From Polynucleobacter sp. (lineage in GTDB: Bacteria > Pseudomonadota > Gammaproteobacteria > Burkholderiales > Burkholderiaceae): a DNA stretch of 64,000 nucleotides. The notes under the pieces were generated by a model that saw nothing but the letters and a program-made list of their open reading frames with translations, was not told where the DNA came from and searched no databases. The stretch lies in contig NZ_JAUXZY010000004.1 in assembly GCF_030693775.1 (NCBI RefSeq), forward strand, positions 868,001 through 932,000, written 5' to 3'. Shown one piece after another: positions 1 through 64,000 of this stretch. Position 1 is the first letter of the stretch, and every line of letters begins with the position of its first letter. Made by a program: the position numbers and the translations under genes.

Positions 1-1
1 G

Positions 2-1033
2 CAATTATTTGTTCAAATAGTTGCATTAGTTTTAACGGAAATCAAAAGACGTTCCGAAGTATATTTTGGCAAAGAATTTGCTGGCGTAGTTTTGGGACGC
101 CCTGTTAATTATATGGGCGCTCAATCGAGTGGCGATAATGAACAAGCCTTAGGAATTATGAGGAAAGCAGCGCAATTAGCTGGCTTTACTGATATTCATT
201 TTGTTATTGAGCCAATGGCGGCATCTTTAGTTATTTCTAGGGCAATGTTCGATTCTAGTGCGCCAGCTGTTGTTATAGATGTCGGCGGTGGTACGACCGA
301 CATAATTTTATTGAATGTCAATTCCGAGGCTGATGAAAAGCTAAATGTATTGAATGCAGTTGGTGAGCGAGTAGGGGGAAATGATTTCGATGAAATTTTA
401 GCTAAAAAGAAGTTTGCCCCTTTTCTTGGCGCAAATTCAGAATCAAGAGATGGCAAAAAGCTTCCTAATCAGCTAATAATGGATGCCCTCAGTACCAGAG
501 ATATTCATAAACAGGCAAATTTTCGAAAACGTGGCATTGAAATTCATGAATATATTAGCCAAGCTGACGAATCATTACCGCTCGAAAGACTTTATCAGCT
601 GTTTCGGATGCAACTTCAGCATCAGATTTTATTAATTTCAGAGGATGCAAAGAAGGCTTTAAGTGATATCGATAACTATGAAGCTCAGTTCCCATTTTTT
701 GATCATCCTTTTAAGGTGGATTTGAGAAAAAATGATTTAGCGGACATTTACGAAAATGAATTAAATATTATTAAGCGTAATGTTTTGAGTGTTTTTAAAG
801 GACATTTAGCGGATGGTCAGGCCTACAGAGTATTTTTGACGGGCGGTATGTCTAGATGTACAACTTTAATTGAATCAATTAAAGAGCTCATTCCAGCTGG
901 CGTCGTCATTAATCGTATTTCAGCTCTGCAAAGTGTTGGCGCTGGTTTGGCTGTCGTCGCAAGGCAATTAGCACTTTCAGACGACGCCTATGCTGAGAAT
1001 TTTTCTGTCAGGGGCATACCTGTAACTAGATAA
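2..1033 (+). CDS. YegD-like Hsp70-family protein, 5' end cut by window
   Basis: The reading frame is open from the first bases, so the gene starts before the window and 343 C-terminal residues are seen; the TTG at 92 is only an internal codon. The text resembles the ATPase fold of DnaK/YegD: a VVLGRPVNY stretch, the phosphate-2 loop VIDVGGGTTDI, a connecting EPMAAS motif, and LTGGMSR as the adenosine loop. The protein ends soon after the nucleotide-binding domain, so there is no DnaK-type substrate-binding domain, as in YegD. It converges on dndE with a 17-nt gap and shares the AT-rich composition of the dnd genes, so it probably belongs to the same island. A chaperone or regulatory ATPase role in phosphorothioate defence is inference. 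Confidence 0.85.
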   Translation, partial: QLFVQIVALVLTEIKRRSEVYFGKEFAGVVLGRPVNYMGAQSSGDNEQALGIMRKAAQLAGFTDIHFVIEPMAASLVISRAMFDSSAPAVVIDVGGGTTDIILLNVNSEADEKLNVLNAVGERVGGNDFDEILAKKKFAPFLGANSESRDGKKLPNQLIMDALSTRDIHKQANFRKRGIEIHEYISQADESLPLERLYQLFRMQLQHQILLISEDAKKALSDIDNYEAQFPFFDHPFKVDLRKNDLADIYENELNIIKRNVLSVFKGHLADGQAYRVFLTGGMSRCTTLIESIKELIPAGVVINRISALQSVGAGLAVVARQLALSDDAYAENFSVRGIPVTR

Positions 1034-1050
1034 TTGGCGGCCTTTAATAG

Positions 1051-1422
1051 TTATTTAATTAAACTTGCCAATAAATTTTCAATTGAATCTGATGACGAGC
1101 CATTTAGATACGAGATACCGCGATGCAGGTGAAGCTTAAAATAATTATTTAGCTCCACCTTTTCTAGGGAAACTCCATTTTTCTTGGCATTTGAAATCAG
1201 CAAGGCCATATAAAGATTTTCAAGTCCTCCAGTAAATGTTCTCCAAGTCATCTCCACCGAACTATCTGCGATGACATTTTCAAAGGGGGGTGGCGTCGTC
1301 TCTCTTAGTGAGAGGCAAAAGGCCCATCTACATAAAACATTCCAGTTTTGTATTCCGGTTCGCCTTTTAAGGGTAATTAATTGAATTTTTGCTTTTTCTG
1401 AGATTCGAACATTTTCAATCAT
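1051..1422 (-). CDS. dndE: DNA sulfur modification protein DndE
   Basis: This 123-aa protein is the last gene of the dndBCDE run. It has the DndE pattern: an N-terminal VRISEKAKIQLITLKRRTG segment, an internal WNVLCRWAFCLSL helix and a helical C-terminus. DndE is a small DNA-binding member of the phosphorothioation complex, reported to bind nicked DNA, and is needed for sulfur insertion into the DNA backbone. The start codon directly abuts the dndD stop codon, so translation is probably coupled. Length matches the family. Assignment rests on sequence pattern plus position; no helicase fusion is present. Confidence 0.88.
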   Translation of the reverse strand: MIENVRISEKAKIQLITLKRRTGIQNWNVLCRWAFCLSLRETTPPPFENVIADSSVEMTWRTFTGGLENLYMALLISNAKKNGVSLEKVELNNYFKLHLHRGISYLNGSSSDSIENLLASLIK

Positions 1423-3390
1423 TTAGGTCCTCGCAGTCTCAAAATATCCTTTGCTGAATACAGAGGATTCAGTAGATTCATCGTAATTAATGGTGTATTC
1501 AAGCGCTATGTGACCTTTGAGTGATTCGTAATGTTCATTTGTAATTTCTTCATCTGTTGAAAAAATCAAAACTTGACTTCCGGCCTTGGGGAAATAGTTT
1601 GAGATCAATTTCTGTCTATGCGGACCGTCTAGTCGACCAAGCGGGGTATCAATAACAGTTGGTAGAGTTTTTCCAGAGGATTTGGCTAATGCCCAAAGTA
1701 TTGCAACAGCCAGAAGTTGTCGCTCCCCAGCTGAGAGAGACTTGGCCGGAACAACCTCTCCGGATGGCTTTACTATTAATAGATTAAAGTCATCTTTATT
1801 AATCTCGAATCTGAGGCCAAACTTGGACTTTCTGTGAAGAAGTTGAAAGCACTTGGATATTTCATCACTTAGCGAAATGAGGTGCTTGGATATAAGTTCA
1901 TCTTTAAATTTAGAAAGCGTATTCTTTGCCTTTTGTGCATGATTAAGTACCCGTTGATTCACAATTTGGCTTGTTTCTAAATCTGCAATTTGGGCTAATT
2001 TATTAGTAATTTCTTTGGTGATGCGCTCCAACTGGGTATTAATAGATCTTATTTCATCAGCTAGAACTTCTGTCTTTAGTTCAAGTTTAGTTTTCTCTTT
2101 CTGCTTTTCGGTAAGATTTTTGACAATATCCGCTACTTTTTCTTCAGACGGAACGGCTTGGAGGCTTTTATTTAAGACATCAATTTCATTCTCAATAACT
2201 TCAAATTCCTTAAGCTTTGATTCAATAGACTTTTTAAGTCCAGAAAGTTCATCTATTGAAGGTAGCTGAGCTTCATCAATATCGGTAGAGAAGCTAGATA
2301 CCTCAGCCAATACTTGTGCAAGTCTTCTATCAAACAGCTGAAATACTGAATCTTTGCTAACTTTATCTAATTCTTTTAATAAAGTTATTTGTTGCTTAAA
2401 TGTTGAGATTTCATCCTCAAAAGCCTTAGCAGATTTTAAGTTATGACCTGAAGCTTTGCTGAGCCCTTGTCGTATTTCAGCAATTTGCTTCGATAAAAGA
2501 AGAAGGGGTGCCATACCTGAGGCGAGCTCTAGAAGCTCATTCGTTAATCTCTTTCTTCTCTCTTTGAGGACTTCAAGGTTTTCTTGTAAGGCATGTCTAT
2601 TTGCCAAAAGATCGGCACCAGAGATTTTCATCTCATCTTCAGTTCTGGCAATCTCAATAGTTAATCTATCTAGTTGATTTGCAATCCCGGCTTTTTCTTG
2701 ACCAATAAGCTCTTTTCTTGAGTTTAATTCCTTAGCAGAAGCTTCCTCTGAGTCTATAGAAATGCTTCCCGATTCCTTGGTAATTTCTAGCGCCTTTCTC
2801 TTTTCAATTTGCGTGAGACTTTTTGCTAGGCTTTCTATGGAATTAATGCCGAGAAGGGAGTAAATACCACTTCTTAATATTGCTGAGGACCTTAGGGGGT
2901 CAGCAAGACCTTCAATCTTTTCGCCATCAAAAAAGAATAGTTCAGAGATTTCTGATGGCATAAACTCTTCAACAAATTCATGCCAGCGCTCGGACGCTGT
3001 TCCATCAAAAATGCCGTCTCTAGTAATCTCGCAAACCTCTTTAATATTAGATGGGCTTGATTCAAACCAATTTCTAGAAACTTCTATTATTTCCTTTTTC
3101 CCATTTTGTTTAGTGGTAAATGTAAGCTTTAAACCAGCGCCATTTTTTGGTGAAACATCGCGGTTGATTAAGCTTTTTAAGTATTCCTCATAAGGACCCT
3201 TTCCTCTTGACGAGGTCTTTGCCGTCTTGCCGTATAAGACAAGCTGTAATGCATCAAGAAAGGTCGTTTTTCCTGAGCCGTTAAATGCCCCAAACAAAAT
3301 AATGGGTTTTTTTGAAGTCGGAGTTAGCTCAACGGTATGCTCACCTTTGTAGATGCCAAAGTTAACTAGAGTTAGCTCATTTAAAATCAC
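1423..3390 (-). CDS. dndD: DNA sulfur modification ATPase DndD (SMC-like)
   Basis: A 655-aa ABC/SMC-type ATPase. Walker A is GAFNGSGKTT at residues 34-43, the middle (about 190-500) is Lys/Glu-rich coiled coil, the ABC signature LSAGER is near 552, and Walker B VIDTPLGRLD is near 577-586. DndD supplies ATPase and DNA-nicking or DNA-opening activity during phosphorothioate insertion. The start overlaps the end of dndC by 4 nt and the stop abuts dndE, so the four genes form one transcription unit. Length is normal for DndD and all ATPase motifs are intact, so the gene looks functional. Confidence 0.93.
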   Translation of the reverse strand: MILNELTLVNFGIYKGEHTVELTPTSKKPIILFGAFNGSGKTTFLDALQLVLYGKTAKTSSRGKGPYEEYLKSLINRDVSPKNGAGLKLTFTTKQNGKKEIIEVSRNWFESSPSNIKEVCEITRDGIFDGTASERWHEFVEEFMPSEISELFFFDGEKIEGLADPLRSSAILRSGIYSLLGINSIESLAKSLTQIEKRKALEITKESGSISIDSEEASAKELNSRKELIGQEKAGIANQLDRLTIEIARTEDEMKISGADLLANRHALQENLEVLKERRKRLTNELLELASGMAPLLLLSKQIAEIRQGLSKASGHNLKSAKAFEDEISTFKQQITLLKELDKVSKDSVFQLFDRRLAQVLAEVSSFSTDIDEAQLPSIDELSGLKKSIESKLKEFEVIENEIDVLNKSLQAVPSEEKVADIVKNLTEKQKEKTKLELKTEVLADEIRSINTQLERITKEITNKLAQIADLETSQIVNQRVLNHAQKAKNTLSKFKDELISKHLISLSDEISKCFQLLHRKSKFGLRFEINKDDFNLLIVKPSGEVVPAKSLSAGERQLLAVAILWALAKSSGKTLPTVIDTPLGRLDGPHRQKLISNYFPKAGSQVLIFSTDEEITNEHYESLKGHIALEYTINYDESTESSVFSKGYFETART

Positions 3391-4979
3391 GCCTTGCTCC
3401 CATCTTCATCAAGGGGAAATAGGTCTGAGACTTCAAATGTAGCCGATGGTTCCATCATATTTCTTACTTGTTCTTCGTCGTCAGTTGTGGTTTGTGATTT
3501 CTTAAGGGCAAATTGATATGCCTCATCCTTATTCTCAAATCCGCCGTTTATAAGTGCTTTTTCCAAGTTTTCATAGATCCCAACTCTTCTAGTGGCTGTG
3601 GAGTAGTTTCTTTCAATATTGAGCAAGTTTCTTACCAGTTGGTAGTGAAGATCGTCTGGTGAATTGTCTTTTGAGGCAAGTTCTCTAAGTAAGGCAATAT
3701 CATTCCTATTGAATAGGGCGCCTTCATCCACGCTCTCAAATGGGTAATCTCTTCCGGTTGCCTCTTTGTAAATTTCCGGAACTCTATCCTCAATTTCATT
3801 CTTATCTTTAACCCATATACGCCTAATTTCTTCTAACTCTTCTTCAGTAATTAGTTGAAATTTTTCAGTTCCTTCGCTACCGCTTGCTCTTACTTGTTCT
3901 TGGGCAATTAAAAGCTCTAGTAATAGTTTTTCACGATAACTTTGGAGGTAGGGGCCGTGCACAAGTTTTTTGCCACCAGTATCCTTGTCATCCATTAGGG
4001 TAAGCCTGCCATCCATCCTTCTAAAGTCGCGCTTATCAAAGTCTGTTATTCCAATATCTAGGAAGTTATCCCGAAAATGAGAAAGAGGGGCCATCCACTT
4101 TTTCTCATCATCATTCTTAATCATCGCTTGCATTGATTTATCTTTGTCAACCAAGGTACAAACAAAGCAGCCAAAACGACTATCACCACAGCTAGGTGTT
4201 GACGTGTCAACTACTAGAGGGCACTCGTTATCTTGAGTTGCCCCGCGGTACATATTTAGAAGCTGGCTATTGTCATAACCCCATGGGTTTTTGTAGGTTA
4301 CCAAGTACTCCCAGACATCATCATTTGACCAGCTAACTATTGGCGGGTAAATCCAGACCCTATCTAGCTTTGGATTTCCATTTCTGCTCAATAAATCACG
4401 AGTAGAGCCTTCGTACCCTTCCATAACCTTTTTTCTTGTCGAGCTCTCGGCCTTACGTGTGCCTAAAACAAGGATGGCTTCACCATTTTTCGCAACTACA
4501 TCAAGAATGAAGCTATTTGAAGGATTAATTTTTAATCTGCTGGTGCACCATCTAAACATGGGCCTGGGGGCCGGATACCCTTTACCAATTAAATTAACCC
4601 AAAATCTATCTTGTAGCTCCGGGGTCAAACGCTTAGGTTCAATTGGCATTCTTTGTTGGATTGCTTCAAGTCTCATCTTCTCAAGAGAAACTTCAACCCA
4701 CATTGCAACGACTGGATTCTCAACTAATGTATCTGTACTGATGACATATATAGGCTTTGAGCGCTGAGACTCTTCAAGCTCTTTAATTGCATACCAAATT
4801 AATTGAAGGCATGCAGTGGAATCCTTGCCGCCGCTATATCCAATTACCCAAGGCAGAGCGTCGCTTAAGTAAAGTCTTTTAATATCGGCTTTAATTGTTT
4901 CTACTTCTGAATCAATCCCATCTGCATCAAACGACGACTTTTGATAGCCATTGACTATATTTATTTTTTTCTCAACCAT
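3387..4979 (-). CDS. dndC: DNA sulfurtransferase DndC (PAPS reductase-like)
   Basis: A 530-aa member of the ATP-pyrophosphatase/PAPS reductase superfamily that activates the DNA backbone and inserts sulfur. The PP-loop SGGKDST is at residues 49-55. RWCTSRLK places Cys145, and a cluster at Cys253, 264, 271 and 274 (C-x10-C-x6-C-x2-C) fits the iron-sulfur site known in DndC. The C-terminal third is charged and helical. It lies 1 nt after dndB and overlaps dndD by 4 nt. No DndA cysteine desulfurase is in the window; in other bacteria a housekeeping IscS can fill that role. Confidence 0.95.
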   Translation of the reverse strand: MVEKKINIVNGYQKSSFDADGIDSEVETIKADIKRLYLSDALPWVIGYSGGKDSTACLQLIWYAIKELEESQRSKPIYVISTDTLVENPVVAMWVEVSLEKMRLEAIQQRMPIEPKRLTPELQDRFWVNLIGKGYPAPRPMFRWCTSRLKINPSNSFILDVVAKNGEAILVLGTRKAESSTRKKVMEGYEGSTRDLLSRNGNPKLDRVWIYPPIVSWSNDDVWEYLVTYKNPWGYDNSQLLNMYRGATQDNECPLVVDTSTPSCGDSRFGCFVCTLVDKDKSMQAMIKNDDEKKWMAPLSHFRDNFLDIGITDFDKRDFRRMDGRLTLMDDKDTGGKKLVHGPYLQSYREKLLLELLIAQEQVRASGSEGTEKFQLITEEELEEIRRIWVKDKNEIEDRVPEIYKEATGRDYPFESVDEGALFNRNDIALLRELASKDNSPDDLHYQLVRNLLNIERNYSTATRRVGIYENLEKALINGGFENKDEAYQFALKKSQTTTDDEEQVRNMMEPSATFEVSDLFPLDEDGSKA

Positions 4980-4980
4980 C

Positions 4981-6072
4981 TTAGCCTCGTTTATATGCTT
5001 CTTCTGTTCGTTTTTCTTCAGGGGATAGTTTTAACCCCAACTTTTGTTTTATTAAATTAGTTGTTAACGTTACGTTATTGTAAGTTTTTGATACTTTTCC
5101 GCCCACAAGTGCTCGACCCTCCCAGACTTTGGCATTGCTACGAGACCAGTCAATATTTTTGAGGGCTGCGAGTTTTTGCTTCCAATCTTTCGGGTGCTCG
5201 CTTAGTAGCTGACTGCCTGCAATCCCGATAGATTGAATTGCTATTCCATGCGAATGGAGGAGCTCTTTACGTATCTCACCTGCGGTAAGCCTGCTTTTTT
5301 GAACCATTTCCCATTCTGGGATGTGCTTTGAAACTTCATCCCAAAATGTGATGCAAAGCTTTGAGGCATTGTTTTCATCAGATAGCTCTTTCGCATCCAA
5401 TAGTGCGTGACAGCCCGTATAGATAGCGCTTAGAGTAAATAACTTTCTAGAGCGCTCGGAAAGTGTACTTCTCTCCATTTCTACTAGCCCCTTAAAGGCA
5501 ATTGACTTTAGGGCAACTAGTTTTGCAATTTTTGACATGTCATTGCGATGATCGTAAAGTAAGCCTAGTGAACGACTAGGCCGTATTGCATGCCTATTTA
5601 AGTCGGCAAACATTTGCTGGCTACGCTCTAACCCTCTGTCAATGAAGAAAACCACGGCGATAGATTCACTCGACAGTGATGAGTCCTCCTTAATCGCCAT
5701 TTCTATGGCGGCTCTTCTATGTTGACCATCGTTGACGATTATTTTTGAATTCATATCTATTCGAAGGAATCCATTTCGCTGGGCTTCGGGGGTATTGTTG
5801 ATGGTTGTGAACTTAACATCCCCATCGATTGAAGCAGTGATTGCTGAAAAAACGTAGTTATCTGGATTGCTTGTTATATACCTGGCAATTTCAGGTACTC
5901 TAGATTTATTAAGAATTCTTTGGGCTCTTAATTCGGGACTAAGCTCCTCTTCGTCAAACTTGAAAATTTTATGAACCAAGCCAAGTGGGCACATTGATAC
6001 AAAATATTCCCTCCCAGCCTGAATTCCACGTATTGCTGGAAAAGTGAAGTGGTGGTCTGTTGTATTTGACAT
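4981..6072 (-). CDS. dndB: DndB, DGQHR-domain protein of the phosphorothioation locus
   Basis: This 363-aa first gene of the operon has the family hallmark DGQHR at residues 115-119, followed by the QxMFADLNRHA-type block (FADLNRHAIRPSRSL) near residue 155. DndB homologues are known as dnd repressors and also modulate modification frequency. The ATG at 6072 is preceded on the transcript by ACAT repeats and no Shine-Dalgarno-like sequence, with only about 20-25 nt between the predicted transcription start and the codon. Two palindromes cover its promoter at 6088-6142, so DndB may bind its own operator; that is inference. Composition is AT-rich compared with the core genome. Confidence 0.95.
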   Translation of the reverse strand: MSNTTDHHFTFPAIRGIQAGREYFVSMCPLGLVHKIFKFDEEELSPELRAQRILNKSRVPEIARYITSNPDNYVFSAITASIDGDVKFTTINNTPEAQRNGFLRIDMNSKIIVNDGQHRRAAIEMAIKEDSSLSSESIAVVFFIDRGLERSQQMFADLNRHAIRPSRSLGLLYDHRNDMSKIAKLVALKSIAFKGLVEMERSTLSERSRKLFTLSAIYTGCHALLDAKELSDENNASKLCITFWDEVSKHIPEWEMVQKSRLTAGEIRKELLHSHGIAIQSIGIAGSQLLSEHPKDWKQKLAALKNIDWSRSNAKVWEGRALVGGKVSKTYNNVTLTTNLIKQKLGLKLSPEEKRTEEAYKRG

Positions 6073-6087
6073 GTATGTATGTATGTT

Positions 6088-6111
6088 TGTTTGTCAAAAT
6101 ATTAACAAACA
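6088..6111. promoter_or_regulatory. Palindromic operator 1 upstream of dndB
   Basis: A 24-bp inverted repeat of form TGTTTGTCAA-N4-TTAACAAACA. It covers the -10 element of the dndB promoter. A second copy follows 31 bp away. Confidence 0.7.
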
Positions 6112-6128
6112 CGTCAATTGTTTGTCAA
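6099..6128 (-). promoter_or_regulatory. Sigma-70-type promoter of dndBCDE
   Basis: Reading the minus strand, -35 TTGACA lies at 6128-6123 and -10 TAATAT at 6104-6099 with an 18-bp spacer. It is the only strong match upstream of dndB, and the start codon (6072) follows the -10 by only 26 nt. Confidence 0.7.
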
Positions 6129-6142
6129 GTATTTAACAAACA
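6119..6142. promoter_or_regulatory. Palindromic operator 2 upstream of dndB
   Basis: The second copy of TGTTTGTCAA-N4-TTAACAAACA, identical to operator 1 in all 20 arm bases and differing only in the central four. It covers the -35 element. The 31-bp centre-to-centre spacing is about three helical turns, which would put both bound dimers on the same face. Confidence 0.7.
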
Positions 6143-6307
6143 CTTTACAGCCCTATGTAACCCAATGATCCAAATAAATTTTTTTGTTTCGTACTAACAG
6201 TGATGGGGATAGGGGGCTTTAAAAAGTCTAAATTACGATAAGAATCTAAGCCAAATAAACCTTTAGCGCCGCTGAAGTTAACTTTCCGTCTTGTCCGCTT
6301 TCAGCCA

Positions 6308-6544
6308 TCAAAGGATCTGAAATGTTTTGTCAATCAGCTGCTTTAGTCTTGGTGTTTCAGCAGCAGATTTGCCTGTAAAGCCAAGGCAATTCTTCCTTAA
6401 TTGTGCTTTTAAAATAGCCTTCGGATCTTGGGACTTGAATTCGAAAAGTTGGCTTTTGCATATTTCGACATAAATTTCATCTGCTGATAGCGGTTTGTTT
6501 GCTGTTTTAAGCACAGTCAAAGCTGCGTCAATAATCGTGGCCAT
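6308..6544 (-). CDS. Stand-alone HARE-HTH (winged-helix) protein
   Basis: A 78-aa protein made almost only of one HARE-HTH domain (the domain shared by HB1, ASXL and restriction endonucleases): an IIDAALTVLKTANKPLSADE opening, the EIYVEICKSQLFEF helix pair, then SQDPKAILKAQLRKN. The family was predicted to read or respond to DNA modification and is often fused to restriction enzymes. Here it is separate, 32 nt downstream of the HNH gene on the same strand, and 235 nt upstream of dndB. It could be a DNA-binding subunit of the nuclease or a regulator of the dnd promoter. Domain identity is fairly clear; function is inferred. Confidence 0.72.
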   Translation of the reverse strand: MATIIDAALTVLKTANKPLSADEIYVEICKSQLFEFKSQDPKAILKAQLRKNCLGFTGKSAAETPRLKQLIDKTFQIL

Positions 6545-6576
6545 CTTTTTTTCCTTAATTTTTGATTATTTAAAGT

Positions 6577-7512
6577 CTACCTAAGCTTACTAAGTCTCCA
6601 TTCTAATGACTCTATCTTTGGTTCGTATGTAGATTCTTTTGGGAGTATTAACGGCAATCCCTCTAGGCTTGTGAAGATCTGTAAATCAGGTATGCGTCGA
6701 TCAATTGACTTGCTCACATGCCATTTTTTATCTGGGCCGGGGCTTATGATGTTTTTATCCATTGCCCAATGCATATTTGGTGTTAAAGCCAGCCCATTTC
6801 TTGGGTCATCATCGCCTGCAACGGAAAAGGGATGGATGTGTGCGGCTTCGACAAGCGCTTCTCCGCTGGGAAGAATAATTCGAGAACCAGTTGCAGCGCA
6901 GCGATAGTCATAAATTTCTATAATTACTTTTCTAAATGCTGGATTTCGAATGAATTCGGATGGGTTGCGTGAAGATTTGGTGGTAGCCCCTTGTCGAATT
7001 GCATTTTCGTATTGGCTAATTCGATTATTTTTTTCTACAATTGAATGCAAATCTTCATCCGTCCTATCAAACCAAAAGTCTGATAATGCCGCTTCTAAAG
7101 CCTTGATGCTTTTTGACTGCTGAATTAGCGCGAAAAGATCATCATTCAAATATGCATATTCAACATTTTCTTTTATGTAATTAAATTCCGATCCACTTTT
7201 CATCGGAATAGTTGTGTCAATTTTTTTTAAATGCCAAAAACTTGGCTCCCCATTATTTAAATTTCCAGATAGGTATACGAATGGGTATTGTGGATTTGGC
7301 TTATCTTTATTTGCTTTTGTGCTAAGAAAGTAAGAAAGATACCTCTCCAGTAGAGTCGGTGCAAAATAAATTTTATTTACCTTTAGTCCGCCTGCATTGG
7401 CAAGGTCAAGCATCGCCAGGAGCATGCAAATTTTATGCGGCGATCGCCTTCCTTCACGTACATGAACCTTGATATCTTTAAATTGCTCTATGTATTTATT
7501 GAGGACAATCAT
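6577..7512 (-). CDS. HNH endonuclease with sulfur-binding-like N-terminal domain
   Basis: A 311-aa protein in two parts. The C-terminal half is an HNH nuclease: Cys205, then AAHIHP with His225/His227, DDPRNGLAL with Asn239, and His248. The N-terminal half (about 5-100) resembles the sulfur-binding domain of phosphorothioate-dependent McrA-type enzymes: a charged loop ending SPHK at 24-27, an LLAMLDL helix, YPF at 76-78 and FWHL at 92-95. I chose ATG 7512 because it overlaps the HIT stop as ATGA; a TTG at 7518 also exists. It is co-directional with HIT and HARE-HTH. Nuclease identity is strong; the sulfur-binding assignment is from pattern only. Confidence 0.82.
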   Translation of the reverse strand: MIVLNKYIEQFKDIKVHVREGRRSPHKICMLLAMLDLANAGGLKVNKIYFAPTLLERYLSYFLSTKANKDKPNPQYPFVYLSGNLNNGEPSFWHLKKIDTTIPMKSGSEFNYIKENVEYAYLNDDLFALIQQSKSIKALEAALSDFWFDRTDEDLHSIVEKNNRISQYENAIRQGATTKSSRNPSEFIRNPAFRKVIIEIYDYRCAATGSRIILPSGEALVEAAHIHPFSVAGDDDPRNGLALTPNMHWAMDKNIISPGPDKKWHVSKSIDRRIPDLQIFTSLEGLPLILPKESTYEPKIESLEWRLSKLR

Positions 7513-7889
7513 TCCCAATACTTTGCCTTACCCGGAATAATCCACCGCACACCACCTTTGGGATCTTCTAAATCTCCCTTGTAACGAGGAATAAGGTGTA
7601 TATGAAGGTGAGGTACGGTTTGTCCTGCTATAGGCCCATCATTAATACCAATGTTGTAGCCGTCGGGCTTAAATTCCTCTTCTAATACTGCTTTGGCTCT
7701 CTCTAAAAGATTAAGCATCGCGCTTTGCTCTTCAGGGGTGATTTCAAACCAAGATCCAATGTGTTGTTTCGGAATGATCAGGGTGTGTCCAGGTGAAACT
7801 GGGTAGCCATCTCGAATCACAAGAGCCAAATCATTGGAGTCAATGATGCGCTCTTGGGGCAGGGTACAAAACGGGCAGGGCTTAGTCAT
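7509..7889 (-). CDS. HIT-family nucleotide hydrolase
   Basis: A 126-aa histidine-triad protein: a CPFC pair at residues 5-8, and the catalytic triad HLHIH at 94-98 with a preceding GIxDGxxAGQTVPH loop. HIT enzymes hydrolyse nucleoside phosphoramidates, adenylylated compounds or dinucleoside polyphosphates. ATG 7889 is preferred over TTG 7892. Its stop codon overlaps the HNH start (ATGA), so the two are translationally coupled. Composition is between that of the dnd genes and the core. HIT-HNH pairs may also occur outside dnd loci, so a dnd-specific role is not assured. Confidence 0.9.
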   Translation of the reverse strand: MTKPCPFCTLPQERIIDSNDLALVIRDGYPVSPGHTLIIPKQHIGSWFEITPEEQSAMLNLLERAKAVLEEEFKPDGYNIGINDGPIAGQTVPHLHIHLIPRYKGDLEDPKGGVRWIIPGKAKYWE

Positions 7890-7921
7890 CAAATAGCTAC
7901 TGAATGGCTGCTTGTCATTTA

Positions 7922-7942
7922 TGGAATTTATATACTATTCCA
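7922..7942. promoter_or_regulatory. Palindrome upstream of the HIT-HNH-HARE set
   Basis: TGGAAT-N9-ATTCCA lies 33 bp upstream of the HIT start. On the minus strand it contains TATATA, which could serve as the -10 of the operon. No good -35 was seen. Confidence 0.4.
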
Positions 7943-8081
7943 AATAAATGGCTCACAGCATGAGCGCCCAGTCTTATCCTACCGAAACTCATCCATTTCC
8001 TACACCTAAATAATCCTTTTCCCCTGTTTTTATGCCTTGCATCTCTCTAAGCTGAACGCTTTATGACCAAGGGAGGCAGCG

Positions 8082-8219
8082 ATGTACGTAATGATTGAGT
8101 GTGGCCACAAACGATTACGCCTATTTAAGCTCATGCTGGATATCCGCACCGTCGCCGTCTTTGGAGGATTAATCCTGCTCTATATAGGCTATCGCTATCT
8201 GATATCCCTCAACTGGTAG
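8082..8219 (+). CDS. Small single-helix membrane protein (45 aa)
   Basis: An unrecognised 45-aa frame. It begins MYVMIECGHKRLRLFK, a positively charged segment, and continues with a hydrophobic stretch of about 21 residues (TVAVFGGLILLYIGYRYLI) that could be one transmembrane helix. A clear Shine-Dalgarno sequence, GGGAGG, ends 5 nt before the ATG. It stands alone between the HIT gene and the SRP RNA gene. No known family is apparent; the good start site and coherent topology support it as real. Confidence 0.5.
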   Translation: MYVMIECGHKRLRLFKLMLDIRTVAVFGGLILLYIGYRYLISLNW

Positions 8220-8284
8220 GCTAAGGGGAGCTGAAAGCTAAAAAGGGAGCTGCTAGCAGGGGGGGGTAGAACCAAGGGGGAAGT

Positions 8285-8381
8285 GGACGAGCCAAACCCC
8301 CGGCACTGGCAGTACTTGGGTTTGGCTGCTTCGTTCCCGACCTGACCAGGTTGCCAAGCCACCATGCGAGGAGGCCCGTCC
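8285..8381 (-). ncRNA. ffs: Signal recognition particle RNA (4.5S)
   Basis: The minus strand carries the SRP RNA apical signature: CCTGGTCAGGTCGGGAACGA, then AGCAGCC. The ends GGACGGGCC and GGCTCGTCC pair to close a single long hairpin of 97 nt. A -10 TAAAAT lies six nt upstream of the proposed first base (8393-8388). It runs divergently from dnaX, whose start is 32 bp away. A G8 run at 8259-8266 lies downstream. 4.5S RNA joins Ffh in co-translational membrane targeting. Confidence 0.92.
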
Positions 8382-8413
8382 ACAATCATTTTAGCCCTTG
8401 TTAGAATAGACGC

Positions 8414-10120
8414 ATGACAACATTGGCACTGGCCCGTTCGTGGCGCCCCAAAACCTTCCCTGAACTCTTGGGCCAAGACCACGTTGTCAAGGCCTTGACC
8501 CACGCCCTGGATCAAGGACGCCTACACCACGCATGGCTCTTTACTGGAACAAGGGGGGTGGGTAAAACCACTATCGCCCGCATTCTGGCAAAAGCGCTTA
8601 ATTGCATCGGACCCGATGGCCAAGGCCAAATGACCTCCCAGCCCTGCGGCAAATGTGCCGCTTGCCTGGAAATCGATGCCGGGCGCTACGTTGACTATAT
8701 TGAAATGGATGCCGCCAGTAACCGCGGCGTCGATGAGATGGCCCAGCTATTAGAGAAGGCGTCCTACGCCCCCAGCAATGGTCGTTATAAGGTCTACATG
8801 ATTGACGAAGTGCACATGCTGACCAACCATGCCTTTAATGCCATGCTCAAGACCTTAGAAGAACCGCCTGAGCATGTGAAGTTCATACTGGCGACCACCG
8901 ATCCACAAAAAATACCAGTCACCATATTGTCGCGTTGCTTGCAGTTCAACCTCAAGCAAATGCCAGTGCCATTAATCGTAGAGCACCTGCAAACCGTCCT
9001 GGCCGCTGAAAAAGTCGAATCCGAAATCGGTGCACTGCGCGTATTAGCAAAAGCAGCCCAAGGCTCGATGCGCGATGCACTCTCCCTTACCGATCAAGCG
9101 ATTGCCTACGCAGCCGGCACCGTAACCCAAGCATCGGTACGCAATATGCTGGGCACGCTCGATGATGCCTATTTAATTCAGGTACTCGATGCATTGGCCA
9201 ATAAGAATGGCGCTGCTCTTGTAGCCGTTGCGCAAGAGATGGGCGAGCGCAGCATGTCTTTCTCTTTAGCACTACAAGATTTAGCCAGCCTCATACAAAA
9301 GATAGCAAGCGCCCAAGTTGTCCCGGAATCCGTTCTAGATGATTGGCCCGAAGCAGCGGAAATACGCCGCTTAGCAACGGTCTTTAGCAAAGAAGAAGCC
9401 CAGCTCTTCTATCAAATCGCCATTACCAGCCGTCCTGATTTATCGCTCGCTCCGGATGAGCAAACCGGTTTCTCGATGGCACTTCTGCGCATGCTGGCCT
9501 TTCGGCCGGGCAGTGCAGGTTCAGGACCCAGTCAAAGTGCAGGTAGCGTAAGCAATGGTGCAGCTTCCACTGCTACCAAGCCAGCAGCAGCCAAGCCGGC
9601 TTCAGCAGCACCTTCAGCGGCTCCTGCATCTGCAGCTGCGCCTAAATCAATAACATCGGCAGCAACATCAGCACCAGCGCCGAAATCAACAACATCGGCA
9701 GCAACATCGGCAGCATCCCCCGCAACCGCGTCGACTAGCGACCGTCCGGATTGGCATAGCCTGATGCGCGCCTTGCCGGTGCGTGGTTTAGTACAGCAAC
9801 TCGCCCATCAAACAGAATTGCAAGACTGGGTGGATTCAGCGCAAGGGGTTAAGGCAACGGTGATTACAAGCTTGCCGCAGTTAGCTAGTGCCGATTGCGT
9901 TGGCCGCTTAAGTGAAGCGCTGAGCGTTCATTACGGAAAAAAAGTGCAGATCGAAGTAGTGGAAGGCGCTGTTGAAAAGACCGTAGCCAAAATCGATGCG
10001 CAAGTACAGCAAGAGAAACGCCAAAATGCCGAAGAGCGGATTGCAGCCGATCCATTTGTGCAGCAACTCGAGCGCGAGTTTGGTGCCAAGGTCGTGAGCG
10101 GCTCCGTAAGACCTGCCTAA
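8414..10120 (+). CDS. dnaX: DNA polymerase III subunits gamma and tau
   Basis: A 568-aa clamp-loader ATPase. Walker A is GTRGVGKTT, the zinc module CGKCAAC follows, Walker B is MIDEVHML, and the sensor-1 region LATTDPQKIPVTILSRC is intact. After the collar domain comes an Ala/Ser/Thr/Pro linker (about 365-445) with two 39-bp tandem repeats, then the C-terminal tau domain. A run of seven A in slippery register occurs at 9937-9943 but too far downstream for a typical gamma product. It heads dnaX-ybaB-recR. Confidence 0.97.
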   Translation: MTTLALARSWRPKTFPELLGQDHVVKALTHALDQGRLHHAWLFTGTRGVGKTTIARILAKALNCIGPDGQGQMTSQPCGKCAACLEIDAGRYVDYIEMDAASNRGVDEMAQLLEKASYAPSNGRYKVYMIDEVHMLTNHAFNAMLKTLEEPPEHVKFILATTDPQKIPVTILSRCLQFNLKQMPVPLIVEHLQTVLAAEKVESEIGALRVLAKAAQGSMRDALSLTDQAIAYAAGTVTQASVRNMLGTLDDAYLIQVLDALANKNGAALVAVAQEMGERSMSFSLALQDLASLIQKIASAQVVPESVLDDWPEAAEIRRLATVFSKEEAQLFYQIAITSRPDLSLAPDEQTGFSMALLRMLAFRPGSAGSGPSQSAGSVSNGAASTATKPAAAKPASAAPSAAPASAAAPKSITSAATSAPAPKSTTSAATSAASPATASTSDRPDWHSLMRALPVRGLVQQLAHQTELQDWVDSAQGVKATVITSLPQLASADCVGRLSEALSVHYGKKVQIEVVEGAVEKTVAKIDAQVQQEKRQNAEERIAADPFVQQLEREFGAKVVSGSVRPA

Positions 10121-10186
10121 ACTAAATCTACCAAAACCCAAATTAAGCCAAATTAATTTATACATATTGAATAGAGGGAACACAAA

Positions 10187-10510
10187 ATGATGAAAGGCAA
10201 TATTGCTGGCCTCATGAAGCAAGCCCAGCAGATGCAAGAAAACATGAAGCGGGCGCAAGCTGAGCTGGCTAGTATGGAAGTGACTGGCCAAGCTGGTAAT
10301 GGCCTCATTCAGGTGACGGTATCGGGCAAGTACGAACTTAAGCGCGTGCAAATTGCTGAAGGCGCAATGGAAGACCGCGAGATGCTGGAAGACCTGATGG
10401 TCGTAGCCTACGCTGATGCATTCAAGCAAGTGGAAGCTGCCAGTGAAAAACTGATGTCGGGCGCTACGGCTGGTATGCCTATGCCCCCTGGTTTTAAGTT
10501 ACCGTTTTAA
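10187..10510 (+). CDS. ybaB: Nucleoid-associated protein, YbaB/EbfC family
   Basis: A 107-aa DNA-binding nucleoid protein with the family start ([20 protein letters not shown]), the [15 protein letters not shown] core and a Met/Pro-rich tail. A GAGGGA motif lies about 10 nt before the tandem ATGATG start. Its stop overlaps the start of recR by one base. The dnaX-ybaB-recR order is standard in proteobacteria. Confidence 0.96.
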
Positions 10511-11133
10511 TGGCACGAAACGATGTTCCCCAGGATGCGTTGCAGCGCTTAGTTGAAGCGCTGCGCGTTCTGCCTGGAGTAGGACCGAAGTCGGCGCAGC
10601 GGATGGCTTTTTATTTGCTGCAACACGATCGCAATGGCGCTGCATTGCTCGCCCAGTCTTTGGGTGAAGCAGTTGAAAAAGTAGGGCACTGCAGCCGCTG
10701 CAATACCTTTTCCGAAACAGCGATTTGTTCTACGTGTTCGGATGGCAGGCGCGATCCTTCGATGCTCTGCATCGTGGAGACCCCCGCCGACCAAGTGATG
10801 GTCGAGCAGACACTCAGCTTCAAAGGCAATTACTTTGTACTGATGGGCCGCATCTCGCCGCTCGACGGTATGGGCCCCACGGAAATTCATTTTGATCGGC
10901 TCTTGGCGCGCATTGAGAACCCCGATACCGGTCTTGCGGTGCGCGAAGTCGTATTGGCAACGAACTTCACGAGCGAAGGCGAGGCCACTGCCCATTACAT
11001 TGGGGAAGTTCTCAAATCCAAGGGCATCAAGGTCACTCGCATTGCCAGGGGCATACCGGTAGGGGGTGAGCTAGAGTATGTTGATGCCGGCACCTTAGCC
11101 CGGGCCCTCATGGATCGGCGTACGGTCGGCTAG
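10510..11133 (+). CDS. recR: Recombination mediator RecR
   Basis: A 207-aa RecFOR-pathway protein that helps load RecA at gaps. It has an HhH element ([17 protein letters not shown]), the four-cysteine zinc finger CSRC...CSTC, the Toprim core beginning [10 protein letters not shown], and a Walker-B-like C-terminal region with [12 protein letters not shown]. Its ATG shares a base with the ybaB stop (TAATG). Confidence 0.97.
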
Positions 11134-11168
11134 TCTTATTTAGTAAATTCAGTACATCTATTCGTATT

Positions 11169-11193
11169 TGTGGCATTTCTTTAAATCGCCACA
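11169..11193. promoter_or_regulatory. Inverted repeat upstream of the OprB porin gene
   Basis: TGTGGC-N13-GCCACA lies 30 bp before the porin start. The arms are perfect but only 6 bp, so it may be a regulator site or chance. Confidence 0.3.
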
Positions 11194-11222
11194 TGCCTAT
11201 GCTAGGGTTGCGGTATTCCTGA

Positions 11223-12623
11223 ATGATTGCACCCATGTATTTTCTAAACCGCCCCATTTACGCCAGGCTGATTCTGTGCTGCTGTATTAGCGCAGGGACC
11301 AGTGCCTTTGCGATTGCGCCGGTCGACAGTGAACCTGTAGTGGATAGCAAGGTCCCGCTGATGGGAGAGACGGAACGCTGGAGCATTCATGGGCAAGCGA
11401 CCTACATGCTGCAGCAACGCAATAACTTTAATTCCCCTTACTCTGGACAAAATAGCTTATTGAATAAATCGGCCAGTCCTGCCGAGAGTTATTCCTTGAG
11501 CGCGACTGCATTTGTTGGCACAAGACTGTGGCAAGGCGCCGAGGTGTATTGGAATGGCGAAATGTTCCAAGGCGCGCCGTTTGATGGGAAGCTGACTGGA
11601 GTCGGCGGTGTGTATAACGGCGAGCTGCAAAAAGGAGCCTATGCGCAACCCGTTTTTTATACCGCCCGGGCTTTTCTGCGCCAAACGATTGGCCTCGGCG
11701 GTGGTCAAGAACACATTGCGGGCGAAGCCAATCAATTAGCAGGTAATTTGGATAAGAATCGATTGGTTCTGAGCTACGGCAAGATCGCTACGCTGGATTA
11801 CTTTGATGACAATGCCTACAGCCATGATCCGCGTACGCAGTTTCAGAATGCGTCGATCTTTTCCATGGGCGCCTATGGCTATGCAGCGGACACCAAGGGA
11901 TACACCTACGGCGCCGTAGCCGAGTGGTATCAGGCTAATTACATTTTGAAGGCAGCCCGTCTGGCCTTGCCAACCGTACCGAATACCGCCCAGCTCGATT
12001 ACACCTTATCCAAAGACTATAGCAATCAAGTAGAACTCACGCGTACTCATGAGATCTATGGACGGGCGGGTGCCGTGCGGGGATTGTTCTTTCAGCAGCA
12101 CGCCTTTATGGGCACGTATCAAAATGCCCTGAATCGCGCGCAGCAAACGAGCACGTATCCACCGAATATCACCAATGTGCGGCAAGCCTCCACGAATACC
12201 TGGGGCTATGGTCTTAATTTCGATCAAGCGCTCAGTCAAGACATTGGCATTTTTGGTCGTTGGAGTTGGAACCCCGGCGCCGCTGAAACTCAGACTCTGG
12301 ACATCAGCAAATCGCTTTCAGGTGGGGTGAGCGTGAAGGGCGCCTCGTGGTCTAGACCCGGCGACACCCTGGGGATTGGCTTTGCTGTGAATGGCATTTC
12401 ATCGGCGCAAATTAGCTATTTGCAAGACGGCGGTATGACGACCTTTATTGGCGACGGCAAGCTCAGTTACAAGCCAGAACAGGTGTTAGAAACCTATTAC
12501 AGCGCTAAAGCCTATAAAGAGCTGTTTATTTCCCTGAACTACCAGCGGATCGCCAATCCTGCCTATAACGCAGCGCGTGGCCCCGTCAATATCATCGGCG
12601 TTCGGGCTAACGTAAGTATTTAG
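11223..12623 (+). CDS. OprB-type carbohydrate porin, outer membrane
   Basis: A 466-aa outer-membrane beta-barrel protein with a signal peptide (ARLILCCCISAGTSAFA). Family traits are WSIHGQATYMLQQ near the N-terminus, the GEMFQG and GKIATLDYFDDNAY blocks, alternating aromatic/hydrophobic strands, and a penultimate strand ending in NVSI. OprB-family porins pass sugars and other small solutes. It follows recR by 90 bp and precedes the RND efflux genes by 115 bp with a promoter-like gap, so it is likely its own unit. The transported substrate cannot be read from sequence. Confidence 0.82.
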   Translation: MIAPMYFLNRPIYARLILCCCISAGTSAFAIAPVDSEPVVDSKVPLMGETERWSIHGQATYMLQQRNNFNSPYSGQNSLLNKSASPAESYSLSATAFVGTRLWQGAEVYWNGEMFQGAPFDGKLTGVGGVYNGELQKGAYAQPVFYTARAFLRQTIGLGGGQEHIAGEANQLAGNLDKNRLVLSYGKIATLDYFDDNAYSHDPRTQFQNASIFSMGAYGYAADTKGYTYGAVAEWYQANYILKAARLALPTVPNTAQLDYTLSKDYSNQVELTRTHEIYGRAGAVRGLFFQQHAFMGTYQNALNRAQQTSTYPPNITNVRQASTNTWGYGLNFDQALSQDIGIFGRWSWNPGAAETQTLDISKSLSGGVSVKGASWSRPGDTLGIGFAVNGISSAQISYLQDGGMTTFIGDGKLSYKPEQVLETYYSAKAYKELFISLNYQRIANPAYNAARGPVNIIGVRANVSI

Positions 12624-12684
12624 GCTGTAATACAGTCCTCAAGCCCTCCATTTTTGCCCTTTTCAGCCTCTTAAGAAGGGCGTA

Positions 12685-12727
12685 CCCCCTATAATCAAAT
12701 ACCCATTTTTTATCGGGTAATAGGGGG
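12685..12727. promoter_or_regulatory. Promoter region with nested inverted repeat before the RND efflux operon
   Basis: A perfect -10 TATAAT at 12690-12695 lies inside an inverted repeat: CCCCCTAT (12685-12692) pairs with ATAGGGGG (12720-12727), and TACCC (12700-12704) with GGGTA (12715-12719). It is 12 bp upstream of the first efflux gene. No clear -35 was found, which suits an activator- or repressor-controlled promoter. Confidence 0.5.
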
Positions 12728-12738
12728 CAAGACAGCAA

Positions 12739-14184
12739 TTGAAGATTGTGGTAATAAATTTTAGAAGCATGCGCTTGCCTCTCGCAGGGGTGCTTTTCTG
12801 TTGCGCTGCTATTTCGGTTTCGCATGCGCAGGCACCAGCACTTGCGCGAGAAGCGTCGGTGACCGTTGCCCCCGCAAAAAATATTGCCCCTAGTTCTGCT
12901 GCTAGCCCCAGCATCAATCCCAGCGCCAAAGCAACCGCGCCCACTGAACTCGATTTACGTCAGCTGTGGTCAGAGCTCAAGCTTAATAATCCGCAACTCG
13001 CTGCGCTGCGTGAGTCCTACTTTGCTGCCAAAGCCACCGTCCCGCAAATCGCGGCGCCCGCTAATCCACAAGTGGGATTGGTTTGGTCGGGTATGCCTGC
13101 AAACTCGCCATTTGCCCTAGGCGGAGCCAATCCACCTAATGTCCCCAATTCGCAATACCCCAATGGGGTTAGCAGTAACAACGCCATCTCCTTTTCTCAG
13201 CCATTTCAGTTTCCGGGTAAGAAAAGCCTTGCTGCCGATATTGCCGATACCAATGCAGAAGCCCTCTTGGCCCAAAGCGAATCGACCTACCTGCAATTGG
13301 GGGCGCAATTATCCAGTTTGTATTACAGCGCCTTAGCATCGCAAAAGCAGTTGACGGTGTTACGGGAATCAGTCACCCGGTTGGAGATGATCAAGAACGT
13401 AGCCAAAGCCCGTTACGCCAATAATGCAGCAGCCTATGTGGAGTTTTTAAATGCTCAGGTGGCACAAAGTGCGGCTGAAGCAGATCAGTTTGCGCTTGAT
13501 CGCCAGTTGCAAGTGGCGCTAAGGGGGATCAACGCCTTAATTGGCCGCCATTCGCGTGAGCAATTGCTGCTGCGGGGCGATGCGCGCCTCACCTTGAATA
13601 CCGTACCCAGCTTGCTGGAGCTGGAAGACTATGCGGAAAGCAGCCATCCACTCTTAAAGAGTTCTGCCTTACAACTGGAGGCTGCTAAAAAAGGAGTCAG
13701 CCTAGCCAAGAAAGCTTACTTGCCGGATTTTCAGGTGATTGGATCTTCCTATACTCCGCGTGGCCCGTTTGCTGCGAATAACGGGACTCTGTTTTATCAG
13801 TTCGAGCTGGACATTGTGATTCCACTGTATTTCTTTACCAAAGAAAAGTATGGGGTAGAACAAGCCAGGCGTAATCAAGCCTCGCTCGAAGCCAGCAATA
13901 TTGCTAGTCGCCAACAAGTGGTATTGGCCGTCAATACGGCATACGCCAATTACGAGCAGGCCAGAAATCAGGTGCAGTTTTTACGTGATCGCCAAGTACC
14001 GCAGGCCGATGCAGCGTACAAGGTGGGACTGAACCAATATGCCAATAATGGCCAAGGATTTAATGATGTACTCACAGCGCAAGCGCAATTGCGTTTATTG
14101 GAAATTCAATTGGCGTTAGCGCAAAGCGCGCTACTCCAAAGTCAGGCGACTGTATTGGCAGCCGCCGGTAAAGAACCGTTTTAA
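12739..14184 (+). CDS. TolC/CzcC-type outer-membrane channel of RND efflux
   Basis: A 481-aa outer-membrane factor with signal peptide MRLPLAGVLFCCAAISVSHA if started at ATG 12769; TTG 12739 is the longest start. After an Ala/Pro-rich spacer come two long repeats of helical-barrel segments (LWSELKLNNPQLAALRES, then LKSSALQLEAAKKGVSLAKK). It is first of three genes in the CzcCBA order and would form the exit duct. Starts are ambiguous because neither has a strong ribosome-binding site. Confidence 0.87.
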   Translation: MKIVVINFRSMRLPLAGVLFCCAAISVSHAQAPALAREASVTVAPAKNIAPSSAASPSINPSAKATAPTELDLRQLWSELKLNNPQLAALRESYFAAKATVPQIAAPANPQVGLVWSGMPANSPFALGGANPPNVPNSQYPNGVSSNNAISFSQPFQFPGKKSLAADIADTNAEALLAQSESTYLQLGAQLSSLYYSALASQKQLTVLRESVTRLEMIKNVAKARYANNAAAYVEFLNAQVAQSAAEADQFALDRQLQVALRGINALIGRHSREQLLLRGDARLTLNTVPSLLELEDYAESSHPLLKSSALQLEAAKKGVSLAKKAYLPDFQVIGSSYTPRGPFAANNGTLFYQFELDIVIPLYFFTKEKYGVEQARRNQASLEASNIASRQQVVLAVNTAYANYEQARNQVQFLRDRQVPQADAAYKVGLNQYANNGQGFNDVLTAQAQLRLLEIQLALAQSALLQSQATVLAAAGKEPF

Positions 14185-14193
14185 GGATATCGC

Positions 14194-15453
14194 TTGAAAG
14201 ATCAATTTCGCTCCGGAACAAAAAAGGTGGCAGAGCAGTTAAGCCAGCTCCAGCAGAAGCTCGGTCAGCAGTTTGCGCATCTGCGTGGTAACCTCGCCGA
14301 CCTCTATTGGAATCGCTCACCCGAGCAGCGCCAACGGATTCGCTTAGCTGCGTTTGCCTTTGCGATTTTGTCGCTGGGCATTGTGCTCGGACGGCTGACA
14401 GACATCAATCGCGCAGTGCAAATTGATAAGTCGGACAAGACATTGAAGGTGGAAAAGAGTGGCACCTTAGAGCTCAAGTTGCCCGGCGTTACCCTCAATC
14501 CTGAAATTTATGTTTTTAAAGAAGCAAAAACTACCGAAGTGCCGATTGAAATAAAAGTGCCAGGGCGACTTGCCTTTAATGCGGAAAAATCCAAAGTGAT
14601 ATCCGCGCGGGTAGCAGGACGGGTAGAGCGCATCTTTGCCTTTGATGGCGCCGCTGTTAATCAAGGCTCGCCCATTTTAGAAATGTACAGCCCAGAATTT
14701 AATTCAGCCCAGCAAGAGTACTTGCTGGCGAGTAAAACAGCGAGCATTCTCGGAAAAAATCAGGCCATGGGCGATCTGATGCAGGACGCCAAAATGACCC
14801 AAGATGCAGCGTCCAATCGCCTGCGCAATATCGGCGTATCGGATCAGGAGATCGCGCAGCTCGGCACTAATCAAAAAACGCAGGCGAATTTGCTGATTCG
14901 CTCACCCATTCAGGGGGTTGTGATCAAGCGCAATACCGAACCGGGCGCTTTTGTAAATAGCGGCGATGTGCTTGCTAGTCTGGCTGATCCAAAGGCCTTG
15001 TGGTTTTTGGGCAATGTATTTGAAAAAGACATCCGTCTGTTATCGAGTGGCCAGCAACTCATTCTAAAAACCGAAGCGTATCCCGATCGCGAGTTTATTG
15101 CCCAAACCAATTACGTTGCTCCCAGCGTTGATCCAGAGACGCGGGCATTGCTGATTCGTGCCGACGTCAATAACGACGACGGTTTGCTGCGCCCCGATAT
15201 GTTTATGTCAGCCAAGCTTTTGGTTGGCAAAGGTCTTGCTGTGGTGGTGCCGCAATCGGCGATTGTGCGTATACGTGAGATGCGCTACGCGATTGTGCGG
15301 GTAGCGCCCGATACCTTTCGCCGGCTTCCGGTCAAAGGCTATGACTTAGACGGCAAACGTTTTGCTATTACGGACGGCCTGGGCGCTGGCTTAATGGTGC
15401 TGACGGATGGTGCAGTCTTACTCAACGATCGCTTTGCTAAGTTAGAAGACTAA
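14194..15453 (+). CDS. Periplasmic adaptor (membrane fusion protein), CzcB-like
   Basis: A 419-aa HlyD/CzcB-type adaptor. A membrane anchor lies near residues 50-66 (LAAFAFAILSLGIVLGRL); a barrel-sandwich half motif follows (VAGRVERIFAFDGAAVNQGSP), an alpha-hairpin (about 165-225), then IRSPIQGVVIKRNTEPGAF and a beta-barrel. It starts with TTG nine bases after the channel gene stop. It would link the pump to the outer-membrane channel. The stop codon sits within a 13-nt triple tandem repeat. Confidence 0.88.
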   Translation: MKDQFRSGTKKVAEQLSQLQQKLGQQFAHLRGNLADLYWNRSPEQRQRIRLAAFAFAILSLGIVLGRLTDINRAVQIDKSDKTLKVEKSGTLELKLPGVTLNPEIYVFKEAKTTEVPIEIKVPGRLAFNAEKSKVISARVAGRVERIFAFDGAAVNQGSPILEMYSPEFNSAQQEYLLASKTASILGKNQAMGDLMQDAKMTQDAASNRLRNIGVSDQEIAQLGTNQKTQANLLIRSPIQGVVIKRNTEPGAFVNSGDVLASLADPKALWFLGNVFEKDIRLLSSGQQLILKTEAYPDREFIAQTNYVAPSVDPETRALLIRADVNNDDGLLRPDMFMSAKLLVGKGLAVVVPQSAIVRIREMRYAIVRVAPDTFRRLPVKGYDLDGKRFAITDGLGAGLMVLTDGAVLLNDRFAKLED

Positions 15454-15478
15454 GTTAGAAGACTAGGTTAGAACACTA
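15441..15478 (+). repeat. 13-nt tandem repeat, three copies, between adaptor and pump genes
   Basis: Units of GTTAGAAGACTA plus one base begin at 15441, 15454 and 15467; the third has one change. The first copy encodes the adaptor's last residues and stop, and the remaining copies fill the gap to the pump start at 15480. Confidence 0.85.
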
Positions 15479-15479
15479 A

Positions 15480-18400
15480 ATGAGCCAATTTACTTCCTTC
15501 ATTCGGGGCGTTTTAGAAAAACGCGTCTTGGTGATCGTGGGCTCCATCGTGCTCTTGGGTCTCGGCATGAATAGTCTGAGTAAATTACCCATACAGCCAT
15601 ACCCTGGTGTTGCCCCTTTAACGATTCAAGCCATTTCGCAGTGGCCGGGCAGAAGTACGACTGAGGTCGAGCAGCAAGTCACCATTCCGGTTGAAAATGC
15701 CTTGGCTGGTATTCCGGGGTTGCAGGCCTTTCGCTCAGTCTCGCTCTTTGGCTTATCGGTTGTCACCCTGAAGTTCAATGACACCGCCGATCCGTTTAAA
15801 GCCCGCCAAACCTTCATTGCTAATTTAGCCAACGCCAATTTACCCGCTGGCGTTGTCTCCAGTATTAGTCCAGACTCGGATGCGACTGGAGAGATCATGC
15901 GCTACGAGGTGCACTCCGACTACGCATCTTCGGCTGAACTCAAAACACTGCAAAACTACGAGATCTATAAAGAACTAAAGCAAACCCGTGGCGTTGCGGA
16001 TGTCTCCTCTTTTGGTGGCAAGGTACGCCAATACCAAGTGATTGTGACGCCAGAGAGCCTGCAATCGAAGGGCATTTCCATTGCCCAGTTGATAGCCGCC
16101 ATTACCAGTTCCAATAGCAATATGGGTGGCGGCTTATTGCCCAGTGGCGAGCAGCAGTTTGTGGTGCGTGGTGTGGGCTTGCTGAAGAACATCGACGACA
16201 TTAAGCAAGTTGTCATCACCACCAACAATGGCGTTCCAGTTCGGGTAGGTGATGTGGCCACAGTTCAAATTGGTAATGCGCCGCGCCTAGGTTTATTTCA
16301 GTTCAATGAGAACCCAGATTCCGTCGAAGGCATCATTTATTTGCGCCGCGGCGAAAACGCCACCGAAGTATTAGCGCGAGTACGTGAGACCGTTAATAAC
16401 ATTAATAAGCAAATTCTGCCGCCCGGCATTGAAGTGCGGCCTTTTTATGATCGCCAGGTATTGCTCGACATTACCGTCGGCACGGTGAAACACACCTTGT
16501 TTTTTGGTATCACCTTAGTTCTTGCCATTCTCTATATCTTTTTGGGAAATCTGCGCGCCGCTGCGGTGGTGGCTGCGGTGATTCCATTGGCACTGTGCGT
16601 GGCCTTTATTCAGATGCACATTTGGAGCGTACCTGCCAATCTCATCTCCTTGGGGGCCATCGACTTTGGTGTGATTGTGGATGCTGCCGTCATTTTGACG
16701 GAGAATGTGATGCGGCATTTGGAGAAGGGCGGTAAGCGCTTAAACCAAAGCATCATCCTGGCAACGAGTGAAGTGCAGCGGGCAATGATCTATTCGACGG
16801 GCATCATTATTGTGGCCTACTCGCCGCTGTTCTTTATGGGCGGAGTCGAGGGCATCATCTTCAAGCCCATGGCCTTTACGATGGGCTTTGCCTTAATTGC
16901 TGCGGTGATTTTGAGCCTGACCTTTTTGCCGGCCATGATCTCCTTGATATTTGGCGAGACCATGGGGCACAAGCCACCGAGTTTTATCACTCGTTTGATT
17001 GAGGGCTATAAGCCTTTGCTCCGCCGCTGGATGGATCGCCCCAGAACGATTGTGGCAGTCGCGGTCTTTATTCTCGGACTCACGCTGCTCAGCGTAACCC
17101 GTTTAGGCACCGCTTTTTTACCCACCCTTGAAGAAAATAACATTTGGTTACGGGTCACGCTCCCCAACACGGTTGACCTCGACTACTCGATTAAGGTCGC
17201 CAACCAATTGCGCGAGAACTTCATTAAACAGCCTGAAATCGAAAAGGTCGCGGTACAAATTGGTCGACCCGATGACGGCACCGACTCTACTGGGGTATTT
17301 AATATCGAGTTTGGTCTTTATCTCAAATCACCCGATAAGCTCCCAAAGGGAAGCAGTAAGAAACAATTGATTCAGAAGCTGGAAGGCGTTCTAAATCAAA
17401 TCCCGGGTGCCAATTACAGTTTTTCACAATACATTCAGGACAACGTCAATGAGGCGCTCTCCGGTGTGAAGGGCGAGAATTCGGTCAAAATCTACGGCGC
17501 CGATTTAGAAGTGCTCGATGCTAAAGCCAAAGAAGTACTGGAGCAGATTAAACACGTCCGCGGCGTAGCCGACGAAGGCATTCTTAAGGAATTAGGCCAG
17601 CCCACACTGAACATTCAGATTGATCGTGAGCGAGCAGCGCGGTATGGCATTAATGTCAGCGATATTCAGACGGTGGTTGCGAACGCCATTGGCGGCGCTG
17701 CAATCACGAACTTATTGGAAGACGAAAAGACCTTTGGTATTGCCGTACGCCTCAGTGAAGCGAGTCGCAATGATGTATCCGACATATCGCAACTATTGGT
17801 TGATGCCCCTGGCGGAAAAAGAATACCCCTTTCGATGGTGGCCAAAATTGAACTCAGTGATGGGCCTTTCTTTATCTACCGCGAAGCCGGTAAGCGCTAC
17901 ATTGCGATTAAATTCAGTGTGCGCGGACGCGACTTGGGTAGTGCAGTTGAGGATGCTCAATTCTTAGTTGAACAAAATGTCGTATTGCCAGCAAATTACT
18001 CGATCAGCTGGGATGGCCAATTTAATCAAATGAAACAGGCGCAGAGTAAGCTGATGGTGATCGTGCCCTTAGCATTGCTTGGGATCTTCCTACTACTCGT
18101 GAGTGCCTTTGGTAATTTCCGGGATGCGGTGATTGTCATGATCAACGTACCCTTTGCTGCGATAGGCGGGGTAATCGCACTGCACTTGGCGGGCGAGACC
18201 CTCAGCATTTCTGCATTCTTTGGCTTTTTATCGCTCTTTGGTATTGCTATTCAGGACGGGGTGATCCTCATCTCCTTTATCAATAAAACCGTAGCCAATG
18301 AACATGGCGCCATGAAGGATTCGATGGTGGAGGGCGCCGCTTTGCGTGTCAGACCCGTATTGATGACTGCCATGCTCTCGGGCTTTGGATTGCTGCCCGC

Positions 18401-18563
18401 CGCGCTCTCGACCTCCATTGGCTCCGAGGCGCAGCGCCCCTTGGCCCTCGTGATTGTGGGCGGCATGGTAACCACCACCATTCTGACCCTACTGGTGCTA
18501 CCGGTCATTTACGGCTGGTTCCGTTGCCGGAGTCTGCCAGCCCCCGTCAAAGTCTCGGTATGA
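15480..18563 (+). CDS. Heavy-metal efflux RND transporter, CzcA-like
   Basis: A 1027-aa inner-membrane proton-driven pump with the twelve-helix RND plan and two large periplasmic loops. The fourth helix carries Asp395, Asp401 and Glu408 (DFGVIVDAAVILTEN); their spacing of 6 and 7 matches the catalytic D/D/E of CzcA and marks the divalent heavy-metal branch. The second half has the matching FFGFLSLFGIAIQDGVILI helix. Together with the two upstream genes it forms a CzcCBA-type system that would export Zn, Co or Cd. The metal is inferred from the family, and no metal-sensor gene is nearby. Confidence 0.93.
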   Translation: MSQFTSFIRGVLEKRVLVIVGSIVLLGLGMNSLSKLPIQPYPGVAPLTIQAISQWPGRSTTEVEQQVTIPVENALAGIPGLQAFRSVSLFGLSVVTLKFNDTADPFKARQTFIANLANANLPAGVVSSISPDSDATGEIMRYEVHSDYASSAELKTLQNYEIYKELKQTRGVADVSSFGGKVRQYQVIVTPESLQSKGISIAQLIAAITSSNSNMGGGLLPSGEQQFVVRGVGLLKNIDDIKQVVITTNNGVPVRVGDVATVQIGNAPRLGLFQFNENPDSVEGIIYLRRGENATEVLARVRETVNNINKQILPPGIEVRPFYDRQVLLDITVGTVKHTLFFGITLVLAILYIFLGNLRAAAVVAAVIPLALCVAFIQMHIWSVPANLISLGAIDFGVIVDAAVILTENVMRHLEKGGKRLNQSIILATSEVQRAMIYSTGIIIVAYSPLFFMGGVEGIIFKPMAFTMGFALIAAVILSLTFLPAMISLIFGETMGHKPPSFITRLIEGYKPLLRRWMDRPRTIVAVAVFILGLTLLSVTRLGTAFLPTLEENNIWLRVTLPNTVDLDYSIKVANQLRENFIKQPEIEKVAVQIGRPDDGTDSTGVFNIEFGLYLKSPDKLPKGSSKKQLIQKLEGVLNQIPGANYSFSQYIQDNVNEALSGVKGENSVKIYGADLEVLDAKAKEVLEQIKHVRGVADEGILKELGQPTLNIQIDRERAARYGINVSDIQTVVANAIGGAAITNLLEDEKTFGIAVRLSEASRNDVSDISQLLVDAPGGKRIPLSMVAKIELSDGPFFIYREAGKRYIAIKFSVRGRDLGSAVEDAQFLVEQNVVLPANYSISWDGQFNQMKQAQSKLMVIVPLALLGIFLLLVSAFGNFRDAVIVMINVPFAAIGGVIALHLAGETLSISAFFGFLSLFGIAIQDGVILISFINKTVANEHGAMKDSMVEGAALRVRPVLMTAMLSGFGLLPAALSTSIGSEAQRPLALVIVGGMVTTTILTLLVLPVIYGWFRCRSLPAPVKVSV

Positions 18564-18569
18564 TGCGGT

Positions 18570-19391
18570 ATGGCTACTTCTTTTCCTTCCGGCGACACGG
18601 CTTTGCCCCACATTCTGATCTCCAATGACGATGGCTATTTAGCGCCCGGCTTATTGGCTTTAGTCAATGCTATTCGCCCCTTGGGCCGCATTACGGTAAT
18701 CGCCCCAGAGCAAAACCACAGCGGTGCCTCCAATTCTTTAACGCTGTCGCGTCCGCTGTCGATTCACCGGATTGCTGGCGGAGAGCGCGATGGCTTTGTC
18801 TTTATTAATGGCACACCAACCGATTGCGTACACATTGCCATGACGGGTTATTTAGACCATCGCCCTGACTTAGTCGTATCTGGCATTAATCAAGGTGAGA
18901 ACCTGGGCGAAGACGTACTCTATTCGGGTACGGTTGCCGCAGCGATTGAAGGTGTGATGTTTGGCGTTCCGGGGATTGCGTTCTCGCAAACCGATCGAGG
19001 CTGGGCCCGTATTGACGATGCAGCGCAAGCAGCGCACGACATTGTCAAGCAAATGCTGTCCCACCCCATGCCAAAACACCCCCAGCAGGCCGATGGCATT
19101 GCTTCTTTACTGAACGTCAATATTCCGAATCGTCCCTACGAAGAACTCAAACGCTGGCGCGTCACGCGCTTAGGTAATCGCCACCACTCACAGCCCGTCG
19201 TTGTGCAAAACAATCCACGCGGCGACAAGATTTACTGGATTGGCGCAGCGGGCGATGCGAAGGATGCTTCTTCTGGTACGGATTTTCATGCGATCAATGA
19301 GGGCTGTATATCGATTACGCCAATGCAGCTGGATCTTACTCACCACGCTCAGCAAAAAGCGATGGCTGCAGACGGTTGGAACCGCGATTGA
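18570..19391 (+). CDS. surE: 5'/3'-nucleotidase SurE
   Basis: A 273-aa stationary-phase survival nucleotidase. The metal-binding start [14 protein letters not shown] is intact, as are [13 protein letters not shown] and [10 protein letters not shown]. SurE dephosphorylates nucleoside monophosphates. It leads the conserved surE-pcm-nlpD run and overlaps pcm. Confidence 0.95.
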
Positions 19392-20047
19392 AGTCGGCAA
19401 CTGCTGATCGGTTTGCCGGGCACCGGCAGGCGCTTGCTACGAAGGTAGCGATGGCTGGCGTGAAGCATGCCAAAACCTTAGATGCCATTGCAACAGTGCC
19501 ACGCCACGCTTTTATGGATGCAGGTCTGCATCCCCAAGCTTACGAGGATTCCGCCTTACCAATTGGGCATCAGCAAACCATCTCGAAGCCATCGGTGGTG
19601 GCGCGCATGATTGAGGTCCTGCATAAATCCAAACAGCCGCTGAATAAAGTCTTAGAGATCGGCACGGGTTGCGGATACCAAGCCGCCGTATTGAGTCTGC
19701 TAGCCGATGAGGTGTATTCCATTGAACGTATTCGGCCATTGCATGATTTAGCCCGCGATAATTTAAGGCCATTTCGGATTAAAAACCTCCGACTGATTTA
19801 TGGGGATGGCATTTTGGGGCTTCCCCAAGCCGCTCCGTTTGACTCGATTATTTTGGCCGCCGCTGGTTTAGGTATTCCGGATGCCTTGCTAGATCAGCTC
19901 GCCATTGGCGGCCGTTTGGTTGCCCCGGTGGCGCGCAATGCAAAAGAGCAGCAATTGCTCCTGATTGAGCGGGTGAGCTCCCACCGCTACCAGCGTACAG
20001 CCCTAGACGAGGTCTTTTTTGTGCCTTTACAATCAGGGGTAGTATGA
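19376..20047 (+). CDS. pcm: Protein-L-isoaspartate O-methyltransferase
   Basis: A 223-aa SAM-dependent enzyme that repairs isoaspartyl residues. It has [10 protein letters not shown], the substrate loop [18 protein letters not shown] and the SAM motif [15 protein letters not shown]. Starts are weak: TTG at 19376, or TTG at 19388 that forms a TTGA overlap with the surE stop. The stop overlaps the nlpD start. Confidence 0.94.
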
Positions 20048-20874
20048 ACACAAGCTCCTTATCGCACATGAACCGCCTCTCCAGTCAAACCCCATCCATT
20101 CGGGTTTTGCTGCTACTTACTGCTGCAGTTGCCGCTCTTTCTGCTTGCTCTACGCCGCGCACCACACCGGCTACCGTAGTGGATCGTTCGCGTATTGATG
20201 CCCCAACATCCACTGCAACCGTACCAACCCCGCCCGGGTATTACCGTGTGAAACGGGGTGATACCGTATTGCGGATCGCGCTGGATCAAGGGCAGTCTTA
20301 TCGCGATATCGTGCGCTGGAATAACCTCACTGATCCCAACCTAATTGAGGTCGATCAGTTGTTGCTGGTGCGCCCACCGGCTGGCAAGATGACCGTCAAG
20401 CCCTTGACATCTGCCGCTACCGCAGCAACACCACCGAAAATGGCAGATCAGCGTATGGCAGAGCCTGCTCCAGAACCCAAATTAGAGGCGGTCAAGCCCG
20501 ATGCGCCGCCGCCCGGTATTCGTTTGTCGTGGCCAGCCAAAGGCAAGGTGGTAGAGGATTTCATTGATGGCAAGAACAAGGGTATTGATATCGCCGGCAA
20601 ATTGGGTGATCCGATTCAGGCTGCGGGCGATGGCCGCGTAGTGTATGCCGGCAACAGCCTGCGCGGTTACGGTAATTTAGTGATCGTCAAGCATGACAAT
20701 ACTTACCTTACCGCCTATGCCCACAATCGTAATTTATTAGTGAAAGAGGGCGATACGGTTCGCAAAGGTCAGAAGATCGCAGAAATGGGCGACACCGATG
20801 CCAATTCTGTGCGCCTGCATTTTGAGCTTCGCGTGAATGGCAAGCCCGTCGATCCGCTGCCCTTCCTGCAGTAA
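20044..20874 (+). CDS. nlpD: NlpD-like lipoprotein, LysM plus degenerate M23 domain
   Basis: A 276-aa outer-membrane lipoprotein with lipobox LSAC, a LysM domain ([20 protein letters not shown]) and a C-terminal LytM/M23 domain ([20 protein letters not shown] onward). The first metal-binding His of M23 enzymes is Asn here (KNKGIDI), as in E. coli NlpD, so it is likely a non-catalytic activator of the cell-division amidase. In many relatives rpoS follows nlpD; here an exonuclease gene follows after 11 bp. Confidence 0.93.
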
Positions 20875-20885
20875 CCTAAGGCGGC

Positions 20886-21707
20886 ATGACAACCGTTCTG
20901 GTATTTGATATTGAGACCATTCCAGATGTAGTGGGTCTGCGCCGGCTGGAGGATTTTCCGGCGAGCATGACGGATAGCGATGTAGCGCAGCAAGTCATGC
21001 AACTGCGTTTAGATAAAACCGGCAGCGATTTTTTACCCCTCTACCTGCAACGCATCGTTGCAATCTCCTGTGTGATTCGGCGCACGACCAAAGAAGGCTT
21101 GCCGCAAATCAAAGTCGGGTCCCTTGGCAATCCAGATGATTCTGAAAGGGTATTGATTCAGGCATTTTTTGATTTGATCGAAAAATACACGCCGCAATTG
21201 GTATCGTGGAATGGCAGTGGTTTTGATTTACCGGTCTTGCACTACCGCGCCTTAATCAATCAAGTGCATGCGCCGCGCTACTGGGAAATGGGCGAGAGCC
21301 AAGACAGCGATAGCCGCGAGTTCAAGTGGAACAACTACATTAGCCGCTACCACATGCGGCATTTAGACTTAATGGATTTGCTGGCGAAGTTCAATGGCCG
21401 CGCTAATGCCCCTTTGGATGCCTTAGCGAAACTGTGCGGCTTTCCAGGCAAGCTGGGCATGGATGGCAGTCAAGTCTGGCCAGCCTACCAAGACGGCAAG
21501 ATAGCGGACATTCGGCGCTATTGCGAAACCGATGTGGTCAATACCTATCTCATGTATTGCCGTTACCAGCTCCTGCGGGGTGGGGTGACGCAAGCCGAGC
21601 ACGATGAAGAGTTGGACTTTGTGAAGCGCTATTTAGAGCAAGAGGCCAAAGAGCCAAACGGCCAAGCCTGGCAAGAATACCTCGCTGGTTTTGCAGGCGA
21701 TGCCTAG
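20886..21707 (+). CDS. Predicted 3'-5' exonuclease, PolB-like DEDD family
   Basis: A 273-aa protein of the DEDD exonuclease superfamily related to the proofreading domain of PolB. Motif I is FDIETIPD near the N-terminus, motif II is SWNGSGFDLPVLHYRA, and motif III is YCETDVVNTYLMY. It has no polymerase domain. It overlaps the start of rlmD. Its physiological substrate is unknown. Confidence 0.85.
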   Translation: MTTVLVFDIETIPDVVGLRRLEDFPASMTDSDVAQQVMQLRLDKTGSDFLPLYLQRIVAISCVIRRTTKEGLPQIKVGSLGNPDDSERVLIQAFFDLIEKYTPQLVSWNGSGFDLPVLHYRALINQVHAPRYWEMGESQDSDSREFKWNNYISRYHMRHLDLMDLLAKFNGRANAPLDALAKLCGFPGKLGMDGSQVWPAYQDGKIADIRRYCETDVVNTYLMYCRYQLLRGGVTQAEHDEELDFVKRYLEQEAKEPNGQAWQEYLAGFAGDA

Positions 21708-23277
21708 GCGACCACGCGCACGCGCAGCGCCAGAAATCCACGCTGTATCCGATCCGATCGTAGTCGAGGGCTTAGATCTCGATGCGCAAGGCATTGCGCG
21801 CTTAGCGCCCACCGAGGAAGCGGCCGCCCGGGGCGAGAGTGGCAAAGTCATCTTCATTCGGGGCGCTTTGCCAACCGAGGTAGTGCGCTACCAAATTACC
21901 CGTGATAAATCCCGCTTCTCTAAAGCCAAAGTAATCGACATTCTCAAAGAAGCCGTCTTTCGGGCTAAGCCCGCCTGCGAATATTTTGGAGTGTGTGGCG
22001 GCTGCACCATGCAGCACTTGGATATCCGCGCACAAATCGCGATCAAGCAACGTGTACTAGAAGATGACCTGCTGCACATCGGGCAGCTACGACCGCAAGA
22101 GGTGTTGCGACCCATGGCTGGGCCCACTTGGCACTACCGCCACCGAGCTCGTTTTAGCGTGGTCAATCGCTCGATTAAAAAAGGCACGGTGCTGGTGGGT
22201 TTTCATGAGCACCAAAGTGCGTATGTGGCCGACATGCTGTCATGTCAAATATTGCCCAAGCATGTATCCGATTTGCTAGAACCGATGCGCGGGCTCATCA
22301 TGTCGCTCAGCGATCCGAGCCGAGTACCGCAAATTGAACTCGCTGTAGGCGAGGGTGAGCAAATCGGTAGTCAAGTTACGGCTTTAGCGATTCGGCATTT
22401 AGAGCCGCTCACAGACGCAGATCAAGCAGCTATTAGGGCATTTGCCGATCAGCATGGTGTGTGGATTTGGCTACAACCCAGCGGCTTGCAAAGCTTGGCT
22501 CCCTTTCATCCGCCAACGGGAAGACTCTGTTATCGCCTGCCGGAGTTTGGCATTGAGATGCCGTTTAAGCCGGCCGACTTCACCCAGGTCAACCACCTGA
22601 TGAATCGCTCCCTAGTTAGCCGCGCCTTGCGACTCTTGGAAGTGCAAGCGGATGACCGGGTGCTCGATCTCTTTTGCGGTATCGGTAATTTCAGCTTGCC
22701 ATTGGCTCGCACAGCCAGTAGCGTATTGGGAATCGAAGGCCTTGCTAGCTTAGTTGAGCGCGCTACAGAAAATGCAGTACACAATCAGCTCAGCCATAAA
22801 GCCCGTTTCATGCAGAGCGATCTATTTGAAGTCAGTATCGACACCATTGTTTCGTGGGGCAAGGCCGAGCGCTGGTTAATTGATCCGCCTAGAGAGGGTG
22901 CCATGGCCATCTGCCAAGCGCTAGCCAACATTGTTCAAGCAAGTGCAGTCGGGCAGCACGAGTGGGATGCTTTTTTGCCAAAACGCATCGTCTACGTATC
23001 GTGTAATCCAAAAACCTTGGCGCGGGATGCGGCTATATTGGCGCACCAAGCCGGTTACCAGTTACGCTCTGCCGGCATCATTAATATGTTTCCCCACACA
23101 TCGCATGTGGAATCGATTGCGGTGTTTGAGCTTACAGGGCAGCGCATTCTAAATACGCCAGCCCTTAAAAAGGATTTAACTGCCGCGTTAGCTTGGGCAC
23201 AAAAAACACCCGCTAAAGCAAGCGATCTTTCTGAACTAAAAATGACTAAAGCGTATGGTACGAAAAGTAAAGCCTGA
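21700..23277 (+). CDS. rlmD: 23S rRNA (uracil-1939-C5)-methyltransferase
   Basis: A 525-aa TrmA/RumA-family enzyme: an N-terminal TRAM region, the iron-sulfur cysteines CEYFGVCGGC, the SAM site VLDLFCGIGNFSLPLA, and catalytic cysteine in YVSCNPKTLARD. ATG 21700 is chosen; TTG 21691 is in the same frame. It overlaps the upstream exonuclease by 8 nt. Confidence 0.94.
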   Translation: MPRRPRARAAPEIHAVSDPIVVEGLDLDAQGIARLAPTEEAAARGESGKVIFIRGALPTEVVRYQITRDKSRFSKAKVIDILKEAVFRAKPACEYFGVCGGCTMQHLDIRAQIAIKQRVLEDDLLHIGQLRPQEVLRPMAGPTWHYRHRARFSVVNRSIKKGTVLVGFHEHQSAYVADMLSCQILPKHVSDLLEPMRGLIMSLSDPSRVPQIELAVGEGEQIGSQVTALAIRHLEPLTDADQAAIRAFADQHGVWIWLQPSGLQSLAPFHPPTGRLCYRLPEFGIEMPFKPADFTQVNHLMNRSLVSRALRLLEVQADDRVLDLFCGIGNFSLPLARTASSVLGIEGLASLVERATENAVHNQLSHKARFMQSDLFEVSIDTIVSWGKAERWLIDPPREGAMAICQALANIVQASAVGQHEWDAFLPKRIVYVSCNPKTLARDAAILAHQAGYQLRSAGIINMFPHTSHVESIAVFELTGQRILNTPALKKDLTAALAWAQKTPAKASDLSELKMTKAYGTKSKA

Positions 23278-23372
23278 GCCATCAGTCGAACTTAATTTTA
23301 ATGCCCTGTTTTTCAATCTGCCTTGAGTGATTTAGAGCGAGTTAAGCATAATTCGAATGTGCGTTCATAGCC

Positions 23373-23753
23373 TTAACTAAATGTTTTGGATAAGGTCTTT
23401 ACAAATATATCTGCTTGATTTACAGCCCAAGCAGCATCTTCTAGCATAACAGTATCGCCTTTGTAGTCAGCCATCAAGCGGAGGTCCTCGACCTTATTCA
23501 ATGATTTGCCAAGCTCCACAGAAACTTGACCTGATTTAACCAGCTGCAAACTGAATTTTGAAATAAGGCCGCTATGGGTTTTGGTATTTACCGCTGCCTC
23601 ATCTAGGCCTGATGCCAAAAGGGCTGCTCTTGCGGCATCAAACATGGCATAGTAAGCACGGTTACAAGCGCCATCAACGTCACCAGCATCTAACAAAATT
23701 TGAGCTGAGCTTGCTGCAATTAGCGCCTTACCAAATAGCTCTTTAGCATTCAA
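23373..23753 (-). CDS. HEPN-domain protein, partner of a minimal nucleotidyltransferase
   Basis: A 126-aa helical HEPN protein with the RAYYAMFDAARAALL helix and an LRLMADYKGD segment followed by an AxxAVNQADIFV helix. It overlaps the upstream MNT gene by 4 nt, the standard HEPN/MNT toxin-antitoxin-like layout. I find no R-x4-6-H ribonuclease motif, so this belongs to the HEPN branch without the usual RNase site. AT content is above that of rlmD next to it, suggesting acquisition. Confidence 0.85.
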   Translation of the reverse strand: MNAKELFGKALIAASSAQILLDAGDVDGACNRAYYAMFDAARAALLASGLDEAAVNTKTHSGLISKFSLQLVKSGQVSVELGKSLNKVEDLRLMADYKGDTVMLEDAAWAVNQADIFVKTLSKTFS

Positions 23754-24103
23754 AGTACAAGGCCTTCATTTCGAATGTTTTTCAATAAGCCTGGGTTTGA
23801 GTAGCTCTCTGGATGGTCCCACTCCGCTTGCCAAATAGGCAAAGGCTGGATCCGAATTCCTGTATCTAACAACACATCGTAAGCCAGATCATCCATGGCG
23901 AACTTCGTGGTCATAAAAGGCCCTGAGTTGCCTCGCAATAAGATCGCTATGTCAGCATCGCTTTCACTGTGGTGGGCATTGCGAGCGCGGCTACCAAAAA
24001 GTAGCACCTGGCTTACATCATATTGATGGGCGATTTTTTCCATAAATGCTCGAGCTGCATTTTGGGTTGCTGGATCAATAGCGGGCTTATTCATTATGGT
24101 CAA
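23750..24103 (-). CDS. MNT-type nucleotidyltransferase
   Basis: A 117-aa minimal nucleotidyltransferase with LLFGSRARNA at residues 34-43 and SDADIAIL with Asp49 and Asp51, the metal-binding pair. MNT proteins partner HEPN proteins; in studied pairs the MNT adds nucleotides to HEPN to silence it. A second ATG nine bases in is an alternative start. The gene is divergent from the Phd gene. Confidence 0.88.
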   Translation of the reverse strand: MTIMNKPAIDPATQNAARAFMEKIAHQYDVSQVLLFGSRARNAHHSESDADIAILLRGNSGPFMTTKFAMDDLAYDVLLDTGIRIQPLPIWQAEWDHPESYSNPGLLKNIRNEGLVL

Positions 24104-24236
24104 TTATCCTAATAAATAGCACTTTGGGCAACAAGCACCTCAATATGGCTCGCATCAGTGCAATTTAATTAAAAATAGGTATTCAAGCTATTTTGGCCTG
24201 CCCAGCTCAACAGGTCTTTACTTCCAAAGTAACTCC

Positions 24237-24261
24237 TCTATCTATTTGTAAAATACATAGA
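24237..24261. promoter_or_regulatory. 25-bp palindromic operator of the Phd/YefM gene
   Basis: Form TCTAT-N-TATTT-N3-AAATA-N-ATAGA, with ten matching bases per arm, ending 19 bp before the phd ATG. Phd/YefM antitoxins repress their own operons from such sites. Confidence 0.65.
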
Positions 24262-24280
24262 ACAAGTCACGGAGCATGCC

Positions 24281-24523
24281 ATGCGCGTTATTCAATTTTC
24301 AGATGCGAGAACGCAGTTTAAGCAAGTGATTGATCAGGTCGTTGCGGATCAGGATGTTGTGATTATTTCTCGACGGGATGCAGAGGATACTGTACTGATG
24401 TCCTTGGATACCTATAACAGTTTGATGGAAACATTCCACTTATTAAAATCTACTGCCAACGTAAAACATCTGGAGAAATCATTAAAGCAATATCGCCGAG
24501 GGAAAACAAAGGCGCATCATTAA
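24281..24523 (+). CDS. Phd/YefM-family antitoxin, apparently orphan
   Basis: An 80-aa protein with the Phd/YefM N-terminal DNA-binding fold (FSDARTQFKQVIDQV, VVIISRRDAEDTVLMSLDTY), followed by a toxin-neutralising tail. GGAG lies six nt before the ATG. Family members precede a YoeB/Doc/ParE-type toxin with overlap, but no such frame follows: the next 32 bp are non-coding and then a minus-strand ORF ends. It may be a relic or act in trans. Confidence 0.85.
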   Translation: MRVIQFSDARTQFKQVIDQVVADQDVVIISRRDAEDTVLMSLDTYNSLMETFHLLKSTANVKHLEKSLKQYRRGKTKAHH

Positions 24524-24555
24524 TTGCCATTATTACTATTAATGTTTTGCCGGGT

Positions 24556-24750
24556 TTAGCGATTTGGTTCAGACGGGTAGGTGGTATGCCAATCAGCATC
24601 GTTAGACATCTTTAATGCTTTAGATAGGGCAGCATACTTATCCTCAAGTGCATCCCACGCAGCCTTAAATTCAGGTTTTGAAAATAGCAGTGCATCATCA
24701 TCTGCTGTGTGTGGGACAGGCTGGAATTGGTCTTTATTGAATGCAGTCAT
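24556..24750 (-). CDS. Unknown small acidic protein (64 aa)
   Basis: An unrecognised frame beginning MTAFNKDQF from ATG 24750; a longer version to 24807 would run into the neighbouring terminator. It is charged and helical (FKAAWDALEDKYAALSKAL) and ends WHTTYPSEPNR. It converges with the orphan Phd gene. No clear Shine-Dalgarno is visible. It could be a small toxin-antitoxin component or a chance frame. Confidence 0.4.
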   Translation of the reverse strand: MTAFNKDQFQPVPHTADDDALLFSKPEFKAAWDALEDKYAALSKALKMSNDADWHTTYPSEPNR

Positions 24751-24810
24751 CTTATTTGCTTGAGAGGGGGTACCAGCAATTTTATTCCTCAAAAGCCTTT
24801 CTACCAAAGA

Positions 24811-24833
24811 AAAAGCGCCCCGCAGGGCGCTTC
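24811..24833 (-). terminator. Intrinsic terminator after the BI-1-like gene
   Basis: An 8-bp stem (AAGCGCCC/GGGCGCTT) with a 4-nt loop, followed on the minus strand by TTT-C-TTT. It is 21 bp past the stop codon. Confidence 0.8.
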
Positions 24834-24853
24834 TCTTTCATGCGGATTACGAC

Positions 24854-25555
24854 TTAGTCTCGATCGCCACCCATGATCCCGAAGAGGGCCAAGAGGTTGC
24901 TGAAGATGTTGTAGACGTTTAAGTAAATAGCCAGTGTGGCCATCACGTAATTGGTCTCACCACCATTGACGATGCGCTGTACATCCACCAGGATGAAGGC
25001 CGAGAAAATACCGATCGCCAACACCATTAAGGTCAACATCAAAGCAGGCATTTGCAGCCACATATTGGCAACCATCGCCACGATGAGCAGCAATACACCA
25101 ATCATCAAAAACTTACTCATGCCCGTAAAGTCACGCTTGCTGACGGTAGCAATGCTGGCCATTACCGTGAAGATCAAGGCGGTACCGCCGAATGCACCCA
25201 TGATCAGGGTGGCACCGTTGGTGTAGCTATTGAGGGTGAGGCCAATCAAGCGCGACAGCATGACTCCCATAAAGAGGGTGAAGGCCAACAGCAGGACTAC
25301 GCCCAAGCCGCTGTCCTTGTTGCGGTCAATTGCCCAGAAAAAACCAAAGGCCGCTGCCATAAAGACAACAAAGCCCATGAAGGGGCTGCCTTCAAATAGC
25401 TTGAAGCCCATTGCAACACCCAGCCAAGCGCCGATGACGGTTGGAACCATGGAAAGTGCTAGCAGGGCATAGGTATTGCGTAGGACGCGGTTGCGGACCT
25501 GTGCATTTGCAACTGAGCCTGTTTGCCCAAAGCCGAACGAGTTCAAATCACTCAT
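24854..25555 (-). CDS. Bax inhibitor-1/YccA-family membrane protein
   Basis: A 233-aa protein with about seven transmembrane helices (TYALLALSMVPTVIGAWLGV first) and the family terminus LYLNVYNIFSNLLALFG-like, here IYLNVYNIFSNLLALFG. ATG 25555 has AAGGAG seven nt upstream; an upstream GTG extension is unlikely. BI-1/YccA proteins act in membrane protein quality control, where E. coli YccA modulates FtsH. The hflKC genes, which also act on FtsH, lie 9-12 kb away. Confidence 0.92.
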   Translation of the reverse strand: MSDLNSFGFGQTGSVANAQVRNRVLRNTYALLALSMVPTVIGAWLGVAMGFKLFEGSPFMGFVVFMAAAFGFFWAIDRNKDSGLGVVLLLAFTLFMGVMLSRLIGLTLNSYTNGATLIMGAFGGTALIFTVMASIATVSKRDFTGMSKFLMIGVLLLIVAMVANMWLQMPALMLTLMVLAIGIFSAFILVDVQRIVNGGETNYVMATLAIYLNVYNIFSNLLALFGIMGGDRD

Positions 25556-25848
25556 ATTGACTCCTTTAATGTAATAACGTGAGTCCACCACGGGACTTTG
25601 ATAGCAAGTATAGACAAAATTGATTAAATCAAGGGGTTAGGCCAATAAGAATAGACAAAATAGGGTTATACCCAGCAAATTCAATGGCTTAGGGTGGCGG
25701 ACATGGGGGTAAATACGGATGAAGCAATGTATAATCAGCGGGCGTTGGAATGAACGCGTAATACCCGCATCGGCAGCCGATACCTTACAAATTTTGGTTA
25801 AAAATGGCTGTTTTTTTATTACTATTGAATTAATCACTGGAGTTTTGC
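25556..25848. other. Intergenic region between BI-1-like gene and ndk
   Basis: No gene is supported. It holds two ATAGACAAAAT direct repeats (near 25610 and 25650), a TATAAT at 25730-25735 without a convincing -35, and a tight inverted repeat ATCGGC-A-GCCGAT at 25769-25781. Confidence 0.5.
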
Positions 25849-26274
25849 ATGGCAATGGAGCGCACCCTTTCTATTATTAAACCGGATGCAGTAGCTAAAA
25901 ATGTAATCGGACAGATTTATTCTCGTTTTGAGCAAGCCGGCCTCAAAGTCATCGCATCCAAAATGGCGCATTTGTCGCAGTCAGAAGCGGAGCAGTTTTA
26001 TGCCGTGCATGCCGCTCGCCCATTCTTTAAAGATTTAGTGAGCTTCATGATTTCTGGTCCAGTCATGATTCAGGTATTGCAGGGCGATAACGCCATTGCA
26101 AAAAACCGTGAACTCATGGGTGCAACCGATCCAAAGAAAGCAGACAAAGGTACTATCCGCGCTGACTTCGCAGACAGCATTGATGCCAATGCAGTGCATG
26201 GCTCCGATGCGCCAGAAACTGCTGCTGTGGAAATCGCTTTCTTTTTCCCAGGCATGAACATCTTTTCGCGTTAA
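25849..26274 (+). CDS. ndk: Nucleoside diphosphate kinase
   Basis: A 141-aa enzyme that equalises nucleoside triphosphate pools. It begins [15 protein letters not shown] and has the catalytic histidine in [13 protein letters not shown] motif precedes the start. It is 4 bp from rlmN. Confidence 0.98.
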
Positions 26275-26278
26275 TTGA

Positions 26279-27433
26279 TTGACTACCCCGCGCACAAATC
26301 TCCTGGATTTTGACGCTGCCGGCATGGCAGCGTATGTCGCGGGTCTAAATGAAAAACCATTTCGGGCCAAGCAGCTCCTGAATTGGGTTCACCAGCGTGG
26401 CGTGTCGGATATCGCCGCGATGAGTGATTTGGCAAAAACCTTTCGCACCTCTTTAGCTGACCGAGCTGAAATCAAACCGCTACCCGTCATACGGGATGAG
26501 CAGGCCCAAGACGGCACACGCAAGTGGCTGATCGATGTGGGTGCCAAAGATGCGGTGGAGATGGTCTTCATACCGGAAGATGACCGCGGTACCTTGTGTA
26601 TCTCATCGCAGGCTGGCTGCGCCGTGAACTGCCGCTTTTGCTCGACTGGGTATCAAGGTTTCTCACGCAATCTCACTGCCGGTGAAATCATCGGCCAACT
26701 TTGGTATGCCGAGCACGAGTTAAAGAAAGACCCGAACGCCATCTTGCGTTTGGAGCAGTACCCAACTCCAGGTTACGTTTACAGCGGCCGTGTGGTTTCT
26801 AACGTAGTGCTGATGGGCATGGGCGAGCCTCTGCTCAATTACGACAATGTACTGACTGCCTTGCGCTTGATGCTCGATGACAATGCCTACGGTTTGTCAC
26901 GTCGCCGCGTAACTGTCTCTACTTCTGGCGTGGTACCGATGATGGATCGCTTATCGCAAGATTGCCCCGTCGCTTTGGCCGTGTCCTTGCATGCGCCCAA
27001 TGATGCGCTGCGTGACCAGCTGGTTCCCTTAAATATTAAATACCCGCTGCGCGAATTACTGGCAGCGTGTGAGCGCTATTTAGAATTTGCGCCCCGTGAT
27101 TTTTTAACCTTCGAATACTGCATGCTCGAGAATGTGAACGACAGCGATGCGCAGGCCAAAGAGTTAATTCGCTTGCTGAGCGGCATTAAATGCAAGGTCA
27201 ACCTGATTCCATTTAATCCCTTCCCTGAATCAGGCCTGACACGCTCCTTGCCGCAGCGCGTTCAGGCATTTATGCATTTATTACAAGATGCCGGCATGAT
27301 TGCCACCGTGCGTAAAACCCGCGGTGATGATATTGCCGCGGCATGTGGCCAACTCGCTGGTGATGTGGTTGATCGCACGCGTGTGCGTGAGCGCGCGCTT
27401 TACGAACAACCCATCGAATGGGTCAACCGTTAA
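26279..27433 (+). CDS. rlmN: Dual-specificity rRNA/tRNA adenine-C2 methyltransferase
   Basis: A 384-aa radical-SAM enzyme that methylates A2503 of 23S rRNA and A37 of tRNAs. The cluster motif CAVNCRFC is intact; [12 protein letters not shown] and a C-terminal region with [15 protein letters not shown] are present. It starts at a TTG four bases after the ndk stop. Confidence 0.95.
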
Positions 27434-27447
27434 TATTGCATATACCA

Positions 27448-28734
27448 ATGACAGAGCCGACTAAAACCATGTCAAATTGCCTACCCCCATTACCCCTTGG
27501 TCCATCCCCTAAGCGCGCTTCTCGTCAATCCGAGGTAGTTTGGGAAAGTGCCCGGATTACAGTCGGCGGTAATGCACCGGTCCGCGTGCAGTCGATGACC
27601 AATACCGATACCGAAGACGCGATTGCAACTGCAATCCAAGTCAAAGAATTGGCGCGTGCCGGCTCTGAAATGGTGCGCATTACCGTCAACACGCCGGCTG
27701 CTGCCGCTGCTGTTCCCTATATTCGGGAGCAGCTCGATAAGATGGGCGTGCACGTGCCGCTCATTGGTGACTTTCATTACAACGGCCACACCTTGCTCAA
27801 AGAGCATCCCGAGTGCGCTAGAACCCTATCGAAATACCGCATCAATCCAGGCAACGTAGGCAAGGGCGCAAAGCGTGATCCCCAGTTTGCGCAAATGATT
27901 GAAGCTGCTTGCGAATACCGCAAACCGATTCGCATCGGTGTGAATTGGGGCAGTCTGGATCAAGACTTACTTGCTAGCATCATGGATGCCAATGCAGCAT
28001 TGCCTGTGCCAAAGTCAGCACAAGAAGTGATGATCGAGGCCTTGATTCAGTCGGCCCTGCAATCCGCGGAGAAAGCGGAAGAGCTGGGCATGGATCCCAA
28101 TCAAATTACGCTCTCCTGCAAAGTGAGTAACGTACAAGATTTAGTAGCGGTGTACCGCGACCTTGCGCGCCGCTGTGACTACCCATTGCATCTTGGCTTA
28201 ACTGAAGCGGGTATGGGTAGCAAAGGCATTGTGGCATCGACTGCAGCTTTAGCTATCCTATTGCAAGAGGGTATCGGCGATACGATTCGTATTTCACTGA
28301 CGCCCGATCCGGGCGCTCCCCGCGAAAACGAAGTGATTGTGGGCCAAGAGATATTACAAACCATGGGCCTGCGTAATTTCACGCCGATGGTGATTGCATG
28401 TCCTGGTTGTGGTCGCACGACAAGCACGACGTTCCAGGAATTAGCCGCCAATATTCAATCGTATTTACGTCAGCAAATGCCGGTGTGGAAAAAAACCCAT
28501 CCGGGTGTTGAAGAAATGAACGTCGCTGTGATGGGCTGCATTGTCAATGGCCCGGGCGAAAGTAAGCACGCCAATATTGGCATTTCATTACCGGGTACGG
28601 GCGAGACGCCGGCTGCTCCGGTATTTGTCGATGGCGTCAAAGTAAAGACGCTCCGCGGTGAATCGATTGCGCAGGACTTTCAGGTAATTGTTGAAGAGTA
28701 CGTCAAAACCCGTTACGGCAGTAAGCAAGCATGA
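27448..28734 (+). CDS. ispG: 4-hydroxy-3-methylbut-2-enyl diphosphate synthase
   Basis: A 428-aa iron-sulfur enzyme of the MEP isoprenoid pathway. It has [17 protein letters not shown], the GVNWGSLD loop, cluster cysteines in CPGCGRT and [12 protein letters not shown] 27448 and 27469 are both possible; the latter fits homologue length well. It overlaps hisS by 4 nt. Confidence 0.96.
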
Positions 28735-30038
28735 GTAATCCCAAGTTGCAAAAAATAAATGGCGTGCGGGGCATGAATGACCTGCTGCCTGCCGATGCCC
28801 AGCAGTGGACGCATTTGGAAAATGCCGTGCGTGATCTTACGCGCGCCTATGGATACGAATTACTCAAAACGCCGATTGTGGAATCCACGCCCGTCTTCCA
28901 GCGCGGCATTGGCGAAGTAACTGACATTGTTGAGAAGGAGATGTATTCCTTTGAAGATCGTTTAAATGGCGAGCAGTTAACGCTCAGGCCCGAAGGCACC
29001 GCTGCACTGGTGCGCGCCGTGATTGAACACAATTTGCTTTATGACGGCCCCAAGCGCCTTTGGTATACCGGCCCGATGTTTCGGCATGAGCGGCCACAGC
29101 GCGGACGCTATCGCCAGTTTCACCAGTTTGGTATTGAGGCATTGGGCTTTGCCGGTCCCGATATCGATGCAGAAATCATTTTGATGGGTCAACGCCTGTG
29201 GGACGAACTGGGCTTACGCGGCGTGCGCTTAGAAATCAACTCCCTGGGTCAAGCCGATGAGCGTGCTCAGCACCGCACTGCCTTAATTGCCTACTTTGAG
29301 CAACACGCCAATGCGCTGGATGCTGATTCACAGCGCCGCCTCAAATCCAATCCACTGCGTATATTGGATTCGAAAAATCCTGAGATGCAAGCCTTGATTG
29401 AAGGCGCACCGCGCTTACTCGATTTTCTGGGACCCGAATCGCTGGCGCATTTTGAAGCAGTGCAAGCTTTACTGAAAGCCAATAACGTACCGTGCAAAAT
29501 CAATCCGCGCTTAGTGCGGGGTTTAGATTATTACAACTTGACGGTATTTGAGTGGGTGACTGACGCTCTTGGAGCCCAAGGCACGATTGCCGGTGGCGGT
29601 CGTTACGATCCCTTAATCGAGCGCATGGGTGGTAAATCAGCACCAGCATGTGGTTGGGCGATGGGCATGGAACGGGTACTCGAACTCATGAAGGTGTCCG
29701 AGTCATTGCCCGAGCCGACAAATTTGTGCGATGTCTTTGTGTTGCACCAGGGCGGCGAGACCTTGCGTACCGCTTTGGTCGCTGCTGAGGAAATGCGCAG
29801 TGCCGGGATTGACGTTGTCTTGTTTTGTGCTCCGGACGGTCAAACAGCCAGTTTTAAGTCCCAAATGAAGAAGGCCGACGCTAGCGGCGCAGCGTATGCA
29901 GTGATTATTGGCCCCGATGAATTAGCACGCAATGAGGCACAGCTCAAAGATTTGCGTGGCGGTGAGCAGCAGCGGGCTATTCCGTTGGATGGCTTGCTCG
30001 GCACGGTAATTGATGCCTTAGTAGCGACATCCGAATAG
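28731..30038 (+). CDS. hisS: Histidyl-tRNA synthetase
   Basis: A 435-aa class II synthetase with [13 protein letters not shown], the motif 2 region [34 protein letters not shown], and a C-terminal anticodon-binding domain. It overlaps ispG (ATGA). A separate hisZ with the same fold is encoded 7 kb downstream. Confidence 0.97.
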
Positions 30039-30077
30039 AATGACGCATTCGTATCGTATTTAATAGCCTGGATCGTT

Positions 30078-30734
30078 ATGCCTTTAGACCTTGAAGAACA
30101 AGAACAACTCGATAGCTTAAAAGCCTTTTGGGAGAAATACCGCTCCGTCATTATGGGCCTCGTTACGGCTGTTTTATTTGTATTTGCCGCCTACAACGGT
30201 TGGCAATGGTGGAAGAATAGTCAAGCAACTGAAGCCGGTAAGCTCTATGAAACCATGATGGGCTCGATTGAAAAGGGCAATAAAGAACAAAGCATGCAGG
30301 CAGCAGACGACTTACAAAAGCAATTTGCCGGCACCAGCTATGCCCCCATGGCGAGTTTGATTGCAGCAAAACTGGCTGCCGATGCCGGTGATGCTGCTAA
30401 ATCCCAAGCCTACCTGCGCTGGGTTTCTGAAAAAGCAGCAAACGATGGCTATAAAGCCTTAGGAAAGTTGCGCTTAGCAACGACCTTGATGGATGAGGGT
30501 AGCGCGAAGTCCCTCGCGGAAGCCGATGCCATTTTGAAGGGCAAACCCACTCCTGGGTTTGAGCCTTTGTGGCTTGAGCGCCGTGGTGATTGGTATTTGG
30601 TACAGGATAAAAATGCCGATGCAAGGGCTAGTTATTTGCAGGCATGGAAGTTATTGGAAAAATCCAAAGAGTTTCCACAAGAGGCGCGCAGTCTTTTAAA
30701 AGTAAAACTCGATGCCGTTGGAGGCATTGAATGA
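30078..30734 (+). CDS. yfgM: YfgM-type tetratricopeptide membrane protein
   Basis: A 218-aa inner-membrane protein with one N-terminal transmembrane helix (VIMGLVTAVLFVFAAYNGW) and a periplasmic TPR-like body. The start LDLEEQEQLDSLKAFWEKY is characteristic. YfgM is an accessory of the SecYEG translocon that helps hand over envelope proteins. It overlaps bamB by 4 nt. Confidence 0.9.
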   Translation: MPLDLEEQEQLDSLKAFWEKYRSVIMGLVTAVLFVFAAYNGWQWWKNSQATEAGKLYETMMGSIEKGNKEQSMQAADDLQKQFAGTSYAPMASLIAAKLAADAGDAAKSQAYLRWVSEKAANDGYKALGKLRLATTLMDEGSAKSLAEADAILKGKPTPGFEPLWLERRGDWYLVQDKNADARASYLQAWKLLEKSKEFPQEARSLLKVKLDAVGGIE

Positions 30735-31864
30735 AACGGCTTCTAGGTGCTGCCGTTGTTGCCGTATTGGCGGTAAGCCTGGTGGCTTGCTCCGGTAAGG
30801 CACGGGTGCGCCAGCCTGCTGAGTTAGTCAAAGTCAGCAACCAGTTTGATTTAGCGCCAGTATGGTCGCTCAGCATTGGCTCATCAGAACCCTTTAACTT
30901 TCACCCGGCAGTAGCGGGTGATGCAGTCTATGCCGCATCGCGTCGGGGCAGTCTGCGCAAAATTGATTTACAAAGTGGCAAGACAGTATGGGATGTGACT
31001 GTTCCCGAAAAACTCAGCATTGGTCCCGGCTCGGATGGCAAAGTCACTGCAGTAGTGACTACAGAAGGCGATGTATTTGCCTACGACGACAGCGGCAAAA
31101 ACATTTGGAAGTTTCACATTGGCGGGGAAGTATTGACTGCCCCGGTTGTAGCCGGAGGCGTGGTGGTGATTCGGGGCTTAGATAATCGCTTTGTGGGTTT
31201 GGATGCAGCAACCGGTAAACGCCGCTGGATATACCAGCGCCAACAATCGGCACTGTCCTTGCGCGTCGGTTACGGCATGTTATCGATTGGTGATGAAGTG
31301 ATCGTGACTGGCTTTGCAGGTGGGCGCTTTGGCATGATTGGCATTGCCAATGGTGGACTCGTTTGGGAAACCCCGATTTCCTTTCCGAAAGGCTTCTCCG
31401 AAATCGAGCGCCTGAATGATGTCAGTGCCAAGCCGAGCATGGAAGGTGAGCGGATTTGTGCTGTGTCCTATCAGGGGCGCATCGGTTGTGCGCAAGCGCG
31501 TACTGGTACCTTGACATGGTTTAAAGATTTTTCTAGCTTTACTGGTACCACGCAAAGCACTGAGTTTGTTTTTGCTGCCAATGAAAAATCCCACGTCACT
31601 GCATTTCGAAGCAGTGACGGCGTGCAGGTATGGGAGAACACCCAACTGACCTGGCGCGATGTCGGCGAGCCATTAGCAATTGGACGCGTTGTTCTCATGG
31701 GCGACAAGCAAGGCTACATTCATGCGATGTCGCAGTCGGGCGGAGAGATGCTCGCGCGTGTTCGCCATGACACCACGCCAGTAACGGCAGCACCGATTGC
31801 AGTAGGCGGCTTGATTCTGGTTCAGTCTCAAGGCGGTAAGCTAACAGCGTATAGCCCCAAATGA
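30731..31864 (+). CDS. bamB: Outer-membrane protein assembly factor BamB
   Basis: A 377-aa lipoprotein with lipobox LVAC near residue 20 and repeated PQQ-type propeller blades ([30 protein letters not shown]). BamB is a scaffold of the BAM complex that inserts beta-barrels. It overlaps yfgM and der. Confidence 0.95.
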
Positions 31865-33219
31865 AACCAGTCATCACCATTGTTGGCCGACCAAACGTCG
31901 GCAAATCCACTTTGTTCAATCGCTTAACGCGTTCACGCGATGCCTTGGTTGCGGACTTTTCTGGCTTAACCCGGGATCGCCATTACGGCAATAGCCGCAT
32001 TACCTCACGTGAGTTTATTTGCGTGGATACCGGCGGCTTTGAGCCGGTGGCAAAAACCGGCATCGTGGCTGAGATGGCCAAGCAAACCAAGCAAGCTGTT
32101 GCCGAATCGGACTTGATTATTTTCTTGGTGGATGGCCGCCTGGGTATGGCACCACAAGATCGCGTGATTGCCGACTTTTTACGCAAGACCGGTCGCCCCG
32201 TTGTGTTGGCCGTCAATAAAACTGAAGGCATGTCGCAGGGCGTAGTGACGGCCGATTTCCATGAGCTCGGATTGGGTGAGCCATTTGCCATTTCGTCCGC
32301 GCATGGTGATGGCGTTAAAACACTGATTGAAGATGCGCTGGATGAGCTCGGTATACCTGAGCCCGATGACAATGCGGATGCTGATCCCTTAACGCCGCGC
32401 GCCATGAAAATCGCCGTCGTTGGTCGTCCCAATGTAGGCAAGTCAACGCTGATCAATAAACTCATCGGTGAAGAACGCGTCATTGCATTTGATATGCCGG
32501 GCACCACTCGGGATGCGATTGAGGTTCCGTTTGAGCGGAACGGCAAGCCCTATATCTTGATTGATACTGCTGGTTTGCGTCGCCGTGGCAAAGTGTTTGA
32601 AGCAATTGAAAAGTTCTCGGTAGTGAAAACCTTGCAGGCCATTGCGGATGCCAATGTCGTGATCTTGATGCTCGATGCCCAGCAAGATATTTCAGAGCAA
32701 GACGCACACATTGCTGGATTTATTTTGGAAGCAGGCCGCGCACTGGTTCTTGCCATTAATAAGTGGGATGGCGTGGATCACTACGTTAAAGAGCGCTGCC
32801 GAGTTGAGATTGGACAAAAGCTACGCTTCTTGGATTTTGCGAACGTGCATCCCATCTCAGCAATCAAGGGCACTGGTCTTAAGGAGCTCTTCAAAGACGT
32901 CGACTTAGCTTACGCCGCAGCCATGGCTAAATTGCCAACCCCCAGACTGACGCGTATCTTGGCCGAGGCAGTAGAGCATCAACAGCCCAAGCGCGTAGGT
33001 ATGGGTCGTCCGAAATTACGTTATGCCCACCAGGGCGGCATGAACCCGCCAATTGTGGTGATTCATGGCAGTGCGCTGAGCGGTGTGACGGATAGCTATA
33101 AGCGCTACCTCGAAGGGCGCTTTCGGGAGGCGTTTAAGCTGCGGGGAACCCCACTGCGGATCGAAATGCGCACCAATAAAAACCCTTACGTGGACGCAGA
33201 TAAGGGCAAAAAACGCTAA
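31861..33219 (+). CDS. der: Ribosome biogenesis GTPase Der
   Basis: A 452-aa protein with two tandem GTPase domains, [12 protein letters not shown] near residue 8 and [12 protein letters not shown] near 187, NKTE and NKWD specificity motifs, and a C-terminal KH-like domain. It acts in 50S ribosome assembly. The bamB stop overlaps its ATG. Confidence 0.97.
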
Positions 33220-33252
33220 TTTAGCGCCTTCTAATCCAACGCTATTTCAGGT

Positions 33253-33282
33253 TTGGCAAAAGTTTGGCAGGCGGTATATATT
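33253..33282 (+). promoter_or_regulatory. Probable hfq promoter
   Basis: TTGGCA at 33253-33258 and TATATT at 33277-33282 with an 18-bp spacer (or TATATA at 33275 with 16 bp). It lies about 100 bp before hfq. Confidence 0.5.
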
Positions 33283-33378
33283 AATAACAATAGGGCGAAG
33301 TTCGATTGTTGCGCCTGCCCCTGCAGCACCAGAATAAAAGCAAGACTCCCACACATCCAATAATGAACAAGGAGCAGT

Positions 33379-33624
33379 ATGAATAGCAATAAGACCCAAT
33401 TACTTCAGGATCCCTTCCTGAATACCTTGCGCAAAGAGCACGTTCCGGTATCGATTTACTTGGTCAACGGCATTAAGTTGCAAGGCAATATTGAATCCTT
33501 CGATCAGTACGTCGTTTTGTTGCGCAACACCGTCACGCAGATGGTCTACAAACACGCTATTTCCACCATCGTGCCGGCCCGTGCAGTCACGTTCCGTGCG
33601 GATGAGGACGAGCCTTCTGCATAA
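33379..33624 (+). CDS. hfq: RNA chaperone Hfq
   Basis: An 81-aa Sm-like protein with [20 protein letters not shown] and the Sm2 motif YKHAIST. It has the short acidic tail common in betaproteobacteria. GGAGC lies before the ATG. It mediates sRNA-mRNA pairing and starts the hfq-hflX-hflK-hflC set. Confidence 0.98.
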
Positions 33625-34858
33625 AACCGGCATTGATCCCGTTCGCGCGGTCCTAGTAGGAGTCGATTCGGGGCGAGAGGATTTCCCCGACAGCATGGCT
33701 GAACTTAGTCTGCTGGCGGATAGCGCAGGCTCCATTCCCGTCGCGAGCGTGGTGGCGCGCAAAGGTCGCACCGATCCTGCCTTGTTTGTCGGCTCAGGTA
33801 AGGCCAATGAAATCAAACGGGCCTTAGAAGACAACGACGCTGAACTCGTTATCTTCAATCACCCCTTATCCCCAAGCCAGCAGCGCAATTTAGAGCGCCA
33901 CCTCGGCCACCATGTGATGGACCGTACCGGCTTGATATTAGATATTTTTTCGCAGCGCGCTCAAAGCCACATTGGTAAAACCCAGGTTGAGTTGGCGCAA
34001 GTGCGCTATCGCATGTCGCGCTTAGTGCGCGCCTGGAGCCATTTGGAACGTCAAAAGGGCGGTATTGGTTTGCGTGGCGGCCCTGGCGAAACCCAGATGG
34101 AGCTGGATCGACGCATGCTGGCGACCAAAGCCAAGCGCCTTGAGCTTGAACTCGAGAAATTGCAACGCCAACAGCGCACCCAGCGTCGGTCTCGCAGCCG
34201 TAAGGACGTCTTCTCGGTTTCCTTGGTGGGCTACACCAATGCGGGCAAATCGACCTTGTTTAACGCCTTAACCAAGGCCGATACCTATGCAGCTGATCAG
34301 CTTTTTGCTACCTTGGATACCACCTCCCGGCGGGTGTTTTTGCCTGAAGTGGGCTCGATTGTGGTCTCCGATACAGTTGGATTTATCCGGGATTTGCCCC
34401 ATCAGCTGGTGGAAGCCTTTCGGGCGACCTTGGATGAGACCATCCATGCCGACCTAATACTCCATGTGATTGACGCCTGTAGCCCTGTAGCCAAGGAGCA
34501 GCAAGCCCAGGTTGAGGCGGTTCTGGCTGAAATTGGGGCCGATTCCATCCCCCGGCTTGAGGTGATGAACAAGATCGACCTGATGCCCCAGACCTTTACC
34601 AAAGGGCCCATGGTTGTGAGGGATATTGAGGGTCAGCCAAGCCGCATTTATCTGTCGGCGCAAACGGGGCTGGGCCTTGATTTACTGAGGGAAACTCTCG
34701 CTCAAAGCGCTGTAATGACTGATAGAATTAGGGATCAACACAACCGACCCAAGTCGCAATTGACTACGGAGGAGTTGTTGGCCCCTATGACAGAACGACC
34801 TGATTCCGCTGAATTTAACCCAATTCCACTAAAACACTATTTACCCCATGATGCGTAG
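33602..34858 (+). CDS. hflX: GTPase HflX
   Basis: A 418-aa ribosome-associated GTPase. An N-terminal domain ([27 protein letters not shown]) is followed by the G domain with [22 protein letters not shown] and NKID. HflX splits stalled ribosomes in other bacteria. The chosen ATG overlaps the end of hfq by 23 nt; the frame is open further upstream inside hfq but that part is a shadow. Confidence 0.93.
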
Positions 34859-36290
34859 ACTGCTTTCGATTTTTTCGGTAAATGACCCTGGCTGGGGTAA
34901 TTCGCCACGTCCAAATGACAATAAAGGCGATGCCGCTGGGTCTAAGGATGGTAATGCTGGCAATGAGGGTGCGCCCCCAGCAGAAGAGCAGGGTGCCTCG
35001 GCCAACCCGCCTTCGAGTAAACCTGACACCGATCGCAAACCGGTAGGCAATGGCCCGCCCGACCTCGATGAACTCTGGCGCGACTTTAATGATCGCCTGA
35101 GCAACCTCTTTGGCGGCAAAAAAGGTCCTAGTCGACCCAGTGGTGGCTGGGATGGCAAACCCAATCCCAACCCCAACAATGGCCGAGGCGGTCCTCCCGG
35201 CGGTTCCCGTCCACCGATTTTCTCGGGCGGCATGCCGTTTTCCTCTAAGAATGGCATTTTGGCTGCCGTTGGTGGCGTCTTCTTCATTTGGATTGCCAGT
35301 GGCTTTTTTATGATCCAAGAGGGTCAGGCTGGAGTGGTTCTAACCTTTGGTAAATACGATTACACCGCAGGACCTGGTATTAACTGGCGCATGCCGTATC
35401 CGTTTCAAACTACTGAAGTCGTGAATATTTCAGCGGTACGCTCGGTCGAAATTGGTCGCTCAGTCGTAATTAAGGCAACCAACCAAAAAGACTCTTCGAT
35501 GTTGACTGAAGACGAGAACATTATTGATGTACGTTTTGCTGTGCAGTACCGACTCAAAGACCCAACCGAATACCTCTTCAATAACCGTGATCCGGATTTT
35601 GCCGTAGTGCAAGCAGCCGAAACGGCCGTACGTGAAATCGTTGCGCGTAGCACCATGGATAACGTGCTCTACGAAGGGCGTGAAAAGATTGCGATTGACT
35701 TAACCGCATCGATTCAGCGCATCTTAGATAGCTACAAGGCAGGTATCTTTATCACCAGCGTCACGGTGCAAAATGTGCAACCCCCTGAGCAAGTGCAGGC
35801 GGCCTTTGATGACGCTGTAAAAGCGGGCCAAGACCAAGAGCGCTTGAAGAGTGAAGGTCAGGCCTATGCCAATGACATTGTCCCGCGTGCCAAAGGTACT
35901 GCAGCGCGATTAATCGAAGAGGCCGAAGGCTACAAGGCCCGTGTCATTGCAACTGCAGAAGGTGATGCGATGCGCTTTAAGCAAATCTTGGTGGAGTATG
36001 CGAAAGCACCGCAAGTCACCCGCGATCGGATGTATGTAGACACCATGCGTGAGGTGTATACCAACGTCTCGAAGATTTTGGTTGATACTGCAAAAGGCAA
36101 CAATATGCTTTATTTACCGCTCGATAAGATCGTGTCGCAAGTGACTGCAGAAAGCAATCAAGCAGCAAGCCAAGCCACTGGCTCTGTTACGGTTGCCCCC
36201 GCCGCTGATGTACCCACTACCAGAGCGCCCGAGCGCGTTCCAGATCGCCGTGATGGCGGTTTACGTAGCCGAGATCGGGACGCACGATAA
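34848..36290 (+). CDS. hflK: FtsH protease modulator HflK
   Basis: A 480-aa SPFH/band-7 protein. The first 135 residues are a Gly/Pro/Asn-rich cytoplasmic segment, followed by one transmembrane helix (GILAAVGGVFFIWIASGFFM) and the SPFH domain. The C-terminal tail is charged. With HflC it forms a periplasmic cage around FtsH. It overlaps hflX by 11 nt and hflC by one base. Confidence 0.95.
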   Translation: MMRRLLSIFSVNDPGWGNSPRPNDNKGDAAGSKDGNAGNEGAPPAEEQGASANPPSSKPDTDRKPVGNGPPDLDELWRDFNDRLSNLFGGKKGPSRPSGGWDGKPNPNPNNGRGGPPGGSRPPIFSGGMPFSSKNGILAAVGGVFFIWIASGFFMIQEGQAGVVLTFGKYDYTAGPGINWRMPYPFQTTEVVNISAVRSVEIGRSVVIKATNQKDSSMLTEDENIIDVRFAVQYRLKDPTEYLFNNRDPDFAVVQAAETAVREIVARSTMDNVLYEGREKIAIDLTASIQRILDSYKAGIFITSVTVQNVQPPEQVQAAFDDAVKAGQDQERLKSEGQAYANDIVPRAKGTAARLIEEAEGYKARVIATAEGDAMRFKQILVEYAKAPQVTRDRMYVDTMREVYTNVSKILVDTAKGNNMLYLPLDKIVSQVTAESNQAASQATGSVTVAPAADVPTTRAPERVPDRRDGGLRSRDRDAR

Positions 36291-37165
36291 TGAATATGAA
36301 TCCGAACCGCATTATTACAACCGTTGTTGGTCTGGTGCTGATTGGCATCGTCCTTTCCTCCAGCATTTTCGTAGTGGATCAGCGTAAGTACGCTGTGGTT
36401 TTTGCTTTCGGTCAGTTTGTCCGAACAGCGGATGAGCCCGGCCTGCACTTTAAGCTGCCAGCACCATTTCAAAACATACGTTTCTTTGATCGTCGCATCA
36501 TGACGATTGATAACCCAGAAGCAGAACGCTATATCACTGCTGAAAAGAAAAACTTGCTGGTTGACTCGTATGTGAAGTGGCGCATTATTGATCCGCGTAA
36601 ATTCTTCATCAGCTTTAAGGGTGATGAGCGGATGGCTTCTGATCGCTTGACGCAGCTGGTGCGTTCCGCGCTGAATGAAGAGTTCACCAAACGCACGATC
36701 CGGGAAATTATTTCTGAGCAGCGCGATGAAGTGATGCAAAACATTCGCAAAAAAGTAGAGGTAGATGCTGCTGATATTGGCGTTGAGATTGTCGATGTCC
36801 GTTTAAAGCGGGTTGATCTCTTGGCCGAGATTAGTGACTCGGTCTATCGCCGCATGGAAGCAGAGCGTAAGCGCGTAGCCAATGAATTGCGCTCAACCGG
36901 TGCTGCTGAGTCCGACAAGATTCGTGCGGATGCAGAGCGTCAGCGGGACGTGATTTTGGCGGAAGCCTACCGTGACGCGCAGCGCATCAAAGGTGCCGGC
37001 GACGCACGCGCAACGGCCTTGTATTCCGAGGCTTTTGGTCGCGACCCGCAGTTTGCGCAGTTTTACCGCAGCCTAGAAGCCTATCGGAGCTCATTCAAAG
37101 ATAAGCGCGATATTATGGTGATTGAACCCAATAATGAGTTCTTTAAGCACCTTAATAAGAAATAA
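36290..37165 (+). CDS. hflC: FtsH protease modulator HflC
   Basis: A 291-aa SPFH partner of HflK with one N-terminal helix (IITTVVGLVLIGIVLSSSIF), then VDQRKYAVVFAFGQ and the EAYRDAQRIKGAGDARA motif. Its ATG shares a base with the hflK stop. Confidence 0.96.
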   Translation: MNMNPNRIITTVVGLVLIGIVLSSSIFVVDQRKYAVVFAFGQFVRTADEPGLHFKLPAPFQNIRFFDRRIMTIDNPEAERYITAEKKNLLVDSYVKWRIIDPRKFFISFKGDERMASDRLTQLVRSALNEEFTKRTIREIISEQRDEVMQNIRKKVEVDAADIGVEIVDVRLKRVDLLAEISDSVYRRMEAERKRVANELRSTGAAESDKIRADAERQRDVILAEAYRDAQRIKGAGDARATALYSEAFGRDPQFAQFYRSLEAYRSSFKDKRDIMVIEPNNEFFKHLNKK

Positions 37166-37177
37166 GAAGCGCGTATC

Positions 37178-39747
<2,570 letters not shown>

Positions 39748-39819
39748 GGCAAACGCAGTTCAGCTCTGCACAATGCTAGGGGGCAATGCGCTAAAAATGC
39801 ACAACCCCATTTGGAATGA

Positions 39820-39906
39820 TGGTGCCCAGAAGAGGACTCGAACCTCCACAACCTTTCGATCGCCAGCACCTGAAGCTGGTGCGTCTACCAATTTCGCCAT
39901 CTGGGC
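39820..39906 (-). tRNA. tRNA-Leu (CAG anticodon)
   Basis: On the minus strand the 7-bp acceptor stem GCCCAGA/TCTGGGC is perfect and CCA is encoded. The anticodon stem CCAGC/GCTGG holds the loop TTCAGGT, giving anticodon CAG. There is a long variable arm typical of class II tRNA, and TTCGAGTCC in the T loop. It is antisense to purA and rnr on either side and appears intact, without an integrated element. Confidence 0.95.
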
Positions 39907-39971
39907 ATTGGGCTCTATTATAGGGCTAGCGGCCATTTTGGCTTATATCCACCGGAATTCTCACCAAATGA

Positions 39972-42344
39972 ATGAAAGCCATGCGTAAATCTGTGCCCCT
40001 AGTACCGCGTGAATCCGATCGCCTCGGCACGATTCAGGGGCATCGCGATGGTTTCGGCTTTGTGGTTCCAGACGATGCGGGCGAGGACATCTTTCTCTCC
40101 GAGCGGGAAATGTCCCGGGTAATGCATGGCGACCGAGTCAAGGTTCGGGTCATGGGAACCGATCGGCGTGGACGTCCTGAAGGCCAAATTGTCGAGGTGA
40201 TCACCCATGTGAATCGCCTTGTGATTGGTCGTTTGTTAAATGAGAACGGCGTTCTCATTGTGGCGCCTGAAGATAAGCGCATCGGCCATGACATATTGAT
40301 ACCACCCAAAGGGCAGCTCAATGCCAAACTAGGTCAAGTGGTGAGCGTAGAAATCATCGACTACCCTGACAGTTACCGCCAAGCAGTAGGCCGAGTAGTT
40401 GAAGTGCTGGGTGAGATCGATGATCCTGGCATGGAAATTGAGATTGCCGTTCGCAAGTACGGCGTGCCCCATGAATTTTCCGCGGCCACCATGAAAGAGG
40501 CTGCTGCACTGCCAGACGGGGTGACTCAGGCTGACTTAGAAGGGCGAGTAGATTTACGGGATGTGCCCCTTGTCACCATTGACGGCGCCGATGCCCGCGA
40601 CTTTGACGATGCCGTCTATTGCGAGCCCACTATGTTTGGCAAGGTCAAGGCCTGGCGCTTGATTGTGGCGATTGCGGATGTGTCGCATTACGTTAAGCCC
40701 GGTAACGCCTTGGACGAAGAAGGATTGCTGCGGGCAACTTCAGTGTACTTTCCGCGTCGCGTGATTCCGATGCTGCCAGAAAAGATTTCTAATGGCCTGT
40801 GTTCTTTAAATCCGGGTGTAGATCGCCTCTGCATGGTGTGCGACTCAGTCATTGATGTCCATGGTGAAATCCTAGCCTATCAGTTTTATCCGGCGGTCAT
40901 GCACTCGGCGCAGCGCTTTACTTACGACGCAGTATGGGAAGTCATCAGCAACTCCAACGGCCCCGATGCGGCGCGTTTTGCGCAGTTCCGCCCATTGCTG
41001 AGTAATTTGTATGGCTTATTCAAAATCTTATTGTCTGCGCGCGAGAAGCGGGGTGCCTTGGATTTTGAAACTACCGAGACCCAAATTATTTCAAATGAGC
41101 TTGGCAAGATTTTGCGCATTGAGCCACGCACGCGTAACGACGCACATCGCTTAATTGAAGAGTGCATGTTGACCGCCAACGTATGTGCTGCTGATTTTTT
41201 ACAAAAAAATAAGCACTTGGGTTTGTACCGGGTTCATGCCGAGCCATCGGAAGAGAAAATCATGACGCTGCGGCAGGTCCTGCGCACCGCATCACTGAGT
41301 CTTGGCGGTAATGAAAAGCCACAGCCCAAAGACTTTGCCAAGCTGATTAAAGAAATTAAGCCCCGTCCCGATGCAACGATGTTGCAAACCGTGGTGCTCC
41401 GATCAATGCAGCAAGCGGTCTATCAGCCTGAAAATGTCGGGCATTTTGGTTTGTCGTATCCTGCCTATGCCCACTTCACCAGCCCGATTCGGCGTTACCC
41501 TGACTTATTGGTGCACCGGGCGATTAAAGCTATCCTGCAAAAGAAGCCGTATTACCCCAGCTTGCCTGAGCGTGTTCCACTGAACCTTACCTTGCCACGC
41601 AAGGGGCAAGCACGCACCAATGCGTCGGAAGCGAAAAAGTCCCAGAGCGCGAGTAAAGCAGCTGGACCACAAAAGGGCAAAGGGGCAGCAGCGAGCGGCG
41701 CACTCGCGGTATGGGGTCAGCTGGGTGTGCATTGCTCATCGAATGAAAGGCGTGCTGACGAGGCATCGCGTGATGTCGAGGCCTGGCTCAAGTGCTATTA
41801 CATGCGGGATCACCTCGGCCAAGAATATGCCGGCACGATTACCGGAGTGGCGAGTTTTGGACTCTTTATTCAACTGGAAAATCTCTTTGTTGAGGGTATG
41901 GTCCACGTTACTGAACTCGGCGGCGACTACTACCAATACGACGAAGCCCGTCAGGAATTACGCGGTGAGCGCACCGGCATGCGCCACCGTCTGGGCGACC
42001 GCCTGCACGTCCTCGTTAGCCGAGTCGATTTAGATGCGCGCAAGATTGAGTTCTCTTTAGTTAAGTCTGTAATTAGTGAGCGCGATGGTGTGCGTAGCCG
42101 CACCCTCGTGCTCGCGAGTGATACCGGTAAGCCCAATAAAAAAGCAGCATCCAAAAAGTCGCGGCCCTCGAGTAAAGCGCCCAAGAAAAGCGCAGGCATT
42201 AATGTCAATGCAGCCAAAACAGCCGGCAAGCAAGGCGCCAAGCAATCCAAGTCAGCCAAAGCATCGCGTGGCAAGTCGGCAGCCATTCGTGCCCCAGGAA
42301 AGCCTGCCGGTAGCAAACCCCCCGTTCGAAAAGGGAAGCGTTAA
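39972..42344 (+). CDS. rnr: Ribonuclease R
   Basis: A 790-aa 3'-5' exoribonuclease. Cold-shock domains ([18 protein letters not shown]) are followed by the RNB catalytic core with [15 protein letters not shown], an S1 domain ([20 protein letters not shown]) and a long Lys/Ala/Ser-rich basic tail (last ~70 residues) used for structured RNA. A charged insert near residue 530 ([11 protein letters not shown]) lies within the RNB region. Its stop overlaps the rlmB start. Confidence 0.95.
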
Positions 42345-43081
42345 TGAAGCAAATTATGCTCGGCTTTCATGCGATTCAGGCGCGCTTGCGCCTTGATCCC
42401 GATAGCCTCAAGGCGGTCTATTTTGATCCAGCGCGGCGCGATCGCCGCATGGGTGATTTTTTAAAACAAGCCGAATCAATTTTGGGCGACCGACTCCACT
42501 CTGCGGATTCAGAGCGCTTGCATAAATTAGCCGGCCACGATCGCCATCAGGGCGTTGTTGCCTTGGCGGAAAAAATGACGGTGGCCCGGACCTTAGCTGA
42601 GCTGGTTGATGGCATTGAAGGCAAGCCTCTTCTACTGGTACTCGATGGAGTGACCGACCCGCATAATCTGGGTGCTTGCTTGCGTGTGGCGGATGGTGCT
42701 GGAGTGCATGGAGTGGTGGTTCCAAAGGATCGCTCCGCGCACATTAATGCGACGGTAAGTAAAGTCTCCAGCGGCGCTTCTGAAGTGATGCCTTTAATCA
42801 CCGTAACGAATCTCGCGCGTAGCATGCGTGAGATGCAAGAGCTCGGCATCTGGTTGATTGGCACCGACGATCAGGCAGAGAAGTCAATTTATGACTTGGA
42901 TTTAACCGGACCGATTGCTTTAGTCATGGGCGCAGAAGGCGAGGGGATGCGGCGCTTAACGCGTGAGCATTGCGATCAGCTCGTGCGCATCCCAATGCAT
43001 GGCGTGGTTGAAAGCCTCAATGTCTCGGTAGCTAGCGGCGTTTGCTTGTATGAGGCATTGCGTCAACGCAGCCTGAAGTAG
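42344..43081 (+). CDS. rlmB: 23S rRNA (guanosine-2251-2'-O)-methyltransferase
   Basis: A 245-aa SPOUT methyltransferase with [44 protein letters not shown] and [17 protein letters not shown], all family motifs. The TAATG overlap with rnr suggests coupling. A 7-bp hairpin CGCAGGC/GCCTGCG at 43134-43154 lies downstream but lacks a U tract. Confidence 0.95.
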
Positions 43082-43208
43082 GCTACTGAATACTTTAAGC
43101 AACGCTTGTAAAATTTTTCTTTAAGTTTCGCATCGCAGGCTAACCTGGCCTGCGCAAAGGCGTCCCACTAAACAATATCACCAGAATTGCGGAGCTTGCA
43201 TTTCTGGC

Positions 43209-43490
43209 TCATCCAAATAATGCGTCGCGCAAAACAACTTTGCCCTTTGGTAAGCGTTTGGCAGCATCCTTGCGTAATGCTAAAACCTCTTTTGCTGTTA
43301 AGGGGCCATCATCAGCAGCATAAGTAGACAAAACATCTGTGGCGGACCTCGACAAGGCGATATGGATAACCTGCATTTCATTTATCCCTAATTCTTTTGC
43401 TATTGCACTAACTGTTGCTCGTGTCATACCAAATGGTGTGTCCCTAGATTGGAATTTCACTAATAAGCTATCGTTTACAGCCTTCATCAT
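43209..43490 (-). CDS. Small partner protein of the GSU2403-family gene
   Basis: A 93-aa protein of no named family that I recognise. It begins MMKAVNDSLLVKFQ, has a helix-turn-helix-like segment (TVSAIAKELGINEMQVIHIA) and a basic C-terminus. It follows the nucleotidyltransferase-fold gene by 7 bp on the same strand, so the two form a pair. It could be the DNA-binding or antitoxin member acting on the twin operators upstream. Function is inferred from context only. Confidence 0.7.
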   Translation of the reverse strand: MMKAVNDSLLVKFQSRDTPFGMTRATVSAIAKELGINEMQVIHIALSRSATDVLSTYAADDGPLTAKEVLALRKDAAKRLPKGKVVLRDALFG

Positions 43491-43497
43491 TACAAAT

Positions 43498-44499
43498 CTA
43501 TCGTTTCATTTTTAAATCAGTTAGCGCGCGTTTGAGTACGCCTTTTGGAAAGTACCGCATATCGCACGTATTCATTGGCAAGTGAGGTAAGTACTCTTGC
43601 AATATGGCAACCACCATTAGTGCTTGATTGAGATCTCGCTGTTTTTTTACTGGCTCGCGGTCTACTTGATGGGACAGCCAGGCTTTATGGATAGCAAATG
43701 CCCTGGGGTCCGGTACCGGCATCATGACAGGTGCCCCATTGCTGGCAATGACAACCTGTTCTACTCGCGGCGAGTTTGCTAGCCATTCTAAATTTGGTAT
43801 TTCTACGAGCTCTAGATCATTCTTGGCCATGGGGCTTGGCTTTGCAAATAGCATTCCTTTGTCTTGCCCAATTAAATCAACCATGAAACCATCTTTATTG
43901 ATTGCTCTAAATTGCTCTGTTGAGGATAGTTCAAAGGTCTTGTCTGCTTTTTTAAGCAATCCCAGGAGTCCTTCGCCATCCAGTTTTTTTGTAATCAGGG
44001 AAACTGGTTGGCGCACATCGTATAGAAGATCAACGTCACCCGATGCTAGTAGTTCCATTTTTAGCTCGACTGCAGCCATCGATTCGTAAGCGAAGATCGC
44101 ATGCGTTCCGACCACCCTCAACTCGGAGAGGGCTTGCACTTGATCTAGTTTTTTTAAGATGTCCCCAATAATTTTGGGCATTCTGCCAAGACGTACCGCT
44201 CTATTGAGCCTGGATTGAGTCTCTAGCGCGGTATTTAAACCCTGGTATTTTTCTTCGGTAAGTTCTTTCCTGGCCTTAAATTGGTCATAAATGAGTTCAG
44301 TTTTTGGACTTCTTGCGCCAAGCGACTTGCTATTACCGCTTGCGGTCGTCATCCTCAACAGGTAATCAGTGCCGTTGACATTTTTCCAGCGCATGCCATA
44401 TTTGTGCTCATTGTGGCGCCAAGCAACCTCCCGCCAAGCCCGATAGAGTTGGTCTGATTCCACTAAAAAGAGCCGCTGTTGATCTGAGAGGGGTATCAT
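43498..44499 (-). CDS. GSU2403-family nucleotidyltransferase-fold protein
   Basis: A 333-aa protein matching the GSU2403 pattern: LYRAWREVAWRHNEHKYGMRWK at the N-terminus (quoted in part), LGARSPKTELIYD, the nucleotidyltransferase-like VVGTHAIFAYE with SGDVDLLYD, and a helical C-terminal half. The family has no firmly established role. Here it is with a small HTH-like partner, behind a tight promoter/operator, and inserted between rlmB and talB, in the style of a toxin-antitoxin or defence pair. The start at 44499 has no Shine-Dalgarno. Confidence 0.82.
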   Translation of the reverse strand: MIPLSDQQRLFLVESDQLYRAWREVAWRHNEHKYGMRWKNVNGTDYLLRMTTASGNSKSLGARSPKTELIYDQFKARKELTEEKYQGLNTALETQSRLNRAVRLGRMPKIIGDILKKLDQVQALSELRVVGTHAIFAYESMAAVELKMELLASGDVDLLYDVRQPVSLITKKLDGEGLLGLLKKADKTFELSSTEQFRAINKDGFMVDLIGQDKGMLFAKPSPMAKNDLELVEIPNLEWLANSPRVEQVVIASNGAPVMMPVPDPRAFAIHKAWLSHQVDREPVKKQRDLNQALMVVAILQEYLPHLPMNTCDMRYFPKGVLKRALTDLKMKR

Positions 44500-44501
44500 G
44501 T

Positions 44502-44542
44502 TTTTACCTGTAAAAACCGTTATTTACAATTTACAGGTAAAA
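44502..44542. promoter_or_regulatory. Twin palindromic operators before the GSU2403-family gene
   Basis: Arms of 13 bases, TTTTACCTGTAAA (44502-44514) and TTTACAGGTAAAA (44530-44542), are perfect inverted repeats of each other, and each is itself a TTTAC-N2-GTAAA palindrome. Centres are 27 bp apart. The first begins 3 bp upstream of the start codon. Confidence 0.8.
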
Positions 44543-44556
44543 GTACATCAGGTCAA
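44528..44556 (-). promoter_or_regulatory. Promoter of the GSU2403-family pair
   Basis: On the minus strand, -35 TTGACC at 44556-44551 and -10 TAAATT at 44533-44528 with a 17-bp spacer. The -10 overlaps the upstream operator, and the -35 lies one base past the talB stop codon. Confidence 0.6.
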
Positions 44557-44557
44557 G

Positions 44558-45520
44558 CTAGTTTGAGCTTTTCAATAAGGCTTCTAATTTGACAATATCG
44601 CCACAGAAAGCCCGTATGCCTTCGGCTAGTTTTTCCGTTGCCATGGCATCGTCATTGAGCTGCAAGCGAAAGGCTGACTGAGTAACATTCAGTTCTTTCA
44701 TCTCTTTGCCTTGCGTCGCCTTGGGATCGAGCTTTCGTGTAACCACCTCAGAACTGCTTTGCAGTTCGGCGAGCAACTCCGGGCTAATGGTCAATAAATC
44801 ACAGCCCGCCAATTGCATAATCTGATTGGTATTGCGAAAGCTAGCCCCCATGATCTCAGTAGCGACCCCAAAATGCTTGTAGTAGCCGTAAATTCCTTTG
44901 ACGGATTGCACGCCTGGATCATGTTCACCTCCATGCTGGGCGTCATTCCAATTGCTACCCAGCTTGGCTTTATTCCAATCGGTGATCCGGCCCACAAAGG
45001 GTGAGATGAGTTTTGCTTTGGCCTTGCCGCACGCCGCCGCCTGCACTAAAGAAAACAGCAGGGTCATATTGCAATGAATGCCTTCGGCTTCCAGCACTTT
45101 TGCAGCCTCGATTCCTTCCCAGGTGCTGGCTAACTTGATTAAGACGCGATTCCGATCAACGCCTTGGGCCGCGTACAGGGCAATTAACTCCCTGGCTTTG
45201 GCGATGGTGGCTGCGGTATCAAAAGACAAGCGTGCATCGACCTCGGTAGAGACTCTGCCAGGGACGATCTTGAGGATTTCTAAGCCAAAGGCAATCAAGA
45301 TGCGGTCCATCAATGCCGATACACTGGCCTGTGGGTTTGCGGCCCGTACTGATTGCACGAGCTGCTGGTAGCTGGGCTGCTGAACGGCTTTTAAAATCAA
45401 GGATGGATTGGTAGTGGCATCCTGCGGCGCAAACTGCTTCATCCGCTCAAAATCACCGGTATCGGCTACTACGGTCGTAAAGGCTTTTAGCTGGTCTAAA
45501 GCCGTATTTGCGGTTGTCAT
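44558..45520 (-). CDS. talB: Transaldolase
   Basis: A 320-aa pentose phosphate enzyme. [12 protein letters not shown] near the N-terminus and the Schiff-base lysine in [12 protein letters not shown] are intact, with [13 protein letters not shown] and [10 protein letters not shown] after. ATG 45520 gives the standard start [10 protein letters not shown]; an upstream extension is unlikely. It is divergent from rpiA of the same pathway. Confidence 0.96.
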
Positions 45521-45606
45521 GGGTATGCCTGTTTCCAATCCAAAATGGGACACCGTTATAGTGTCGTACAGTGAGTAGCATAAATGACTTCTGAGATAGG
45601 CCTCCT

Positions 45607-46296
45607 ATGGATCAAGATCAACTAAAGCGCCTGGTGGCGGAAGCAGCACGCGATGCGGTATTGGCACTGGCCCCCGGTCAGGTTCTCGGTATTGGCACCG
45701 GCTCTACTGCCAACTGGTTTATTGATGTACTGGCCCCGCATAAAGCACACTTTTCAGGGGTGGTGTCGAGCTCTGTTGCCAGTACGCAGCGATTACTAAA
45801 ACACGGTTTTTACGTGATTGATGCCAATCAGGTGGAAACCTTGCCTGCCTATGTCGACGGCGCCGATGAGATTGATCCCAGCGGCCACATGATCAAAGGC
45901 GGCGGCGGGGCGCTCACCCGCGAGAAGATTGTGGCATCTCTGGCAAAACAGTTCATTTGCATTTGCGATGATTCAAAGCAAGTAGCAACTTTAGGCCGCT
46001 TTCCGTTGCCGCTGGAGGTGATTCCATTATCAGAAGCATCTGTGTCTAGAGCGATGCAGGCATTGGGCGGCAGTCCACGCTTGCGACTGATGGCGGGCAC
46101 TTCGGATCCTTTTGTGACTGACAATGGCGGCTGGATTATCGATGTGGCCGGCCTCAGCATTAACGACCCAGTTGAATTGGAATCCGAGATCAACCAAATT
46201 CCAGGTGTAATAACCGTCGGCTTATTTGCGCGTCAAAAGGCAGATGTGCTGTTTGTTGGCGGCGCGAATGGTGTTAAGCGCATCGATTTTTCGTGA
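45607..46296 (+). CDS. rpiA: Ribose-5-phosphate isomerase A
   Basis: A 229-aa enzyme with GIGTGSTANWF, DGADEID and KGGGGALTREK motifs. It interconverts ribose-5-phosphate and ribulose-5-phosphate. It is divergent from talB with an 86-bp shared region. Confidence 0.97.
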   Translation: MDQDQLKRLVAEAARDAVLALAPGQVLGIGTGSTANWFIDVLAPHKAHFSGVVSSSVASTQRLLKHGFYVIDANQVETLPAYVDGADEIDPSGHMIKGGGGALTREKIVASLAKQFICICDDSKQVATLGRFPLPLEVIPLSEASVSRAMQALGGSPRLRLMAGTSDPFVTDNGGWIIDVAGLSINDPVELESEINQIPGVITVGLFARQKADVLFVGGANGVKRIDFS

Positions 46297-46328
46297 GCAT
46301 TTAGATAATCAACAAGTCAGTCAATAAA

Positions 46329-46353
46329 AAAAGGACCGCTGAGCGGTCCTTTT
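46329..46353 (+). terminator. Intrinsic terminator after rpiA
   Basis: GGACCG-CTGAG-CGGTCC flanked by AAAA and TTTT. The A/T symmetry lets it also serve yggX on the other strand. A 9-nt direct repeat (TTAGGNAGC-type, about three copies) follows at 46373-46399. Confidence 0.85.
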
Positions 46354-46390
46354 GCAATCGAAGCGGTCTTACTTAGGTAGCTTAGGCAGC

Positions 46391-46663
46391 TTAGGCGCTG
46401 GGTGGTACGTAGCCCGTAGCAGCATCGGCCCCGCCTTCGTAGAAGTATTTTTCCACTTGCTTTAACAGGTACTGGCGCGCACGAGGATCGGCCATATTGA
46501 GGCGGTTCTCATTGATCAACATGGTTTGGTGTTTTAACCAGCCAGCCCATGCCTCTTTAGAGACTTCCTGCCAGAGTTTTTTGCCCAGATCGCCTGGAAG
46601 GGGTGCAAAGTCCATTCCCTCGGCTTCTTTATTGAGCTTAATACATTGAACCATCCGTGCCAT
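46391..46663 (-). CDS. yggX: Fe(2+)-trafficking protein YggX
   Basis: A 90-aa protein with [17 protein letters not shown] and a [20 protein letters not shown] block characteristic of YggX. Family members protect iron-sulfur clusters and help iron handling. It is 52 bp downstream of argA on the same strand. Confidence 0.96.
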
Positions 46664-46715
46664 TGCGTAAACCTTTCTAAATGCAATCAGTGAATACTAA
46701 AAAGTTGAACTTGCA

Positions 46716-48092
46716 TTATGTCAAGTTTTTGGTCAAGACCATCGACTTGCGATCCCAGTTATAAATTTGTTTGCGCTCTTCGGGCAAATCATCCACGCTG
46801 GAGCGCATGAAGCCGCGCTTTAAAAACCAATGTTCGGTACGGGTTGTCAGAACAAACAGTTTTTTAATGCCTTCTTTTTTTGCCCTGGCTTCAATGCGCT
46901 TGAGCAAACGCTCGCCATCGCCCGAGCCTTGTACGTCTGGATCAACTACTAAGCAGGCGAGCTCACCAATCCCGTTAGGGAAGGGGAACAGAGCGGCGCA
47001 ACCGAATAGCACCCGGTCATGCTCGATGACGGAGAAGCGATCGATGTCACGCTCAATCACGTCTTGACCACGGGCAGCGAGTATTCCTTCTTCTTCGAGG
47101 GGCATGGTTAATTGCAAAATGCCGCCGACATCGTCCTGGTTTGCTTCGCGCAAATTCTCAATGCCGGAAGAGGCAAGCATCATGCCAACGCCATCGTGGG
47201 TAAAGAGTTCTTCGAGCAATGCGCCATCGCGGTTGCAGGGCAAGAAGTGCACGCGGCTGACGCCAGCCTTAATTGCTTTTCCGGACAAGGTCAGCAAAGC
47301 TTTCATGCCCGAAGGGATTTCGGGATGGCTGCTGATGTATTCCTGCATCTGCGCCAAGGACAGCTCGGTAATTAAGTCGCCGGCTTCATCATGAAGGCCT
47401 GAGTAGGGTGTTAAGAACACAATCTTATCTGCTTTGAGGGCAGCAGCCGTGGAAACGGCAACGTCCTCAAAAGACAGATTGAATGCCTGCCCCGTTGGTG
47501 AAAAGCCCAATGGGGAGAGCAAGACAATCTTATTGCTATCGAGCGAGAGTTTGATGGAGACTGAGTCAACCTTGCGGACGAGACCGGTGTGAACAAAATC
47601 CACCCCATCGACTACGCCAAAGGGCATGGCCGTAATGAAGTTTCCCGAGATCACTGAAATACGCGAGCCCGCCATTGGGGTATTCGGGAGGCCGCGACTA
47701 AAGGCAGCCTCAATATCCAGGCGCAGTTCACCAGCCGCCTCTTTGACGCACTCGAGTGCGGCTGCATCCGTAATGCGGTAGCCGTTCATGTGGCCCTGCC
47801 CAAACTGACTCTTGATCTGGCGTAGGGTCAGCTGCTCTTCAATCTGGGGACGAATGCCATGAACCAAGACGATCCGCATGCCCATGGCATGCAACATAGC
47901 AATGTCTTCAATGATCCGCTCTAAGCCAATTTCCTGAACCAGTTCGCCCGCAAAGGCGATCACAAAGGTCTTTTCTCGAAAGCTATGAATGTAGGGGGCG
48001 ACGTCTCTGAGCCAGCCCACAAAAGGGAAGTTGCCTGGAGTTTCGCTCTCGGGGGGCGATTTTGCGGGGGAGTTCGGTGTGCTAGCTGCCAT
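46716..48092 (-). CDS. argA: N-acetylglutamate synthase
   Basis: A 458-aa fusion of an amino-acid-kinase domain (FVIAFAGELV, VLVHGIRPQIEEQL) and a C-terminal GNAT acetyltransferase domain (ACLVVDPDVQGSGDGERLL). It makes the first arginine-pathway intermediate. ATG 48092 gives the shorter, more likely product. It is divergent from hrpA, whose start is only 20 bp away. Confidence 0.94.
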   Translation of the reverse strand: MAASTPNSPAKSPPESETPGNFPFVGWLRDVAPYIHSFREKTFVIAFAGELVQEIGLERIIEDIAMLHAMGMRIVLVHGIRPQIEEQLTLRQIKSQFGQGHMNGYRITDAAALECVKEAAGELRLDIEAAFSRGLPNTPMAGSRISVISGNFITAMPFGVVDGVDFVHTGLVRKVDSVSIKLSLDSNKIVLLSPLGFSPTGQAFNLSFEDVAVSTAAALKADKIVFLTPYSGLHDEAGDLITELSLAQMQEYISSHPEIPSGMKALLTLSGKAIKAGVSRVHFLPCNRDGALLEELFTHDGVGMMLASSGIENLREANQDDVGGILQLTMPLEEEGILAARGQDVIERDIDRFSVIEHDRVLFGCAALFPFPNGIGELACLVVDPDVQGSGDGERLLKRIEARAKKEGIKKLFVLTTRTEHWFLKRGFMRSSVDDLPEERKQIYNWDRKSMVLTKNLT

Positions 48093-48112
48093 AGTGAGAA
48101 AATTATAGGGTG

Positions 48113-51100
48113 ATGCCGCCGATAAACCAATCAAAATCCGATGCTGTGCCTGCTTCCAACACAATTAGTGGCGGCTCTAGGCGGATCGCGATCCGCTTTC
48201 CGGAGGAATTGCCGGTCTCGGGTCAGCGTGAAGTCATTATGGAGGCGCTGCGCTCTAATCAGGTGGTGATCGTTTGCGGCGAGACTGGTTCGGGCAAAAC
48301 CACGCAGTTACCGAAGATTTGTTTGGAGCTCGGCCGCGGGATCATGAATGGCGGCCGCTTGATTGGCCACACCCAGCCCCGACGTATTGCCGCTACGGCA
48401 ACCGCCAAGCGCATCGCCCATGAGCTCGGAACGCCCATGGGTCAGGATGTGGGTTATCAAATCCGCTTTGCAGATAAGACGACCACAAGCGCCTCGATCA
48501 AACTCATGACCGATGGCATCTTGCTGGCGCAAACCCAGCGCGACCCACTGCTCAAGGCCTATGACACCATCATCATTGATGAGGCCCATGAACGCAGCCT
48601 CAACATTGATTTTTTACTCGGCTATCTGCGCCAACTATTGCCCAAGCGTCCTGATCTGAAGATCATCATCACCTCAGCCACGATTGATGCGCAGCGTTTT
48701 TCGCAGCACTTTACGATTGGCTCTAAACCAGTGCCGGTGATTGAGGTGAGTGGCCGGCTGTTTCCGGTGGAGCAGCGCTATGCACCACTCGAGTTAGACG
48801 CAAAAAAAGAAGCGATGGATTTGCCCGATGCAGTGGCGCAGGCAGTGACGCAAGTCTGGAGTGTGGGCGCCTCTGGTTCGGGTGATGTGTTGGTTTTCTT
48901 GCCGGGGGAGCGGGAGATTCGGGATTGTGCCGAGACCCTCAGAAAAGATTCTGTTTTGCAAAGCCGCTTTCATCCCGATGTACTTACGCTCTTTGCGCGT
49001 CAGTCGGTTGCGGAGCAAGAACGGGTGTTTCAGCCGGGTAATGGCCGCCGCATTATTTTGACCACCAACGTTGCTGAAACTTCATTGACTGTTCCTAATA
49101 TTCGCTATGTGATTGATAGCGGCCTAGCACGCGTGAAGCGCTACTCGTATCGCAATAAGGTCGAGCAGTTACAAATTGAGCCGATTTCACAAGCGGCTGC
49201 CAATCAAAGGGCGGGGCGCTGCGGCCGGGTTTCGGATGGCATTTGCATCCGGCTCTATAGCCAAGCCGATTTTGAAGCACGACCCCGCTTTACTGATCCT
49301 GAGATTCTGCGCAGCTCATTGGCTGCCGTCCTCTTGCGAATGAGTGCACTGCGCCTCTCGAATATTCAAGACTTTCCATTCATTGATCGGCCGCTGGGTC
49401 GTGCAATCGCCGACGGCATTCAATTGCTCGATGAGCTTGGCGCGATTGATACCGAAGGGGAAAACAATACCTTTACCTTAACGAATACGGGTAAGGCGCT
49501 GGCTGATTTGCCGCTAGATCCGCGTATTGGTCGAATCTTGCTGGCGGCGCGCGAGCATCATGCTTTGCGCGAAGTAACGATTATTGCTGCTGCTTTGGCT
49601 ACCCAAGATCCGCGCGAGCGCCCCATGGATCAAGCGGCCGCAGCCGATCAAGCCCATCTCCTCTTTAAAGACGAGAAGTCTGAGTTTCTGAGTTTTGTAA
49701 AACTCTGGGATTGGTATCACGATGCGTTAACGCATAAGCAAAGCAATCGCCAGCTCGAAAATCGCTGCCGCAGTCAGTTTTTATCACCACGGCGACTGCG
49801 TGAGTGGCGCGATGTACATGGGCAGCTACACACTATGCTTGGCGAAAAAGGCTGGAAAGAAAACGGCCTGCCTGCTACCTATGAGCAAATTCACTTGGCT
49901 TTGCTGACCGGCTTACTGGGTCATGTGGCAAAGAAAGAAGAGGAAGAGCGTGGCCCGCATGCCGGCTCCTATTTAGGCGCGCGCGGTATTCGTCCCCATA
50001 TTTGGCCGGGCTCCACCTTAGGCAAAAAAGCGGGCGCCTGGATTTTGGCAGGGGAGTTGCAGGAGACCAGCCGTTTGTATGCACGAACGATTGCGAAAAT
50101 CGAACCCCAATGGGTTGAGAAGGTTGCTGCGCACCGCTTAGTTAAATCCTTGAGCGATCCATTTTGGGATAACCGCCAGGGTGAGATCATGGCGTTTGAG
50201 CGGGGCACCCTGTATGGATTGCCGATTTACCATGGCCGAAAAGTGCGCTTTGCACCCCATGATGCGCTGGAAGCCCGCCAGTTATTTATCCAGCAGGCCT
50301 TGGTGGGCGCCGAGCTATTTGGCCGTATGGAAACCCTCGCTCAAGAAAAAGAGTTAGAGGCGCTCAGTAAAAAAACCTACCCCAGTTGCTTTGGGTTCTT
50401 TTGGCATAACCGCAAGTTAATTCGGGAGATTGAGGCCTTAGAGCATCGTTCCCGCCGCCCCGATGTATTGGTGGATGAGCAGCTACTTTTTGCTTTTTAT
50501 GAAAGTCGCTTACCCAGTGATGTATTTAGTCGATCAGGTATGCAGGCTTGGCTGCAAAAGACAGCGGATGCAGAAGCAAGCTTACGCTTAGATAAAGCCG
50601 ATTTAATGCGCCACGAGGCTGCCGGCATTACAGTTGATCGCTATCCAAAAACCCTAAGCATGGGCGGCAGCAACCTCAGCCTTACTTACCATTTTGAGCC
50701 GGGTAGCGTGAAAGATGGCGTGACCTTAGTGATTCCCTTGACGGTACTGAATCAAATTGATGGTCGCCGCTGCGAGTGGCTCGTCCCCGGCATGTGTGAG
50801 GAAAAAACCCTCTTATTACTTAAATCCCTGCCTCAAAAACTGCGACGTCACTGCGTACCCTTGCCCGATTACGCCAAAGGCTTTATGCAGCGCGTAACGG
50901 ATGCCAAGCAATTTGGTGTGGGTGATTACATGGATGCCTTGATTACGGATTTACGCAAGGAGAATGGCCTGGAATTCAAGCGGACCGACTTTCGTCCCGA
51001 GGCATTGCCGGCCCACTGTGCCATGAACTTTCGCTTGGTGGATGAGCACGGGCGTCAACTCGAGCTGGAGCGTAATTTATCGCGCTTGCGCGCCGAGTAT

Positions 51101-52084
51101 GGTCAAGAGGCCCGCAGTGCCTTTCAGGCAGTAGCACAAGAAACCGTGACGTCCGAGGTGATGCAGGCGGACAGCAAAAAGACCAATGCGCCCTCGAGCA
51201 ATGCCCCTGCAACCGCAGTCACTGGCGGTTATCGCCAATGGGGTTTTGGCCCCTTGCCCGAGACGCTAGAGATTCAAAAGGGAAACAAAACCTTGTTTGG
51301 CTATCCCGCTTTAGTAGATCGCGGTGATGCAGTCGACCTTGAGGTATTTGATGATTTGATTGAAGCACGTAAGGTGCATTGGCAGGGTTTACGTCGCTTG
51401 TTCGCCATTAGTCAAAAAGATACGCTGAAGGCCTTGCAAAAACAGATGCCAGGCATCCGGGAAATTGGCTTACTGTTTATCAATATTGGCCAGGTGGATC
51501 AATTCATTGAGCAGATACTGCAGCTGGCATTGGAGCGCGCCTTCATGCAAGATCCGCTACCAAGCAGTGCCGAGGAGTTCGCGGAGCGGGTCAGCAGTGG
51601 GAAGCCGCGCTTGACCTTAATTGCCCATGAAATCGCTCGCCACACTTTGGCCGCGCTAGAGGCCCATGCCGAGACGCAGAAAAAAATGGCACAGGCAAAG
51701 GCTATTTCGCAAACTGCTCATGCGGATATGAGCGAGCAAATTCAGGGTCTGATTTTCCCGAAAATGTTGGTGGAAATTCCCTATGCGCAGCTGGTGCATT
51801 TGCCAAGGTACCTCAAGGCGATTGCACTGCGCATTGAAAAGATGCGTACGAACCCAGCACGGGATGCGCAGTGCCAGCGCGACTGGGAGTCGCTGGCTAG
51901 GCCATGGCAAAAGCGCCTCCACGGCAATAAGGGCGCATCCTATGCAATGCAGGATGATCCGGGCTTGCGGGATTTTCGTTGGCAACTGGAGGAGCTCCGT
52001 GTGGCCCTGTTTGCGCAGGAGCTCAAAACCCCAACCCCGATGTCTTTAAAGCGCCTCGAAAAGGTCTTTGCAAGCCTGCGTTAA
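48113..52084 (+). CDS. hrpA: ATP-dependent RNA helicase HrpA
   Basis: A 1323-aa DEAH-box helicase. Walker A is GETGSGKTTQ, the DEAH motif is IIIDEAHERSLNIDFLLGYL, and QRAGRCGRVSDGICIRLY is motif VI. HA2 and OB-like regions follow, then a long C-terminal extension seen in proteobacterial HrpA. HrpA resolves stalled ribosomes and processes RNA. GTG 48110 in tandem is an alternative start. Confidence 0.95.
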   Translation: MPPINQSKSDAVPASNTISGGSRRIAIRFPEELPVSGQREVIMEALRSNQVVIVCGETGSGKTTQLPKICLELGRGIMNGGRLIGHTQPRRIAATATAKRIAHELGTPMGQDVGYQIRFADKTTTSASIKLMTDGILLAQTQRDPLLKAYDTIIIDEAHERSLNIDFLLGYLRQLLPKRPDLKIIITSATIDAQRFSQHFTIGSKPVPVIEVSGRLFPVEQRYAPLELDAKKEAMDLPDAVAQAVTQVWSVGASGSGDVLVFLPGEREIRDCAETLRKDSVLQSRFHPDVLTLFARQSVAEQERVFQPGNGRRIILTTNVAETSLTVPNIRYVIDSGLARVKRYSYRNKVEQLQIEPISQAAANQRAGRCGRVSDGICIRLYSQADFEARPRFTDPEILRSSLAAVLLRMSALRLSNIQDFPFIDRPLGRAIADGIQLLDELGAIDTEGENNTFTLTNTGKALADLPLDPRIGRILLAAREHHALREVTIIAAALATQDPRERPMDQAAAADQAHLLFKDEKSEFLSFVKLWDWYHDALTHKQSNRQLENRCRSQFLSPRRLREWRDVHGQLHTMLGEKGWKENGLPATYEQIHLALLTGLLGHVAKKEEEERGPHAGSYLGARGIRPHIWPGSTLGKKAGAWILAGELQETSRLYARTIAKIEPQWVEKVAAHRLVKSLSDPFWDNRQGEIMAFERGTLYGLPIYHGRKVRFAPHDALEARQLFIQQALVGAELFGRMETLAQEKELEALSKKTYPSCFGFFWHNRKLIREIEALEHRSRRPDVLVDEQLLFAFYESRLPSDVFSRSGMQAWLQKTADAEASLRLDKADLMRHEAAGITVDRYPKTLSMGGSNLSLTYHFEPGSVKDGVTLVIPLTVLNQIDGRRCEWLVPGMCEEKTLLLLKSLPQKLRRHCVPLPDYAKGFMQRVTDAKQFGVGDYMDALITDLRKENGLEFKRTDFRPEALPAHCAMNFRLVDEHGRQLELERNLSRLRAEYGQEARSAFQAVAQETVTSEVMQADSKKTNAPSSNAPATAVTGGYRQWGFGPLPETLEIQKGNKTLFGYPALVDRGDAVDLEVFDDLIEARKVHWQGLRRLFAISQKDTLKALQKQMPGIREIGLLFINIGQVDQFIEQILQLALERAFMQDPLPSSAEEFAERVSSGKPRLTLIAHEIARHTLAALEAHAETQKKMAQAKAISQTAHADMSEQIQGLIFPKMLVEIPYAQLVHLPRYLKAIALRIEKMRTNPARDAQCQRDWESLARPWQKRLHGNKGASYAMQDDPGLRDFRWQLEELRVALFAQELKTPTPMSLKRLEKVFASLR

Positions 52085-52143
52085 GCCACAAACTGCTTAC
52101 AATAGAGGGTATATCCAACTTTCTTAGTAAACAGGCCATTGAC

Positions 52144-53151
52144 GTGCAAATACCCGTATTTTTTCAAGCTACTTTGAGGTCAGCAGTCGCTTTTATGGCC
52201 ACTTCCCTGTTGTTCGGAGTGGCTCAGGCCTCCAAGCCGGCTGAGCCCACGCTAGCGGTTGTATTAAATTCGGGGGATGCTAGTGTGAGTCTAGTCGACA
52301 TGAAAACCCGCACGGTTACCAAAACCATACCCATCGGCAAGGAACCGCATCACGTCATGTTGACGCCAGACGAAAAAACCTTGCTCGTTGCTAACGCAGT
52401 CGGGAATGATATTGCCTTGATGAATCCATTGACCGGCGAGGTCACCGGACGTATTCCGAAAATTATCGATCCGTATCACATTGGTTACTCTCCCGATAAC
52501 CGCTGGTTCATTACTGCAGCAAACCGTTTAGACCGCGTTGATATCTATGCTGCGAACGGAGCTGATTTAAAGTTAGCCAAAACGATTGCTGTTGGCAAAA
52601 CACCAAGTCACATTGCATTCACCGCGGATAGCAAGCTCGCATTTGTGACGATGCAGGATTCTAACGATCTTGCCGTGATCGATTTAGTTAATCAGACCTT
52701 GTTATGGAAGATACCAACCGGGCCAGCTCCTGCTGGACTGTGGATGACGCCAGGAGATCAATACCTTTTAGTGGGTATTACCGGCGGTGACTATGTGCAA
52801 GTGATCGACTGGCGTAATCGCCGCGAAGTGAAAAAGATCTTTACCGGCAAAGGCGCGCATAACTTTAGGCCGCAAGGCGATCGCAAGCACGTTTTTGTGA
52901 CAAACCGCATTGCTTCCAGCATTTCGCTGATTAATATGCAGACCCTGGAAAAGGTGGGCGATATCACTGGCTTGCCAGCGGGGCCGGACGATATGGAATT
53001 AACGCCCGATGGTAAGCAATTGTGGGTCACCTTTCGATTTGCGCGCAAAGCCGGTGTGATTGATGTGCCAACCATGAAATTAGTCAGCGTCATCCCCGTT
53101 GGTAAATCTCCCCATGGTATTTTCTTTCACCCACGCGCGCCTTGGGAGTAA
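52144..53151 (+). CDS. Secreted YVTN-type beta-propeller protein
   Basis: A 335-aa exported protein: N-terminal signal (AVAFMATSLLFGVAQA), then repeated blades with LAVVLNSGDASVSLVDMKT, AVGNDIALMNPLTG, TMQDSNDLAVIDL and ELTPDGKQLWVTFR. GTG 52144 is preferred; ATG 52195 would still keep most of the signal. The stop overlaps the ATG of the deacetylase gene (TAATG). No catalytic site is evident; a surface or periplasmic scaffold is the family norm. Confidence 0.82.
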   Translation: MQIPVFFQATLRSAVAFMATSLLFGVAQASKPAEPTLAVVLNSGDASVSLVDMKTRTVTKTIPIGKEPHHVMLTPDEKTLLVANAVGNDIALMNPLTGEVTGRIPKIIDPYHIGYSPDNRWFITAANRLDRVDIYAANGADLKLAKTIAVGKTPSHIAFTADSKLAFVTMQDSNDLAVIDLVNQTLLWKIPTGPAPAGLWMTPGDQYLLVGITGGDYVQVIDWRNRREVKKIFTGKGAHNFRPQGDRKHVFVTNRIASSISLINMQTLEKVGDITGLPAGPDDMELTPDGKQLWVTFRFARKAGVIDVPTMKLVSVIPVGKSPHGIFFHPRAPWE

Positions 53152-53957
53152 TGCATCGCATGCGCTTCTCGACTAGGCCCCTTTTTTGTTTATCGTTTGC
53201 CGTAGCCTCTCTATTGGGAGCGAGCCTTGCTCAGGCAAAGGTCTGTCAAAAGCCGATTTATCTTACCTTTGATACTGGCAATATGGCAGTAGCCGAAACG
53301 GTGGCTGCAATTTTGAATCGGCAACAAGTCAAAGCTACCTTCTTTTTGGCCAATGAAAAAACCTTTCGCGGCGACTACTCATTGGATGATGGCTGGAAAT
53401 CCTTTTGGCAAGAGCGAGTCAAAGAAGGGCACCGCTTTGGTAGCCATACCTATGATCATGTTTATTTTTTGAAGGATGTCCCAGAGAATGCATCTGGCGA
53501 TGCCCGGGTGCAAATGAAACCGGAGTTCGGCGCCAACGCCAAACAAGTCAAATCCATGAATGGCGCTGAAGTCTGTGCGGAGATTAATCGGGTGAACACC
53601 CGTTTTCAGGAGCTGAGCAGTCGACCTTTGGATCCGATTTGGCGTGCTGCCGGTGGCAAGACATCACCACGCTTGCTTGCTATGGCGGAGCAGTGTGGAT
53701 ATCGCCACATTGGCTGGGCACCCGCCGGATTTTTAGGTGATGAATTGAGTTCGGAAAAGTTCCCGAATAAAGTGCTTTTCGAAAAGGCCTTGCAATCGGT
53801 CAAGCCAGGTGACATTACGATGGCGCATTTGGGTATTTGGTCGCGCAAAGATGCTTGGGCTCCGGCTGTTTTAGAGCCTCTGATTGAGGGCTGGAAACGC
53901 AAAGGCTACTGCTTTGATGTGCTTCCTGTAAGTCCAGCGAAGGCAAAACCAGCATGA
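53151..53957 (+). CDS. Secreted NodB-type polysaccharide deacetylase
   Basis: A 268-aa protein with a signal peptide (FCLSFAVASLLGASLAQA) and a NodB homology domain. Motif 1 is TFDTG in place of the usual TFDDG, so one metal-binding Asp is missing; motif 2 SHTYDH is intact (H-x3-H), and later WRAAGGK and a terminal HLG are present. It may use altered metal coordination or a non-standard substrate. It overlaps the propeller gene and, by 4 nt, the desaturase gene. Confidence 0.84.
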   Translation: MHRMRFSTRPLFCLSFAVASLLGASLAQAKVCQKPIYLTFDTGNMAVAETVAAILNRQQVKATFFLANEKTFRGDYSLDDGWKSFWQERVKEGHRFGSHTYDHVYFLKDVPENASGDARVQMKPEFGANAKQVKSMNGAEVCAEINRVNTRFQELSSRPLDPIWRAAGGKTSPRLLAMAEQCGYRHIGWAPAGFLGDELSSEKFPNKVLFEKALQSVKPGDITMAHLGIWSRKDAWAPAVLEPLIEGWKRKGYCFDVLPVSPAKAKPA

Positions 53958-54934
53958 GTTCGGTCGATTCTGATTTAACCATTACTCGCCTATATGGCGA
54001 AGTGCACGAGAGCCTCTATCGGCATGTCGTCGAGCCTCTCTTGTTTCAATTTAATTTAATTGGATTGGCTGAAGATGCCTACGACGGTGTTGAGTGGTTT
54101 ATGCTGGGCGTGCTGCAGATTGCCATCATTGTGCTGGTGTTGCGGACCTGGGAGCGAGTCAATCCAGCTGAGAATCAAGGTGCGCACGTCAAAGCCAAGT
54201 GGCCCGATGTGGCCTATACGCTCTTTCATCGATTGGGCTTTTTTCAAGTATTCATTTTCTTTGCGTTCTCTGGACTATTTTTCCAGATGCAATCGGTTTT
54301 GCATGACTGGCGCTTTGAGCGACTCAATGTGGAAGATTGGTGGCCGGGCGTTACTACCATTCCGCTAGTGAGCTTTTGCATTTACCTCGTGATGCTGGAC
54401 TTGGTCGAATATGTCTATCACCGTGCCTCCCATCGATTTCAGTGGTGGTGGCAATTGCATACCTTGCACCACAGTCAAGTCGCCATGAATGCCTGGTCAG
54501 ATGACCGCAATCATGTTGTGGATGACATCATGCATGCCTTGGTCTTTGCATTTTTTGCCTTACTGTTTGGCGTGCCCCCAAGTCAGTTTGTCTTTTTGGT
54601 GGTGGTGGGTCAGTTGATCGAAAGTTGGCAGCACGCGAATCTAAAAATTCACTTAGGCATTGGACGCTATTTTTTGATTTCACCGATGTTTCATCGCATG
54701 CACCACGCCGTTGGCTATGGGCATGAGGCTAAAGGTAAGGCGGGTGTGTTGGGCGGCTGTAACTTTGGTGTTCTATTTCCGTGGTGGGACATGCTGTTTA
54801 AAACAGCAGTATTCCCAAGCGCGGTTTATCCCACAGGTGTACGTGGCGTGACTGTGCCCAATTCAATTTGGACACAGCAGTGGCAAGGATTGCGCCATGC
54901 CTATCTTCATTTATTCCACCTCAAGCGAAAGTAA
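53954..54934 (+). CDS. Sterol desaturase/fatty acid hydroxylase-family membrane protein
   Basis: A 326-aa membrane protein with four to five helices and the di-iron histidine motifs HRASHR, HTLHHS and HRMHHAVGYGHE. The superfamily hydroxylates or desaturates lipids; in bacteria it occurs with hopanoid, ornithine-lipid and carotenoid genes. It is translationally coupled to the deacetylase (ATGA). The substrate is unknown. Confidence 0.88.
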   Translation: MSSVDSDLTITRLYGEVHESLYRHVVEPLLFQFNLIGLAEDAYDGVEWFMLGVLQIAIIVLVLRTWERVNPAENQGAHVKAKWPDVAYTLFHRLGFFQVFIFFAFSGLFFQMQSVLHDWRFERLNVEDWWPGVTTIPLVSFCIYLVMLDLVEYVYHRASHRFQWWWQLHTLHHSQVAMNAWSDDRNHVVDDIMHALVFAFFALLFGVPPSQFVFLVVVGQLIESWQHANLKIHLGIGRYFLISPMFHRMHHAVGYGHEAKGKAGVLGGCNFGVLFPWWDMLFKTAVFPSAVYPTGVRGVTVPNSIWTQQWQGLRHAYLHLFHLKRK

Positions 54935-54938
54935 GCGA

Positions 54939-55799
54939 ATGCAAGGAGTTCAAAACGTATTTCGTTCCCTTGGTTTGGCCATGGTCGGTACGATGCATCC
55001 CCGCATGCTCTGGCTTAGTTTTCGACCTTTTTTGATTGTGTCGATTCTTTGGGGAATTGTGATTTGGTTAATTTGGTCTCCTGCACTGGATATGCTGCGG
55101 GTGTTTTTAACCACCTCCATTTTTACGAGCTGGATTCAAACGGTATTAACTTGGGTTGGCCTGGATGAAGCCCGTGCTTGGGTTGCCCCTTTGTTTTTGG
55201 TGATGCTCTTAATCCCCTTAATCGCCACTAGCTTGTTGGTCTATATCGCTTTTTCAACCGTTCCAGCGATCGTCTCTAGTGTGATGCGGCAGGGAACCTA
55301 TCAGGGTATCCAGGCGCTAGGTAAGGGCAGCATGATCGGTAGTTTTTTCTACACCATTTGGTCTGCCCTGATTTGCTTGGCTTTAATCATGCTGACGCTG
55401 CCAGTCTGGTGGGTGCCACCTCTAGTGGCCATATTGCCGCCCTTGTTATGGGGCTGGTTAACCATGCGCTTAATGTCGTATGACGTCTTACTGAAACATG
55501 CCACCACTGCTGAGCGCGATACCTTGCTCGAGCGCTATCGTTGGGAGCTATTGGGTATGGGCGTTGCAGCCGGTATGCTGGGTGCGGTACCTACGTTCTT
55601 TTGGGCAACGTCTGCACTGGCTTTGGTCTTATTCCCCTTTGTGAGCTTTGTGGCGCTCTGGGTTTACTCCATCATCTTTGTCTTTGCTGCACTGTGGTTT
55701 TCCCATTTCTTGCTGGGTGCCCTTAAAGAATTGCGCGCAACGGAAGAGGCCAAAACGCCGAAGGTGGAGCATGCTGTTATTGATATGGAGGTATCGTAA
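54939..55799 (+). CDS. EI24-domain (CysZ-like) membrane protein
   Basis: A 286-aa protein with about six helices. It begins MQGVQNVFRSLGLAMVG, continues WLSFRPFLIVSILWGIVIWL, and has the PPLLWGWLTMRLMSYDVL block typical of EI24 proteins. I chose ATG 54939 because the upstream part overlaps the desaturase frame. The stop is directly followed by the CinA-like gene. Confidence 0.85.
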   Translation: MQGVQNVFRSLGLAMVGTMHPRMLWLSFRPFLIVSILWGIVIWLIWSPALDMLRVFLTTSIFTSWIQTVLTWVGLDEARAWVAPLFLVMLLIPLIATSLLVYIAFSTVPAIVSSVMRQGTYQGIQALGKGSMIGSFFYTIWSALICLALIMLTLPVWWVPPLVAILPPLLWGWLTMRLMSYDVLLKHATTAERDTLLERYRWELLGMGVAAGMLGAVPTFFWATSALALVLFPFVSFVALWVYSIIFVFAALWFSHFLLGALKELRATEEAKTPKVEHAVIDMEVS

Positions 55800-56636
55800 A
55801 TGACTGCCATGGATAAGCAGCCCGCACGACGCTTCGGTTTAATTGTGATTGGTGATGAGATTCTGTCCGGCCGTCGCGCTGATAAACACCTCGGCAAAAT
55901 GATTGAGTTACTACAGGAGCGAGGCTTGACTTTATCGTGGGCCCGGTATGTGAGCGATGACCCAGACCAAATTGTGCAATGCCTGAAAGAAACCTTTGCT
56001 AGTGGCGATGTTGTCTTTAGTACCGGCGGCATTGGCGCTACCCCTGATGACCATACACGCGTAAGTGCCGCTAAGGCACTGGGCTTAGAGATCGAGTTGC
56101 ATCCGCAAGCCAAGGCCTTGATTGCCAATCGCATCATTGCAATGGCAGAGGGCGACGCTGCTAAGGCCGATTTGTCCCTTGCCGAGAATCAGCATCGCTT
56201 TAAGATGGGAGAGTTTCCGGCGGGCTGTGAAATCATTCCCAACCCCTATAACCAGATTCCGGGATTTCGGATTCAGGAGCACCATTTTTTCCCTGGTTTT
56301 CCGGTAATGGCGGCGCCGATGATGGCGTGGTGTCTTGATCACCATTATTCCCATTTGTTTCATCAAGAAAACTGGTTGGAAAAAAGTTTTATCGTCCCCG
56401 AGGGGATTGAATCCCGGCTAACACCCCTGATGGAGGAGATTGAGCGTCGCTTTGAGGGCGTCAAAGTCTTTAGCTTGCCATCGGTAGGAGATCCGGTACG
56501 GGGCGGTGTTTATGCCCGGCGCCATATTGAACTAGGCGTGAAAGGTCGCGCCGATGCGGTGCACTTGGCATGGGACGCTCTTCGCCAAGGAACGGAATCC
56601 CTTAATTACCTAATTTACGACCTTATTAAGCACTAA
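55800..56636 (+). CDS. CinA-like molybdopterin-binding-domain protein
   Basis: A 278-aa protein with the MoCF/CinA N-terminal domain: FGLIVIGDEILSGRRADKH, then FSTGGIGATPDDHTRVSAAK and a C-terminal extension. It lacks the C-terminal nicotinamide-nucleotide amidase domain of full CinA, so it is the short form. Its ATG abuts the EI24 stop. Confidence 0.88.
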   Translation: MTAMDKQPARRFGLIVIGDEILSGRRADKHLGKMIELLQERGLTLSWARYVSDDPDQIVQCLKETFASGDVVFSTGGIGATPDDHTRVSAAKALGLEIELHPQAKALIANRIIAMAEGDAAKADLSLAENQHRFKMGEFPAGCEIIPNPYNQIPGFRIQEHHFFPGFPVMAAPMMAWCLDHHYSHLFHQENWLEKSFIVPEGIESRLTPLMEEIERRFEGVKVFSLPSVGDPVRGGVYARRHIELGVKGRADAVHLAWDALRQGTESLNYLIYDLIKH

Positions 56637-56650
56637 ATTGGTGCAAAAAT

Positions 56651-56670
56651 GGGTGTGACACCCCTTTTTT
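56651..56670 (+). terminator. Probable terminator after the CinA-like gene
   Basis: GGGTG-TGA-CACCC followed by C and T6, 15 bp past the stop codon. The stem is only 5 bp. Confidence 0.6.
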
Positions 56671-56687
56671 GGCACTGTACTAGTGCA
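56671..56687. promoter_or_regulatory. NtrC-type binding site upstream of glnA
   Basis: GGCAC-N7-GTGCA, matching the NtrC dimer pattern TGCAC-N7-GTGCA in 9 of 10 arm bases, 119 bp before glnA. I find no good sigma-54 -24/-12 element downstream. Confidence 0.5.
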
Positions 56688-56805
56688 ATAATAGCTATTC
56701 AAGCGGTTCGCTTTCGATACATTGCATACATCGAATGGATGTTGTGTGCACCATCAGGGCATGCCAACGATTACAGAATTTGTTTCACTTATTGAGGAGA
56801 TTTGC

Positions 56806-58221
56806 ATGACAAAAACCGTCGCAGACGTAATGAAGTTGGTAAAAGAAAAAGAGTGCACCTTTGTTGATTTTCGCTTTGTAGATACCAAAGGCAAGGAGCA
56901 ACACACGACCGTGCCCATCTCGCATTTCGATGAAGATAAGTTCGAAAGTGGCCATGCATTTGACGGCTCCTCGATTGCCGGCTGGAAGGGTATTGAAGCA
57001 TCCGATATGTTGTTGATGCCAGATCCGACTGCAGCCTACATCGATCCATTCTATGAAGAGCCAACCCTGGTAATCACCTGCGATGTGATTGAGCCATCCG
57101 ATGGCAAAGGATACGATCGTGATCCCCGTTCGATCGCTAAGCGCGCTGAAGCGTATTTAAAAGGTACCGGACTAGGTGATACTGCTTACTTTGGTCCAGA
57201 GCCCGAGTTCTTCATTTTTGACGGCGTCCGCTGGGGCGACAATATGAAGGGCTGCTTCGTTAAGATTGATTCGGAAGAAGCCCCTTGGTCATCGTCTGCT
57301 GAGATTGAAGGCGGCAATACCGGCCATCGTCCAGGCAAAAAGGGCGGTTACTTTCCAGTAGCTCCGGTTGATACCTTCCAGGACATGCGTTCTGAAATGT
57401 GTTTGATCTTGGAGTCCATGGGCATTCCAGTTGAAGTGCATCACCATGAAGTTGCTGGCCAAGGCCAAAACGAATTAGGTACCAAGTTCAGCACACTCAC
57501 TCAGCGCGCTGACTGGACCATTTGGCAGAAGTATGTAGTGCAGAACGTAGCCCATGCCTATGGCAAGACCGCCACCTTTATGCCTAAGCCAATCGTTGGC
57601 GACAATGGTTCCGGTATGCACGTACACCAGTCCGTATGGAAGAATGGTGAGAACTTGTTTGCTGGTAACGGCTATGCCGGTCTTTCTGAATTCGCCTTGT
57701 ACTACATTGGTGGCATCATTAAGCATGCCCGCGCACTGAACGCTATTACCAATCCAGGTACCAACTCGTACAAGCGTTTGGTTCCCGGCTTTGAGGCTCC
57801 AGTGAAGCTCGCTTACTCTGCGCGTAACCGTTCAGCTTCGATTCGTATTCCGCACGTATCGAATCCAAAAGGTCGCCGTATTGAAACTCGCTTCCCAGAT
57901 CCATTGGCCAACCCATACTTGTGCTTCTCAGCGCTATTAATGGCTGGTTTGGACGGCGTACAGAACAAGATTCATCCAGGCGAAGCTGCTGATAAGAATT
58001 TGTATGACTTGCCACCAGAGGAAGATGCAAAGATCCCAACCGTATGCCACAGCTTAGATCAGGCCTTGGATTGCTTGGATAAGGATCGTGAATTCTTAAC
58101 CCGTGGTGGTGTGTTCACTAATTCGATGTTAGATGCGTACATTGATTTGAAGATGGAAGAGGTTACTCGTTTCCGTATGACGACTCACCCCATCGAATTT
58201 GACATGTACTACTCACTTTAA
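56806..58221 (+). CDS. glnA: Glutamine synthetase, type I
   Basis: A 471-aa ammonia-assimilating enzyme. Key motifs are [37 protein letters not shown] and [20 protein letters not shown]. The adenylylation tyrosine is in [13 protein letters not shown] 56806 follows GAGGAGA; an upstream in-frame GTG/ATG extension is spurious. ntrB and ntrC follow. Confidence 0.98.
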
Positions 58222-58236
58222 TTGCAGGAGTAATCC

Positions 58237-59370
58237 TTGAGCGCAGGTGTATTGCGCAATTCGTTCAAAGGGGCAGCTTCGGCTGCCCCTTTTGTTCCGA
58301 ACTTGCTTGATCAGCTACCCAATGCCGTCATTATTTTTGATGGCAAGACGAAGCATTTGCTTTACGCCAACCCTGCAGCTGAGTCTGCGCTCGATCTTTC
58401 CCGAAAGTCCCTTGTGGGTCATTTGCTCGGCGAACTGTTTGCCGATAATCCAGCTCTGAATGAAATGATTGATGAGGTTGCGAACAACATTACCACAGCC
58501 CAACGTCAAGAGATGATCCTGCATGTGTTCCCAAATACTATCCACTACGACGCAGTTCCAGCACATGTGGTCATTGCCTTATTGGAGGACCCAGACCTCT
58601 TGCTGATGGAATGGTTCCCGCTCGATCAGCAGTTGCGCAGCGAGCGTGATGAGCGTGTGACCCAGCAGGTCGAGGCCAATAAGCAGTTAATGCGCAATTT
58701 AGCGCATGAGATTAAAAACCCCTTGGGCGGTATTCGTGGCGCGGCTCAGCTGTTGGAATTCGAGCTCCCAGAAAAAGGCTTGCGGGAATATACCCAAGTC
58801 ATCATTAAAGAATCCGATCGCCTGCAGACTCTGGTCGATCGTTTATTAGCGCCGCATCGCCGGGCCCATACAACCGAGCTCATTAATGTGCATGAGTCCT
58901 TAGAGCGCGTGCGCAGTTTGGTGCTCGCTGAGTTTCCGAGTGGATTGCGCATTATTCGCAACTATGACACGAGCTTGCCAGACATTATTGGCGACAAAGA
59001 ACAGCTGATTCAGGCGATCCTCAATATCGCCCATAACGCTGCCCAAGCCTTATCCGAAGAAATACGTCGCGGCACTGCGGTGATTGAGTTTCGTACCCGC
59101 GTAGCCCGTTCGGTAACGATTGCAAAGCAGCGCTACAAGCTTGCCTTGGATTTGCATGTGATTGACAACGGCCCCGGTATTCCGGATGAAATCCGCGATC
59201 GCATCTTCTTCCCATTAGTGAGTGGCCGTGAAGGGGGGAGTGGTCTAGGCCTTACCTTGGCGCAAACATTTGTACAGCAGCATCAGGGATTTATTGCCTG
59301 TGAAAGTCAGCCAGGTAAGACGGATTTTCATATTCAGATACCGTATCGCAAGCAGGAGTTATCAGCATGA
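58237..59370 (+). CDS. glnL: Nitrogen sensor histidine kinase NtrB
   Basis: A 377-aa cytoplasmic kinase: a PAS domain (LLDQLPNAVIIFDGKTKHLL), HisKA with His157 in NLAHEIKNPLGG, and HATPase_c with NIAHNAAQAL, DNGPGIP and GLGLTLAQTF. PII-controlled NtrB phosphorylates or dephosphorylates NtrC. The TTG start at 58237 has AGGAG upstream, but the first 20 codons contain a terminator-like hairpin, so translation may begin later (in-frame TTG 58303). Confidence 0.94.
   Translation: MSAGVLRNSFKGAASAAPFVPNLLDQLPNAVIIFDGKTKHLLYANPAAESALDLSRKSLVGHLLGELFADNPALNEMIDEVANNITTAQRQEMILHVFPNTIHYDAVPAHVVIALLEDPDLLLMEWFPLDQQLRSERDERVTQQVEANKQLMRNLAHEIKNPLGGIRGAAQLLEFELPEKGLREYTQVIIKESDRLQTLVDRLLAPHRRAHTTELINVHESLERVRSLVLAEFPSGLRIIRNYDTSLPDIIGDKEQLIQAILNIAHNAAQALSEEIRRGTAVIEFRTRVARSVTIAKQRYKLALDLHVIDNGPGIPDEIRDRIFFPLVSGREGGSGLGLTLAQTFVQQHQGFIACESQPGKTDFHIQIPYRKQELSA
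58267..58296 (+). terminator. Terminator-type hairpin inside the ntrB 5' end
   Basis: An 11-bp stem (AAAGGGGCAGC/GCTGCCCCTTT) closed by a TTCG tetraloop and followed by T-G-TT. It lies 46 bp past the glnA stop and inside the assigned ntrB frame. Confidence 0.7.
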
Positions 59371-60821
59371 GCAAATCAGTGTGGATTGTGGACGACGATC
59401 AATCGATCCGTTGGGTTCTGGAAAAGGCATTGACTCGGGAGGGTTTATCTCACCGCAGTTTTACTAATCCAAACGATGTTCTCAACGCGCTTGAAAACGA
59501 GTCGCCGCAGATTTTGATTTCCGACATTCGGATGCCGAGGGGTAATGGTCTCGATTTGCTGCAACACGTTAAGGCTAGTCACCCCAATTTACCCGTGATT
59601 GTGATGACTGCCTATTCTGATTTGGATTCGGCGGTGTCGTCGTTTCAGGGTGGGGCGTTTGAGTACCTAACAAAGCCGTTTGATCTCGAAAAAGCGATTG
59701 AGTTAATTCGCAGGGCAATCGGGGAAAGTGAACGATCTCAACCTGCGGCAAAAGAGCCGCGCTATTGGCAGCAAGAAACACCTGAGATTATTGGGCAAGC
59801 GCCTGCAATGCAAGAGGTCTTTCGATCGATCGGCCGTTTGGCGCAATCCCACGCAACGGTTCTAATTACGGGTGAGTCGGGCACCGGAAAGGAGCTCGTT
59901 GCCAGAGCGCTGCATAAACACAGCCCTCGGGCCAAAAGCCCTTTTGTTGCCTTCAATATCACTGCTATTCCAAAAGACCTCTTAGAGGCTGAACTATTTG
60001 GCCATGAGCGCGGCGCATTCCCAGGGGCCCAAACCATGCGTCGGGGGCGTTTTGAGCAAGCCGACGGCGGCACCCTGTTTCTCGATGAGATCGGTGATAT
60101 GCCATTTGATTTGCAAACCCGCTTACTACGCGCCTTAACCGACGGTCATTTTTATCGCGTCGGCGGGCATGATCCGATTCGAGCTAATGTCCGCATTATT
60201 GCTGCGACGTATCAAAATTTAGAAGCACGTGTAGCGACTGGGCTATTCCGGGAAGATTTATTGCATCGATTAAACGTGATTCGACTGCGTTTGCCGGCAT
60301 TGCGTGAACGTACTGAGGATATTCCAGTTCTGGCTCGGCATTTTATGCAGCACTGCGCCAAGGCACTGGGCGTAGAGCCAAAGCGTTTGTCCGATGAAGC
60401 CATTAAAGTCATTTCAGAAAAACCGTTTCCCGGTAATGTGCGCCAATTGGAAAACCTGTGCCATTGGCTCACCGTCATGTCGCCCGCTGCTGAAATTGGG
60501 GTCAGTGATTTACCAGCGGATTTGGATGCGCATAGCGGCATGGTCGAATCAGTACAAGCCGAGGAGCAGGGTGGCACTGTCATCACAACGCAACGCAGTG
60601 TGTCAGGCGACTGGGAAAGTGGCCTTGGACGGCTCGCCGTTAAAATGCTGCAAGAAGGTCACAAAAATGTATTTGACGCATTGACCTCGCGCTTTGAAAA
60701 GGCGGTATTGCAAGCGGCATTGGAGGTGACTCGTGGACGGCGCGTAGAAGCGGCGCAGCGTTTAGGAATTGGCCGTAATACCATTACTCGTAAATTACAT
60801 GAATTGGGTATCGATGACTGA
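59367..60821 (+). CDS. glnG: Nitrogen response regulator NtrC with GAFPGA loop
   Basis: A 484-aa protein: receiver domain with Asp in ILISDIRMP (near residue 54), AAA+ domain with GESGTGKELVARALH and LFLDEIGDMP, and a Fis-type HTH (AAQRLGIGRNTITRKLHELG). The sigma-54 contact loop at residues 216-221 reads GAFPGA, with Pro219 (CCA at 60021-60023) in place of the conserved Thr. All ATPase motifs are intact. Its ATG overlaps the ntrB stop, and its own stop overlaps the xthA start. Confidence 0.95.
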   Translation: MSKSVWIVDDDQSIRWVLEKALTREGLSHRSFTNPNDVLNALENESPQILISDIRMPRGNGLDLLQHVKASHPNLPVIVMTAYSDLDSAVSSFQGGAFEYLTKPFDLEKAIELIRRAIGESERSQPAAKEPRYWQQETPEIIGQAPAMQEVFRSIGRLAQSHATVLITGESGTGKELVARALHKHSPRAKSPFVAFNITAIPKDLLEAELFGHERGAFPGAQTMRRGRFEQADGGTLFLDEIGDMPFDLQTRLLRALTDGHFYRVGGHDPIRANVRIIAATYQNLEARVATGLFREDLLHRLNVIRLRLPALRERTEDIPVLARHFMQHCAKALGVEPKRLSDEAIKVISEKPFPGNVRQLENLCHWLTVMSPAAEIGVSDLPADLDAHSGMVESVQAEEQGGTVITTQRSVSGDWESGLGRLAVKMLQEGHKNVFDALTSRFEKAVLQAALEVTRGRRVEAAQRLGIGRNTITRKLHELGIDD

Positions 60822-61659
60822 TGTAACGCGGATTGCTGCTTGGAATGTAAATTCGATTAAGGTCAGGCTGCCGCAGGTATTGCGCTGGCTCGAGTCCCAA
60901 GAAAAAGCCCATACGCCAATCGATGCACTTTGCTTACAAGAGCTCAAACTAACGGACGATAAGTATCCGCATGCGGAGTTTGAAGCGGCTGGCTACATCA
61001 GCCTTGCTGCGGGCCAAAAGACCTATAACGGCGTAGCCATCCTATTGCGCCGTGCCGCCTTAGCATCGATTGCTGCGGATAGCGATACTGCCTTTATAAA
61101 GACGGTACGCAATATTCCGGGTTTTGAGGATGAGCAGCAGCGCACTCTGGCTGCGACAGTCTGCTTTAAGGGTAAGCAGCCTATGCGTTTGATCTCCGCT
61201 TATTTTCCCAATGGCCAATCTCCCGATAGCGACAAGTTTCAATATAAGTTAGCGTGGCTAAATGCATTGCATGCTTGGCTAAAGACCGAGCTCAATAGCC
61301 ATCCGCGCTTGGCTTTATTGGGCGATTTCAATATTGCCCCCGAAGATCGCGATGTGCATGAGCCGGCCAAGTGGGTTGGGCAAAATCTGGTATCACCAGA
61401 AGAGCGTGGCGCCTTTCAAGATCTTATTCAACTTGGACTTACGGACTCATTCAGGATGTTTGAGCAGGCGCCAAAAGCATTTAGCTGGTGGGACTACCGC
61501 ATGATGGGTTTTCGGCGCAATGCCGGCATGCGTATCGACCACGTCCTCCTAAGTGAAGCGCTCAAGGAGTGCTGCGTTGCTAGCCGGATCGATAAAGAGC
61601 CGCGCACCTGGGAGCAGCCCTCTGATCACGCCCCCGTGATTGCCGACCTTTCTTTGTAA
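60814..61659 (+). CDS. xthA: Exodeoxyribonuclease III
   Basis: A 281-aa AP endonuclease/3' exonuclease. It has AWNVNSIKVRL, LCLQELKL, GDFNIAPEDRDVH and SDHAPV catalytic motifs. ATG 60814 overlaps the ntrC stop by 8 nt; the longer upstream frame is a shadow of ntrC. Confidence 0.95.
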   Translation: MTDVTRIAAWNVNSIKVRLPQVLRWLESQEKAHTPIDALCLQELKLTDDKYPHAEFEAAGYISLAAGQKTYNGVAILLRRAALASIAADSDTAFIKTVRNIPGFEDEQQRTLAATVCFKGKQPMRLISAYFPNGQSPDSDKFQYKLAWLNALHAWLKTELNSHPRLALLGDFNIAPEDRDVHEPAKWVGQNLVSPEERGAFQDLIQLGLTDSFRMFEQAPKAFSWWDYRMMGFRRNAGMRIDHVLLSEALKECCVASRIDKEPRTWEQPSDHAPVIADLSL

Positions 61660-61800
61660 TACTATCTACGTTGACATTAATTGGGTTTGAGTATTAAACG
61701 TGCCAAAGTAAAACTCATTAAATGATGAGAGTTTGTTACGATTAACCGGCTCAGACATTATGATTGATTCCAAGCGTATCGTTAATCAAAGGATTGGTTT

Positions 61801-62949
61801 ATGCAATTTGACTTTCATTCCACTAAATCAATTATTGTAAAAAGAGGCGGATCATCTGATCTTGCGAAGTTTATTCAAGATCGCAACGGAAGTTCGGTTT
61901 TCATTGTTACAGATCCCGGCGTTCTATCGGCGGGACTTTTAGACTCTGCTTTACTCAAATTTAAGTCGCTAGGCCTGCATTATCAAGTTTATTCAGAGGT
62001 TCAGGCTGACCCCTCAATTTCTGTGATCGAAAAGGCGATAAAAGCAGCTCAAAATTGCAAGTCAGATTACATTGTTGGATTTGGTGGCGGTAGCTCAATG
62101 GATGTAGCCAAGTTGGTTGCATTATTAGCGCTTGGTAAAGAGAGGCTGGAAGATATCTATGGAATAGATAAAGTTAAAGGCCCACGCCTGCCATTGATTT
62201 TGGTGCCCACCACTGCAGGCACAGGCTCTGAGGTAACCAAAAGTTCGGTCGTAACGGTTAGCGAGAGTGAAAAGAAGGGTGTTTTATCACCATATTTATT
62301 GCCTGACTTAGCGCTGCTGGATGCAGAGTTAACGCTTGGATTGCCTGCCCATGTTACTGCCGCCACGGGAATTGACGCTATGGTGCATGCAATTGAGGCC
62401 TTCACTACAAAGCATTTAAAGAATCCAATGGCAGATTGCATAGCAAAAGAAGCATTGAGACTGTTATCGAGCAATCTTCATCAGGTAGTCATGCGCGGGG
62501 ATGATATTGTGGCCCGTGAAAACATGCTGCTCGGCGCCTGTCTCGCGGGCATGGCTTTTGCAAACGCGCCGGTTGCAGGGGTGCACGCCCTGGCATATCC
62601 CATAGGCGCTCGTTTTCATGTGCCACATGGCTTATCAAATTCACTTGTATTGGGTCCGGTGATGCGTTTTAACGTGGAAGTTGCCCATGAAATGTATGCA
62701 GAGCTCGGGCGGATTATTAATCCGGGTCTTCAAGGGTCTAGTCAGGAGCAGGCCTATCAATTAGCGGATTATATGGGCGGGCTTGCAGGAGATTTGGGGC
62801 TGCCACAGCGCATGACTGACGTTGGTATTGATGCTTATGATGTTGACCAGTTAGCGAAAGATGCAATGCTGCAAACACGCCTACTAATGAATAGTCCAAG
62901 GGAAATCACTTTTAAGGATGCGGTTGCGATCTATCAAGAGGCTTTATAA
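61801..62949 (+). CDS. Iron-containing alcohol dehydrogenase
   Basis: A 382-aa group III dehydrogenase: the NAD-binding loop GFGGGSSMDVAKL, TTAGTGSEVT, and metal ligands in GIDAMVHAIEA, GVHALAYPIG and FHVPHGLSNS. AAAGGA lies before the ATG. The gene has slightly lower GC than xthA and faces a LacI regulator gene, so it is probably part of a regulated catabolic locus. The substrate is not clear; 1,3-propanediol, butanol and maleylacetate-type activities all occur in this family. Upstream (61660-61800) are short inverted repeats such as GATTAAC (61740) and GTTAATC (61781). Confidence 0.9.
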   Translation: MQFDFHSTKSIIVKRGGSSDLAKFIQDRNGSSVFIVTDPGVLSAGLLDSALLKFKSLGLHYQVYSEVQADPSISVIEKAIKAAQNCKSDYIVGFGGGSSMDVAKLVALLALGKERLEDIYGIDKVKGPRLPLILVPTTAGTGSEVTKSSVVTVSESEKKGVLSPYLLPDLALLDAELTLGLPAHVTAATGIDAMVHAIEAFTTKHLKNPMADCIAKEALRLLSSNLHQVVMRGDDIVARENMLLGACLAGMAFANAPVAGVHALAYPIGARFHVPHGLSNSLVLGPVMRFNVEVAHEMYAELGRIINPGLQGSSQEQAYQLADYMGGLAGDLGLPQRMTDVGIDAYDVDQLAKDAMLQTRLLMNSPREITFKDAVAIYQEAL

Positions 62950-62989
62950 AAGGTTTGTTTCGTATGCGGAAAAACGAATAAGAAATAGT

Positions 62990-64000
62990 TTATTTTTCAA
63001 GGACCATTTTTTTGCCAATATTGGTAGTTGAGTCACGTATAACTAAGCTAACTTCCACATTAATTTTCCTCGGTAATCGCGCCAATCCTTCGATTTGCGA
63101 TATGAGGTGATGTGCCGCTTTCGACCACATGCCAATTGAATCAACGCGAATAGTTGAAAGACTTGGACTTAGATGGCGAGTTAATTCAAGATCGTCAAAG
63201 CCAATAATTGAAAGTTTTTTAGGGACTTCTATTTTTTTATCTTGAGCTTCCAATAGGGCGCCAACCGCAAGAATATCTTGGCCACAGACTACTGCACTTA
63301 TTTTAGGATTAATTTGAAGTAATTTTTTTAAAGCAAATCGTGCATCCTCAATCTGATAGGGCACCTCAATTATGGATTTCTTTTCTAAAGTAATTCGATG
63401 GCTCTTGAGGAGCTCACATACTCCATCAACGCGATCCCTTGCGCGATCATTATTTGCTGTTTGGCCTGCAATCATTCCAAAATTTTTATGCCCAACCTGC
63501 AGAAGGTACTCCACACCAAGTTGGATTGCCTTTTTATTATCAAATCCAGCTGTATATCCATTTAAAGGAGGGCTTAACGTGCCAATATGGATATAAGGGA
63601 GTCGCCTTGTTTTCAGTAGGCGTATGAGCTCTAATTTTTGACTGGAGCCAAACATGGCGATTCCCTCAACTCCTTGAAGGAGAAGGTTTCGAACTTGTTG
63701 GCTTTCGATATCTGGATCGTAGTTGGTGCTTGCAACGAGCATTTGATATCCCGCTTCGCTTAGCTGCCGCTGAAATTCTGCCAGTCCTTGTGCAAAGATG
63801 GCGTGATCAAGGGTTGGTACGATTACCCCAATTGAGCCCGATCGCTTCAGCATTAAGGATCTTGCGCCAGCATTGGGGATATAGCCTAGCTTGTCAATAA
63901 TGCGATAGATATTCTTTTTTAGCTCATCGCTGACAGCAGTTGGGTTATTGAGAGCTCTTGACACCGTAGCAGTTGAGACCTTAGCCAATTTTGCAACCTG
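62990..64000 (-). CDS. LacI-family regulator, 5' end cut by window
   Basis: The frame runs to the window edge (336 residues seen), and the last bases encode QVAKLAKVSTATVSRALN, the LacI helix-turn-helix, so the first few residues lie beyond the window. The periplasmic-binding-protein-like effector domain follows (GVIVPTLDHAIFAQGL, SIIGFDDLELTRHLSPSL). It converges with the dehydrogenase gene with a 40-bp gap. A sugar or polyol effector is likely but cannot be named. Confidence 0.93.
   Translation of the reverse strand, partial: QVAKLAKVSTATVSRALNNPTAVSDELKKNIYRIIDKLGYIPNAGARSLMLKRSGSIGVIVPTLDHAIFAQGLAEFQRQLSEAGYQMLVASTNYDPDIESQQVRNLLLQGVEGIAMFGSSQKLELIRLLKTRRLPYIHIGTLSPPLNGYTAGFDNKKAIQLGVEYLLQVGHKNFGMIAGQTANNDRARDRVDGVCELLKSHRITLEKKSIIEVPYQIEDARFALKKLLQINPKISAVVCGQDILAVGALLEAQDKKIEVPKKLSIIGFDDLELTRHLSPSLSTIRVDSIGMWSKAAHHLISQIEGLARLPRKINVEVSLVIRDSTTNIGKKMVLEK

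What the first reader, a model, noticed from the sequence alone, without database searches (positions are those of the whole stretch)
1..7889. A PT modification locus joined to HARE-HTH, HNH and HIT genes instead of DndFGH
dndBCDE is complete and intact (seen). The neighbours are an HNH nuclease with a sulfur-binding-like N-terminus, a HARE-HTH protein, a HIT hydrolase and a YegD-like Hsp70, all AT-rich and packed. Known dnd systems pair modification with DndFGH, or with SspE in the Ssp type. This set could be an alternative restriction arm in which PT marks are read by a single HNH enzyme helped by a HARE-HTH subunit. The absence of dndFGH is certain only inside the window.
Basis: partly seen in the sequence, partly recalled or inferred. 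Interest (0 to 1): 0.85.

Follow-up and report, generated by a model that had tools for sequence, protein, structure and literature searches.

The report
DNA-sulfur defence island with swappable nuclease
A bacterial chromosome carries a gene set predicted to tag its own DNA with sulfur and to block untagged DNA, and beside it sits a separate gene pair whose nuclease would likely cut sulfur-tagged foreign DNA; related bacteria carry different nucleases joined to the same partner gene at the same point, so the pair looks like an exchangeable defence part.

Summary
In detail: intact dndBCDE and, upstream on the same strand, HIT, an HNH nuclease with a sulfur-binding domain (SBD) and a 78-aa HARE-HTH. 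Just left of the window, convergent with dndBCDE, lies a PbeABCD-like arm (PbeA and PbeC clear; PbeB and PbeD by size, order or weak match), followed by the Hsp70. So the missing DndFGH has a known substitute that is not HNH+HARE.

The HNH is an SBD-HNH: its best fold match is an SBD solved on phosphorothioate (PT) DNA; pocket and catalytic residues are kept. Its subfamily does not track dnd: no dnd gene in the DNA held around 46 related loci. Its recurrent partner is HIT: directly upstream in 23 of 42 full-length cases. In 9 of 9 genus-mates with a close HIT orthologue, HIT is followed by an HNH nuclease of another architecture. In the closest relative, at the same site, DNA identity collapses exactly at HIT's stop codon. 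HNH-HIT fusions are abundant.

Most likely: a Dnd-Pbe system plus an independent, exchangeable HIT-HNH type IV cassette. An intact PT writer beside an intact PT-reading nuclease is the paradox worth testing.

The parts
7509..7889 (-). HIT hydrolase gene (126 aa from ATG; a TTG start at 7892 is possible); its TGA overlaps the HNH start as ATGA
   Evidence: PF01230 94 bits; HLHIH motif; nearer to Fhit and Ap4A phosphorylase chains (about 59 bits) than to HINT1 (about 40)
6577..7512 (-). SBD-HNH nuclease, 311 aa: sulfur-binding domain (residues about 5-163), HNH_2 (207-258)
   Evidence: pocket residues H26 K27 Y76 P77 by alignment to ScoMcrA H116 R117 Y164 P165; H225 N239 H248 invariant in 26 homologues
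6308..6544 (-). stand-alone HARE-HTH protein, 78 aa
   Evidence: PF05066; 29 relatives, 22 of them exactly 78 aa; dnd-associated in the order
6099..6128 (-). promoter-like site upstream of dndB (TTGACA, 18 nt, TAATAT)
   Evidence: consensus scan only
4981..6072 (-). dndB
   Evidence: TIGR03233 535 bits; DGQHR at 115
3387..4979 (-). dndC, sulfurtransferase; SGGKDS loop and cysteines 253, 264, 271, 274 present
   Evidence: TIGR03183 650 bits
1423..3390 (-). dndD, ABC ATPase; no CxC motif
   Evidence: TIGR03185 544 bits. PADLOC's best model is one named PbeC (617 bits) ahead of DndD (589)
1051..1422 (-). dndE
   Evidence: TIGR03184 118 bits, PF08870 126 bits
1..1033 (+). 3' part of a YegD-like Hsp70 gene (569 aa from ATG at contig C1:867324), last gene of the Pbe-like run, which lies left of the window on the same strand: PbeA C1:862582-864627, 53-aa ORF in the PbeB place 864630-864791, PbeC 864792-866816, dnd_assoc_4 (PbeD-like) 866813-867304
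8283..8380 (-). small SRP RNA gene between HIT and dnaX; conserved right border of the island
   Evidence: RF00169 68 bits; 99% identical over 224 nt to G010

Best explanation
This is a defence island of two separable units: a dndBCDE-pbeABCD-like set, predicted to mark the cell's own DNA with phosphorothioate and to block DNA that lacks the mark, and an overlapping HIT-HNH gene pair whose sulfur-binding nuclease would cut foreign DNA that carries phosphorothioate, likely in sequence contexts that the resident Dnd does not use. Shown by sequence: full-length dndBCDE and iscS, a PbeABCD-like run, an SBD-HNH with pocket and catalytic residues kept, the HIT/HNH overlap, and different HNH genes behind orthologous HIT genes. 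Inferred: PT is made; Pbe acts on unmarked DNA (as reported for archaeal DndCDEA-PbeABCD); the HNH is PT-dependent; the host is spared by a difference in sequence context or by tight expression; HIT serves the nuclease by acting on cut DNA ends or on nucleotides (for instance stripping AMP left by ligase, so that cuts stay open); HARE-HTH belongs to the dnd side and tunes expression or reads modified DNA. Together the two units would cover opposite invaders: unmarked DNA and wrongly marked DNA.
For: Pbe arm: PADLOC PbeA 562 bits, PbeC 387 bits with CxC at 327, dnd_assoc_4 55 bits, a 53-aa ORF in the PbeB place, published order A-B-C-D (PMC6459918 passages; PMC10853773 section 16). TIGR03238 and TIGR03236 not found in the genome. 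SBD: PDB 8h0l E 4e-19, TM 0.80; SprMcrA and ScoMcrA SBDs next. HNH independent of dnd: no dnd hit at 46 loci. HIT-HNH bond: 23 of 42 full-length SBD-HNH genes; 9 of 9 genus HIT orthologues; 10 of 30 HIT loci in the order, own included; 4 fused proteins in the genus (Pfam run on two); 120 of 120 listed hits of 5155 carry both domains. Exchange: same host flanks in G010, identity 87% up to window base 7509, the last base of the HIT stop, then 16-36% per 50 nt. Writer-reader conflict: dnd plus ScoMcrA in one host is lethal (PMC3009677 abstract).
Against: PT dependence is not measured, and nothing shows how the host escapes its own nuclease. The HNH scores 84.6 bits against the 180 cut-off of the PT-DNA_restrict model. 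20 of 30 HIT loci in the order have no HNH downstream, and 19 of 42 SBD-HNH genes have no HIT directly upstream, so neither is obligate. HNH, HARE and dndB run in one direction and could be one operon. PbeB and PbeD assignments are weak (no family match; 55 bits against a 74 cut-off). PMC10853773 counts 698 taxa with a wHTH-SAD-HNH protein in Dnd loci, so SBD-type readers may cooperate with Dnd.
Confidence: 0.55

Rival explanations
1. One reading: the HNH, helped by HARE-HTH, is the restriction arm of Dnd; its SBD reads self PT and spares marked DNA while unmarked DNA is cut, in outcome like DndI.
For: Same strand and close spacing upstream of dndB; SBD present; HARE family dnd-associated; Chlorohelix plasmid has an SBD-HNH abutting an intact dndB-dndE-dndD-dndC-dndB run with a truncated PbeC; PMC10853773 proposes such readers as restriction components (passages).
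Against: A Pbe-like arm is already present. No dnd gene at 46 loci of this HNH subfamily; none of 18 other dndC loci has a full-length SBD-HNH. Characterised SBD-HNH enzymes cut PT DNA rather than spare it (PMC7461809 passages).
Confidence: 0.15
2. Self-directed version: the HNH is activated by host PT during infection, as SspE is licensed by PT, with HIT, HARE-HTH or tight expression as the brake; the pair is a suicide or last-line effector of the island.
For: Intact writer and intact reader side by side; SspE needs PT for its activity (PMC11662687 passage); suicide action is proposed for Dnd-linked nucleases (PMC10853773).
Against: HIT-HNH pairs stand without dnd in the 23 loci counted, so a PT writer is not part of the module; no DUF262 domain.
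Confidence: 0.13
3. The HNH is a recent arrival that is weak, silent or mismatched, and coexistence is a passing state; the usual outcome is loss of the writer or of the reader.
For: Where distant SBD-HNH adjoin dnd, the writer is often broken: two Picosynechococcus plasmids (related copies) keep dndC only from about residue 190, and G263 keeps about 50 residues of dndC next to the nuclease; Chlorohelix keeps dndBCDE but has Y in place of H26. Bsp48385I, which sits with dnd, has low, PT-independent activity (PMC7461809 passage).
Against: Here the HNH residues and P77 are invariant in 26 homologues, K27 too, H26 in nearly all; relatives at 66-95% identity exist in quantity. Only three independent comparison loci.
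Confidence: 0.17

Closest known systems
DndCDEA-PbeABCD (PMC6459918), which PMC10853773 describes as a DndD-DndE system beside a CxC ATPase-DndE system
   Same: dnd modification genes next to PbeA (SF2 helicase), a small ORF, CxC-type PbeC and a small dnd-associated protein in A-B-C-D order
   Different: dndB present, dndA replaced by a distant iscS, an Hsp70 gene attached, and HIT-HNH-HARE on the other side
SBD-HNH PT-dependent endonucleases (EcoWI, SprMcrA; PMC7461809) and ScoMcrA (PMC6224610, PMC3009677)
   Same: N-terminal sulfur-binding domain and C-terminal HNH, with pocket and catalytic residues kept
   Different: sits beside an intact PT writer and is joined to a HIT gene; below the NF045808 cut-off; cutting not tested
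IscS-DndBCDE-DndI and SspABCD-SspE (PMC11662687 passages)
   Same: a single HNH-bearing protein beside PT modification genes
   Different: those carry DUF262 and DUF1524; here only HNH_2 matched in Pfam
HARE-HTH plus REase proteins in Dnd loci (PMC10853773)
   Same: the HARE-HTH resembles that of a HARE-Mrr protein beside dndE in L103 (36% identity)
   Different: here HARE-HTH stands alone, 78 aa, with no nuclease domain
Thoeris type II with ThsC, a HIT protein (PMC8565338 passage)
   Same: a HIT hydrolase as accessory of a defence system; the window HIT matches the ThsC model at 44 bits
   Different: partner here is an HNH endonuclease; no Thoeris protein among those scanned
HNH-HIT fusion proteins (annotated in databases as HIT domain-containing protein or Ap4A hydrolase/5-methylcytosine-specific restriction endonuclease)
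   Same: HNH and HIT together
   Different: one polypeptide with another N-terminal domain, next to an SLFN-type helicase in L173

Membership tests
Dnd-PbeABCD system | PT modification genes dndC, dndD, dndE intact | tested here: met
   full-length matches over curated cut-offs; motifs
Dnd-PbeABCD system | cysteine desulfurase available | tested here: met
   IscS 736 bits over cut-off at C1:635473-636672; no dndA in the locus was noted
Dnd-PbeABCD system | PbeA (SF2 helicase with HKD-type domain) | tested here: met
   PADLOC PbeA 562 bits over 8-674; dnd_restrict_1 361 bits, below its 600 cut-off; HxK and GSxN motifs
Dnd-PbeABCD system | PbeC, ABC ATPase with CxC hook | tested here: met
   PADLOC PbeC 387 bits; CIC at 327
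Dnd-PbeABCD system | PbeB small protein between PbeA and PbeC | tested here: inconclusive
   53-aa ORF in the right place, no family match
Dnd-PbeABCD system | PbeD, DndE-type partner of PbeC | tested here: inconclusive
   dnd_assoc_4 55 bits against cut-off 74; same neighbour order on a Rhizobium plasmid
Dnd-PbeABCD system | exclusion of DNA that lacks PT | not testable with these tools
   needs PT measurement and infection assays
SBD-HNH modification-dependent endonuclease | sulfur-binding domain fold | tested here: met
   8h0l E 4e-19; TM 0.80 by target length
SBD-HNH modification-dependent endonuclease | sulfur pocket residues | tested here: met
   H26 K27 Y76 P77 by alignment; Y76 varies among homologues (Y, F or H seen)
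SBD-HNH modification-dependent endonuclease | HNH catalytic residues | tested here: met
   H225 N239 H248 invariant in 26 rows
SBD-HNH modification-dependent endonuclease | PT-dependent cutting | not testable with these tools
   no assay
NF045808 PT-DNA_restrict (narrow NCBI model of type exception) | curated cut-off of 180 bits | tested here: not met
   84.6 bits over 10-310; so not filed under this model, only under the wider architecture
DndFGH restriction arm | dnd-associated families TIGR03238 and TIGR03236 in the genome | tested here: not met
   no match in own genome; positive in G415 (both) and G144 (TIGR03238 only); assembly 94.5% complete
DndI / SspE | DUF262 plus DUF1524 domains | tested here: not met
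   only HNH_2 matched in Pfam

The most novel reading that the evidence does not exclude
HIT-HNH is an undescribed two-component restriction module: a Fhit-like HIT hydrolase is the fixed subunit, and HNH nucleases with different reading domains are swapped in at its stop codon or fused to it. HIT acts on the cut DNA ends or on the nucleotides released (stripping ligase AMP, or sulfur from thio-nucleotides in the PT-reading versions). Here the module pairs a PT reader with a resident PT writer, so that one island reads three states of DNA: unmarked, self-marked and foreign-marked.
Probability: 0.35. Interest if true: 0.75.

Novelty: new variant of a known kind. Interest (0 to 1): 0.52.

Why it matters
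A PT-cutting nuclease and a PT writer are expected to exclude each other; co-expression of one such pair kills the cell (PMC3009677 abstract). An island with both intact makes it directly testable how a cell lives with writer and reader. The HIT-HNH bond, seen as neighbours, overlaps and fusions across several HNH types, gives HIT hydrolases a testable role in modification-dependent restriction, and the exact swap point behind HIT shows how specificity is exchanged in a defence island.

Tried and rejected
HNH+HARE as the missing restriction arm: not chosen, because a PbeABCD-like arm is present and this HNH does not track dnd. HARE as a broken piece of a HARE-Mrr protein: unlikely, since 22 of 29 relatives are exactly 78 aa (that search admits only proteins of 0.55-1.75 times the length, so larger forms were hidden). 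HIT as a PT-specific desulfurase on the HINT1 model (dGMPS to dGMP and H2S; PMC8775712 passages): kept only in the novel case, because HIT also adjoins HNH proteins without a detected SBD and resembles Fhit-type chains more than HINT1. That Fhit- or aprataxin-type HIT proteins act on sulfated or adenylated substrates is recalled, not looked up. HNH or HARE in viral contigs: none found. HARE profile against solved structures: none. Hsp70 as a recurrent Pbe gene: not seen in 9 other genomes searched, nor in the one plasmid region read. One HNH and one HARE relative share a longest-contig length of 1448; this may be chance and was not counted. Co-occurrence of SBD-HNH and dndC in the order is too sparse to test: 9 of 399 genomes have a match spanning the whole NF045808 model, 1 of these 9 (own) has dndC over cut-off.

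Print: no paper describing a HIT-HNH module was found in the searches (listings; passages of PMC7641849, PMC8565338 and PMC13092281 read). Searches for the Hga SBD paper found nothing. Subscription papers and supplements were not searched. Papers seen: PMC10853773 abstract, passages, sections 16 and 24 in full; PMC3009677 abstract and outline; PMC6459918, PMC7461809, PMC11662687, PMC6224610, PMC8775712, PMC7641849, PMC8565338, PMC13092281 passages only.
Full report
What is there. The window is bases 868001-932000 of contig C1 of a 1.94-Mb genome, 94.5% complete, in 5 contigs. A genus-mate in the search set (G031, locus L169) encodes a protein 100% identical to one named from Polynucleobacter sp. 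MG-Unter2-18, so the genus is probably Polynucleobacter (inference). The minus strand carries HIT, HNH, HARE-HTH, dndB, dndC, dndD, dndE in that order; the plus strand brings in the end of a YegD-like Hsp70. dndBCDE match their models over nearly full length and above cut-offs. Gene GC is 0.37-0.46 against 0.54 for dnaX.

What lies beyond the left edge. The 20 kb to the left hold, on the plus strand and leading into the Hsp70: PbeA (681 aa; PADLOC PbeA 562 bits; dnd_restrict_1 361 bits, below its 600 cut-off), a 53-aa ORF without family match, PbeC (674 aa; 387 bits; CxC at 327) and a 163-aa protein matching dnd_assoc_4 at 55 bits, below its 74 cut-off. This is the published order pbeABCD (PMC6459918 passages; PMC10853773 section 16). 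A Rhizobium plasmid has PbeC, dnd_assoc_4 and a PbeA-like helicase in one run beside Ssp-like genes, which supports calling the 163-aa protein PbeD-like. TIGR03238 and TIGR03236 have no match in the genome; as controls, TIGR03238 matches in 2 of 13 genomes (G415, G144) and TIGR03236 in 1 of 3 (G415, not G144). IscS is present. The missing DndFGH is thus not a gap left for HNH to fill; a known alternative arm is there.

The HNH. Residues 5-163 match the SBD of Hga (PDB 8h0l) at E 4e-19. The AlphaFold2 model (mean pLDDT 71.5; residues 177-233 below 50) matches 8h0l with TM 0.80 by target length, then SprMcrA and ScoMcrA SBDs. H26, K27, Y76 and P77 stand where ScoMcrA has H116, R117, Y164 and P165 (PMC6224610 passages). 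In 26 homologues K27, P77, H225, N239 and H248 are invariant and H26 nearly so; Y76 varies. The match to NCBI's PT-DNA_restrict spans 10-310 but scores 84.6 bits against a cut-off of 180.

HNH does not track dnd. At 46 related loci from species genomes (22 with the full 10 kb on both sides, the rest on shorter contigs; the own genome is left out of that collection) tblastn found no DndB-E, PbeA, PbeC, HARE or Hsp70. Of 18 other dndC loci of the order (up to 20 kb each; 6 of 18 also with DndB) none has a full-length SBD-HNH; two have a 179-aa ORF with SBD similarity, one has HIT directly after dndE, one a HARE-Mrr protein beside dndE, none the Hsp70. More distant SBD-HNH proteins adjoin dnd genes in 3 of 7 plasmid regions read, out of 96 records matched. 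On the two Picosynechococcus plasmids dndC is found only from about residue 190 on; on the Chlorohelix plasmid dndBCDE is whole, PbeC is a 55-residue match, and Y stands for H26; in G263 the nuclease follows about 50 residues of dndC. PMC7461809 puts under 3.6% of such enzymes near dnd (passage); PMC10853773 counts 698 taxa with a wHTH-SAD-HNH protein in Dnd loci (passage). Coexistence is therefore in print; an intact writer beside an intact reader is the part worth attention.

HNH does track HIT. 23 of 42 full-length SBD-HNH genes have HIT directly upstream on the same strand (4 of 46 were partial and dropped; in three of the 23 the HIT match is partial or split). The other 19 do not; in 4 of them a NOV_C-type and in 3 an SLFN-helicase-type gene stands there (Pfam run on one of each). 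Of 121 genomes of the genus, 10 hold a full-length HIT match at 70% identity or more, own included; an eleventh has a piece cut by a contig end. In the 9 relatives the next gene is an HNH nuclease, over a Pfam HNH cut-off in 9 of 9: five of 343-364 aa without detected SBD, four of 471-480 aa whose N-terminus resembles the SBD (profile comparison; NCBI model run on two of the four). In the order, of the 30 HIT loci returned, 10 (own included) are followed by an overlapping HNH and 20 are not (home-made profiles); in one of the 20, G473, an HNH match lies just upstream. Four genus-mates' loci carry wHTH-HNH-HIT in one polypeptide (wHTH judged by eye; HNH and HIT confirmed by Pfam on two). A search with one of them gave 5155 proteins, and all 120 listed carry both HIT and HNH domains. 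Of six plasmid HIT regions read, out of 125 records, three have an annotated HNH next to HIT.

The swap. In G010, between the same host genes (dnaX, ybaB, recR on one side, rhodanese and LysR on the other), HIT is 91% identical but is followed by another HNH and an SLFN-type helicase. DNA identity is 87% over 710 nt ending at window base 7509, the last base of HIT, then 16-36% per 50-nt window. In the alignment of ten genomes identity to the window falls at the same point in all nine comparisons, and eight of ten share the ATGA overlap. HNH genes differ behind a kept HIT; exchange is the simplest reading.

HARE-HTH. A conserved protein, 78 aa in 22 of 29 relatives. Its profile finds 3 of 399 order genomes, all among the 19 with dndC over cut-off; leaving out the own genome, two of two by chance is about 0.002 (18/398 x 17/397). 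In the other two it lies in an open frame of about 280 aa (HARE-Mrr in G441, beside dndE; in G415 about 40 kb from dndC on the same contig). It goes with dnd rather than with HNH, as PMC10853773 reports for HARE-REase proteins.

How it most likely works. Shown: gene content, kept motifs, different HNH genes behind HIT, absence of the tested DndFGH families. Inferred: dndBCDE with IscS mark host DNA with PT; the Pbe arm stops unmarked DNA; the HNH cuts foreign PT DNA in other contexts; HIT helps the HNH by acting on ends or nucleotides. The lethality of dnd with ScoMcrA (PMC3009677 abstract) means that a context difference or expression control must protect the host; no call shows which. I give 0.55 to the whole reading; the anatomy is firmer than the mechanism.

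Limits. No PT measurement and no enzyme assay. Metagenome contigs with the closest HNH relatives could not be fetched. HNH assignment used home-made profiles. Counts depend on the genomes sampled and on contig ends.

Noticed in passing
window 1-1033 and contig C1:867324-868000: A 569-aa YegD-like Hsp70 follows the PbeD-like gene in the Pbe run; no such neighbour was seen elsewhere. It may be a fifth, accessory gene of this Pbe arm.
   Followed up: partly
L106:7683-13016: dndBCDE with HIT directly after dndE and an IS21 transposase next to it; no HNH found in the locus.
   Followed up: partly
L111:10722-11258 and L112:8467-9003: 179-aa ORF with similarity to the SBD part of the window HNH (residues 1-62), divergent from a short dndC-like gene: possibly a stand-alone PT reader.
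   Followed up: no
L168:12001-22903: Rhizobium indigoferae plasmid: PbeC, dnd_assoc_4 and a PbeA-like helicase beside genes annotated like an Ssp set (cysteine desulfurase, DUF4007, ATP-binding, PAPS reductase family): a Pbe arm next to another PT writer.
   Followed up: partly
L018:7599-10936, L173:978-3853, L120:9583-12891: SLFN-type helicase genes sit with HIT, HNH or HNH-HIT fusion genes, suggesting a larger module in some genomes.
   Followed up: partly
L161:8001-14608, L165:8001-14305: Picosynechococcus plasmids with an SBD-HNH near a dndC that lacks its N-terminal part: possible trace of writer-reader conflict.
   Followed up: partly
window 8283-8380: Small SRP RNA gene between the island and dnaX; the dnaX side is the conserved border of a site that holds different defence genes in relatives (L120, L122, L123).
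   Followed up: partly
window 12739-18563: Genes that look like an outer membrane factor, a membrane fusion protein and an RND transporter (by reading the translations; not scanned).
   Followed up: no
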